From Candidatus Latescibacterota bacterium (GTDB taxonomy: Bacteria; Krumholzibacteriota; Krumholzibacteriia; WVZY01): a DNA stretch of 42,300 bases. The DNA is taken from assembly GCA_020352495.1 (NCBI GenBank), contig CP070677.1, positions 787,080 to 829,379 of the forward strand, written 5' to 3'. The notes under the pieces are model-generated. The model was given only the letters and a program-made list of their open reading frames with translations, was not told the origin of the DNA and did not search any database. Below are positions 1-42,300 of the stretch, one piece after another; the first letter of the stretch is position 1, and each line of letters starts with the position of its first letter. Made by a program: the position numbers and the translations under genes.

Positions 1-350
1 AGTCCCAAGGCTTCGAGCGACTGCAGGAGAACCTTCGCGTTGCCCTCGGCCACGGCATCGACCACGACAAGATTCCCACGAATCGGCAAAGCGATATCCG
101 TGGTCACAAAGGGCTGGCCCGGTGCGGCCTGCATGTGTGCCTGGTATTCCATGTGGAGCTTGACCAGATCGTGCGAGGCACGAGTTTTGTGAATCACCTC
201 TGAACCGACGATCTTTGTGTTGAGCGGATCTACCTGTGTTGAGGCGGTGTGGGGACCCCACAACATGCAGATCGACAAGGTAAGAATCGAAAAGAAGATC
301 CATCTTGTGACGCCAGAATTTGTCCTGGCGCGCTTCTTGTTAGTTGACAT
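1..350 (-). CDS. Partial secreted protein, N-terminus only
   Basis: This reading frame opens at an ATG at 350 and runs off the left edge of the window, so about 116 codons are visible. The start is supported by a GGAGGT ribosome binding site six bases upstream. The N-terminus has a run of basic residues (STNKKRAR), then a hydrophobic stretch (WIFFSILTLSICMLWG), which fits a signal peptide. The mature part that follows is soluble and ends near VVVDAVAEGNAKVLLQSLEAL. That phrase resembles the segment ahead of the catalytic domain in some secreted subtilisin-like (S8) peptidases, but no catalytic residue lies in the window, so the family is a guess. A strong promoter at 653-681 reads into it across a leader of about 300 bases. 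The product is exported; its function is unresolved. Confidence 0.75.
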   Translation of the reverse strand, partial: MSTNKKRARTNSGVTRWIFFSILTLSICMLWGPHTASTQVDPLNTKIVGSEVIHKTRASHDLVKLHMEYQAHMQAAPGQPFVTTDIALPIRGNLVVVDAVAEGNAKVLLQSLEALG

Positions 351-646
351 TCAGTCACCTCCATGGAGTTCCGATCGTTGATCAATCCGTCCAATGCGTT
401 TTCAGAATTACATTGTCCGGCGGAGCAATCTCACATGCCCCACAAACTGCCAACGGGAAGTCAACGACTGACGTCTTGGTGGAACACCCCCTTTCAAAAC
501 AGATCTCTGGTCGACGTAGAAGTATGCGAGTGACGATCGACGATAGTGCTACGCCCCGTTCGAAAACTACGAACGCTTACTCGGTGGCGTGACTATGTAT
601 GGAAGGGTTTTGCCGCACTGGTATCGGCTTTTCAGGGCCGATACTT
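351..646 (-). promoter_or_regulatory. Long 5' leader of the truncated secreted gene, with a start-proximal hairpin
   Basis: About 296 bases separate the predicted transcription start (near 646) from the ATG at 350. The transcript would begin almost at once with a perfect 8-bp hairpin (arms 637-644 and 621-628, 8-base loop). A second inverted pair lies further down (CGTTCG with CGAACG, near 558-577). I could not match it to a riboswitch class I know. No convincing coding frame lies here. The rest of the gap, 682-774, holds nothing I recognise. Confidence 0.4.
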
Positions 647-652
647 GCCGGT

Positions 653-681
653 TTTATACCATATTCTGTGCGCAAAGTCAA
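653..681 (-). promoter_or_regulatory. Sigma-70-type promoter for the truncated secreted gene
   Basis: On the minus strand TTGACT (676-681) is followed after exactly 17 bases by TATAAA (653-658), and the -10 box is preceded by TG plus one base, an extended -10. It points toward the gene starting at 350. Confidence 0.7.
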
Positions 682-774
682 CGCGGAAGGCGGGTGGTTG
701 TGCGAATCAGACGGAAGAACACGCTGGGGAAATCCAAACGGAAGAGATCTAACTCACGACCTCGCCACGAAACC

Positions 775-1935
775 CTACCTCAAGGCCTCGGCCACTGCAA
801 AATCGCGATCCAACCGAAAACTCTCAAAGACCTTCTCGTCGGTCACCGGCTTACCAGTCCTTATCAGACTCACCACGTCCTCGGCAAGTCCCGGTCCAAG
901 CATAAACCCCTGCCCGCAGAGCCCCACGGCGTAGTGGTAGCCCGCGATTTCACGAGAGCTCCCCACAATAGGCATGCCGTCGGGTGTCTGCGGATAGCAC
1001 CCACGCCACACTCGCCGCACACGGAGGTTGGAAAGTTTTGGCAGAAGGTCAACCATCTTCTTTGACACGACGGGAAGAAACATCGCCGTCGAATCGCGAT
1101 TGGTCCCCGGGGAGATGGGATCGGGCGTCAAACAAAAGACGATTTGATTTGCCGAATTCTGATAAAAGTAACAGTTCTTCGACCCCGGTGTCACACGGAT
1201 ATCGACAATGAGCGGGTCAAAGAGCCGTTCAACCGGTTCGGTGACACCGGCCTCATGCGAGTCGGGGTTTACCGGAAGCTCGATTCCAACGGGCCTTCCC
1301 ATCTCAGGCGCATTTGACCCCGCCGCATTTAGGACGTGTTTGCATGGGTACTCGCCCTTATCCGTCACCACTCCCGTTACCCTTCCCTTTTCGACTTCGA
1401 TCCCGGTGACGGTCTCGTTAAAGCGGAACTCGGCCCCCTCGCGTCTCGCCACACGCGAAAACGCAGCCGTGCATTTCAACGGTGATGCATTACCGTCATC
1501 CGGGGAGTAGGTGCCGCCACACAGATCTTCGCGACGGATCCCCGGTACGAGCTTGGCCACCTCTTCGGGTCCAATCCAATCGATGTTGAGCCCATGCGAC
1601 TTCTGCACATCGAGAAGACCTTTGAGCGTTGTTTCGTCTTTTTCCGTGTAAATCGGAAAAAGATACCCGCCCTTTCGCCAACCAAGGTCATCCCCCTCCC
1701 GGTCTTCCCATTCACTAAACACGTCAATCGAACGCAGACAAATACGGATCTTTGCGGGATCGGAGTGCGTGGCGCGGATACCGCCGATCGCGGTTTTTGC
1801 CTCACCCTGTCCCGCCGACGGTTGCTTGTCGAGAACAAGAGTCGAGAGTCCCGAACGCTGAGCATAGAGCGCCACCGGCACGCCGATCGAACCGGCGCCG
1901 ATGATGACGAGGTCGTATGTATTCCCGCTCGTCAT
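775..1935 (-). CDS. DAO-family FAD-dependent oxidoreductase subunit
   Basis: This 386-aa protein has an N-terminal dinucleotide-binding motif (VIIGAGSIG, residues 10-18) followed by the DAO-family layout. Near the C-terminus PDGMPIVG and GLCGQGFMLGPGLAED match the conserved FAD-contacting end of sarcosine/glycine/proline dehydrogenase-type enzymes. There is no signal peptide. Its ATG overlaps the TGA of the upstream iron-sulfur flavoprotein by four bases (ATGA, 1932-1935), so the two are almost certainly translationally coupled and probably form one complex. Known relatives with this partner arrangement include hydrogen cyanide synthase HcnABC, octopine/nopaline oxidase, D-hydroxyproline dehydrogenase and archaeal-type proline dehydrogenases. 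This subunit would oxidise a secondary or alpha-amino acid at its own FAD. The substrate cannot be read from sequence alone. Confidence 0.9.
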   Translation of the reverse strand: MTSGNTYDLVIIGAGSIGVPVALYAQRSGLSTLVLDKQPSAGQGEAKTAIGGIRATHSDPAKIRICLRSIDVFSEWEDREGDDLGWRKGGYLFPIYTEKDETTLKGLLDVQKSHGLNIDWIGPEEVAKLVPGIRREDLCGGTYSPDDGNASPLKCTAAFSRVARREGAEFRFNETVTGIEVEKGRVTGVVTDKGEYPCKHVLNAAGSNAPEMGRPVGIELPVNPDSHEAGVTEPVERLFDPLIVDIRVTPGSKNCYFYQNSANQIVFCLTPDPISPGTNRDSTAMFLPVVSKKMVDLLPKLSNLRVRRVWRGCYPQTPDGMPIVGSSREIAGYHYAVGLCGQGFMLGPGLAEDVVSLIRTGKPVTDEKVFESFRLDRDFAVAEALR

Positions 1936-4085
1936 TTTTCCGAATCACTCTCTTTCTCGGACTCTGTCCCAGCAAAATACCCGAGAGGGACCTCGGCAAC
2001 CAGCGGCCGATCGGTGTACGGCGTGACATCGTCCTGTGAGATCCCCTCTTTTCTAAAAATCGCGCCGATGAGCGGCCCGCAGGTTTTCCCCCCACAGGCT
2101 CCCATTCCACTTGCCAGAGCCGTCTTGAGCTGGTTCATATCGCGAAGACCATCCCGGATCGCCTCCCTGATATCACCCACCGTCACCCGCTGACACCGAC
2201 AGACGACCGCCTCGTCCTCGGCAACCGACGGATCCAACGTTTCGATCGGTCGTGTGATCTCCTCGTCTTGTATGCGGATGCCGGCGATACCCATCGCCAC
2301 GTCCTCATCGACTTCGAGTTTCACCAAGATCTTTTTTCGAATCAGATCAGGTGATGCGGCAATACGAGCCTCCACGGGAGGGGCGTTTTTGTCCGGCATG
2401 GGCCATTTCCTTGGCATCACTTTGATGACCTTCGCCTCGCAAATTGTTTCGCCTTTTTGACCGACAGCGGTCACCGTATCACCCTTTTTGAAATCAACAA
2501 GCAGCTCCAACGGCACCGTGACCCACGCCTTTCCCGGAGGCGTCTTCTCCGATTGATCGATAAAGGTAATCGCCAGGGCGGGGCACGCGAGCACACACTT
2601 GAGACATCGATCACACCCGCCCACGAACTCGGGACGCTCGATGATTCCCCCGCCAAAAATCTGTATCGCCCCTTCGGGACAGACTTCCGAGCAAGGATTG
2701 CACGGTATTGTCTCTGGACAATAAATGAGGGGAAACTTTTTTGATCCGTCATCGGGGGCAACGGCCGGTTCGTTTTCCCGGCCCGGCTTGGCCTTTAGGA
2801 TCTCCGCCATCTCCTCCCATTCGGTGGGAACGGTGACCTTCTTCCCGTGTTGTTTTGCTATCTTTCGGCCCGCGACCCTTCCCGAGAACATTGCGGCAGA
2901 CGCCTCGGCAATCTCCTCTGCGTCGCCGGCAATATGCGAATCGATGCCAAACTTGAGCGCTGCACGATGAAGCTCGTTTACCGGTTCGAGCCCGACGGCA
3001 ATGAGGAGTGTGTCACACGGATACGTGCGGTACGTCCCCGGAAGGATATTCCATTCTTTGTCGACCTCGGCGACGGTGACCGACTCGACCGACTCCTTGC
3101 CATTTGCGCACACCACGGTTGTCGATGTGTAGATCGGCACGCCAAGCCGTCGTAGCTTGTCCGCGTGAACCATGTAACCCCCGACCTCGGGCATCGCCTC
3201 GATGAGACCGACGACGGTGATCCCCGCCTGGATTGCGTGATATCCGGCAATGGTGCCGACATTCCCACCACCGACAATAAATAGTTTTTCGGAGGGTCTA
3301 ACCAAGTCGCGGTTGAGCAATGTCTGAAACGCCCCCGCCCCATAGACACCGGGAAGATCACACCCGGGAAACACGAGCGCCTTCTCACGGGCCCCCGCCG
3401 CGACGAGAAGGCTCTTTGGTTTGATGAGCTTATAAACCTTGTGATCGAGAACTCCGACTTTACCTTCCACATACACACCCACGGCCATCGTCGACATCAT
3501 TACCGACACGTTGTCGCGTTCGGCCGCCTCGTCGGCAAGGATCTTTGCGATGTCGATTCCCCGCGTGCCTGCATAACAGTCTTCGACCGATCCAAAAAAG
3601 GGATGGGTCTGGAGAACGAGTTTCCCACCCGGAGAATCCTTGTCATCGACGACGATCACCGAGAGCCCCGCGTCGGCCGCTTCGATCGCCGCCCCCAGAC
3701 CCGACGGCCCCGCTCCAATAACCAGAAGATCACATTCGAGCTCATCGATATCGTGGAGTTCGATCTCTTCCCGATTGACGTCGGGAAGACCCGGGAAATT
3801 CACGAGCCCCTGAACGTGCATTCCCTCCGTGATCTGTTCCATACAGGCCTTCACGGGGAGACCGTCGGCGATCACGAGACACTGCGAACACTGTCCGTTG
3901 GCGCAAAAGATACCTTGTGGCGACTCATCGCGGGGATGGAGCCCAAATGTCCGTATCCCGTTGGCAAAGAGCGCGCTGGAGATAACCTCCCCTATTCGCG
4001 CCGGCATGGCTCTGCCCTCAAAATAGAACGTGATCTCATCGATGTCGGGGGTGTTGAGGACGGGATGCTTATCGACTCGTCTCAT
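1932..4085 (-). CDS. Fused [2Fe-2S]/FAD/ferredoxin/BFD oxidoreductase (HcnA-HcnB type)
   Basis: I place the start at the ATG at 4085 (717 aa) because AGAGG lies eight to nine bases upstream; an in-frame ATG at 4184 would add 33 residues unlike the family. Domains in order: an N-terminal Fer2_4-like [2Fe-2S] domain (Cys 61, 66, 69, 81); a FAD/NAD(P) disulfide-oxidoreductase-like domain (GAGPSG at 124-129, second GGGNVG at 272-277); a dicluster ferredoxin (Cys 456, 462, 465, 469 and Cys 491, 494, 497, 501); and a C-terminal BFD-like [2Fe-2S] domain (CRC at 629-631, CGGKTC at 664-669). HcnA and HcnB are usually separate, and the internal 2[4Fe-4S] module is an extra. It probably passes electrons from the DAO subunit encoded directly downstream to a quinone or soluble carrier. 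Confidence 0.9.
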   Translation of the reverse strand: MRRVDKHPVLNTPDIDEITFYFEGRAMPARIGEVISSALFANGIRTFGLHPRDESPQGIFCANGQCSQCLVIADGLPVKACMEQITEGMHVQGLVNFPGLPDVNREEIELHDIDELECDLLVIGAGPSGLGAAIEAADAGLSVIVVDDKDSPGGKLVLQTHPFFGSVEDCYAGTRGIDIAKILADEAAERDNVSVMMSTMAVGVYVEGKVGVLDHKVYKLIKPKSLLVAAGAREKALVFPGCDLPGVYGAGAFQTLLNRDLVRPSEKLFIVGGGNVGTIAGYHAIQAGITVVGLIEAMPEVGGYMVHADKLRRLGVPIYTSTTVVCANGKESVESVTVAEVDKEWNILPGTYRTYPCDTLLIAVGLEPVNELHRAALKFGIDSHIAGDAEEIAEASAAMFSGRVAGRKIAKQHGKKVTVPTEWEEMAEILKAKPGRENEPAVAPDDGSKKFPLIYCPETIPCNPCSEVCPEGAIQIFGGGIIERPEFVGGCDRCLKCVLACPALAITFIDQSEKTPPGKAWVTVPLELLVDFKKGDTVTAVGQKGETICEAKVIKVMPRKWPMPDKNAPPVEARIAASPDLIRKKILVKLEVDEDVAMGIAGIRIQDEEITRPIETLDPSVAEDEAVVCRCQRVTVGDIREAIRDGLRDMNQLKTALASGMGACGGKTCGPLIGAIFRKEGISQDDVTPYTDRPLVAEVPLGYFAGTESEKESDSEK

Positions 4086-4112
4086 GTCGTCGGACCTCTT
4101 GTTTTCTTCAAC

Positions 4113-4134
4113 ATGCCCGTGAACTGACGGGCAT
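4113..4134. promoter_or_regulatory. Perfect 8-bp inverted repeat in the oxidoreductase leader
   Basis: ATGCCCGT (4113-4120) and ACGGGCAT (4127-4134) flank a 6-base loop about 28 bases before the start codon at 4085. It could be an operator or an RNA hairpin. No U-tract follows it on the minus strand, so it is not an ordinary terminator. Confidence 0.4.
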
Positions 4135-4146
4135 AAGCAATAGATA

Positions 4147-4162
4147 TTGTTATGCTTAACAA
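4147..4162. promoter_or_regulatory. Palindromic operator candidate
   Basis: TTGTTA and TAACAA flank TGCT on the plus strand, a perfect 6-4-6 palindrome typical in size of a dimeric repressor site. It lies about 60 bases upstream of the oxidoreductase start. No regulator gene sits next to it. Confidence 0.35.
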
Positions 4163-4686
4163 CACCGATGGGCATCGTGTGCAAAGGGCACCAAGTGGGA
4201 CGAGATCAGAATTTCTCTCCGGTCAAAATAACACAAAACCCGACAAAATCCTAGGAATGATGACCCGACTTAAGTCGGTTATTTTACACGGGACTGAGCC
4301 ACGTCTCGGTCGGCCAAACAAAGAAACCCAACTGCACAATTCAGAGATTCATATCGTCAACGTCCACCTCGAGGACGGGGCGTCGGCTGTCTCTGTGGCT
4401 CCGTCTTCCCGTGTCCGCCGAACCGTTCGTTGACGGGCTATGCGGGGAGTCATTCAAGCCTGACGAAATTGTTTTGGTCTCTGCTCTGAATCGAGAAAAC
4501 CCTGGTAATGACGGGCCAAACTGTGTTAGTGTTCTTCTCGATTCGCGAACTTTAGAATCCCAAGGGCAAAGCGGAGAATCTACCGATCGACACCAAACGG
4601 TCTTGTTGTTCGTGTGTACGAGACCGAGCTCCTCCGCCGTATCGTTGCGGTAAACCAATCAACCGTTTGATAGGGGGCGTCGGAAA

Positions 4687-5907
4687 ATGCGCGCTTCGTC
4701 CAATGGCCATGAGTTCATCGTCAAATGCTACGTAGACCCGCGGCAAAGCTTTTACTACTTGTCTCGTGTTCATGCAGGTCTGCTCGAGCTCCAGCGGCGG
4801 GGTAGGATTCGACTGCGCCTAACGTTCTCCAAACCGGTTGACGGGTTGACGGATGACCCACCCTGGACACCGTGGCTCGAAGTATCAAACAGACGGACCG
4901 GGGAAACGCGTACTGCCGTTATCGACCTCGGTGACTGGAGCAAGGTTTTTGCGTTGGACGCGTTAAAAAACTGCGACGTCTATTTCAAACGTAATCTTTT
5001 CGAGCCCGATCTGGAGCACGTTCCTGACACGCTAAGGGCAAGGGTGCAACCGTTTGGATTCAACTACGCCTGTCTCGCCAGAAGGCAGAAACGCAAAATA
5101 CTCTCTCGCGTTGTTCCCGGGTTGCTTTATGTGACTCTCCGCTCCCCCAATCGTGAATATCCATCCTTCAAGAAACGTCTCCTGCACTTGCGCCAATTTC
5201 TGAAATCACCACCGATAGAGTCCTATGAGCAATCGCCCCATCACTCGGTGGATCCGATCGTGTTTTTTCATGCGCGTGTATGGCCAAAACCATCCTATAC
5301 AGACCGCGATGTAGAGGAGGAAACAAACCGGCCTCGTGCCGAGTTGGTCCGGGCCCTAAAGAAAGAGTTCAAGAACCGCTTTTTGGGGGGATTGGCACCG
5401 AACGAGCATGCGAGGCGCCACTACCCCGATCTGATCTCCGATTATTCGGGTCGGCGTGATGAATACATCGCCGCCATGAGGAGGGCCCTTGTCGCAGTCG
5501 CCTCCCCTCACTGTGTGAGAACGAGTTCGTTTAAACTGGCGGAGTATCTTGCCGCATCGCGGTGTATCGTATGCCCGCCATATCCGCACCGACTTCCCGC
5601 ACCGCTGATTGACGGTGTCAACTATCTTGGTTTTCGGACCGTCGACGAATGTATCGAACGGTGCGCAAGACTCTTGGAAGACCGAGGGATGGCGGAAGAA
5701 ATGCGTCTCAAAAACTGGCAGTATTACCAAACGCACGTCGCGCCTGCCCAACACATGGAGAATTTGTTGTCGAGAGTTTTTGAAGCGAGTGCCAGCTCGC
5801 AACCAGGTGTGAGGCCGCCGGATTCCGGTATCGTTCAGTATTTCGCGGGATCCCAACCGGAACGGTCGAGAACATCGGTGGGAAAAGAGTCTATCTCAGT
5901 ACGCTAA
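4687..5907 (+). CDS. Glycosyltransferase-like protein (CgeB/GT1-GT4-like C-terminus)
   Basis: The 406-aa product has no signal peptide or membrane segment. The part that points to a family is residues 280-360: SFKLAEYLAASRCIVCPPY, then a DGVNYLGF segment, then a helix ending RLKNWQYYQTHV. This resembles the nucleotide-sugar-binding end of GT-B glycosyltransferases and CgeB-like proteins, where a serine/lysine/glutamate cluster is followed by a sentence-like ...EYLA..G/S.C.V motif. The N-terminal half is not recognisable to me. AGGGGG about nine bases upstream supports the ATG. The gene stands alone on its strand between convergent and divergent neighbours, so context gives no acceptor. A sugar transferase acting on a surface glycan is the best guess. 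Confidence 0.6.
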   Translation: MRASSNGHEFIVKCYVDPRQSFYYLSRVHAGLLELQRRGRIRLRLTFSKPVDGLTDDPPWTPWLEVSNRRTGETRTAVIDLGDWSKVFALDALKNCDVYFKRNLFEPDLEHVPDTLRARVQPFGFNYACLARRQKRKILSRVVPGLLYVTLRSPNREYPSFKKRLLHLRQFLKSPPIESYEQSPHHSVDPIVFFHARVWPKPSYTDRDVEEETNRPRAELVRALKKEFKNRFLGGLAPNEHARRHYPDLISDYSGRRDEYIAAMRRALVAVASPHCVRTSSFKLAEYLAASRCIVCPPYPHRLPAPLIDGVNYLGFRTVDECIERCARLLEDRGMAEEMRLKNWQYYQTHVAPAQHMENLLSRVFEASASSQPGVRPPDSGIVQYFAGSQPERSRTSVGKESISVR

Positions 5908-5997
5908 CGTCTCCATTACACGCGACGTCCGTCCGCCAGCACGGAAATCTCCCGTCAAAGAACCCAGGATCTTTCTGACACAGTCATCAATATCAGT

Positions 5998-7137
5998 CTA
6001 TGACAAGATTTCGTGCGAGATGACGAGTCTTTGGATCTCGTTTGTGCCTTCGTAGATTTGGAGGAGCTTCGCGTCACGCATCAGCTTCTCCATCGGATAG
6101 TCCTTCATATATCCGTACCCACCGAGTATCTGGACGGCGTCGACGGTGGTTTTCATCGCCACATCGGATGCGTAAGCCTTTGCCATGGCGGATTCCTTTG
6201 ACGCCTTTTTGCCATTGTCCAGAAGCCATGCGGCGTGCCAAACGAGATGTCTCGCCGCATTGATCTCAGTGGCCATATCCGCCATCTTGAACGCGAGATG
6301 TTGGAAGGAGCTGATGGGTTTGCCAAACTGTTTTCTCGTCTTGGTGTACTCGATGCAGTACTCATAGGCCGCTCTTGCCACCCCTACACCGGCCGCCCCC
6401 ACACTGGCGCGCGCCTTGTCGAGTGTTTTCATCGCTACGATAAAGCCGAGACCCTCTTTGGCAAGGAGGTTTTCCTGCGGGATTCTTACGTCGTCAAAAA
6501 ACAACTCGGCGGTATTCGAGGCTCGCTGCCCCATTTTCTCTTCGATTTTCCCGATCTGGATACCCGGTGTATCGGCGGGAACGATAAAGGCGCTCATTCC
6601 CCGGGTTCCCTTTTCCTTCTGAGTAAGCGCAAATATCACGTGAAGCGAGGCGACGCCTCCGTTGGAGATGAAACATTTCGATCCGTTTATCACATACTCC
6701 GAGCCGACCTTCTCGGCGGTCGTTTGGACTCTCCCCGCATCCGAACCGGCTTCCCTCTCGGTGAGGGCAAAGGCTGCGAGCATCGGTTTTTCTGCAAATG
6801 GCGTGAGATGTTTTTGTTTTTGTTCATGGGTTCCAAAAAGAATGATCGGAGTAAAGGCAAGCGAATTGACCATCATCGTCGTAAACATCCCCGCGCACCC
6901 CATCACCAATTCTTCGCTGACGATAGACGTATCGAGAGCATTCAACCCACCCCCCCCGTATTCGGTCGGCACGGTGCAATTCAAGAAACCCGCCTGAAAC
7001 GCCTTCTCCATCACATCCCATGGGAATTCATGTCCCTCGTCGTACTTGGCCGCCACCGGTTTCATTTCCTTCTCGGCAAACTTGCGTGCCGTTTCTTGGA
7101 GAGCCAGTTGTTCTTCGGTCAGCTCGAAATCTATCAC
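5998..7137 (-). CDS. Acyl-CoA dehydrogenase
   Basis: I start this at a GTG at 7137 (379 aa) because AAGGAGG sits six bases upstream and the product then begins with the usual DFELTEEQ. The upstream extension to 7329 crosses the promoter and is not coding. The length is typical for short/medium-chain acyl-CoA dehydrogenases. The middle domain has FALTEREAGSDAG and CFISNG. The C-terminal domain has QILGGYGYMKDYPMEKLMRDA and IYEGTNEIQ, whose Glu (about residue 363) is the expected catalytic base. It should oxidise an acyl-CoA to the 2,3-enoyl-CoA with FAD and pass electrons to electron-transfer flavoprotein. It is a single-gene unit with its own promoter, and no other beta-oxidation gene is adjacent. 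Chain-length preference cannot be told. Confidence 0.93.
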   Translation of the reverse strand: MIDFELTEEQLALQETARKFAEKEMKPVAAKYDEGHEFPWDVMEKAFQAGFLNCTVPTEYGGGGLNALDTSIVSEELVMGCAGMFTTMMVNSLAFTPIILFGTHEQKQKHLTPFAEKPMLAAFALTEREAGSDAGRVQTTAEKVGSEYVINGSKCFISNGGVASLHVIFALTQKEKGTRGMSAFIVPADTPGIQIGKIEEKMGQRASNTAELFFDDVRIPQENLLAKEGLGFIVAMKTLDKARASVGAAGVGVARAAYEYCIEYTKTRKQFGKPISSFQHLAFKMADMATEINAARHLVWHAAWLLDNGKKASKESAMAKAYASDVAMKTTVDAVQILGGYGYMKDYPMEKLMRDAKLLQIYEGTNEIQRLVISHEILS

Positions 7138-7173
7138 CTCAAACCTCCTTTTTGCCGGTCGTATACGTCTCTC

Positions 7174-7202
7174 CTTATACCTTGCCGTCGCGTTTTTGTC
7201 AA
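7174..7202 (-). promoter_or_regulatory. Near-consensus sigma-70 promoter of the acyl-CoA dehydrogenase gene
   Basis: TTGACA (7197-7202), a 17-base spacer, and TATAAG (7174-7179) lie on the minus strand. The start near 7167 gives a leader of about 30 bases that contains the AAGGAGG site at 7144-7150. Confidence 0.8.
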
Positions 7203-7328
7203 TTCGAGACAAGGATCTTGCTCTCCGTGAAACGCTCGACACCATCACCGATGACCCGGCCCACCATATCCCTCCAATTTCTGGGAAACCCACGCCGGAA
7301 CGGTCGTTTCGACAAGGGGCACAAAACA

Positions 7329-7363
7329 ATCAGGGCGGTTGTCGCTGAGACAACCGCCCTGAT
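7329..7363 (-). terminator. Terminator after the sorting-domain protein gene
   Basis: A perfect 15-bp stem (arms 7329-7343 and 7349-7363) with a 5-base loop lies about 40 bases past the stop codon of the gene at 7402-8613. On the minus strand it is followed by ATTGTTTTGT, a modest U-rich tail. Confidence 0.75.
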
Positions 7364-7401
7364 CGTCCGTGCGTCGGATGGGAATCGGACGCAGCAACAC
7401 A

Positions 7402-8613
7402 CTATTTGAGGAGCGTCAATCTCTTGACCTGCGTCTCTCCTTCGGCCTCGAGACGGGCAAAATAGACTCCACTCGGAAGCGACGCTGCCTCCCATTCGAT
7501 CACGTGCTCGCCGGCTTCTCTCGTGCCGTCAACCAGCACCTCGACCAAACGACCGGATACGTCGTAGACGGCGAGACGGACGTTATCGGTCTCAGGGAGG
7601 AGGAAGGTGATCGTCGTTACAGGGTTGAACGGGTTTGGATACACGTGCTTCAACACCGGTGATGTAACGCTCTCGAACATCATCGGTTCCTTACCACCAA
7701 CGACCTTGATGCAATCCGTTGCTTCAAACGGAATCCCGTCGAGATAGGTGCCTGTGGCAGTAAGCTCTACGACACCCATGGTACCGGCTCCGAGGACACC
7801 CGCGATGTCCTGCGAACGGAACTTCATCATCACATCGGGATAGCCGTCCGGGCCGTCTTCGGTACACTCACAGCCAACGGGATCGACCAACCCGGCCGCG
7901 ACATCCCTGATCTTGGGCCCACCGCCCTGGTCGAGCGGGGCGATGCCCTCAAGCCGAATCGACGATAGATCGATCTCACCGACATCAAACGTCTCACTCC
8001 CGAGAATCGCCACAGGGAGCACCCCACCCTTTCTCGGCTTGGAGCCATCCTGAGCCCACTGGAACAGATGGGAGTTGAACGGATTCGGACACGAAAGCGG
8101 TTTGATGTCGAGATCCACAAACGGACAAATCGCGGAACACCTACCCTCACCGGGGACCAACTCAAAGTCCGGGAATCGCACACCGCAAACCTCGCCCAAT
8201 ACAGGGTGAGGCTCGACGCAAATCAGATGGTTTTTCACACTGCAGTCGGTGCAATTCCATGATACAAAGGCCCTCATGACTTCGAACGGTTCGTACCCAT
8301 TGAATGGTAGCCCCCATCCCATCGAAATGCCGCTTGGCGAGTCCCCGATTGTCACCGGAGGAGTATTCATATCCCCCAGCCAAGTCATGCAGGATGGGTA
8401 GTCGATCCTGAATTCGAGACCCACCAAGTTGATATCCCAGTCCTCCGCTATGACGTGGAGCGTAGCGAAACCGGGACCGGGGCAGTCGATCGCACGTGTG
8501 AGTTCTCCATCGTCTTCGAAATACACCGTTACCTTCCCGGTCTGGCCAATCGCCGGCGCAGCGACCAGTCCGAGTACCAATACAAACACTAGACCGCCAA
8601 ATGCGGGTCGCAT
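7402..8613 (-). CDS. Secreted protein with FlgD-like/type IX-type C-terminal sorting domain
   Basis: The 403-aa product begins with a clear signal peptide (hydrophobic residues about 5-20, AAPAIGQ cleavage region). The last 75 or so residues form the FlgD-like Ig fold used as a C-terminal sorting signal. They open with YPNPFNPVTTI and continue through VYDVSGRLVEVLVDG and LPSGVYFARLEAEG to the final KRLTLLK. The middle region contains several cysteines (VEPHPVLGEVCG, CSAICPF) and a segment (LDIKPLSCPNPFN ... GVLPVAILGSETFDVGEID) often seen in exported proteins of candidate phyla. No catalytic motif is visible. AAGGAGG seven to eight bases upstream fixes the ATG. It is monocistronic, with a promoter at 8812-8840 and a strong terminator. 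It is likely displayed or released at the cell surface; its specific role is unknown. Confidence 0.88.
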   Translation of the reverse strand: MRPAFGGLVFVLVLGLVAAPAIGQTGKVTVYFEDDGELTRAIDCPGPGFATLHVIAEDWDINLVGLEFRIDYPSCMTWLGDMNTPPVTIGDSPSGISMGWGLPFNGYEPFEVMRAFVSWNCTDCSVKNHLICVEPHPVLGEVCGVRFPDFELVPGEGRCSAICPFVDLDIKPLSCPNPFNSHLFQWAQDGSKPRKGGVLPVAILGSETFDVGEIDLSSIRLEGIAPLDQGGGPKIRDVAAGLVDPVGCECTEDGPDGYPDVMMKFRSQDIAGVLGAGTMGVVELTATGTYLDGIPFEATDCIKVVGGKEPMMFESVTSPVLKHVYPNPFNPVTTITFLLPETDNVRLAVYDVSGRLVEVLVDGTREAGEHVIEWEAASLPSGVYFARLEAEGETQVKRLTLLK

Positions 8614-9014
8614 TACAAACCTCCTTGTTATGTTCTTTCGGGGTTAGTCGAATGGCCTACGTGGCCGGCAATACGGCAGGTCCTCGACACGAGGCAGAAT
8701 ATGGTGGCCGGAGTCCCTTCGCTCCCCCCCTTTCCTCGGCACTTCTGCCAGCGAAAGAACTTTTGCGGGAATCACATGCGCCTTGTGGGAAACCACTTGC
8801 TGCGCACCCGTAACATAGCACCACTTTGGGGTTTCGACAAGGTGCCGACCCGTCGAAAACGGCCGTGCAATGGGCAGATTACAGCGTCGGGATCCCAGGT
8901 CCCAATCTGGGTGCTTCCAAATCAGATCGTCGGCATCTGCGCACGGCGCGGTGAATACGCGCAGATCGGACCGTGCGTGGGACCGCTCAGGGTGAGGCCG
9001 GCCCCGAGTGCCGC
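8614..9014. other. Intergenic region between the secreted protein and transketolase-like genes
   Basis: About 400 bases lie here without a credible gene. They hold the promoter of the downstream minus-strand gene (8812-8840) and an inverted repeat with 8-bp arms ATCTGCGC (8935-8942) and GCGCAGAT (8959-8966). The repeat lies 50 bases past the transketolase-like stop codon but has no U-tract after it on the minus strand. Confidence 0.5.
8812..8840 (-). promoter_or_regulatory. Promoter candidate for the sorting-domain protein gene
   Basis: TTGTCG (8835-8840), 17 bases, then TATGTT (8812-8817) preceded by TG plus one base, on the minus strand. It would give a leader of about 190 bases. Confidence 0.5.
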
Positions 9015-11372
9015 TTACCTCTCTTTTACGTACCGCACGATGGCCTGGAACTGGCTTTCTCCATCGAGCCCGGCTTCGGCGATCACCTTGTCGGCTTGCC
9101 CGCTTCCAAGGAAGTGACCTTTTTGGAACGGGTGAAGGGTCATCGCGCGGCCACGCTCCGAGCAGATCCAGCGGTACATGGTGGGTAGCGTGAATCCCGT
9201 GATTCCCATGGCCTCCTGGGCGAGGGCTCGGGGGAATATGCGTTCCTGCTCCTCCGGCGGTAGGGCGTCGAAGAGCTCGGCGCTGGAGACATAATACACG
9301 TTGATATCGATCCCCTCCCCATCCAAAAGCGGCAGCGCGTCCTCGATAAATGCATACGCGACCTCGCTACCCTGCAAGACGACCGTCCCGGCGTCCTTCT
9401 CCTTGGCTCCGCGAAGGAGATACACACCTGTCACGGCATTGGTCGGAGGGGCCAAACGAAGCGCTTTTCGGTCGAGCACTTTCTCGGTTGGCCGTGTGAC
9501 AAACGGGGCGATGACACATGGCCGTTTCGCGAGCGCCGCGGTGACGAGCGGCCATACCTCTTGGGGATCCCACGGCGTGAGCGTAATCATCGTGCCGCGA
9601 GGAAAATTCTCCTCGAGCAGTTGGAGCGGTTGTGGATCGGCGTGGGTGGGACCGTCCTCACCGGTTTTCACACCGGCGTGGGCGCAGATCAAAAAGTACG
9701 GTTTGTACGGTTCGGTCGCAATGGCCTGCCGCGCCTGTTGACCGATGGCGTGGAGGCGGGAGGCGATGTGTCCCAGCGCGGCGATGAACGCGCCATACGA
9801 AGAACCCGCTCCCATGTGATGACCGTATGTCGATAGCCCCGAGAAAACTCCCGACATCGCATCCTCACAAATCCCGCCAATCGACAACAGCCGCGCGCCT
9901 GGATTGTTGAGCGAGTTGTAGTAACCATCGGGAAAACCTTTTCCCGCGACGTTCACACTGGTGGACCCCAGTAGGTCCGCCGCGGCGGCGAAGATCGCGC
10001 CCTCGCTCACCGTGTTGTAGTAGTTGAGCACCTTACCGAGCTCACCACGAAGCGTCGTCGCCGTCCCCGGCTCCAAAACGAGTTCTTTTGGGATCGAGCG
10101 CTCGTTGCCGGCGGCCGTCTCATAGACCTTTTCGATTTTGGGCGCCTTGTCACGAGGTTTCCGCTCGAGACAGTTGAGCCGTTCACGGGCGTCGAGAAGC
10201 CGCTGGGCCATGGCCTTGGTATCGACATAGCCGTTTTCCAACGCTTTTCGCACAACGAGAAGGGCATCCCAGAGACACTGCTCGACGACATCCGCGTCCT
10301 GACCCCCGTCACACCTTTCACAGTCCGTCTCACACGTTGGCAACCTCCCGCCGATCTTATCGAGCAACGGCTGGACCGCCTCGTAGAACCCATCCGAACA
10401 AAGCTTGTGACCCGCCCCGTGGGAGAGACGCCCCTCGATCCCATACTGCCACCCCTTGGTCGTCCGGTATACGATCGCCGTCGGCTGACCGTTATCGATC
10501 GTCCGGGCTTTCCGCTGCGCGGCCACGATTTGTTGGAAGTTTCGGCCGTCCGGGACGAGAATCACGTTCCAGTCATGGAGATAGGCAAACTCCATTGGAG
10601 TCCATTGGACATAGTCGCCCGGCTCTTCCCCATCGCGGCATACGTGGTTTGTATCGATCGATGCCTGATTCCAGTCGATATGCATGACGGCATTGCCAAG
10701 CGAGGCCGTCCCGGCCGCCGCCATCGCCTCACACACGCGTCCCGGAGTCATACCACCCTCACCCTCGACGATGTGAAGTCGCGGCGCCAATGCTCCGTAG
10801 TAGTCGAGCGCGCCAAGGGCAAGTCCTAACGATGTGGCCACACCCACACCTGAGGCGCCGGTCGACAAACGGATAAACGGTGTGGCCGGCGTCGGGTGGC
10901 CGTCCAGTGGTTTCGAGCTGAATTTCGAGAACAGAGGGGTTTTTGTTATCGGGTTTCGTCTGAACCCAAGAAGATCCTCGAGACGAAACTGGAGCTTCTC
11001 ATCCTTGGCAAGGAGCTGGGGGGCGCCTATCCTGGTGACCTCGTTTCTCAGCCCCCACATTGCGTAGAGCCCCAATGCCTTGTGCCCCGCCGCGTACGAG
11101 ATCATGTCCGCGTCCTGCCGGTCGGGATCCGACACGTCGTAATCCATCGCATCAAACACGATCGCGGCTACGAACCGCCCCGAAGAGATGGACCCACCCG
11201 GGTGACCGGACATGGGGACATAATTGTAAAGCAATGCACATAGCGACCGGTAAACGAGGTCAAAGGCTTCGAAGTTCTTGACCTCATCGTCCGTAAGCGG
11301 TTTGCCAAGGGTTTTGAGCTCCTCTGCGATGTCGACATAGGTTCCTCGCCTCGGTCCAAACGCGAATCCCAT
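9015..11372 (-). CDS. Transketolase-like thiamine-diphosphate enzyme with Cys-rich linker
   Basis: This 785-aa protein is longer than typical transketolases (about 620-680 aa). The TPP domain shows SGHPGGSIS (His57), AGHKALGLY (His97) and the cofactor motif GEGG (204-207) with Asn235 in DWNQ. The pyrimidine domain has GICEDAM (Glu503, the expected activating glutamate) and GEDGPTHADPQ (571-577). The C-terminal transketolase domain closes the protein. Between the halves lies an insert of about 90 residues with Cys347, Cys351, Cys354 and Cys366, a CX3CX2C cluster not usual in the family. AAGGAG six bases upstream supports the ATG. It follows the aminotransferase gene by 112 bases in the same direction with no clear terminator between, so it probably shares the glycine riboswitch. 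A ketol-transfer reaction is likely; the actual substrates may not be pentose-phosphate sugars. Confidence 0.85.
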   Translation of the reverse strand: MGFAFGPRRGTYVDIAEELKTLGKPLTDDEVKNFEAFDLVYRSLCALLYNYVPMSGHPGGSISSGRFVAAIVFDAMDYDVSDPDRQDADMISYAAGHKALGLYAMWGLRNEVTRIGAPQLLAKDEKLQFRLEDLLGFRRNPITKTPLFSKFSSKPLDGHPTPATPFIRLSTGASGVGVATSLGLALGALDYYGALAPRLHIVEGEGGMTPGRVCEAMAAAGTASLGNAVMHIDWNQASIDTNHVCRDGEEPGDYVQWTPMEFAYLHDWNVILVPDGRNFQQIVAAQRKARTIDNGQPTAIVYRTTKGWQYGIEGRLSHGAGHKLCSDGFYEAVQPLLDKIGGRLPTCETDCERCDGGQDADVVEQCLWDALLVVRKALENGYVDTKAMAQRLLDARERLNCLERKPRDKAPKIEKVYETAAGNERSIPKELVLEPGTATTLRGELGKVLNYYNTVSEGAIFAAAADLLGSTSVNVAGKGFPDGYYNSLNNPGARLLSIGGICEDAMSGVFSGLSTYGHHMGAGSSYGAFIAALGHIASRLHAIGQQARQAIATEPYKPYFLICAHAGVKTGEDGPTHADPQPLQLLEENFPRGTMITLTPWDPQEVWPLVTAALAKRPCVIAPFVTRPTEKVLDRKALRLAPPTNAVTGVYLLRGAKEKDAGTVVLQGSEVAYAFIEDALPLLDGEGIDINVYYVSSAELFDALPPEEQERIFPRALAQEAMGITGFTLPTMYRWICSERGRAMTLHPFQKGHFLGSGQADKVIAEAGLDGESQFQAIVRYVKER

Positions 11373-11484
11373 GATACGCTCCTTTCACGACCCTCCGTTT
11401 CAATGATCCTCAACGATGATTGCCGGATGCCAGCTCCCGGCGAGGTCGGCCGCGCTTGGGCCGTCTGGCATCAAGCCGCTGGCA

Positions 11485-12783
11485 CTAATAGAGATGGTCT
11501 CCTTTTTCGAAGAAAACTTTGAATCCTTCCTTATCAACCGTCGCCGCCTCGATCCGCCGGACACCCTCCTTAAGGGAGTCCATGTCGGTCGCCGTCGACA
11601 ACCTCAAGAAATGTCTGCCCTCGCTTCCGATCGCCCCAAACGACCGGCGGTCCATTGTGGCCACGCCATGCTCATAGAGCGCAAACATCTGGAATATCGT
11701 CGAGGGACTGGTCACCTTTTTGGTCTTGGCGTCGAGGCCCTCGTAAGCGCCAACGACACCGAGAGTTTCACACGCACCCCCAATATTGGGAAAAACGTAA
11801 AACGCCCCCTCCGGTTTCTGGCAGCCGACACCATCGATCGCATTCAATGCGTCCACCACAACATCACGACGCTTCTGGAACTCGGCCACCATGGAAGTGA
11901 CGATGTCACGGTTTTCTGGTCCGTCGAGTGCCTGCTTCCCTGCTTCCTGGATAAACGGCGGCGTGCACGATATGATATTGATATTGAACTGACGAAAAAC
12001 CATCGCCTCGTCGACCGTCGGCAGCACGGCGTACCCCAGTCGCCACCCCGTCATCGCGTACGATTTGGAGTGTCCGCTCACCAGCACCGTCCTTTCGGCC
12101 ATTCCGGGCTGCGAGACAATGCTTTGATGCCTTTTCCCATCAAAAACGATGTCTTCGTAGACCTCGTCCGAATAGATCCGCAACCCTGGGCCGGCCTTTT
12201 CGCGGATCACGGCGGCGATGTCCTTCAGATCGTCTTCGGTGAGCACACCTCCCGTGGGATTCGAGGGGGAGTTGATGATCAACACCTTTGTTTTTGGCGT
12301 GATTAGCTTCTCGATGTCACCCGCATCGAACCGAAAGTTCTTTTCTTCCTCGAGATGAAGCGGCACGGGTTTGGCCCCAACGAATGTCACCCACGACTCG
12401 TAGATGGGAAACCCGGGGCTTGGGTATATCACTTCGTCCCCGGGATTGACGTACGCCATCATCGTGTACGAGATCGGCGGTTTGGCACCTGTGGTGACGA
12501 CCACCCGCTCGGGGACGGCGTCGATCCCTCTTGATTTGCTTACCTGACTCGCAATCGACTTTCTCAGCGGCAGAATCCCCTGGGGGTCGGTGTAGTGCGA
12601 GTTCCCCGCCTCGATGTTCTTGATTCCCACGCGGTTGATGTTTTCCGCGCTGTTGAAGTCGGGCTCTCCAAGATTGAGCTTGATGACTTTCATCCCTTTT
12701 TCTTCGCACCGCTTGATATCATCACCTATTTTAAATGCGTTCTCCGTACCCAGATCACTCACACGCCTAGAAAACACGCTCAT
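11485..12783 (-). CDS. Class I/II PLP-dependent aminotransferase under a glycine riboswitch
   Basis: The 432-aa product has all main fold-type I aspartate-aminotransferase landmarks: the NLGEPDF start, HYTDPQG, NSPSNPTGG (Asn175), YSDEVYED (Asp206, Tyr209), the PLP lysine in SGHSKSYAMTGWRLGYA (Lys240, Arg248) and a C-terminal arginine in HFLRLSTAT. This is the subgroup that includes aspartate, alanine and aromatic aminotransferases. It is slightly longer than usual, with an insertion around residues 365-385. GGGGGTGG four bases upstream supports the ATG. The 5' leader carries a tandem glycine riboswitch, so glycine is very probably a substrate, product or signal; a glycine/glyoxylate or serine-linked transamination is plausible but not proven. 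Confidence 0.92.
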   Translation of the reverse strand: MSVFSRRVSDLGTENAFKIGDDIKRCEEKGMKVIKLNLGEPDFNSAENINRVGIKNIEAGNSHYTDPQGILPLRKSIASQVSKSRGIDAVPERVVVTTGAKPPISYTMMAYVNPGDEVIYPSPGFPIYESWVTFVGAKPVPLHLEEEKNFRFDAGDIEKLITPKTKVLIINSPSNPTGGVLTEDDLKDIAAVIREKAGPGLRIYSDEVYEDIVFDGKRHQSIVSQPGMAERTVLVSGHSKSYAMTGWRLGYAVLPTVDEAMVFRQFNINIISCTPPFIQEAGKQALDGPENRDIVTSMVAEFQKRRDVVVDALNAIDGVGCQKPEGAFYVFPNIGGACETLGVVGAYEGLDAKTKKVTSPSTIFQMFALYEHGVATMDRRSFGAIGSEGRHFLRLSTATDMDSLKEGVRRIEAATVDKEGFKVFFEKGDHLY

Positions 12784-12871
12784 GGGACCACCCCCAGAAA
12801 AGTTCGCAACAAACCCGCTCGATCAAACCAACGGACCATTCAAGATAATTGATATACTTGCCCAAACAAAC

Positions 12872-12895
12872 GGGGCAGAACTCTAATTCCGCCCC
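12872..12895 (-). terminator. Expression-platform terminator of the glycine riboswitch
   Basis: On the minus strand GGGGCGGAA pairs with TTCTGCCCC (9 bp with one G-U) around a TTAGAG loop, followed by CGTTTGTTT. Its 5' arm shares bases 12893-12895 with the 3' side of the second aptamer's P1 helix, so the two structures exclude each other. That arrangement predicts an ON switch: glycine stabilises P1 and prevents termination. Confidence 0.75.
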
Positions 12896-13080
12896 TGTCT
12901 TTTTTACCTGTGAGATTACCCTTACCGCTCAAGGGCTTACCCCGTCGGCGCCCAAGTCGATACCTTGAGACTTTCCAGGAGACACAGGGTTCCAGTCCTT
13001 TTGCCTGAGAGTTTCAGCCCACCTTGCGAAGGCCTTGCCCCTTCGGCGCCCGTTTGTCCCGGGCCTCTCCTGGGAACCCC
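12893..13080 (-). ncRNA. Tandem glycine riboswitch
   Basis: Read on the minus strand, aptamer 1 (about 13080-12987) matches the gcvT-type consensus closely: GGAGAG, then GCGCCGAAGGGGCAAG, then GAAACTCTCAGGCAAAAGGAC, closed by a P1 helix of GGGTTCC with GGAACCC. Aptamer 2 (about 12989-12893) has GCGCCGACGGGGTAAGC and AATCTCACAGGTAAAA with P1 of CCCTGT and ACAGGG. The two aptamers abut with nearly no linker. Aptamer 2 departs from consensus: GGAAAG instead of GGAGAG and CTCACAGG instead of CTCTCAGG. A terminator follows at 12872-12895, then the aminotransferase start at 12783. The family assignment of aptamer 1 is close to certain from motif order alone. Confidence 0.93.
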
Positions 13081-13100
13081 GATTAGACAACCGCTATTTT

Positions 13101-13129
13101 CACATATTGTTCGCGCGTTGGCAACACAA
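13101..13129 (-). promoter_or_regulatory. Possible promoter of the glycine riboswitch operon
   Basis: TTGTGT (13124-13129), 17 bases, then TATGTG (13101-13106) on the minus strand. The predicted start near 13095 falls just before the first aptamer at 13080, as expected, but both boxes are only moderate matches. Confidence 0.35.
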
Positions 13130-13472
13130 AAGCCCGGCCGCGTAACGTCGCATGCGGCAGCTACAGAACCCCATCGGTTGCCTGCGCTGATCATTTGGTA
13201 CGACGACGTCTCCCACCACCCCTCGGATACGTGTGATGTCTTGGCCACCCGAAGATTGACAAAAGTCAAACACGCGCACGTTTTTGTTATGCGAAAGCCT
13301 CGTCGTGTTGGGTTGAGTCAAATCCCCTCCGGCGCACGATTGCACCGAGCTTGATTGCACCTCACGACACCGCCTTTTATGTACCGGGTCAAACCTCGAG
13401 TGCCGGCCGTGTGTGTTTTGAAAAAAATCTCGCGACGATCGATAACTTTTTTTTGAAACTCAAAGGTTGTGC
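13130..13472. other. Intergenic stretch without recognised features
   Basis: This gap lies between the riboswitch promoter and the small-RNA promoter. It has a TTGAC-AAAA-GTCAA inverted repeat near 13256-13269 and a repeated GATTGCACC near 13337-13361. I see no credible gene or RNA family in it. Confidence 0.4.
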
Positions 13473-13500
13473 TTGCACACAAAACAATTTGTGCTATCAT
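13473..13500 (+). promoter_or_regulatory. Extended -10 promoter of a candidate small RNA
   Basis: TTGCAC (13473-13478), a 16-base spacer and TATCAT (13495-13500) preceded by TG plus one base. It points into a stretch with no plus-strand gene until 20843. Confidence 0.6.
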
Positions 13501-13506
13501 TGGGGG

Positions 13507-13630
13507 GAAGACATCGCGATACCAACGCGGAAAACTCGAATTACCCGCCGGGCGTTCTCGACTGGGTTAGGGGTCAGCAGAAAAACCCTTGAATGATTGA
13601 GAAAAAGCCCACGTCCGGCGGGTATTTTTT
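13507..13630 (+). ncRNA. Candidate free-standing small RNA, family unknown
   Basis: A predicted transcript of about 124 nt starts after the promoter at 13473-13500. It ends in a 13-bp stem (13543-13555 with 13611-13623, one G-U pair) followed by A and seven Ts, a good intrinsic terminator geometry. The stem encloses a 55-nt insert with further short pairings (GGGTT 13564-13568 with AACCC 13584-13588; TCTC 13556-13559 with GAGA 13599-13602). The 5' part has a small CGCG-N7-CGCG hairpin near 13515-13529. The downstream genes are on the opposite strand, so it is not a leader. It did not match 6S, SRP, tmRNA, RNase P or a riboswitch class that I recognise. Confidence 0.4.
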
Positions 13631-13631
13631 T

Positions 13632-13658
13632 GCAGTTCTTCTGCCGCAGTTCTTCTGC
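13632..13658. repeat. Tandem pair of a 13-base palindromic unit
   Basis: GCAGTTCTTCTGC occurs at 13632-13644 and again at 13646-13658. Each copy is itself an inverted repeat (GCAG-N5-CTGC), and the second extends to a 6-bp stem (CCGCAG/CTGCGG). It lies between the small-RNA terminator and the end of the minus-strand operon. Confidence 0.6.
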
Positions 13659-13683
13659 GGATTTACTGCGGTTTCGCGCGGCT

Positions 13684-14130
13684 CTATCGAAACGCGCGAC
13701 GGAGCCCGATCAACGCACCGAGAAGAACGAGTTCGATGACACCGAGCTTGATGTTCCAGCTGATCAGGCGACCCTTTACCTGCTCCTTTTCTTTTTCGAG
13801 ATGCTCGAGTGATCGTCTGCTCCTCATCTCTTTCCCGTCGATAATCGTTTCCATTTTTGCAAACGACATGGAGGACCTCATGGCAGCGCCCGACTTTGTC
13901 CCCGCCAGGGAGTCGGGAATTTCGCTCAACCGTTCCCTTTCGAGTCGCACAGCTTCCGAAAGCTCCGCCCTCTCTTTCTCGACGGATTCCAAATTGGCTC
14001 TGTGTTCACGAATCGAAGTTTCGATCTCTTCCACTGCCCCCATACCCCTCACCGTCACCACACCGATGACGGCCCCACCAGCAACCAACAAGACCAACAA
14101 GACCCAAAACAGTGTCCGCATGATGCGCAT
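13684..14130 (-). CDS. Small coiled-coil protein with two membrane segments
   Basis: The start is the ATG at 14130 (148 aa), preceded by GAGAGG five bases upstream; the frame upstream of it overlaps the amidohydrolase gene and is not coding. The product has a hydrophobic segment at residues about 7-27 (FWVLLVLLVAGGAVIGVVTV). A long charged helical region rich in Glu/Arg/Leu follows (about 35-118, likely coiled coil), then a second hydrophobic segment near the C-terminus (IKLGVIELVLLGALIG). I do not recognise the family. It is the last gene of a six-gene minus-strand operon. Its topology suggests a periplasmic or cytoplasmic coiled coil tethered at both ends. No enzymatic motif is visible. Confidence 0.7.
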   Translation of the reverse strand: MRIMRTLFWVLLVLLVAGGAVIGVVTVRGMGAVEEIETSIREHRANLESVEKERAELSEAVRLERERLSEIPDSLAGTKSGAAMRSSMSFAKMETIIDGKEMRSRRSLEHLEKEKEQVKGRLISWNIKLGVIELVLLGALIGLRRAFR

Positions 14131-14140
14131 TTTTGCCTCT

Positions 14141-15844
14141 CTACTTCGACCCCGCAGCCTCTTCGGCGGCGGAATACACCACGGCCCCACCAACGATCGT
14201 GTAGACGACGTTGGTCGAAAGGATCTCTTTTGGGGCCACATTCATCACATCTCGGTCCAACACTGTAACGTCAGCTAATTTGCCCACTTCCAGCGTACCC
14301 TTAAGGTTCTCTGAGAAGGCGGCGTGTGCCGTGTGGACGGTGAACCCACGCACCGCTTCTTCCGCCGTCATCCGTTGCTCGGGTTGCCATCCGCCTTCGG
14401 GCCAGCCGTCGTGATCCTGACGGGTGATGGCGGCATAGATCCCCCAGAGAGGACTGACCCCTTCGACGGGAAAATCCGATCCGCAAACGATCGCACACCC
14501 GCTCTCGATGAGCGTCCGCCACGCGTAGGCTCCTTTCACTCGCTCAGGACCCAACCGATCACCCGCCCAATACATGTCCGAAGTCGCGTGTGTTGGCTGC
14601 ATCGATGGGATCACACCAAGGCGTTTGAACCGGCCTATGTCATCGGGCGCTAGAACCTGTGCGTGTTCGATCCGAAGCCGAGGATCGGAAACGGACACTT
14701 TCGCGAGTGCTTCTTCATACACATCGAGCATCAGTCGGTTCCCCGCATCTCCGATGGCGTGTGTGCACACTTGAAACCCATGCTCCAGCGCGAGGGTTGT
14801 CCATTCGAGCAGCTCTTCGCGTGTATGTTGAAAGAGGCCTTTGTTCGACCGCTCATCCGCATACGGTTCGAGAAGCGCGGCGCCACGTGATCCAAGGGCA
14901 CCGTCCGCGTAGAGTTTGAGCGCACGCACCGTGAGGTATCCCCCGTCGTCAACGATCGGCCCCTGACGTATCCGTTCGACGGTAAATGTGGTGTCGTCGG
15001 AGTCGAGCATCGCATAGACACGGAAATCGAGCTCTTCCCGAACGGCAAGATAACGGAGCACCTCGAAGTCCACCTTCTCCACACCGGCATCGTGAACACC
15101 GGTCAGCCCGTTTCGATGACACTCTCGCACCGCCAGACGGACTCGCCGGACCCTGTCTTCGAAACACGGTTCGGGTATCTTTTCGAAGACGAGATCTACC
15201 GCTTCATCGATGAGCACGCCGGTTGGCTCTCCATCGGCATCGCGTATGATTCGTCCGCCAAACGGATCCGGTGTCTCCGCCGTGATGTTACACAAACGCA
15301 ATGCCTCCGCGTTCACCCAAGCGGCATGGCCATCGACACGTCTCAGATAGACCGGATTGGCTTCGGTGCCATTCAGGTCCTTCCATGTCGGAAATTCTTT
15401 GATCTCCCAATCGTTCTGATCCCACCCACGTCCTTCGATCCAAGTACCGGGTGGGGTCTTGGCCTGCCACTCGCGGACTCGTTTCCGGACGTCTTCACGT
15501 GACGTCGTCCCGTGGAGGTTTACCTGGACGAGAAGCTTCCCCAATCCATCGAGATGCGCGTGGGCATCGACAAAACCGGGGAACGCGGTCTTGCCTTCGA
15601 GATCGATCGTCGTCGTTTTCTCGCCTTTGTGTGACGCCACATCCTCACGGGAGCCAACAAAGACGACTCGATCCCCCGCGATGGCGATTGCCTCTACCTC
15701 GGGTCGATCAGGGGTCAGTGTATAAATCGTCCCGCCGACAAGGATCAAGTCCGCCTCTTCCTCCGTCCCGGTGACGGCACCGGGTGTCGCCAGACTAGTT
15801 ACGAGCAGCATTGCAGTCAGCAAGACAGTATGGGTTCGATTCAT
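14141..15844 (-). CDS. Exported YtcJ-like amidohydrolase
   Basis: The 567-aa protein starts with a signal peptide (residues about 1-26, hydrophobic VLLTAMLLVTSLATPG). It then shows the amidohydrolase-superfamily pattern of the YtcJ/N-substituted formamide deformylase group: FVDAHAHLDG (metal ligands His95, His97), YADGALGSRGAALLEPY, THAIGDAGN, RIEHAQVL, SMQPTHATSDM, and GSDFPVEGVSPLWGIYAA with the last metal-ligand Asp. The final beta-sandwich segment (GTLEVGKLADVTVLDRD) is typical. It should hydrolyse an amide or similar C-N bond with one or two metal ions, probably in the periplasm. Its ATG overlaps the TGA of the upstream barrel gene by four bases. The physiological substrate is unknown, as for most of this family. 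Confidence 0.88.
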   Translation of the reverse strand: MNRTHTVLLTAMLLVTSLATPGAVTGTEEEADLILVGGTIYTLTPDRPEVEAIAIAGDRVVFVGSREDVASHKGEKTTTIDLEGKTAFPGFVDAHAHLDGLGKLLVQVNLHGTTSREDVRKRVREWQAKTPPGTWIEGRGWDQNDWEIKEFPTWKDLNGTEANPVYLRRVDGHAAWVNAEALRLCNITAETPDPFGGRIIRDADGEPTGVLIDEAVDLVFEKIPEPCFEDRVRRVRLAVRECHRNGLTGVHDAGVEKVDFEVLRYLAVREELDFRVYAMLDSDDTTFTVERIRQGPIVDDGGYLTVRALKLYADGALGSRGAALLEPYADERSNKGLFQHTREELLEWTTLALEHGFQVCTHAIGDAGNRLMLDVYEEALAKVSVSDPRLRIEHAQVLAPDDIGRFKRLGVIPSMQPTHATSDMYWAGDRLGPERVKGAYAWRTLIESGCAIVCGSDFPVEGVSPLWGIYAAITRQDHDGWPEGGWQPEQRMTAEEAVRGFTVHTAHAAFSENLKGTLEVGKLADVTVLDRDVMNVAPKEILSTNVVYTIVGGAVVYSAAEEAAGSK

Positions 15845-16635
15845 TTAGCACCTGACTTTGTTTTGGGTGAATTCCTCAAAAATACGGATAGACCGATTGT
15901 GAATCGATGCTCCGAAAAATCCGCGACGGGGTCGTTTAGTATCCGGCGAAACCGGTACTCGACCCGGAATCCGGCCAACGGCCCAAGCAACGACCTCACC
16001 CCGACGCCAAGGCCAACCGGGTACCGGCTCTGTCCAAAACTCCCAATCTCCTGGTGTCTCCATCCGCCTCCGATCGAAACAAATGGATGACTTCCCGTGT
16101 TTCCCCACCGCATGCCCCAGGTAAACGCGCTTTCGACATCGAACTGGTCGAGGTCGCTTACGTGAGCATACCCGAGACCCACTTCGACACTGGCCATCCC
16201 TACCCAGAGGTTCTTGAACAAACCAGTGTGAACACGGACCGACCCCGTCTGGATGCCCTCTACAGTGGCAAGCTCCCCGCCGACGCCCAACTCGATCGCG
16301 CCGGAGACGAGCGCACCCGATTCGACGGTCGCCGTCCCGCCCATTCCGGCTGCATCATCCATTGGCTGTGACCTCCCGTCATTCGGTCCCCTTGCCATCG
16401 TGAACGTCCCGCTCGGAATCCTTCGCCCGGCAAACGCCAAATCCGGAGTCGCACACACCGCCCCGACAAACCACAGAATCGCTGGGCAAAGCAGACACCA
16501 AGCCTGGATTTTGAGCGCGCTTTTTGACTCGTGTCTCGATTGTCCGCGCGCCGGCCCAGTGGTTGTTTTCGGTGCAGCGTGCCATCGAACGTGTCGTGTC
16601 GCCACGCCAACTCGGTCACCGCTCCCACGCATCAT
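15841..16635 (-). CDS. Outer-membrane beta-barrel protein
   Basis: The 264-aa frame overlaps the end of the upstream lipoprotein gene by 20 bases and the amidohydrolase start by four. After a basic, poorly conserved-looking stretch (residues 1-40), a hydrophobic segment (IQAWCLLCPAILWFVGAVCA...AFAG, about 43-70) looks like the signal peptide. The true start could therefore be later, but no better in-frame start codon is obvious. From residue about 95 the sequence has alternating hydrophobic/polar strands with glycine- and aromatic-rich turns (VEVGLGYAHVSDLDQF, FTWGMRWGN, HPFVSIGGGWRH, VEYRFRRI). It ends with HRFTIGLSVFLRN, a typical barrel C-terminus. This fits an 8-stranded OmpA/OmpW-like barrel. 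Its role is not known. Confidence 0.7.
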   Translation of the reverse strand: MMRGSGDRVGVATRHVRWHAAPKTTTGPARGQSRHESKSALKIQAWCLLCPAILWFVGAVCATPDLAFAGRRIPSGTFTMARGPNDGRSQPMDDAAGMGGTATVESGALVSGAIELGVGGELATVEGIQTGSVRVHTGLFKNLWVGMASVEVGLGYAHVSDLDQFDVESAFTWGMRWGNTGSHPFVSIGGGWRHQEIGSFGQSRYPVGLGVGVRSLLGPLAGFRVEYRFRRILNDPVADFSEHRFTIGLSVFLRNSPKTKSGAK

Positions 16636-17647
16636 CCAACTCCCTTTCCGCGGGCTTCCTCCGGGGCGTATAATCGGTGCTCAAATCGGTGCCCGAGCCA
16701 TTGGCAAACCAGTTCCACCAGTACATCCCCCGGATCCACGGCTTGTCACCAGTCGCCTCCAGAGCCGCCCAGTACAAATCCGCCTGTTCTTGGAAATCGA
16801 CGCTCGCCTGTCGTCTGAAATCGTATGGATGCATCCCCGCTCCATCAACGCTTCTGTATCCAATCTCCGTAAGCAGAATCTCGCGACCCGCTTTTTTATG
16901 GAGCAGTCGAATCCGACTGAGCCACGGCTGCCACCCGGCAAGAAGATCGAGTCGGTTGGTCTGGAGCCGCTTCGAAACCGGCGCGTAGAAGTTCACACCG
17001 ACCACATCGAGATCCGGCCAGAACGGCACGAGGGGCGCTTCGTCCCACGACGCCGCGTAGATGAGTTCACCGGAGTACACGCTCCGCACGTCGCGAATAA
17101 CATCGCACCACCGTGACTCGTGCTCCAGGGTCCCGGCCAACTCGGTCCCCACAACAAATTGTTCGACTCGCATCGCCTCCGCGAACCGTGCCCAATCAAC
17201 AATGAACGCCTTGTACTGATCAAACCAGTGCGCGGGATCCCGGGGGGATATGTCGCCGCGCCAATCCCCATTGTCCAGATCAATGTGTGGTTTGATCGAG
17301 ACCTCGAGCGGAAAGCTCAACGACTTTGCCCTGACGATCGCGTTGGCGATCGCGGTTTGCGTGGGCGTCTTGTCTGGGTCGACGCGGAACTCGCTCGCCC
17401 GTGAGTCGGATTGATACACCGTGACGATGAACGTCACCATGTTGGCGCCCAAGAGCGAGATGTCATTGATCTGAGTCAGACTCTCGGGGGTCTCGTAGCC
17501 GTTGGAGGTCCAATCGACGAGTGTAATCCCCTTCACCGGCATCCGATTCGAATCGGCCGGTCCGGTTGGAAGCTCGCTACACCCAAAGACGGCGACGAGA
17601 CTCACACCAACTGCTCCGAGGAGCCCCAGGATGGTCTTTTGATTCAT
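16616..17647 (-). CDS. GH113-like glycoside hydrolase lipoprotein
   Basis: The 343-aa product has an N-terminal lipoprotein signal with lipobox VFGC (Cys23). The rest is a single TIM barrel similar to GH113 beta-mannanase-like proteins. GITLVDWTSNGY opens the barrel, HIDLDNGDWRGDI marks the substrate cleft, VVGTELAG (Glu169) fits the acid/base and LLTEIGYRS (Glu261) fits the nucleophile. WIRGMYWWNWF lies near the end. Both expected catalytic glutamates are present, so it is probably active on a beta-linked glycan, anchored to the inner or outer membrane. Its start lies three bases past the upstream TPR gene stop. The substrate is not determined; family relatives act on mannan-type polymers, but many are uncharacterised. 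Confidence 0.8.
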   Translation of the reverse strand: MNQKTILGLLGAVGVSLVAVFGCSELPTGPADSNRMPVKGITLVDWTSNGYETPESLTQINDISLLGANMVTFIVTVYQSDSRASEFRVDPDKTPTQTAIANAIVRAKSLSFPLEVSIKPHIDLDNGDWRGDISPRDPAHWFDQYKAFIVDWARFAEAMRVEQFVVGTELAGTLEHESRWCDVIRDVRSVYSGELIYAASWDEAPLVPFWPDLDVVGVNFYAPVSKRLQTNRLDLLAGWQPWLSRIRLLHKKAGREILLTEIGYRSVDGAGMHPYDFRRQASVDFQEQADLYWAALEATGDKPWIRGMYWWNWFANGSGTDLSTDYTPRRKPAERELDDAWER

Positions 17648-17650
17648 GGC

Positions 17651-18973
17651 TCAACCCCCGTGCAAGAGGTCGAACTTCGAGAGTAGCGTTCTGAACTCCT
17701 CGGTATCGCGCAGGTCATCGAAATCCGGATCGCTATTTATCCACTCGCGGATGTTTTTGTACCCGCTTCCCAATGCCCTCCGTAAACACTCAAGCGATCT
17801 GTCATTGTCATTCAAGAGGGCGAATGTCGCCGCGCAATTGTAAAGCACGAGTCCGTCGTCCGGGTCCTTGTCGAGGATTCTGTTAACGGCATCGTAGGCT
17901 TTCTGGCGGTCACCAAAAAGAGTGTAGATAACACTAAAGCGGCTCAGCGTGACGGGATCATCGGGAATGATCTGGAGTGTTTTGATTCCCACCTCGAGGA
18001 ATCGCTTGGCCGCGTATTTCGCGGCCTCTATGTCACCTTTTCTTCGATATGTCATGTTCATGTAGAGCCACGGTTCGACGCTGCAAGGTTTGATTTCAGC
18101 GCTTTTCTCGTAGTACCGGAGCGCATCGTCGTACCTTCCCGTCACGTCGGAGACGATCCCCAACCACCGGTATCCTTCGTAATACCGCGCCCGCAACTGG
18201 ATAATACTCTCGAACGTGGCCTTGGCCTTCTCGTACTCCCTCTTGTGAAAGTGAACGATTCCAAGATTGAACCGGGGCTCGACCGAGTCCGGATCCAAGG
18301 CTATCGCCCTTTCGCTCGCATCGACAATCTTCTCGAGCCAACCCTCGTCGCTGTCATAATAGTTGTACATGTTGGAGTACGCCTCACCGAGACTCCCGTG
18401 GGCGGCGGCAAAGCCGGGATCGAGGGCCACGGCGGATTCGAGGACCTGTATCGCCGTTTCGTTATTCTTTACTCCCCGAAGTGAAAGCAGCTCCCGGCCA
18501 CGCATATATTGTTCATACGCCCGTAGATCCTCAGTGACCGGTCGCGTCAGTGTCTTTCTTTGATCCGGGCCAATTGGAATGTCGAGGATTTCTGCGATTC
18601 TGACTGCTGCGTCCCCTGGAACAGCCAAGATGTCTTTTGCGGAGATCGCAAATCGCGCCGTTGTGACATCACGACCCTTCCCCACATCGACGAGCTTTGT
18701 CACGACCTCCATACCCGCAGTCGCCTCCCAGACGCCCCCTTCGAGAACAAAGTCGACACCCATACAACGACCAAACTCACACGTATCCACATCGAGATTC
18801 CGACACGGGAGGACATCGCTTCGTGACACGACGGTCAGCCCGTCGATTCGTGAGAGTTTTCGTATGATCTCTTCCGTGATTCCGGCGCAGACGTAAGAAT
18901 TCTCTTCGTTGCCCGTCAGGTTGGCGAAATAGAGAACGGCGATTTTGGGGTGGGATTTGCTCTCGTCCGTCAT
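17651..18973 (-). CDS. TolB-like N-terminal domain/TPR protein
   Basis: The 440-aa protein starts with the segment IAVLYFANLTGNEENSYVCAGITEEI (about 11-36). That segment, with VVSRSDVLPCR and GVDFVLEGGVWE after it, is the FlgO/TolB-like domain often placed in front of TPRs in adenylate-cyclase-like and kinase-associated proteins. From about residue 150 onward TPR helices follow (AYEQYMRGRELLSLRG, ALDPGFAAAHGSLGEAYSN, LDPDSVEPRFNLGIVHFHKREYEKA, YYEGYRWLGIVSDVTGRYDDALRYYEKS, and others). It lacks the usual N-terminal effector or DNA-binding domain. The GAF/SpoIIE phosphatase gene directly upstream overlaps it by four bases (ATGA), so the pair may act as an input/scaffold unit. It has no signal peptide and is probably cytoplasmic. 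Confidence 0.85.
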   Translation of the reverse strand: MTDESKSHPKIAVLYFANLTGNEENSYVCAGITEEIIRKLSRIDGLTVVSRSDVLPCRNLDVDTCEFGRCMGVDFVLEGGVWEATAGMEVVTKLVDVGKGRDVTTARFAISAKDILAVPGDAAVRIAEILDIPIGPDQRKTLTRPVTEDLRAYEQYMRGRELLSLRGVKNNETAIQVLESAVALDPGFAAAHGSLGEAYSNMYNYYDSDEGWLEKIVDASERAIALDPDSVEPRFNLGIVHFHKREYEKAKATFESIIQLRARYYEGYRWLGIVSDVTGRYDDALRYYEKSAEIKPCSVEPWLYMNMTYRRKGDIEAAKYAAKRFLEVGIKTLQIIPDDPVTLSRFSVIYTLFGDRQKAYDAVNRILDKDPDDGLVLYNCAATFALLNDNDRSLECLRRALGSGYKNIREWINSDPDFDDLRDTEEFRTLLSKFDLLHGG

Positions 18974-20331
18974 AACCCCACTCGCTTGACGACGACGAGA
19001 GTCAGGTCGTCCGCCTGAGACGCATTGCCCGCATGTTCCTGAACGGCTTCGATGATTCTGTCGATGATCGCATCGGCAGGCTCATTCTTGCATTCGTCAA
19101 TGGTCTGCTGGAGCTTCTCCTCTCCAAACTGCAATTCCTCTTCATCGAATGCCTCGGTGATCCCATCGGAGAACACCACAAGCAAATCGCCCAGCTGGAG
19201 TGGTACAACGTCTTCTTCGTAGGGAAAATTGTCGACCACGCCGAGAACCGTGCCTCCGGTAGCGAGTCGGGCGGCAACGGTCCCGCCGGACAAAAGGTAA
19301 GGATTTTCGTGCCCCGCGTTCGAGAATGTCATTTGGTGCTCTTTGATGTCCAGCACGCCGTAGAATAGCGTCGCAAACTTCTCCGGATCGGTGCTCCGGT
19401 AGAGGAGCCGGTTGGAGCGGTCGATCCGTTCGCTCACCGAGATCTGGTGAAGCGACTGGCTGCGAAGTGTCGCCTGGAGATTGGCCATGAGAAGAGATGC
19501 GGGGAGCCCCTTTCCCGAGACGTCACCGAGACACACCGCCATTTGGTCTTCCTGAAGCGGGATGAAGTCGAAATAGTCACCACCGACCATCTGTGCGGGT
19601 ATGCTCCTCCCGGCGATGTCATAACCGGGGATTTTGGGCGCTTCGTTTGGGAGAAGATCCAGCTGGATCCTCGAGGCCAACCGCACCTCCTCCTGCATAC
19701 GCATGTACGCTTCCTGTTCCTCGTAGAGCCTTGCGTTCTCGATCACCTGAGCGGACTGCATGGCGATGATGGCGAGCAACCGTTGATCGTCTTCAGTGAA
19801 CTTTTGCCCGCCCTTCTTGTTGTATGCGGTGAGCACGCCTTTTAGTTCGGATTTGACCATCAGTGGAACGCACAAGATAGAATGAATCGAGTCGTCCCAG
19901 GTGATTCCGCGGAACCTCTCGTCGGCGCGGGGGGAGTTTGACAGAAGCGCTTTTTTGTTGAGATGCATCCAGCCAAGCAGATTCTGGCTCAGGTGAAATT
20001 GCTCGTGCTCCGCTGACGTAACCATCGCTCGCACAAGGGTTTTCATGGGTTCGAGGGATTGCTCGCTCACCATGGTGATCACGGCCTGTTCGGCGTGGAC
20101 GGCCTTGAGGGACCGCCGGATGATTCGATCCATGATGGTGTCGGAGTTGCGCGACGCGCCGATCTCCCGGGCGAGCTCATTGAGCATCGAAAGCTCCCCA
20201 AGAGCCCGTGTGAGCCGCAGATTCTCTTCCTTCAGCGCCTCGAACAACTCCAGGTCTTCGACCCCATCCGGCTTCTCCGCCTTCGAAGAAAACGCCTGTG
20301 TGATCTGGCCAAACAACTTTCGCTTCGCCAT
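18970..20331 (-). CDS. GAF-domain SpoIIE/PP2C-type serine phosphatase
   Basis: I use the ATG at 20331 (453 aa, beginning MAKRKLFGQ). A GTG at 20382 is also possible, with AAGGGGG just upstream. Domains: an N-terminal linker and coiled coil (about 20-60); a GAF domain (about 65-215, with ILCVPLMVKSELKGVLTAYNKKGG); a signalling helix (EEVRLASRIQLDLLPNEAP); then a PP2C/SpoIIE catalytic domain with MVGGDYFDF, VCLGDVSGKGLPASLLMA, FSDGITEA and ADDLTLVVV, which carry the conserved metal-binding aspartates. This is an RsbU-like phosphatase that would dephosphorylate an anti-anti-sigma factor; no such partner lies in the window. It is the first gene of a six-gene operon behind the promoter at 20406-20435 and may sense a ligand via GAF. 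Confidence 0.9.
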   Translation of the reverse strand: MAKRKLFGQITQAFSSKAEKPDGVEDLELFEALKEENLRLTRALGELSMLNELAREIGASRNSDTIMDRIIRRSLKAVHAEQAVITMVSEQSLEPMKTLVRAMVTSAEHEQFHLSQNLLGWMHLNKKALLSNSPRADERFRGITWDDSIHSILCVPLMVKSELKGVLTAYNKKGGQKFTEDDQRLLAIIAMQSAQVIENARLYEEQEAYMRMQEEVRLASRIQLDLLPNEAPKIPGYDIAGRSIPAQMVGGDYFDFIPLQEDQMAVCLGDVSGKGLPASLLMANLQATLRSQSLHQISVSERIDRSNRLLYRSTDPEKFATLFYGVLDIKEHQMTFSNAGHENPYLLSGGTVAARLATGGTVLGVVDNFPYEEDVVPLQLGDLLVVFSDGITEAFDEEELQFGEEKLQQTIDECKNEPADAIIDRIIEAVQEHAGNASQADDLTLVVVKRVGL

Positions 20332-20405
20332 GTTACCCCGTTTCGATTCGAACTCACTGTAAGTGGAAGAAAACCGTGACACGCGCCCCCTTGCAGCCGT
20401 CTTCT

Positions 20406-20435
20406 ATCGTAATGGATAATACGAAATCAAGTCAA
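20406..20435 (-). promoter_or_regulatory. Promoter of the phosphatase-amidohydrolase operon
   Basis: TTGACT (20430-20435), an 18-base spacer and TACGAT (20406-20411) on the minus strand give a predicted start near 20399. That is about 70 bases before the ATG at 20331. Confidence 0.65.
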
Positions 20436-20534
20436 CGCACTATCCAGGACGGATCGCAATTCGTTTCCCGTATTCCAAAATAGTTAGGGGTCGGCGCCCG
20501 GTGCAATCGATTTGGGAGCGTGTGAATTTTCGGT

Positions 20535-20564
20535 TTGCCACCCCCGGTGTATCCCCTTTAAAAT
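20535..20564 (+). promoter_or_regulatory. Possible promoter for the first flippase-like gene
   Basis: TTGCCA (20535-20540), 18 bases, then TAAAAT (20559-20564). It would give a leader of about 270 bases before the ATG at 20843. Confidence 0.35.
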
Positions 20565-20842
20565 AAAAACAATAGCAGCTTTTCCGGGCAGAATCCGACG
20601 AATGGCTCCCGGGACGGCTCACCTTGGATCGAAGATTGCGTGTGATTGGTACCTTTGTGGAAAATCGGCGTGTTTTTGCGGGACACCGGTCGCATGTGGG
20701 GTATCCGATCTCGAGTTGAACGAGGTGCTGAGGAAATCACCATCCCACGACGGTTCGACGGATCTGTGGACGCAACAATGAAACGCAAACCATCGGCAAA
20801 CCCACTGATATCCCCGGACCGGTGGAGCGCTGTATCGAGACG

Positions 20843-21808
20843 ATGAAACGCAAGCTGCTGATAGGATCGCTGGTCAGTGCCGTGTTTTTGTATCTCGCTC
20901 TTCGCGACATTGAATGGGGTGTGTTGTGGAGCGTGCTCAAGAATACGCGTCTATTGTATCTCGTTCCCGCGATCGGTTTCACCATGCTCGGTCACTATTC
21001 CCGAGCGTACCGATGGAGATTCATGTTGCTGCCGGTCAAATCGATTGCCACAACGAGCCTCTTCTCCGCAACCGCGATTGGCTTCATGGCCAACAACCTC
21101 CTTCCGGCGAGACTCGGCGAACTGGTACGGGCCTATGTTCTCGGGAGAAAAGAACAGATAAGCAGGACCGCATCGTTCGCCACGATCGTCTACGAACGAA
21201 TCGTCGATGTGTTCTCGCTCCTCGTGCTCTTGTGGGTGACATTTGCCAAGGTCTCCGGACCCGAGTGGCTTCGCACAACGGCGATATGGATTCTCGTTGT
21301 CAATGTCGTGGCGTTCGTAGTCATGCTCGTCATGGAACGCTCCCGCAATACGGTTCGCCGGCTCGTATCGAAGATCGTGGGGCCGTTTCCCGGAGAATTC
21401 CAGGCGAAGATTCATCGTGTGACGGAGGCGTATCTCGCGGGGCTCGCCGTCATCGCAAAGCCAAAAACACTCCTGCCCATCGCTCTGACCTCGGTGCCCG
21501 TCTGGTTTTTTGCCATCCTCGGGGTTTACTATTGCTTTGGAGCCCTTGACATGCACGTACCCGTCATGGCCAACGTCACGGTCATCATCCTGGTCGCCAT
21601 GGGGTCGATGATCCCCTCGGCACCCGCGTATCTCGGAACGACGCAGTACGCATGTATCGTCTCGCTTGCCATTTTTGGGGTCGGAAAGAGCGAGGCGCTC
21701 GCCTATTCGCTGCTCTACCACGCGACCCAGTTCTTCCCCATCACATTGGTTGGCTTCTTTCTGCTTTGGAGGGCGGAGATACGTTTCGAGGAGATCACAA
21801 AGGCATGA
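20843..21808 (+). CDS. Flippase-like integral membrane protein (UPF0104 / LPG-synthase TM family)
   Basis: The 321-aa product from ATG 20843 is almost wholly membrane, with about eight hydrophobic segments. Family landmarks are LGHYSRAYRWRFMLLP, then ATAIGFMANNLLPARLGELVRAYVLGRKEQISRTASFATIVYERIVDVFSLL. This is the hallmark region of the TIGR00374/lysylphosphatidylglycerol synthase transmembrane family (the flippase half of MprF and AglD-like proteins). PSAPAYLGTTQYACI near the C-terminus also fits. A GTG at 20822 is an alternative start. Neither start has a strong ribosome binding site, but the ATG overlaps the stop of a short upstream frame. By family it would move or modify a lipid or lipid-linked sugar. 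The downstream deacetylase and second flippase suggest a glycan task. Confidence 0.88.
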   Translation: MKRKLLIGSLVSAVFLYLALRDIEWGVLWSVLKNTRLLYLVPAIGFTMLGHYSRAYRWRFMLLPVKSIATTSLFSATAIGFMANNLLPARLGELVRAYVLGRKEQISRTASFATIVYERIVDVFSLLVLLWVTFAKVSGPEWLRTTAIWILVVNVVAFVVMLVMERSRNTVRRLVSKIVGPFPGEFQAKIHRVTEAYLAGLAVIAKPKTLLPIALTSVPVWFFAILGVYYCFGALDMHVPVMANVTVIILVAMGSMIPSAPAYLGTTQYACIVSLAIFGVGKSEALAYSLLYHATQFFPITLVGFFLLWRAEIRFEEITKA

Positions 21809-21839
21809 GTGCGTGTGTTCGCGACATCAGTTCTTTTTG

Positions 21840-21867
21840 TTGTCGTTTTTGGACCGCCTGTTATAGC
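21840..21867 (+). promoter_or_regulatory. Possible promoter for the deacetylase-GNAT-flippase genes
   Basis: TTGTCG (21840-21845), 16 bases, then TATAGC (21862-21867), in the 168-base gap after the first flippase gene. The start would be near 21874, about 100 bases before ATG 21977. Confidence 0.4.
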
Positions 21868-21976
21868 ATCCAACCGGGGACGTACGGAGATATCTTCCGC
21901 ACGCGGCAACAACGGCGAATGATCGGCCCCGCGCTCGGTAGAGAAAGCCCGGCGGCCAACGCGAGGATTGAATTCA

Positions 21977-22771
21977 ATGCGTGACTTTTCGTTGCACATG
22001 TTGCGGGAACTGCTTCTCACGTTCGTACGGCGAGATTACGGTCTGATCAGGTTCGAGGATTACTGGAACGACCGCGACGATTTTGATGGTCGTGAAAACA
22101 TTGTTCTTTTGAGGCATGACGTGGATCGTTTCCCCGAGACCGCGTTCAACATCGCCCGGCTCGAGTCGGAGATTGGTGTCTATGGGACATATTTCTTTAG
22201 GGTAAAACCCCAGGTGTTCAAAGAAAACACAATAACCGGCATTGCAAAGCTTGGCCATGAGATCGGGTACCATTACGAGCACCTTGCCGACGCCGCCGGT
22301 GACTATGAGGCGGCACGCGATATTTTCGATAGATGTTTGAACCAGCTGCGAAAACTCTGCCCCGTTGTGTCGGTATCGATGCATTCCCGGGCGTTCTCCA
22401 AGTGGGACAGCCGGACGTTTTGGGATGAGTACTCGTTGGATGAGTTTGGACTGCTCGGTGATACGTATCGTTCGATCGACCATCACCGGTACATGTACCT
22501 TGCGGACTCGGGCCGCAGCTGGAACGCCGACCGGAACGTCGTGTGGGATAGCGTCGACGGCCTCTCTCCACCACAGATGGGCAAAGGCACACCCGGCCTG
22601 ATCAAAGAGCTCAACGAGGGTCACTCGATTCGAAGCGCTCAGTTACTCATCCACCCAAACAGATGGCCAAAAACTGCACTCGGACATGCCTCGCAATACG
22701 CAATGGACCAAATCGTCAATATGGGGAAAACCGCGATAAAAACATACACGAGACTCGCAGGAAGGAGATGA
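21977..22771 (+). CDS. Polysaccharide deacetylase-like protein
   Basis: I start at ATG 21977 (264 aa) with GAGG about ten bases upstream; a TTG at 21968 sits too close to that site. The motif IVLLRHDVDRF (His47-Asp50) matches the first NodB-fold motif, with its metal/catalytic aspartates in HDVD. KLGHEIGYHYEHL (near residues 93-105) matches the second, H-based motif. The rest is a compact (beta/alpha) barrel-like sequence. There is no signal peptide, so it probably acts in the cytoplasm or on a cytoplasmic-face lipid-linked sugar. This cytosolic type is common in O-antigen and capsule clusters. A GNAT gene begins only five bases downstream. It would remove an N-acetyl group or act on a related amide; the substrate is unknown. 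Confidence 0.82.
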   Translation: MRDFSLHMLRELLLTFVRRDYGLIRFEDYWNDRDDFDGRENIVLLRHDVDRFPETAFNIARLESEIGVYGTYFFRVKPQVFKENTITGIAKLGHEIGYHYEHLADAAGDYEAARDIFDRCLNQLRKLCPVVSVSMHSRAFSKWDSRTFWDEYSLDEFGLLGDTYRSIDHHRYMYLADSGRSWNADRNVVWDSVDGLSPPQMGKGTPGLIKELNEGHSIRSAQLLIHPNRWPKTALGHASQYAMDQIVNMGKTAIKTYTRLAGRR

Positions 22772-22775
22772 CTAG

Positions 22776-23882
22776 ATGGAGTACCGCGAGTACCGACCCG
22801 GCGACGAGACGCGGCTGAACGATCTCTACAATGAGGTGTTCGATCGTAATCGGACGATCGAAGAGTGGAAGTGGGAATATCTGGACACACCGGAAGGTCA
22901 GTCCAAAATCCTTGTTGTCGACGATGGGGGTGAGGTGATCGCACACGAGGCGATGATCCCCATGCGGTTTCACGTGTTCGACCGCGAGTTTCTCGGAGGT
23001 AAAATCGAAGACGCATACATAGACAGGAAGCACCGGGGCAAAAAACTATTTGGCCCTCTTACCGAATATTGCCTCGACTCCAGCGAACAATCAGGGTACG
23101 CCTTGACCTTTGGTCTCACCGGCCGCCCTGTGAACTACCAGCTGCACATCAGCAGAGGGTTCCGTGACATTTGCTCGCTAAACGCCCATCTCGCCGTCCT
23201 CGAACCGGCCAGCGCCGCCTCGGATGCCGCACGGGCTTTGAAGCTATCGCCCTTCAAACGAGTCGCCCTAAGGTCGGTTCTCGGCGCCCTGTCAGTGTGG
23301 TTCAAGCGCAAAGCCAAACGGTACTCGCAGGGGACGGACCCGTACCCCGTCGAGCGCATCACTAGGTTTGACGACCGGTTTGATCGGTTGTGGCAGGAGT
23401 TCATCCAAAACAGAAAGATCATCACGATCAAGCGATCGTCGGACTTTCTCAACTGGAGGTACATCGACAACCCGTACAGGGAGTACGCCGTATTTGCCGC
23501 GACCGACGCGGGGCGGATCGTTGGATATCTCGTCGCGGCGGTCGTCACACGGGAGGACATGCACCTGGAGTCCATGATCGGAGTCACATCGGATTTCTTG
23601 GTGCTTCCCGGGTACGAAGCGGTGTTATCATCGTTTCTCAGGAGGGCCGTGGATTTCTGGCGCAGTGAACACGCCGACCTGTTGATCAATTGGGTTCACA
23701 GAGAGGGCAAATACTCCCACTCTCTCGCAAAGGAATTGAAACGGTGTGGTTTCGTATCCACATTTGGTCGGTATGACATCCCGTATTTCGTTCGGACACT
23801 CGGGGACGACATCAAGGATGACGCGTTTTATGGCGTCGACAACTGGCACGTCACCCAGGCCTACGGCGGAGCGTGGGTGTGA
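22776..23882 (+). CDS. GNAT-family acetyltransferase-like protein
   Basis: The 368-aa product opens with MEYREYRPGDETRLNDLYNEVF, a typical GNAT N-terminus. The acetyl-CoA-binding motif A lies around AYIDRKHRGKKLFGPLTEYC (about residues 86-105), with the R-x-x-G-x-x-like turn HRGKKLFG. A second half (about 190-368) contains a further GNAT-like strand pattern (GRIVGYLVAAVV, VLPGYEAVLSSFLRRAVDFW), so it may be a two-lobed or duplicated GNAT. AAGGAG ten bases upstream fixes the ATG. It sits between a polysaccharide deacetylase (five bases upstream) and a flippase-like gene (four bases downstream). A role in acylating an amino sugar after deacetylation is the natural inference. Activity has not been shown for this type. 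Confidence 0.75.
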   Translation: MEYREYRPGDETRLNDLYNEVFDRNRTIEEWKWEYLDTPEGQSKILVVDDGGEVIAHEAMIPMRFHVFDREFLGGKIEDAYIDRKHRGKKLFGPLTEYCLDSSEQSGYALTFGLTGRPVNYQLHISRGFRDICSLNAHLAVLEPASAASDAARALKLSPFKRVALRSVLGALSVWFKRKAKRYSQGTDPYPVERITRFDDRFDRLWQEFIQNRKIITIKRSSDFLNWRYIDNPYREYAVFAATDAGRIVGYLVAAVVTREDMHLESMIGVTSDFLVLPGYEAVLSSFLRRAVDFWRSEHADLLINWVHREGKYSHSLAKELKRCGFVSTFGRYDIPYFVRTLGDDIKDDAFYGVDNWHVTQAYGGAWV

Positions 23883-23885
23883 GCC

Positions 23886-24782
23886 GTGAGACCCTGGTTT
23901 AGATATCTCGTCTACGCCTCGCTTGTGTTTCTTGCGGTAGCGCTCTACAAAGCCGACTACCTAGTCATCCCTCGAGTCCACTCCCCCACCGCCCTCATCT
24001 GTTCGTTGGTGTTTCTCCTTTTCGGATTTATCGGAGACGGTCTCTCCTGGAGAAAGATACTCGATAAATCGGGGCATCCGATCTCGGTCAGCGAAACCAT
24101 CGCCGCCACGGGGTTGTCCTCGTTCGCCAAATACATCCCCGGTAAAATCTGGGCCGTTATGGGGAGGGCCGGGTATATCGCGGAGAAACGGCCGTATTCC
24201 CTGGGGGGTCTGACGTCGGTCTCCGTAACGTGGCAGCTCCTCATGCTGTGGTTGGGGTTGATTTTTGGAGCCTTTGGACTGATCCTCCTCGATCAGATTC
24301 TCGTGTGGGGGTGGCCAATCCTTTTACTGTGGCTCGGTCTCACCACACTGATCTTTAGCGATGTCGCACAGTCGCTTGCGCAAAGACTCTACAAAAAGAT
24401 CTTCTCAAAGGACATCACGATCCCAAGACTCTCGGCCGGATCTACGCTCACCGCGCTGCCCTGGTTTGTCATTACGTGGATCTCGTTCTCGATCGGGTTT
24501 TATCTGCTTGCCGCTGGCCTCTCCCCCGATGTCGTCCCCCGAAGCGTCGGGCTTGGGTTCCCGTTGTCGATCGCCCTTGGCGTGATGGCCGTTCTCATTC
24601 CGGGTGGTCTTGGGGTTCGGGAGGGCTTTATGGTCGGCTATCTCAAACTCGCCGGCTTTTCGCTCCAGGACGCGACAACGATCTCGGTCGCCGCACGACT
24701 TTGGTTTCTCGCCGGGGAGATCTTTATCTTTGTCTTGGGAATGATGGCGAGCGCCAGGGTCGATAAGACACGGAGCGTTTGA
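23886..24782 (+). CDS. Second flippase-like membrane protein (UPF0104 / LPG-synthase TM family)
   Basis: The 298-aa product starts at a GTG just after the GNAT stop codon. It contains about eight hydrophobic segments. Residues 70-95 (ETIAATGLSSFAKYIPGKIWAVMGRAGYIAEK) match the equivalent of the MANNLLPARLGELVRAY region in this family, with the pattern KYIPGK-W instead. Late motifs ALGVMAVLIPGGLGVREGFMVGYL are characteristic of the lysylphosphatidylglycerol synthase/flippase fold. It differs clearly from the first copy at 20843, so it is not a recent duplication. It closes a three-gene unit with deacetylase and GNAT genes. Translocation of a lipid-linked sugar is the working hypothesis. Confidence 0.85.
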   Translation: MRPWFRYLVYASLVFLAVALYKADYLVIPRVHSPTALICSLVFLLFGFIGDGLSWRKILDKSGHPISVSETIAATGLSSFAKYIPGKIWAVMGRAGYIAEKRPYSLGGLTSVSVTWQLLMLWLGLIFGAFGLILLDQILVWGWPILLLWLGLTTLIFSDVAQSLAQRLYKKIFSKDITIPRLSAGSTLTALPWFVITWISFSIGFYLLAAGLSPDVVPRSVGLGFPLSIALGVMAVLIPGGLGVREGFMVGYLKLAGFSLQDATTISVAARLWFLAGEIFIFVLGMMASARVDKTRSV

Positions 24783-24838
24783 CGCCCCCCCACGAATGTT
24801 CCACACGAAGACTAGAAACCGAATGGCGTCAACAGAGC

Positions 24839-24868
24839 CCGAGTGTGGGTTTCCATCGACTCGGTTTT
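24839..24868 (+). terminator. Terminator after the flippase gene
   Basis: A 6-bp stem (CCGAGT 24839-24844 with ACTCGG 24859-24864), a 14-base loop, and TTTT. A second inverted repeat (7 bp, 24879-24885 with 24898-24904) follows in the convergent gap but has no U-tract. Confidence 0.45.
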
Positions 24869-24930
24869 AACGCTCACTCCCAAGATAAGGGCCCGTGTCT
24901 TGGGTGGGGCATGCCGATTGAGAACGGCGA

Positions 24931-25878
24931 TCAGACCCTGTCTTTCCGGTTGTAGTCCATGTCCATCCAGATCGCAAACAGTATCGACTGAAACGTCGTG
25001 ATCAGCAGGAACACGAGGATGATCATCGTGGTTCGCGGAGCGAGACCTTCGAGACGATACAAGTGGAAAAACCGGAAGATCAAAGGGATGATGAGAAAAA
25101 TGATGTTGAAAAACGCAAACAGATAGAAAAGCACCAATGGATGAAAATCGCGGATCACGTATCTCTGCCATAACCGCCGGAAAAAAAGGCGTATGAGTAG
25201 CCAGCTTGTCTTGGGTATGTATTTCCAGAGCTTGATCTTGCTCTTCTCCCGTCCATACACGGGTCGGACTTCCGCGTCGCAGACCGAATACTGCCGGATG
25301 TTCAACATGGTCAGAATGTCGGCGTTGTACCCATAGCCCTTGGTCATTTTCCGTATCGGAATTCCTCGAAGCGCCGTGTTCTTGATCGCCGTGTAACCAC
25401 ATTGCGGATCCATCAACGAGTAATAACCGGTGGCAAACTTTGTGAGGATGGTCAGAATGGCATTTCCAAAGAAACGATATCGCGGCATGAAATCGATGTT
25501 CTCGTGAAGAAGCCGATTTCCCTTTACGTAGTCGTGGCCCTCATCGATGAGCCTGTCCAACAGCCGCGGAAGATCCCCCGGATGCATCTGGTTGTCACCA
25601 GCCATCACCGCCGTGATGTCGACGTCGGATTCCGCGCTCTTGACGTATCCATCGATTAGGGTTTGCCCCAGCCCCCGGTTCTTTTCGTGATTGGTCACGA
25701 CGACACGTGGATCTGTTTCTTGTCGTGTCTCGATCAGGTGGAGGGTTTGATCGGTGCTCGCGTCGTTTACGACGAAGATCCGGTCGACAAAGTCGGGCAT
25801 CCCCTCGAGGGTCTCCGTTATCAGAACTTCCTCGTTGTACGCCGGGACAACGACGCCGATTTTGTGGTTTTTGTACAA
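24931..25878 (-). CDS. Family 2 glycosyltransferase (dolichyl-phosphate-mannose synthase-like)
   Basis: This 315-aa protein starts at a TTG (25878). Its ribosome binding site, AAGAGGGC, lies within the end of the epimerase gene, and the frame fits the family start MYKNHKIGVVVPAYNEE. The catalytic part has VVVPAYNEEVLITETL, FVVNDASTDQT, ITAVMAGDNQMHPGDL with the nucleotide/metal-binding aspartates, and GYTAIKNTAL. The C-terminal 70 residues form two hydrophobic segments (HPLVLFYLFAFFNIIFLIIPLIF and TTMIILVFLLITTFQSILFAIW), so it is membrane-anchored. The fold fits polyprenyl-phosphate glycosyltransferases (DPM1/ArnC-like). It is the last gene of the minus-strand polysaccharide operon and would transfer a sugar onto an undecaprenyl carrier. 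The donor is unknown. Confidence 0.88.
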   Translation of the reverse strand: MYKNHKIGVVVPAYNEEVLITETLEGMPDFVDRIFVVNDASTDQTLHLIETRQETDPRVVVTNHEKNRGLGQTLIDGYVKSAESDVDITAVMAGDNQMHPGDLPRLLDRLIDEGHDYVKGNRLLHENIDFMPRYRFFGNAILTILTKFATGYYSLMDPQCGYTAIKNTALRGIPIRKMTKGYGYNADILTMLNIRQYSVCDAEVRPVYGREKSKIKLWKYIPKTSWLLIRLFFRRLWQRYVIRDFHPLVLFYLFAFFNIIFLIIPLIFRFFHLYRLEGLAPRTTMIILVFLLITTFQSILFAIWMDMDYNRKDRV

Positions 25879-25879
25879 C

Positions 25880-26845
25880 TCAAGCCCTCTTTTTTGTGAA
25901 GTAGTCCCTTGCCCACTCCACCGTCATTTCGAGACCCTTGCGAAAATCGGTCAGAAAATCGAGACCAAGCTCCCCTCTGATTTTGGAGTTGTCGATATTG
26001 AACACCTTGATGTCACCCACCTGCCAGTCCTCGTAGTTGATCTGGGGGTCTCTCACACCGAGTATGTCGGCCACCATCTCGGCCAGCTTCTGAATAGTCA
26101 CCGTGATCCCCGAGGCACAGTTGTAGATTTCACCTTTCGCCGCCGGTGTCGTCGCGGCAAGCAGGTTGGCCTTGACGACGTCTTTCACCCAGGTAAAAGA
26201 CCTCTGTTGGGTGCCATCGCCAAAAATAGTGAGCGGCTTGCCTTCGATGAGCCGCCGCGTGAATATCGATACGACGCCGCCGACGTCACTCGATTCCTGC
26301 CGCGGTCCGTAGACGTGAAAGTAGCGGAGCACGGTGGTGTCGAGATCGTAGAGCAGGTTGAAACACTTCGCATACCGCTCGCCGGCAAGTTTGCTTACCC
26401 CGTAGTACGACGTGGGTACCAACGGGTGTTTTTCGTCCTGCGGATAATACTGGGCTTCGCCATACACAGACCCGGTGGAGATGTGGACAAATTTTTTGAC
26501 GCCGTGGTCCCTCGAGAGCTCGAGCAGGTGAAACGCGCCCTCGGCGTTGATGGCGAGATCCCGTGGCGGGTCGTTGAGACAGATCGTCTTTTTGGAGGCG
26601 GCCTGATGAAAGACGGCTTCAACACCCGGAAAATGTTTCGCCAGCTCATCCCTGTCGGTGATGTCGCACTCGACCTCGTGGAAGTTCGGGTAGTCCTTGA
26701 GGTGTTCGAGGTTTTCGTGTTTGCCGGCAAAGTAATTGTCGACACTGATGGTGTCGATCCCCATCTTGACGAGTTCCTCGACGACATGGCTTCCGATAAA
26801 TCCAGCGCCCCCCGTCACCAGTGCTTTTTCAAAAGGAAACTCCAT
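25880..26845 (-). CDS. NAD-dependent nucleotide-sugar epimerase/dehydratase
   Basis: The 321-aa product has the short-chain dehydrogenase-type Rossmann motif TGGAGFIGSH (11-20), the active-site pair Tyr148/Lys152 in SYYGVSK, and STGSVYG (123-129). RYFHVYGPRQ and the C-terminal VKDVVKANLLA fit UDP-glucose 4-epimerase-like (extended SDR) enzymes. GGAGGAG lies close before the ATG. It converts one UDP-sugar to another or dehydrates/epimerises a GlcNAc-type sugar; the exact substrate is not readable. It sits between the WbpE-like aminotransferase gene (upstream, 82 bases) and the GT2 gene (one base downstream), so it belongs to the same operon. Confidence 0.9.
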   Translation of the reverse strand: MEFPFEKALVTGGAGFIGSHVVEELVKMGIDTISVDNYFAGKHENLEHLKDYPNFHEVECDITDRDELAKHFPGVEAVFHQAASKKTICLNDPPRDLAINAEGAFHLLELSRDHGVKKFVHISTGSVYGEAQYYPQDEKHPLVPTSYYGVSKLAGERYAKCFNLLYDLDTTVLRYFHVYGPRQESSDVGGVVSIFTRRLIEGKPLTIFGDGTQQRSFTWVKDVVKANLLAATTPAAKGEIYNCASGITVTIQKLAEMVADILGVRDPQINYEDWQVGDIKVFNIDNSKIRGELGLDFLTDFRKGLEMTVEWARDYFTKKRA

Positions 26846-26927
26846 CCGCTCCTCCGAAGCTCAATGTCTGATTTGTAGAAGCGCCGCGGCTCAATCGACT
26901 ACGCGTCGTTTCGGCGCCTCGGGAGCG

Positions 26928-28067
26928 CTATTGGACAAACTCGGCGACGGCTCCCACGACTTCGGCTATCATTTCTTCGGTCAATTCTGGATAGATCGGA
27001 AGCGCCAGTGTTTCACGCGCCGCCGACTCGCTCGCCGGAAAGTCACCTTCCCTGTACTTCAGATCGGCGAAGCATTTTTGGAGGTGAAACGGAACCGGAT
27101 AGTACACTTCGTTTCCGATCGACCACTCCTTCAAAAACTCTCTCAGCTCATCGCGTTTGTCCACGCGGATGACAAACTGGTTGTAGATGTGCCGCCGGTC
27201 GGAACCTTCCTCAGGAAGCACGGCACCTTTCACACCGTTCATATCTTGTAAATCCACCACGACATCCGCTTCACCGAACAGTTGCCGGTAGAGACCGGCG
27301 TTTTTCTGACGGCCCTCCGTCCATTTGTCGAGATGTCTTAGCTTCACCAGCAAAACCGCCGCCTGGATGGCATCCAGTCTGAAGTTGCCACCGATGATAC
27401 TGTGGTAGTATTTGGGCTTGCCACCGTGCGTGCGCATCACGCGCAGCCTCTCCGCGCGGTCGTCATCGTTCATCACGACCATACCGCCGTCGCCGGCACC
27501 CCCAAGGTTCTTCGATGGGAAAAAGCTCAAGCAACCATAGTGACCCAGCGAACCGACTCGGCGCCCCTTGTACTCCGCCCCGATCGCCTGGGCGGCATCT
27601 TCGACGACGGCGAGCTTGTGTTTCTCGGCGATTTCCAATATCGGATCCATATCCGCCGCTTGACCGTATAGGTGAACCGCTATGATCGCCTTGGTGCGTT
27701 CGGTGACGACCGCCTCGATCTTTTTCGGATCGATATTGAACGAGAGAGGATCGATGTCGGCAAAAACGGGCCGTGCGCCAAGTCGGCTGATGCAACCAGC
27801 CGTGGCAAAAAACGAGTACGGCGTGGTGATTACTTCATCACCGTGGCCGACCCCCTCGGTCATGAGAGATATCAAAAGCGCGTCGGTGCCCGAAGACACA
27901 CCAACGGCGTGTTTGCAGTTCGAGTACACCGCTACCGCTTCCTCGAACTCCCTGACTTTGGGTCCCAGGATGAAATACTGCGATTCCATCACTTCCGCAA
28001 CGGCGGCCATGATCTCTTCTTTGATACCGGCGAATTGAGCTTTTAGATCGAGCAGAGGAACAGCCAT
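26928..28067 (-). CDS. DegT/DnrJ/EryC1-family sugar aminotransferase (WbpE-like)
   Basis: The 379-aa product has the standard layout of PLP-dependent nucleotide-sugar aminotransferases: GVSSGTDALLISL (57-69), AVVEDAAQAIGA (Asp157), the PLP lysine in FFPSKNLGGAGDGG (Lys186) and GGNFRLDAIQAAVL. It would aminate a 3-keto or 4-keto sugar nucleotide with glutamate as donor. The fused WbpB-WbpD gene directly upstream points to the UDP-2-acetamido-3-amino uronic acid pathway, where WbpE makes the 3-amino group. AAGGGA eight bases upstream supports the ATG. The PLP and Asp residues are intact, so activity is expected. Confidence 0.9.
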   Translation of the reverse strand: MAVPLLDLKAQFAGIKEEIMAAVAEVMESQYFILGPKVREFEEAVAVYSNCKHAVGVSSGTDALLISLMTEGVGHGDEVITTPYSFFATAGCISRLGARPVFADIDPLSFNIDPKKIEAVVTERTKAIIAVHLYGQAADMDPILEIAEKHKLAVVEDAAQAIGAEYKGRRVGSLGHYGCLSFFPSKNLGGAGDGGMVVMNDDDRAERLRVMRTHGGKPKYYHSIIGGNFRLDAIQAAVLLVKLRHLDKWTEGRQKNAGLYRQLFGEADVVVDLQDMNGVKGAVLPEEGSDRRHIYNQFVIRVDKRDELREFLKEWSIGNEVYYPVPFHLQKCFADLKYREGDFPASESAARETLALPIYPELTEEMIAEVVGAVAEFVQ

Positions 28068-28171
28068 TCGTGGTTTCCCTTTGATGAAGATTGAGTTTTA
28101 CAAAGAAGCATACGCGAAAGATAACTATCGACACTTAACGACGACGGACATTCGACGAAATTCCACCGCCC

Positions 28172-29848
28172 CTACGGCTCGAGACGATCACCGTGAACGA
28201 TGTCGTCATAATAAATCCCACCCACACGCATATCCTCCGGGAGTGCCTCGTCCTCATCGAGATCGATGCAACGAAGCACGCCGGCCTCGGTTTCCTTGTA
28301 ACGCAGTTTGCTCTCCGGGCAGACGTACACACCGTCCTTGTCGGGGTCCCTCAACGGCAACCCATGACGGCTGACCCAACCGACCTGTTTCGCCGGGACT
28401 CCCATCATCATCGCGTAATCGGGCACATCCTTCGCAGCCACGGCGCCGGCCCCGATGAACGCGTACCGCCCCACGGTGATCCCACAGACAATCGTGGCGT
28501 TGGCGCCTATGGTACATCCGCGCTTGAGTATCGTGGTTTCGTATAGACCCCTCCGGGTGATCTGGCTTCTGGGATTCGTTACGTTGGTGAGCACGCAAGA
28601 CGGCCCCAGAAAAACGTCATCCTCGATGATCACACCGGTATAGATCGACACGTTGTTCTGAACCTTTACATTGTTGCCGATCGTGACGTTTCGTTCCACG
28701 GTACAGTTCTGACCGAGGTTGCACCGCTTCCCCAGCTTTGCGTTCTTCATGATGTGCGAGAAATGCCAGATTTTCGTCCCCTCACCGATTTCACACGGCG
28801 TGTCGATCACGGCGGTCGGGTGGGCGTAGTACGTCTTTTTTTGCTCGTCGGGCGTCGATGAGGCGTCTTGGTACTCGAGCGGTCTCCCTTTTTGATCCAA
28901 CGATACCTGACACAGACTCAAGATCCGAAGCACACGCAGCCCCTCCTCACCATCCGTCAGCGGCTGCTTCCTTTTTTCGACGCATTCGAGAAAATGACGA
29001 CACTCGTTCTTGAGCGGCTCCGCCTCGGGAAGCGCCACGACCTCGGATTCCGCTTTGACTGCGGTGGGAACGCGCTTCCGCCACTCTACCTTGTGTGGGT
29101 AGAGAACGAGCTTATCACTGGCCGTATCATCGAACACCGCCATCTTGTTCGAGCCAACGACAACGAGCCGTTGCTCCTTGAACGGATGGAGCCAGCTTAC
29201 AAAGATGTGCGCCCGAACGCCGCTGGGAAACCTGAAGGTGCTGAGCGTCACGTCGACGACACCCTTGTTCAAATAGTCTTCACCGCGGCACGAGAGATCC
29301 GTTGGGTTTTCGTTGAGAAGCGCGAGCATCACGGAAATGTCGTGTGGTGCAAAGCTCCAGAGGATGTTCTCCTCGGTACGGATCTTTCCAATGTTGAGTC
29401 GATTCGAATACAGGTATTGGACTCGGCCCAGCTCACCGGAATCGATCAACTCTTCGAGCTTTTCCACCGCCGGGTGATAACGTAGAATGTGCCCCACCAT
29501 GAGAACCCGTCCACGCTCTTTCGCCAGACGAACGAGCTCTTCGCCGTCGTCCAGATTCGTCGCGAGCGGCTTTTCGACGTATACGTCTTTGCCCGCCTCG
29601 AGAGCCGACTTGGCGATCATATGATGTGTGACCGCCGGCGTGGCTATCGCCACCGCCTGGATCGTTTTGTCCGCCAACACGGCTTCCAAATCCATGGTGA
29701 ATTCGACGCCGGGGTACGACTGTTCGATCGTTGCCTTTGGTGTTTCATCCGAGTCGCATACCACATCCAGCGAACCCAGCTCATAGAAATTCCGAACCAG
29801 ATTCTTACCCCAATGCCCCATACCAATAACGGCGACCTTTACACTCAT
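28172..29848 (-). CDS. Fused Gfo/Idh/MocA dehydrogenase and LbH N-acetyltransferase (WbpB-WbpD type)
   Basis: The 558-aa product joins two enzymes. The N-terminal half (about 1-330) is a Gfo/Idh/MocA oxidoreductase with GMGHWGKNL (9-17), VEKPLATN (91-98) and [11 protein letters not shown], matching the WbpB/WlbA-type UDP-N-acetylglucosaminuronate 3-dehydrogenase. The second half (about 340-500) is a left-handed beta-helix with hexapeptide-like turns ([40 protein letters not shown] runs in this region). It ends [14 protein letters not shown], matching WbpD/WlbB acetyltransferase. A C-terminal tail holds [19 protein letters not shown], a possible small metal site. With the WbpE-like gene next door, all three steps from UDP-GlcNAcA to the 2,3-diacetamido sugar are present. 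It heads the minus-strand operon with a promoter at 30119-30147. Confidence 0.9.
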
Positions 29849-30118
29849 TTCTCACCTTTCCAGAAAATCTCGGTTCTCCCTCGCGAGAATACGGCGACCT
29901 GAAACGGCACACTCCAGTCGGCTTTGGCGTCCGCCCCTCTCCACCGGTTTTTGACCGTTTGTAATTACATCTCGCCACCCGCTCACATCGCCTCGGGTCA
30001 TCGGGGTCGTCCGTGTGTGTATTGAGGGATTTGTTGGCAAATCGCAAACAACCGACCGGTGCCGCTTTTTTTTAAAGTACCTCGATGATTGACTTACTCC
30101 TCTGAGGGCTAGTAATCC

Positions 30119-30147
30119 ATTCTATCACAAAAGGATATGGGTGTCGA
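30119..30147 (-). promoter_or_regulatory. Promoter of the wbp-like operon
   Basis: TCGACA (30142-30147), a 17-base spacer and TAGAAT (30119-30124), on the minus strand, each one mismatch from consensus. It reads toward the operon starting at 29848. Confidence 0.65.
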
Positions 30148-30187
30148 CCCGTATGCTCCACCCCTGGAGCCCCTGGCCGTCCGAGCC

Positions 30188-30210
30188 CAAAAAGGGGGAT
30201 TTCTCCCCCT
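30188..30210 (-). terminator. Terminator of the polysaccharide deacetylase gene
   Basis: On the minus strand a 7-bp G/C-rich stem (AGGGGGA with TCCCCCT, 30193-30199 with 30204-30210) with a GAAA loop is followed by TTTTT. It lies about 80 bases past the stop codon at 30289. Confidence 0.75.
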
Positions 30211-30288
30211 CGCAAAACGATGCAACCTACGGGCCAGGACTCAGTTGCAGACCAGGGTCGTCGGATTTTCACCATCCCTTTTGAGGGG

Positions 30289-31482
30289 TCAGCGCTGGAT
30301 TCCAATTCGCATCCCCGCCAGATGAATGAGCTTTCGCACCTGGCGTCGTCGGCGGGCGAAGGTGGATCCCTGGTACTCCCTCAGGTAATCGACGAGATAG
30401 GCACCCCCGGGATAAAAACCCCGGTTGCCCGTTGTGAGCAGTTGAGTACCCCTTCGGCTGATCTTCCCTGGATCTTCCCCCGGCCGATTGAAGAGTGCGA
30501 ATCGCTCGGGCCGCCCCGCGGTGACCGCCTTGAACATCGATCGCGCAAGCTCAAACGATTCGTCATTGTATCCGCCCCCCGGGAAAACCAAATAACGCAC
30601 ATCGGACCCGAGACGCTCTTCGATTCGCCGTTTTGAATCAACCAGCTCCTCGGTGTATCGCTCGCGCCGCTCGTCCGGCGTTTCATGACGGCCTCGCGGG
30701 GGCCGGCCTTTCCGAATCCGCTCGAGCTCGCTTCGTAGTGTGTCGCGCCAACCATCCCTTTGGAAAAACTCCTCCCCCCCCTCCTTGGCCACAAACCGTG
30801 TCAGTCGTTCGGCTTCTTCCGGGTCCGGAAAATATCTTGTGACCTCGAGCGACTTGCCATGCGCGTACACGGGTGTGCCCCAGGGGATCTTACTCTCGCC
30901 CAGGTGTTCGAGATAAAACGGTTTGTCCGCCGGATGCGTATTCCAATCGAGCCAGTAGTATGCATCCCCCGGGTGATGAAAATCGACGATGTCCGGCCCC
31001 GTCGGGTACCACGTGTGTGTGAGCGCGTGGCACTCTACGGAAAAGATGTTTCTATCGACGGCCGCTCTGAGCTCGTTCCATGACATGAATCCGTTGACGT
31101 CGAGTCGGTCGTCGTGCATGGCGTCATCTCCGGTATCCTCCAGTGTAGTTCTGACGACGTCGCGGGGATCGACGAATTCGGGTGTCACGAACACCGTACC
31201 GGTAAACCCATAGCGAGCGAGGAGCGGCACGACATATGTCCAGTTGTCGAGGTAACCGTCGTCAAGTGTCAAAACGACACTCTTGGGTGGCAGGGTGGCG
31301 TCGCCACTTACGTGGGCATAAAGTTCATCGAGCGTGACCGATTTGTACCCCGTCTTGGCAAGCCACTCTAGATGATCGGCAAATACCGCTGCGGGGACAC
31401 TAAACCACGGTGGATACCAACCCTTGATGGGGCGCCCAACGCTGTGGTACATGAGAACCGGTATTGCTGTACCCTTTTTCAT
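30289..31482 (-). CDS. Polysaccharide deacetylase (NodB-fold), 397 aa
   Basis: The N-terminus PVLMYHSVG and SVVLTLDDGYLDNW (TLDDGY at 72-77, catalytic/metal aspartates) match motif 1 of CE4-type deacetylases. SVECHALTHT (near residue 145) matches motif 2, and the C-terminal YLVFPGGGYNDES fits the later motif. It is longer than typical CE4 proteins, with an insertion between these motifs, and has no signal peptide, so it may act in the cytoplasm. GAGG seven bases upstream supports the ATG. The 5' region holds a palindrome in the promoter spacer. It has its own promoter and terminator and is not overlapping with the TPR protein gene upstream. The reaction is deacetylation of an N-acetylated sugar. 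Confidence 0.88.
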   Translation of the reverse strand: MKKGTAIPVLMYHSVGRPIKGWYPPWFSVPAAVFADHLEWLAKTGYKSVTLDELYAHVSGDATLPPKSVVLTLDDGYLDNWTYVVPLLARYGFTGTVFVTPEFVDPRDVVRTTLEDTGDDAMHDDRLDVNGFMSWNELRAAVDRNIFSVECHALTHTWYPTGPDIVDFHHPGDAYYWLDWNTHPADKPFYLEHLGESKIPWGTPVYAHGKSLEVTRYFPDPEEAERLTRFVAKEGGEEFFQRDGWRDTLRSELERIRKGRPPRGRHETPDERRERYTEELVDSKRRIEERLGSDVRYLVFPGGGYNDESFELARSMFKAVTAGRPERFALFNRPGEDPGKISRRGTQLLTTGNRGFYPGGAYLVDYLREYQGSTFARRRRQVRKLIHLAGMRIGIQR

Positions 31483-31579
31483 TTCTAGGCCTCAACGCGA
31501 AAACGGGTTTTGTTTCGTCCGCCGACGAGGACACCGGGCGTTCCATCGTTCCGCCCGTGAGCTCGCACTAGAGCCGGCG

Positions 31580-31608
31580 AGTATTCAAGTCTACCAGACT
31601 TCTTACAA
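31580..31608 (-). promoter_or_regulatory. Promoter with palindromic operator in the spacer, for the deacetylase gene
   Basis: On the minus strand TTGTAA (31603-31608), 17 bases, and AATACT (31580-31585). The spacer contains a perfect palindrome AAGTCT-N3-AGACTT (31587-31601), which a repressor or a MerR-type activator could use. Both promoter boxes match 4 of 6 consensus bases. Confidence 0.4.
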
Positions 31609-31630
31609 CGTCCGTCATCGAAGCATCCAA

Positions 31631-33787
31631 TCAATCGCCAACCTGCTCCCGGGCCCACCCTGCCATCGGGTGGTCGGGGTAAAGCTCCAGAAACTTCCGC
31701 AACAGTGGTGTCGCTTCCTTCCGCCGCCCCATGATAACGAGGAGTCTTCCCGAGTTGAAAAGGGCCGCCTTGGAGTCTGGTTCGACCTCGAGAGCGGTTT
31801 GGTACCTAGCCAACGCCTCGTCCGCTCTTCCCAAACCCTCGAGCAAGACCCCCGCGTTTACATTGGCTTCTTCATCTTTGGGCGAGATCCGAAGCGTCCG
31901 TTCCACGATTCCAAGCATAATGACCCGTACATCCCTGAGCTCATCGCTACGCCCGAGCACGGACAGCATCTCACTCAACATCTGCCAGTAGACATAGTTG
32001 TCAGGTTCCTTTTCAGTCAACCATCTGATATGTGGCAACGCCTCTTGGTACTCACCAATCTCGTAAAGCGCGGCCGCATATTTCATCCGAAAGCTCGGTT
32101 TATCCGGCCGCAACGTAACCGCTTTCTCGAACATATCGGCTGCGGCGTCAAACCGATCTTCTTTCGCATAAATCGAACCAAGAAATCCATAAGCGGCTGC
32201 ATTGTACGGGTGGGCGTCGAGGGCTCGCCGAAACCAGGATTTCGCCGTCTCGGGATCGTCATGTCTAAGATACCAATTCCCGACGACGACCTCTGTTCTG
32301 CCATAACCGAGGGGTAACGATTTGAACCGCTCCAAAGCGCGTGTCTCCGAATGATTGACCCACACCCAGGGGATGAGCTGCAAAACGGAGAAAACGACAG
32401 CGAACGTGAGGAGTTTTTTCGCCACCACCGCCGTTGTGACGTGCCGTATGAGGAAGTACACTCCCGCAGCGCAATAACAGACACCAGCCGGCGCAAAAAG
32501 ATCCCAATCGCGGGCATAGCCCAAAAGAGGTTCGGACATCATAAAGCTGCCAACGAGAAAGCTTCCGGCGGTGAGAGTGAGAAAAACGGCGATTGGATTC
32601 CGCAAGGATTTCCTCACGACGGCAAACAAGACTCCGGGTACAAATAAGACCGCCGCCAACGGCCCAATCAGAAACTGTTCGTTGAGAAAATCCCTCAGAT
32701 GAACCCACGAAAACATGTAGGAGAGCCCCGCACCCCCCACCTGACTCGTTCCCGCGATACCAATGAGATCCTCGACGCCTTGCCACAGACTAAATCCGGG
32801 CGACATGCGACGGAGAGCCTGATCGAGAATCAATGTGCCGCAGACGGCGACACCACCTGAGATGAGCGCATCTACACGGCGATCGCGATTATATATTCCG
32901 TAACCGAGCAAAAACAGAAACGACGGCAACAGGGCGAGTGTCGACAAATGAAGCCCAAGCCCTACGATGAGCACGACGGTTGCAACTTGGAGCGCAAACC
33001 GTTTTTGGAGGTAAAGCACGGCGGTGAGCAGATAGACGCCGACCACGAGTGTTTGAAAGGTATAGTTCTCAACGTAACCAAAAAAAAGCAGCGTGTAGCC
33101 CTGGCTCAACAGGGTAAGCGTAACGAGCCAGCGCACAGCCCCTTTGTGCGATGTCTCGTTAGAGAGACACCGCCCGACAGCGAGTCCGACCCATACAAAG
33201 AAGAATCCCGCCAGCACACTTCCCAGGGCAACGACCCGCCTCGCTACCTCGTGGTCGCTCGCGCCGTCATACCGAAACCAGTCACCCGTATTTTGATAAA
33301 GAAACTGTTGGACCCACATGGTCATCGGCTGACGCGGGTGAAAGCTCTGACCGCCCGGAAGGTCGGTGGTGAGCGGGACTGCATCACCCAACAGGGTTTG
33401 TTGCGAGCGAAAGGCCCAAAAAAGAAGCGTGCAGGTAATGGCAAAGAGAGCCGCCACCGCCACGGGATGGCGAACAAACGAAATGGCTCGCGGGAGTCCG
33501 CGTTTTGGCATCGCTCTGAAGATCGCTACCGCCGAAGCGGCGTCTTCCCGGAGAGCGGCCCGTCCCAACAGGACCGCCGCGACCGCCAAAACGACCCAGC
33601 TTGCAACGGCGAAAATCGGTGGAAGAAACGCGTAAAGATGAAATCCCCAGAAGCTGTTGCGAAGCGGTACCAACGAGCCGATCTGAAGAGTGACCGAGAC
33701 GACCGCGATCCCCAGTAACAGGATCGAAAAAAAACGTTGATTCCGCCGAGCGGCCGGAATCTCGGGAGAATGTGTGTTGAGCGTCAT
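31631..33787 (-). CDS. Polytopic membrane protein with C-terminal TPRs
   Basis: The 718-aa product has an N-terminal half of about ten hydrophobic segments. From residue about 505 onward there are four to six TPR-type repeats (YNAAAYGFLGSIYAKEDRFDAAADMFEKAVTLRPDK, and later EEANVNAGVLLEGLGRADEALARYQTALEVEPDS). The layout resembles polytopic proteins with periplasmic TPRs in polysaccharide and protein-glycosylation loci (PMT/GT39-like or Wzy-like), but I cannot assign a family. There is no ribosome binding site: the ATG sits 13 bases after a possible -10 box (33800-33805), so it may be read from a nearly leaderless message. The next gene downstream, a polysaccharide deacetylase, has its own promoter. 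Confidence 0.8.
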   Translation of the reverse strand: MTLNTHSPEIPAARRNQRFFSILLLGIAVVSVTLQIGSLVPLRNSFWGFHLYAFLPPIFAVASWVVLAVAAVLLGRAALREDAASAVAIFRAMPKRGLPRAISFVRHPVAVAALFAITCTLLFWAFRSQQTLLGDAVPLTTDLPGGQSFHPRQPMTMWVQQFLYQNTGDWFRYDGASDHEVARRVVALGSVLAGFFFVWVGLAVGRCLSNETSHKGAVRWLVTLTLLSQGYTLLFFGYVENYTFQTLVVGVYLLTAVLYLQKRFALQVATVVLIVGLGLHLSTLALLPSFLFLLGYGIYNRDRRVDALISGGVAVCGTLILDQALRRMSPGFSLWQGVEDLIGIAGTSQVGGAGLSYMFSWVHLRDFLNEQFLIGPLAAVLFVPGVLFAVVRKSLRNPIAVFLTLTAGSFLVGSFMMSEPLLGYARDWDLFAPAGVCYCAAGVYFLIRHVTTAVVAKKLLTFAVVFSVLQLIPWVWVNHSETRALERFKSLPLGYGRTEVVVGNWYLRHDDPETAKSWFRRALDAHPYNAAAYGFLGSIYAKEDRFDAAADMFEKAVTLRPDKPSFRMKYAAALYEIGEYQEALPHIRWLTEKEPDNYVYWQMLSEMLSVLGRSDELRDVRVIMLGIVERTLRISPKDEEANVNAGVLLEGLGRADEALARYQTALEVEPDSKAALFNSGRLLVIMGRRKEATPLLRKFLELYPDHPMAGWAREQVGD

Positions 33788-34295
33788 GTGAAGGATCAGA
33801 GTTTAGCACCGGCCGATGGGCGCTCCAACCGAAATCTCTGTGCTCAGTGGAGGGTCGGCGACACACGTGCCCGAAACGCTCGGCCCCCCGGCGCGCTCGC
33901 CGGTGTTGGTTTCTCCAAACCGACATGGTCGAACCCGTTCGATCGCATTTGTCGGTTCCTGAGGACGCACATTGATTGCGCCGGTCGCGTGGCACGAATC
34001 GTGATCGGTTTCACATAACACCCGCCTGTCGGTGACAACTCGAGAATCGCATCAGCTGCGGGGCGTTGTGAGATGAGTGACGTAATCTGCTGTTATGGCT
34101 AAGTTTACAGTGATCAGCAATCTGGTCCTTCCGGCTCATCCCACTCTGTGAATCTCAAACGGGTCGCGTATAAACGCGGCACAAGACCCAATCGATTCGG
34201 CTGATGCCCCAGTTATCCACAGGTGCGACACCCGGGTCGACTTGGAGAGGGGGCCTCCGTTTTGTCGAAAACAGGAAAACGAGGAGGCGGGACCG
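33788..34295. other. Divergent intergenic region before the small membrane protein gene
   Basis: About 500 bases separate the minus-strand TPR protein from the plus-strand small membrane protein. They hold the minus-strand promoter at 33800-33828, a single TTATCCACA at 34213-34221, and a CCGGCG-N4-CGCCGG hairpin near 33889-33904. I see no credible gene. Confidence 0.45.
33800..33828 (-). promoter_or_regulatory. Possible promoter of the TPR membrane protein gene
   Basis: On the minus strand TTGGAG (33823-33828), 17 bases, then TAAACT (33800-33805) with TG plus one base before it. The predicted start is only about 5-8 bases before ATG 33787 and there is no Shine-Dalgarno site. Confidence 0.35.
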
Positions 34296-34508
34296 ATGGA
34301 TAACTTCATGGAGACCCTGGTGTGGGTCGCACTGGTCGGCGGGACGGCAACCGTTCTTTTGCTCGAACTCCCCCACCTTGTTATATGGTGTCTCAAGCTC
34401 GTCGAAAAACTACAGAAGATTCGATACGAAAAGGCCCGCTTGTCGGCGGGCGAACCGCACGCGGATGAACAAGTAGCCGGCTCCGAAAAAGGTGCCTCTC
34501 GGAACTGA
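34296..34508 (+). CDS. Small single-span membrane protein, 70 aa
   Basis: The ATG at 34296 has AGGAGG eight bases upstream, better than the ATG at 34242 that would give 88 aa. The protein has one hydrophobic segment (residues about 6-28, TLVWVALVGGTATVLLLELPHLVIW), then a lysine-rich helix (LVEKLQKIRYEKARLS), and a polar tail. I know no family. A terminator follows about 85 bases past the stop codon, so it is probably monocistronic. Its function is unknown. Confidence 0.65.
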   Translation: MDNFMETLVWVALVGGTATVLLLELPHLVIWCLKLVEKLQKIRYEKARLSAGEPHADEQVAGSEKGASRN

Positions 34509-34592
34509 CCTCACCCCGCGCTCATTAGCACAAACTCTGCAGCCGAACACACCCCTTGTACACCGCCTCATCTCGGGTTATCCTCCTTTGGC

Positions 34593-34617
34593 ACCGGAAT
34601 ACCCACTCCGGTTTTTT
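34593..34617 (+). terminator. Terminator after the small membrane protein gene
   Basis: A 6-bp stem (ACCGGA 34593-34598 with TCCGGT 34607-34612), an 8-base loop, and a run of T at 34612-34617. Confidence 0.7.
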
Positions 34618-34707
34618 GAATGACAGCCGAGCCGTGTGCCGTTACGCGTTTTCGCACCTCATCAGACTCATCGGCTCGCGACTGCTCCACCGGCCCCAGG
34701 AGACGAC

Positions 34708-36171
34708 ATGCAAGATGACAATTCCGATCGAACCACGGGGGAGACGGCGGAAGAGACCACCGAACGCAAAGGAATCCCCAATCCCGTCACTGAACTGGTC
34801 AACTCGTTCAAAGCGCTAAAGGATGCCCCACGCGGTTTCTGGTACACCAACTATGCCTACTGGCTGGATGGCGTCTCCTACTTTGGGATGCTTATTCTGC
34901 TCACGATGTTCTTTCACGACGTGGCGGAACTCTCCGACGACACCGGACACAAGCTGGTCTCGATCTACACGGGTCTCATCTCAGGCTCGATGTTGGTGTT
35001 TGGCCCCGTGTCCGACAGACTGGGTGTGCGCCGCTCACTGCTGATATCGGTGATTCTCTATATCATTGGCCGCGCCGCGCTCCCGCTCATTCCAGACTTC
35101 TTCCCACCGGGTTCCGTTCCGTTGGTAGTGTTCTGCGTTATTGCCCTGGTCGTGGCCGCCGCCGGAAACGGGTTCATGCAGCCATCGTGTTACGCGGGGG
35201 TGCGACGGTTCACCGATGAGAAGACGGCGGCAATGGGCTATGGACTCCTATACGCGGGGATGAACCTTGGAATCGTGGTGATCGGTTTGATCTCACCCCG
35301 GATCCGCACCGGTTTTCATATCAAAGGCCTCATTGACTTCGATGGATTCGGAATCGAGGGCGTTTTTTGGTTCTGCGTCTTTGTAAATGTCCTCATGCTT
35401 CTTGGCCTCGTCTTTTTCTTTACCTCTAGAGTCGAGCGCGAGGCAGCCCAAGCCGGCGGCGAGACCCATGACGAGAAGGAAAAACGGGAACGCGCCGGTC
35501 GGCAGCTTACAAAAGACCCAATGGGAGCAATCGTCGATTGGTTTAGAGGAAACCCCGTCTCGAACCCCAGATTCATGTTTTTCATATTTGTCCTGGTTCC
35601 CGTTCAGACACTTTTTGCGTACCAGTGGCTCGTGTTGCCCCAGTATGTCACGCGGGCCTTCTCCGAGATCGTCGCCAACAACATGGAAAGCATCGTCAAC
35701 ATCGCCAACCCGTTGATCATCGTTCTTGGCGTCCCGATCATCACCGCGATCACGAGAAGAGTGCCCGTCTACTGGATGATGATCATTGGGTCGCTGGTTT
35801 CGGCACTTCCGACATTCTTATTTGTCATAGGACCCCGGTTCCCTCTTCTCATGACGTACATCATCATTTTTTCCATTGGCGAGGCAATGTGGCAGCCTCG
35901 GTTTTTGCAGTTCGCCGCCGAGCTTGCTCCAAAGGGCAAAACGGGCGCATACATCGCCTACGCGCACATTCCGTGGTTTCTCGTCAAGACACTTTGCGGT
36001 TTGTATACGGGACTAATGATGGAACGCTATTGTCCCGCCGAAGGTCCGCTTCACACGGAGACGATGTGGTTGATCTATGGTTTCATCGCGCTCACGAGCC
36101 CGGTCGGTTTGATCCTCGCCAAAAACTGGGTCCGGAAGGGACTCGACACAAAAAGCGCCGGTGAGGAGTAG
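34708..36171 (+). CDS. POT-like major facilitator transporter
   Basis: I use the ATG at 34708 (487 aa) because AGGAG lies five bases upstream; the frame extends to 34636 without support. The protein has about 12 hydrophobic segments. Residues 35-75 include YTNYAYWLDGVSYFGMLILLTMFF, the start of an MFS bundle. GPVSDRLGVRRSLLISV (about 105-121) matches the loop 2-3 MFS signature. RGFW and PQYVTRAFSEIVANNMESIVN resemble oligopeptide POT/PTR proteins, and the long central loop (ERERAG...) separates two six-helix bundles. It likely moves peptides or another small solute across the inner membrane. A transglutaminase-like gene follows 32 bases downstream in the same direction. Confidence 0.82.
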   Translation: MQDDNSDRTTGETAEETTERKGIPNPVTELVNSFKALKDAPRGFWYTNYAYWLDGVSYFGMLILLTMFFHDVAELSDDTGHKLVSIYTGLISGSMLVFGPVSDRLGVRRSLLISVILYIIGRAALPLIPDFFPPGSVPLVVFCVIALVVAAAGNGFMQPSCYAGVRRFTDEKTAAMGYGLLYAGMNLGIVVIGLISPRIRTGFHIKGLIDFDGFGIEGVFWFCVFVNVLMLLGLVFFFTSRVEREAAQAGGETHDEKEKRERAGRQLTKDPMGAIVDWFRGNPVSNPRFMFFIFVLVPVQTLFAYQWLVLPQYVTRAFSEIVANNMESIVNIANPLIIVLGVPIITAITRRVPVYWMMIIGSLVSALPTFLFVIGPRFPLLMTYIIIFSIGEAMWQPRFLQFAAELAPKGKTGAYIAYAHIPWFLVKTLCGLYTGLMMERYCPAEGPLHTETMWLIYGFIALTSPVGLILAKNWVRKGLDTKSAGEE

Positions 36172-36203
36172 ACGTAGTCACGAGATTACAGTCGAGTATC
36201 GAC

Positions 36204-37172
36204 ATGAAAAAGAAAACACGGTTGTTGCTTTTATCTGTATTGGCGGTTTTTGTTATTGCCGCCGCACTCATTGGTGTGGGCTCTGTATCTTATTTCGAGG
36301 GAGATCATAGCGGAATCGTACGCCAGTGGAAACTCTGTTCAAAGAATATCGTCATGAGGAGTCTCTACGCCGCAAATCGAATCGCACCGTTTGCCGGCAC
36401 CACCGATCTCGAGCCACCCACCCCTCTCCACGGGAAGGGCTACAGCTACCAGGACCTCTCGCACCCCTACTTCGACACCGTTCGGACAGACCCTAGGATC
36501 CGTCACCTCTACCAGGATCCTCGCATGCAGTTCGACGACTTTGTCGAAATGGCGGATTTTTTGAGGGACCAGTCTCCTCACGGGAGATCAACGATTTCGC
36601 ATTCGCAGCGGAAACTAAATCTGCTCGCCCTGCTCGATCTCGCGGATAAGGGAGAACGTTTCACGTGCGGCACCATGAGCAAAATGCTCGCGCAGATGGT
36701 CCAAGCCTCAGGCAATTTCGCACGGCTCGTATTCCTCTTCGGACACGTCGTGACCGAAGTTTGGGTCCCCGAGTTCGAGAAATGGGTGCTCATCGACCCC
36801 CTTTTCAACGTCCACTATCTCAACGACAAGGGTGTTCCGCTGTCTGCTCTCGACCTCCACCGGATGATCAACGCCGGGGCGGAGCACAATATACACCCAC
36901 GGCCGGGAAATTCGCCCAACACGGTTTTCACCGAGAGGGCACCAAAAAAACAACTCTACGAGTGTTACAAAATGTGGTTCGCTGTGTCGTTCTTCGATAA
37001 ATGGGTCAGCCACGACCTTCCCCGTTGGAGTCCATACGGTTCGCCCGTAATAACAGGTGTCTACTATAACGAGAGCGGTAAGAAGTACGACGCCGTCTTG
37101 TACTACGCAAAGAAGGCCGCAGACCCCTCCGAACTTTACCACCCACCGAAGTCGTACCAGCAGGACCGGTAG
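36204..37172 (+). CDS. Membrane-anchored transglutaminase-like protein
   Basis: The 322-aa product has one N-terminal hydrophobic segment (residues 7-28), probably an uncleaved anchor or signal, and a periplasmic body. The transglutaminase-like catalytic motif FTCGTMSKMLAQMVQASGNFARLV holds Cys155, GHVVTEVWVPEFEKWVLIDP holds His181 and Asp198. The Cys-His-Asp triad is complete. The family includes proteases, peptide ligases and amidases as well as true transglutaminases, so the reaction is not certain. Peptidoglycan or a surface polymer is a plausible target because of the membrane location. The start codon has only a weak upstream site (GTCGAG). It follows the MFS gene by 32 bases. Confidence 0.82.
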   Translation: MKKKTRLLLLSVLAVFVIAAALIGVGSVSYFEGDHSGIVRQWKLCSKNIVMRSLYAANRIAPFAGTTDLEPPTPLHGKGYSYQDLSHPYFDTVRTDPRIRHLYQDPRMQFDDFVEMADFLRDQSPHGRSTISHSQRKLNLLALLDLADKGERFTCGTMSKMLAQMVQASGNFARLVFLFGHVVTEVWVPEFEKWVLIDPLFNVHYLNDKGVPLSALDLHRMINAGAEHNIHPRPGNSPNTVFTERAPKKQLYECYKMWFAVSFFDKWVSHDLPRWSPYGSPVITGVYYNESGKKYDAVLYYAKKAADPSELYHPPKSYQQDR

Positions 37173-37536
37173 ATACGGCCTCCGTCATTGCGATGGTATG
37201 CCGCCGGCACCAGAAAGACCAGCTCACGCCGATAGCCGAGCGACGTTCGACATGTGCCCCCAGGGGCCGCCAACCCGCCAGGCACGCTGCCTAATTTCCT
37301 TACAACCCGTCCTCTCGAGCCCGGGTCTTGGCAGCCTCTGGAGGCGAGGGATTACAGACGCCATCCGCCAACACACCACGTGAACCACCGTCCAGAGAAT
37401 TCCCGCGGTCTAACGCGCCGCGACATCTTTACCAAGCGAAAATCTCCGGACAGTGTTACGCGTCTTTGGCAACACCGCTCATCGGCATTCCAAACGGACA
37501 GTGGACCGCCATTTGTGATACAATTCCCCCGATACG
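37173..37536. other. Intergenic region before the giant surface protein
   Basis: The 364-base gap has no recognised gene or RNA. It holds a weak promoter candidate near its end (37495-37524). Confidence 0.45.
37495..37524 (+). promoter_or_regulatory. Weak promoter candidate of the giant phosphoesterase gene
   Basis: CGGACA (37495-37500), 18 bases, then TACAAT (37519-37524). The -10 box is good and the -35 is poor. Its start would lie a few bases before ATG 37537, suggesting a very short or leaderless transcript. Confidence 0.35.
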
Positions 37537-40500
37537 ATGCGGTCTTCTGATCTGTCATCTGTGGAAAGGGCCTACGCCAAAGTGACGGAAATCGCCTCTG
37601 CACCCACTCGCCCCATCGGACGAGACCGTCCCCCGTTATTGCCCTCACTCCGTGTTCTCTTCCTCGTGTGGATACTCATCGGTTTGATTCATCCTCCGGC
37701 GGGGCAAAGCCGCGCGGGAGCCGGACCATCGCCCGCAGTGCACCAACCGACGGCCAGTCTCACACGAGGTCCCTTTCTCCAGATTGGCACCCCCACGAGC
37801 GTCGTGGTCCGCTGGCGGACAGACGATCCCGCGAACAGCTGGGTCAGGTATGGCACCGAGCTGGGTAGTCTCACCCTGTCGGCTAGCGACCCGACTCTGA
37901 CAACCGAGCATGAGATCTTGGTGGACGGTTTGTCACCGGAGACGCGGTATTATTATTCCGTTGGCACCGACGCGTTTGTCCTCGGCGGAGATGTTGCGGA
38001 TCACTTCTTTATCACATTCCCATCCCCCGGAACGCGACGACCAACGCGCGTCCTCGTCCTAGGCGATCCGGGTTCGTGGGCGATAAATGCGGTGGGTGTT
38101 CGTGACGCTTACTATGCCTACACAGGAGCTCGCCGGACGGATCTGTGGATTGCGGCGGGGGATCTCGCCGCAGGAAACGGTAGCGGGGGGGAGGGTGACG
38201 ACGCGGATTACCAGGCCGCCATATTCGACATGTACCCCGAGCTTCTCCGCGCGTCCGTGCTTTTCCCGTGTCGTGGCAATCACGACGTGATCAGATCGGG
38301 TGATAACAACGACTATTACGAGATATTCAGCATGCCGACCGCCGGGGAGGCCGGTGGTGTTGCGTCGGGAACCGAGGCTTACTATTCGTTCGACTACGCC
38401 AACATTCACTTTGTTGCTCTTGATTCCGAGGGAAGCGACCGATCACCAACCGGACCGATGCTTACCTGGCTTCAAGACGATCTTGCGGCAAACACACAGG
38501 ACTGGACGATCGCCTTTTTTCACCATCCTCCCTACTCCAAAGGCACCCACGATTCGGATGACCCGGGCGATAGCGGAGGACGCATGCAGGACATGCGCGA
38601 AAACGCTCTTCCGATTTTCGAAGCCGCCGGTGTCGATCTGGTGCTCACTGGTCACAGTCACGGGTACGAACGATCCTTTATGATCGACGGCCACTATCTC
38701 ACTTCATCGACATTCGACGACACGATGATCGTGAACGGCGGTGACGGTAGAATCGATGGTGACGGTCCATACACAAAACCAGTGCTTGGCCCCACGCCGA
38801 ATCAGGGGACGGTCTATACGGTAGCAGGCACCGCGTCCGATGCACAAGCGGGTGGTACCTATGATCACCCGGTAATGACAACAACCTCGGCGTTGGAGGA
38901 GGGTTTCGTCGTGCTCGAGGTCGACGGTGACCGCCTCGACGCCTTCTTTGTCAATGACGACGTCGCGGTTCTCGACTCGTTCACGATCATAAAGGGTGTG
39001 GAACCCAGTCCCTCTACCATTGTCCCCTTCACACACGTCGTCGTCGACTCTTCCCCCCCAAGGCACCCCCACGTCAAGACGGTGGGAGATATCGACGGTG
39101 ACGGCTTCACCGACGTTCTCGCCGGGGGCGCGCACGGAGAGGATGGAGAGGGTCTCTTCTGGTACGAGTATCCCTCGTGGACAAAACACACCATTGTGCC
39201 ACCTGGAACGGGTTTTACGACCGACATGCAGGTCGGTGACGTGGACAACGATGGGGATCTGGATGTAATTGTCCCCCAGGGATACTCCAAAGGGTCCTCC
39301 GTCTGGTGGTACGAGAACCCACGACCGGGTGGCGATCCGAGAACCGCTCCGTGGATCGAACACTCGATCGCCACGGCCGGCGCACATGATGTCGAGGTGG
39401 GCGATATAAACAAGGATGGAAAACTCGACGTTGTGGTCCGCGAGAATACGACAACGATTCTCCTACAACAGACCCCAATGTCCTGGACAGCGGTGGAAAT
39501 CAGCACGCGTCCGAAAGAAGGCACTGCGTTGGGAGACATCGACGGAGACGGCGATCTGGATGTTGCGATCAGCAGCTACTGGCTCGAGAATCCCATGCCG
39601 GCCGGCGATCCCGCGGTCGACCCGTGGACCGAATACACCGTCGATGCCAATTGGCCCACCGATGTGGGTGTCCACCTTGCGGACCTGAACAAAGACGGTC
39701 AGCTCAATGTCATTCTGGCCCCATCGGAGAGTTCTTCGGGTCGGCTCTCGTGGTACCACGCACCCCTTGGCCCGAAGGCGGGTCCATGGACGGAAGAAGT
39801 GATCGACAATACCGTTTCGTACCTTCACACATTCAAGACCGCCGACATCGATCGCGATGGGAATCTCGATATCGTGACCGCGGAAATGCAACAGTCCGAC
39901 GATCCCGATGAGGTGAGTGTGTATTTCAATTTGGGTGAGGGGCTCACATGGACACAAGATGTCCTGGCAACGACGGGGTCCCACAACCTCCGTGTCGCAG
40001 ATGTGGGGCTCGACGGGGACTTCGATGTCGTCGGTATCAATTGGTTTGACCGGCAGCTGCTCGATTTGTGGCAAAACGAACTCAACCCGCACTTCCCCCT
40101 GGATGATTGGGTGCGGCACGTCATTGACGGCGCGAGACCCTGGCGTTCGATCTTTGTCACAGCCGAAGACATGGACAACGATGGAAGGAAAGACATCATA
40201 ACCGGCGGATGGTGGTACAAGAATCCGGGAACATTAGAGGATCCCTGGGCACGGGACACCCTTAGTGCACCGCTCAACAACATGGCGGCGGTCTACGACT
40301 TTGACCGGGACGGGGACATGGACGTCCTGGGAACCAGGGGAATCGGCGCCCAGCCCAACGACAGTCTGGTTTGGGCAAGAAACGACGGTCAAGGTTCGTT
40401 CACCGTTCTGAGCAACATCCCCGTCGGCAACGGTGACTTTCTTCAGGGTGTTGCCGTTGCCGATTTCGACAACGACGGCGTCCCGCAAATCGCTTTGTCC

Positions 40501-42300
40501 TGGCATCAAGCAGGCTCACCCGTGCAGCGCTTGACTGTTCCCCCCGATCCGTCGATCGACATGTGGGTATTGGATGATATCTCACCAACCTCTCAAAACG
40601 AGGACCTGAACTATGGGGATATCGACCGCGACGGCGATGCCGATCTTCTCCTCGGCACCCAGTGGATACGAAATGACATCACGAGTTGGAGCTCATTTAC
40701 TCTCAACAGTACGCCGGGTGAGCCTGACCGAAACCGACTTGCCGATATCAATCGGGACGGACGACTCGATGCCGTCGTAGGTTTTGAAGCGGCGAGCACG
40801 TTGACCAAGCTTGCCTGGTACGAACAGGGCGTTTCACCAACCGATACGTGGACCGAACACATCATCGCCAACGTCATCGGCCCGATGAGTCTCGACGTCG
40901 TTGACATGGATTTCGACGGAGACATGGATGTCGTCGTCGGCGAGCACAATATCGCGGAGCCGACGACCGCCAAGTTGTTCGTCTTTGAGAACGCGGATGA
41001 CCGAGGGAACTTCTGGATTCAACACGAGGTCTACACGGGCGATGAACATCACGACGGCGCCCAGACTGTCGATATCGACAACGACGGCGATCTGGACATC
41101 ATCTCGATCGGTTGGACCCATGATGATGTAGTGCTCTACGAGAACAAAGCGATCGACAACGGCGGCACGGGTCCGACGAATCAGCCGCCCGTCGCCATGT
41201 TCACCGCGGATCCCACGAGCGGCCCGGCACCTTTGGAAGTCAGTTTTGATGCGTCCGCTTCGTTCGATCCCAATGGAGATCCCATCGATCACACGTGGGA
41301 CTTTGGCGATGGGTCGCCACCGGAAACGGGAGAACTGGTGAGCCACATTTATGACGAAGAGGGTCTCTATACGGCGACACTAACGGTGAGCGACGGACAG
41401 GAGAACGACTCAACGGGAACCACGATTGAGGTCGGTGATTCAATCGGACCGACCGCGGGTCTCATCCACCACTGGAAGCTCGACGAATCCACTGGAACAA
41501 CGGCCACCGATTTTGTTGGCTCTTATGATGGCACGCTCGTCAACGGACCCACCTGGGATTATGACGGAGGGCGAATAGGGGGTGCGCTTGCCTTTGACGG
41601 CGTCGATGACTATGTGAACCTCGGCGGGGTCGACGTCGCGGGTGGAACCGGGCTAACGCTCTCGCTTTGGTTCAAAGCGGATGATTTCGAGGTATACGAT
41701 GCGAGGTTCATTTCCAAGGCGACCGGGGTTCAGACACCCGACCACTTCTGGATGCTGAGCACGATCGACACCACAGCGCTCCGTTTTCGCCTTAGAACCG
41801 ACGGCACGACATCCAAGTTGTCCACGAGTGAAGGACAGATCGAGACCGGACGTTGGTATCACATCGCGGCCACTTATGACGGGACGATGATGCGGATCTA
41901 CAAGGACGGCGTGGCCATTGATAGCCTGGCCAAAACCGGGACAATCGACACCGACCCGTCGGTTGTCGCGGCGATCGGTAACCAACCACCCGGCGCGGGG
42001 AGTCGGCCGTTCGATGGGTTGATCGACGATGTGCGGATCTATAACCGTGCCTTGAGCGCATCAGAGCTCCAATCGATGACCCGTTATTCCCTCACCACCA
42101 ACGTCGTAGGCAACGGACAGATTACAAAGGCTCCTTCGCAGACCACATATGCCCCGGGCGACACTGTGACCGTCACGGCGGTCCCCGATCCCGGTTGGTC
42201 GTTTGTGAGCTGGTCCGATGGATTGACCGGATCGGAAAACCCGGACACGATCGTCGTGATGAGCGACACGACGGTGACCGCCACGTTCGATCAGGACACC
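37537..42300 (+). CDS. Secreted metallophosphoesterase with FG-GAP, PKD, LamG and InlB-like repeats (partial)
   Basis: The frame is open for 1588 codons and continues past the window. A hydrophobic segment at about 43-58 (VLFLVWILIGLIHPPAG) acts as signal peptide; GTG at 37561 or 37582 are other possible starts. A fibronectin-like N-terminal part precedes a calcineurin-type phosphatase of the purple-acid-phosphatase style: GDPGS (176-180), AGDLAAG, CRGNHDV (GNHD at 247), HHPPYS (329-334) and LTGHSHGYERS (GHSH at 372). From about 510 to 1200 run about 14 FG-GAP/VCBS units of the form D-x-D/N-x-D-G-x-x-D (for example VGDIDGDGFTDVLAGG). A PKD domain (1214-1300, TWDFGDGSPP), a LamG-like domain (1307-1515, ending FDGLIDDVRIYNRALS) and an InlB-like repeat (VVGNGQITKAPSQTTYAPGDTVTVTA) follow. 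It probably acts outside the cell as a phosphatase displayed on a long scaffold. Confidence 0.88.
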   Translation, partial: MRSSDLSSVERAYAKVTEIASAPTRPIGRDRPPLLPSLRVLFLVWILIGLIHPPAGQSRAGAGPSPAVHQPTASLTRGPFLQIGTPTSVVVRWRTDDPANSWVRYGTELGSLTLSASDPTLTTEHEILVDGLSPETRYYYSVGTDAFVLGGDVADHFFITFPSPGTRRPTRVLVLGDPGSWAINAVGVRDAYYAYTGARRTDLWIAAGDLAAGNGSGGEGDDADYQAAIFDMYPELLRASVLFPCRGNHDVIRSGDNNDYYEIFSMPTAGEAGGVASGTEAYYSFDYANIHFVALDSEGSDRSPTGPMLTWLQDDLAANTQDWTIAFFHHPPYSKGTHDSDDPGDSGGRMQDMRENALPIFEAAGVDLVLTGHSHGYERSFMIDGHYLTSSTFDDTMIVNGGDGRIDGDGPYTKPVLGPTPNQGTVYTVAGTASDAQAGGTYDHPVMTTTSALEEGFVVLEVDGDRLDAFFVNDDVAVLDSFTIIKGVEPSPSTIVPFTHVVVDSSPPRHPHVKTVGDIDGDGFTDVLAGGAHGEDGEGLFWYEYPSWTKHTIVPPGTGFTTDMQVGDVDNDGDLDVIVPQGYSKGSSVWWYENPRPGGDPRTAPWIEHSIATAGAHDVEVGDINKDGKLDVVVRENTTTILLQQTPMSWTAVEISTRPKEGTALGDIDGDGDLDVAISSYWLENPMPAGDPAVDPWTEYTVDANWPTDVGVHLADLNKDGQLNVILAPSESSSGRLSWYHAPLGPKAGPWTEEVIDNTVSYLHTFKTADIDRDGNLDIVTAEMQQSDDPDEVSVYFNLGEGLTWTQDVLATTGSHNLRVADVGLDGDFDVVGINWFDRQLLDLWQNELNPHFPLDDWVRHVIDGARPWRSIFVTAEDMDNDGRKDIITGGWWYKNPGTLEDPWARDTLSAPLNNMAAVYDFDRDGDMDVLGTRGIGAQPNDSLVWARNDGQGSFTVLSNIPVGNGDFLQGVAVADFDNDGVPQIALSWHQAGSPVQRLTVPPDPSIDMWVLDDISPTSQNEDLNYGDIDRDGDADLLLGTQWIRNDITSWSSFTLNSTPGEPDRNRLADINRDGRLDAVVGFEAASTLTKLAWYEQGVSPTDTWTEHIIANVIGPMSLDVVDMDFDGDMDVVVGEHNIAEPTTAKLFVFENADDRGNFWIQHEVYTGDEHHDGAQTVDIDNDGDLDIISIGWTHDDVVLYENKAIDNGGTGPTNQPPVAMFTADPTSGPAPLEVSFDASASFDPNGDPIDHTWDFGDGSPPETGELVSHIYDEEGLYTATLTVSDGQENDSTGTTIEVGDSIGPTAGLIHHWKLDESTGTTATDFVGSYDGTLVNGPTWDYDGGRIGGALAFDGVDDYVNLGGVDVAGGTGLTLSLWFKADDFEVYDARFISKATGVQTPDHFWMLSTIDTTALRFRLRTDGTTSKLSTSEGQIETGRWYHIAATYDGTMMRIYKDGVAIDSLAKTGTIDTDPSVVAAIGNQPPGAGSRPFDGLIDDVRIYNRALSASELQSMTRYSLTTNVVGNGQITKAPSQTTYAPGDTVTVTAVPDPGWSFVSWSDGLTGSENPDTIVVMSDTTVTATFDQDT

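Follow-up and report, generated by a model that had tools for sequence, protein, structure and literature searches.

What does a glycine riboswitch control when it stands ahead of an aminotransferase gene and a transketolase-like gene? The locus lies in a stretch of 42,300 nucleotides (the window), positions 787080-829379 of the one-contig 4.31 Mb genome of a Candidatus Latescibacterota bacterium, which is 91.5% complete. The genes known to be controlled by glycine riboswitches are those of the glycine cleavage system, transporter genes, and a small number of genes for serine and glyoxylate metabolism (PMC3766115, PMC2211319, PMC12452182). Metagenomic glycine riboswitches upstream of serC, encoding phosphoserine aminotransferase, and glcB, encoding malate synthase, resemble the window locus in falling outside the cleavage-system and transporter contexts and in having an aminotransferase as a target, but SerC is a COG1932 phosphoserine aminotransferase, whereas the window gene encodes a class I/II aminotransferase from its own dedicated clade and is accompanied by a transketolase (PMC2211319). 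In the literature that we searched, restricted to open-licence papers, no glycine riboswitch was described together with a transketolase.

A sequence-only reading of the window had recognized a tandem glycine riboswitch at 12872-13080 on the minus strand, and the covariance-model search that it proposed was positive for the glycine riboswitch family RF00504. Aptamer 1 (12983-13082, minus strand) scored 67.2 bits with an E-value of 5.6e-12 in a whole-window search, and aptamer 2 (12885-12988, minus strand) scored 37.4 bits, both above the gathering score of 32 bits; the whole-window cmscan masked aptamer 2 as a lower-scoring match overlapping aptamer 1. The core motifs of aptamer 1 are intact, and aptamer 2 is degenerate by comparison, with GGAAAG instead of GGAGAG and CGCCGACGG instead of CGCCGAAGG. 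The two overlapping aptamers are followed by a single expression platform, a predicted intrinsic terminator hairpin at 12872-12895 (minus strand; −19.4 kcal/mol, z = −5.7) with a T-rich tail, although its U-tract is weak (GTTTGTTTGG). The reading was thus right about the tandem, and its span was correct to within a few bases. A candidate promoter with an extended −10 element (13096-13124, minus strand; TTGCCA-17-GAAAAT, with TGT before the −10 hexamer) lies 13 bases upstream of aptamer 1, in a consensus scan in which the number of sites was near that expected by chance. It is well supported that this RNA is a real tandem glycine riboswitch.

The GGGG segment that forms the 5′ arm of the terminator is also part of the 3′ strand of the P1 helix of aptamer 2: the covariance alignment places CAGGGG within that strand, and the terminator starts GGGGCGGAA. 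Because this segment is shared, P1 and the terminator are mutually exclusive. At high glycine, P1 of aptamer 2 would hold GGGG, the terminator would be blocked, and polymerase would read through into both genes, and at low glycine GGGG would seed the terminator. The leader anatomy is therefore that expected of a glycine-ON switch, and the sign of regulation would follow from the same P1/terminator overlap design as in the Bacillus subtilis gcvT tandem riboswitch, which is glycine-ON and forms its terminator when glycine is absent (PMC5666159). Both leaders belong to RF00504 and have two aptamers and one expression platform, but the B. subtilis switch controls gcvT-gcvPA-gcvPB rather than an aminotransferase and a transketolase-like gene, and its tandem lacks the degeneracy of the window's aptamer 2. 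In the window and in its genus mate, G001, conservation is far higher in aptamer 1 than in aptamer 2 (67.2 versus 37.4 bits and 66.4 versus 45.5 bits, respectively), a pattern that by analogy fits the catabolic context of Crum et al., who linked a better conserved aptamer 1 to glycine cleavage (GCV) genes, whose switches are usually of the ON type (PMC6944388). As a riboswitch, the window RNA is an ordinary family member; the novelty sits in the module that it regulates.

These two aptamers are the only glycine riboswitch in the window genome, where the glycine cleavage genes, at about 518.8-522.6 kb in the 516-526 kb region, have none in front of them. Among the 80 genomes of the phylum that we scanned, a glycine riboswitch was found in two, the window genome and G001, at the same aminotransferase in both, and none was found in other genera. 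G001 is the only other member of the genus that we found, and it matches the Candidatus Latescibacterota MAG CP070631, the named record nearest to the window genome. A search for the same arrangement in related genomes, as the sequence-only reading had suggested, thus recovered the leader within the genus, with the same tandem architecture and single platform. The promoter hexamers and their 17-base spacing are kept in G001 although the spacer sequence differs, as are the aptamer cores, the P1/terminator overlap, and the terminator hairpin, and the G001 U-tract is stronger than that of the window. Two pairs show compensatory changes between the leaders, from U-A to C-G in P1 and from C-G to U-A in P2. 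This conservation bears on whether the leader has decayed, leaving the genes outside glycine control: degenerate aptamer 2, the weak U-tract in the window, and the absence of the riboswitch from other genera would suit decay, but the preserved aptamer 1 core, P1/terminator overlap and promoter hexamers, the compensatory changes in P1 and P2, and the strong U-tract in G001 speak against it, and we regard a non-functional leader as highly improbable.

In G001 the aminotransferase gene is split, with its N-terminal part beside the riboswitch and its C-terminal part beside the transketolase gene 1.7 Mb away on the other strand. A true biological break was rejected, both ends abutting 100-N gaps, and the split is most likely a scaffold-joining artefact. 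The one-contig G001 assembly contains 100-N gaps that apparently join unrelated pieces.

The first gene of the window pair (11485-12783, minus strand) encodes a 432-aa PLP-dependent class I/II aminotransferase, in agreement with the class I assignment made from sequence (PF00155, E = 2e-59, 202 bits). It reached no NCBIfam equivalog cut-off, the best score being 274.5 against 617 bits, and does not group with aspartate aminotransferases (AspAT): its equivalog score is too low, and it falls outside the AspAT-like clade of its relatives. Together with the other aminotransferases found beside the same transketolase family it forms a single clade with support of 100/100, here called paired AT-I, which is separate from the class's AspAT-like enzymes, among them the further copies carried by the window genome and G001. 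The paired enzymes have an invariant [M/L]DRxSFG loop and a neighboring insertion, at a position where the AspAT-like enzymes have a glycine-containing loop such as SGTSFG.

The second gene (9015-11372, minus strand) begins 112 bases further on in the same direction, as had been noted, and encodes a 785-aa divergent transketolase-like ThDP enzyme, whose family we call TK-A. It matched PF00456 (E = 2e-14; 53.8 against a cut-off of 22 bits) and PF02779 (E = 3e-9; 37.2 against 27 bits) but missed the NCBIfam transketolase equivalog cut-off, with 130.7 against 488 bits. A structure model (pLDDT 87.7, pTM 0.91) was used in a fold search in which the best 50 PDB matches listed were all transketolases, with E-values down to 6.2e-33, TM scores of 0.74-0.81 depending on the target, and identities of about 20%. 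TK-A shares with canonical TktA (PF00456/PF02779) the fold, the ThDP site, and the catalytic residues: the equivalents of His26, His66, His100, His461, His473, Glu411, and Asp469 (E. coli numbering) are invariant in 32 aligned TK-A rows, and a likely counterpart of His261 is one column off in the alignment. Counterparts of the phosphate-site residues Arg358, Ser385, and His461 are likewise invariant in those rows, bar one gap at Ser385. It differs from TktA in its low identity (about 20%), in being about 100 residues longer, in having GEG in place of the metal-binding GDG, and in replacing Arg520 with Thr in all 32 rows, so that the phosphate site is not that of a canonical member. For the E. 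coli enzyme, R520Q was among the steps by which acceptor preference was shifted off phosphorylated aldehydes, and this change makes the active-site funnel wider (PMC5073344); since TK-A has Thr at this position, it is plausible by analogy that its acceptor differs from that of the canonical enzyme. In-frame N-terminal extensions at two of the compared loci (L101 and L122) were considered as fusions and rejected, one reading like translated non-coding DNA and the other holding a run of unknown residues. To our knowledge, no enzyme of either the paired aminotransferase or the TK-A family has been characterized.

TK-A relatives with 52-78% identity turned up in MAGs assigned to many phyla, and in 12 loci an aminotransferase gene with a product 53-84% identical to that of the window lies directly upstream. 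These pairs occur in Latescibacterota, Fibrobacterota, Schekmaniibacteriota, Planctomycetota (two), Myxococcota, Melainabacteria, Eiseniibacteriota, Verrucomicrobiota, and unassigned MAGs. Across about eight phyla the aminotransferase–TK-A pair recurs as a conserved module of two genes, a count that carries the approximate phylum labels of MAGs, which nearly all of the compared genomes are. In three of the loci the two genes nearly touch or overlap, and because of this the pair is very likely transcribed as one unit; in the window, the 112-base gap (11373-11484, minus strand) has a ribosome-binding-like site (GAAAGGAG) before the transketolase start and no predicted minus-strand terminator. 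TK-A also often occurs without an adjacent aminotransferase, as in those relatives from families f4, f5, and f8 that we inspected. Neither the Rfam model nor a model built here, with which weak riboswitches were sought, detected a glycine riboswitch at the pairs outside the genus (11 loci).

The catalytic resemblance of TK-A to transketolase raises the question of whether it merely acts as the organism's transketolase, a divergent stand-in for the canonical enzyme of the pentose phosphate pathway. In that case the riboswitch would serve the aminotransferase in glycine or serine degradation, and the transketolase would be on the same transcript by accident or to keep carbon generally in balance. 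Sorting the 58 genomes of the class by PF00456 score gave a canonical transketolase (>400 bits) in 11 and intermediate matches in three. No canonical enzyme was found in the window genome, whose best PF00456 score is 54 bits compared with 417-507 bits in relatives that have one; it encodes TK-A and a sibling family, TK-B, the two families being 28-30% identical. TK-A or TK-B is present in 46 of the 47 class relatives without a canonical enzyme. Within the class the two are nearly mutually exclusive, TK-A occurring mainly in families f4, f8, and f5 and TK-B in families f6 and f7, and both fill in for the rare canonical enzyme. TK-B of the window genome (C1:2807764-2809974) is 29% identical to TK-A and has one in-frame TAA, and is either a pseudogene or marked by a base error. 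In many genomes of the phylum the transketolases are all of divergent type and may escape standard annotation.

TK-A may thus be a working pentose phosphate transketolase, which would make its link to the riboswitch less specific. Several findings nevertheless argue against a housekeeping role as the explanation of the locus: G001 and three other genomes keep TK-A besides a canonical enzyme, the uniform Arg520 replacement marks TK-A off from that enzyme, and the adjacency to an aminotransferase extends over about eight phyla and involves two different types of aminotransferase, as described below, where TK-A is also the last gene of a glycine-riboswitch operon of serine enzymes. We consider the housekeeping explanation unlikely, though it is the strongest of the alternatives. 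It is also compatible with a role in glycine and serine metabolism, because one enzyme taking several donors can serve both.

The second riboswitch association came from the class Thermoleophilia, where 11 of 299 scanned genomes encode TK-A. Four loci (L035, L160, L162, and L163) carry a glycine riboswitch followed by an aminotransferase of another type (AT-II), a GcvT-SHMT fusion, and TK-A; in L035 the riboswitch (668-779) is followed by a hydroxypyruvate/glyoxylate reductase-like gene and then by AT-II, the fusion, and TK-A. A fifth operon (L164) comprises an aminotransferase, the same type of reductase, a glycerate 2-kinase (DUF4147/MOFRL), and TK-A, with no glycine riboswitch over the cut-off. 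TK-A has no adjoining aminotransferase in four others, and AT-II also adjoins TK-A in two further loci. A betaproteobacterial MAG encodes GcvT-SHMT and TK-A with glycerate 2-kinase downstream, and since its SHMT is 92% identical to that of L035, the contig may be misbinned or transferred. Five other loci with glycine riboswitches, in genomes that encode TK-A, were rejected as further links to it, since TK-A is not nearby; four of them have gcvT-like genes. The fusion protein, of about 890-900 aa, combines GcvT with an SHMT of divergent sequence (L160, 6122-8794; L035, 3261-5963). In L163, genes for an MtmB-family monomethylamine methyltransferase and a corrinoid protein (7401-9519, minus strand) lie just upstream of the riboswitch, hinting that methylamine-derived one-carbon units feed the SHMT operon.

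AT-II is 34% identical to AT-I and forms a separate clade, so a single transketolase family occurs with two distinct aminotransferases. AT-II has an arginine at the same loop ([T/S]RxHFG), and the Arg before FG in both types may reflect convergence on one substrate. A quick tree of TK-A, with at least three label changes, places the two lineages that have the riboswitch away from each other; because of this, and because AT-I and AT-II fall in different clades, glycine control and an aminotransferase were most likely joined to TK-A more than once.

The sequence-only reading had linked glycine to transamination and ketol transfer, perhaps in a glycine, glyoxylate, or serine route. The coupling has gained support from the genus-conserved leader, the occurrence of the pair in many phyla, and the Thermoleophilia operons with the same TK-A family, but the specific pathway stays tentative, and TK-A may be housekeeping. 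A glycine/serine route nonetheless appears likelier than that reading could have known, because a second lineage places a glycine riboswitch before an aminotransferase, GcvT-SHMT, and the same transketolase family.

SHMT, an aminotransferase, hydroxypyruvate reductase, and glycerate 2-kinase convert glycine via serine, hydroxypyruvate, and glycerate to 2-phosphoglycerate. Transketolases are known to accept hydroxypyruvate as a ketol donor, in an irreversible reaction. The company of SHMT, a reductase relative, and glycerate 2-kinase makes hydroxypyruvate the most likely product of the aminotransferase; as it is also a ketol donor, we propose serine transamination and ketol transfer on glycine excess. 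SHMT and the glycine cleavage system would convert glycine to serine, the aminotransferase would most likely deaminate serine to hydroxypyruvate, and TK-A would most likely transfer a two-carbon unit from hydroxypyruvate, or from another ketol, to an aldehyde; CO2 would be released, and the carbon would enter sugar (phosphate) metabolism. The active-site residues of TK-A do not single out hydroxypyruvate, since canonical transketolases accept it too. We give an even chance to this reading of the window, in which a glycine-ON tandem riboswitch controls a two-gene operon that would turn serine into hydroxypyruvate as ketol donor for TK-A.

Glycine being the ligand, the aminotransferase might instead turn glycine into glyoxylate, to which TK-A would add a ketol unit, giving a glycine/glyoxylate sink that bypasses serine. 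The presence in two Thermoleophilia operons of a relative of glyoxylate/hydroxypyruvate reductases would suit this, but SHMT and glycerate 2-kinase in such operons point to serine and hydroxypyruvate, and TK-A keeps D469 and H473, which handle hydroxyaldehyde substrates in canonical transketolase; we find this route improbable. The serine-to-hydroxypyruvate reading has a parallel in the methylotroph serine cycle, whose SHMT, serine aminotransferase, hydroxypyruvate reductase, and glycerate 2-kinase correspond to the enzyme types adjoining TK-A in Thermoleophilia, but that scheme has no transketolase, and the aminotransferases here are of class I/II. A DUF4147-type glycerate 2-kinase is absent from the window genome as an outlet. 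In the contiguous glycine riboswitches of the Streptomyces gcvT-gcvH-glyA-"sdhA" operon (as printed), Actinomycetota offer a further parallel to the Thermoleophilia operons, with glycine cleavage, SHMT, and a further gene under glycine control; the Streptomyces paper names neither an aminotransferase nor a transketolase, whereas in Thermoleophilia the outlet is an aminotransferase, in some operons with a reductase or kinase, and TK-A (PMC12452182).

More tentatively, and as a possibility rather than an expectation, the module may be widespread and hitherto undescribed: a dedicated serine (or glycine) aminotransferase would make hydroxypyruvate that the divergent transketolase uses as its physiological donor, moving glycine and serine carbon into sugars with release of CO2, and two or more unrelated lineages would have placed it under the control of a glycine riboswitch. 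If true, this would be a natural route from glycine and serine via hydroxypyruvate to sugars, and the list of glycine-riboswitch targets would gain a new class. Because a riboswitch names its ligand, it offers a rare functional clue for two uncharacterized enzyme families that co-occur in about eight phyla, most of them uncultured.

Two other minus-strand loci in the window were noted. Outside the riboswitch operon, two neighboring genes at 775-4184 encode a DAO-family FAD oxidoreductase (775-1935) and a protein resembling sarcosine oxidase alpha (1932-4184), which together look like a two-subunit amino-acid dehydrogenase that would make glycine if sarcosine is its substrate. The product of the gene at 7402-8613 carries a C-terminal sorting domain for type IX secretion, and this gene is unrelated to the riboswitch operon.
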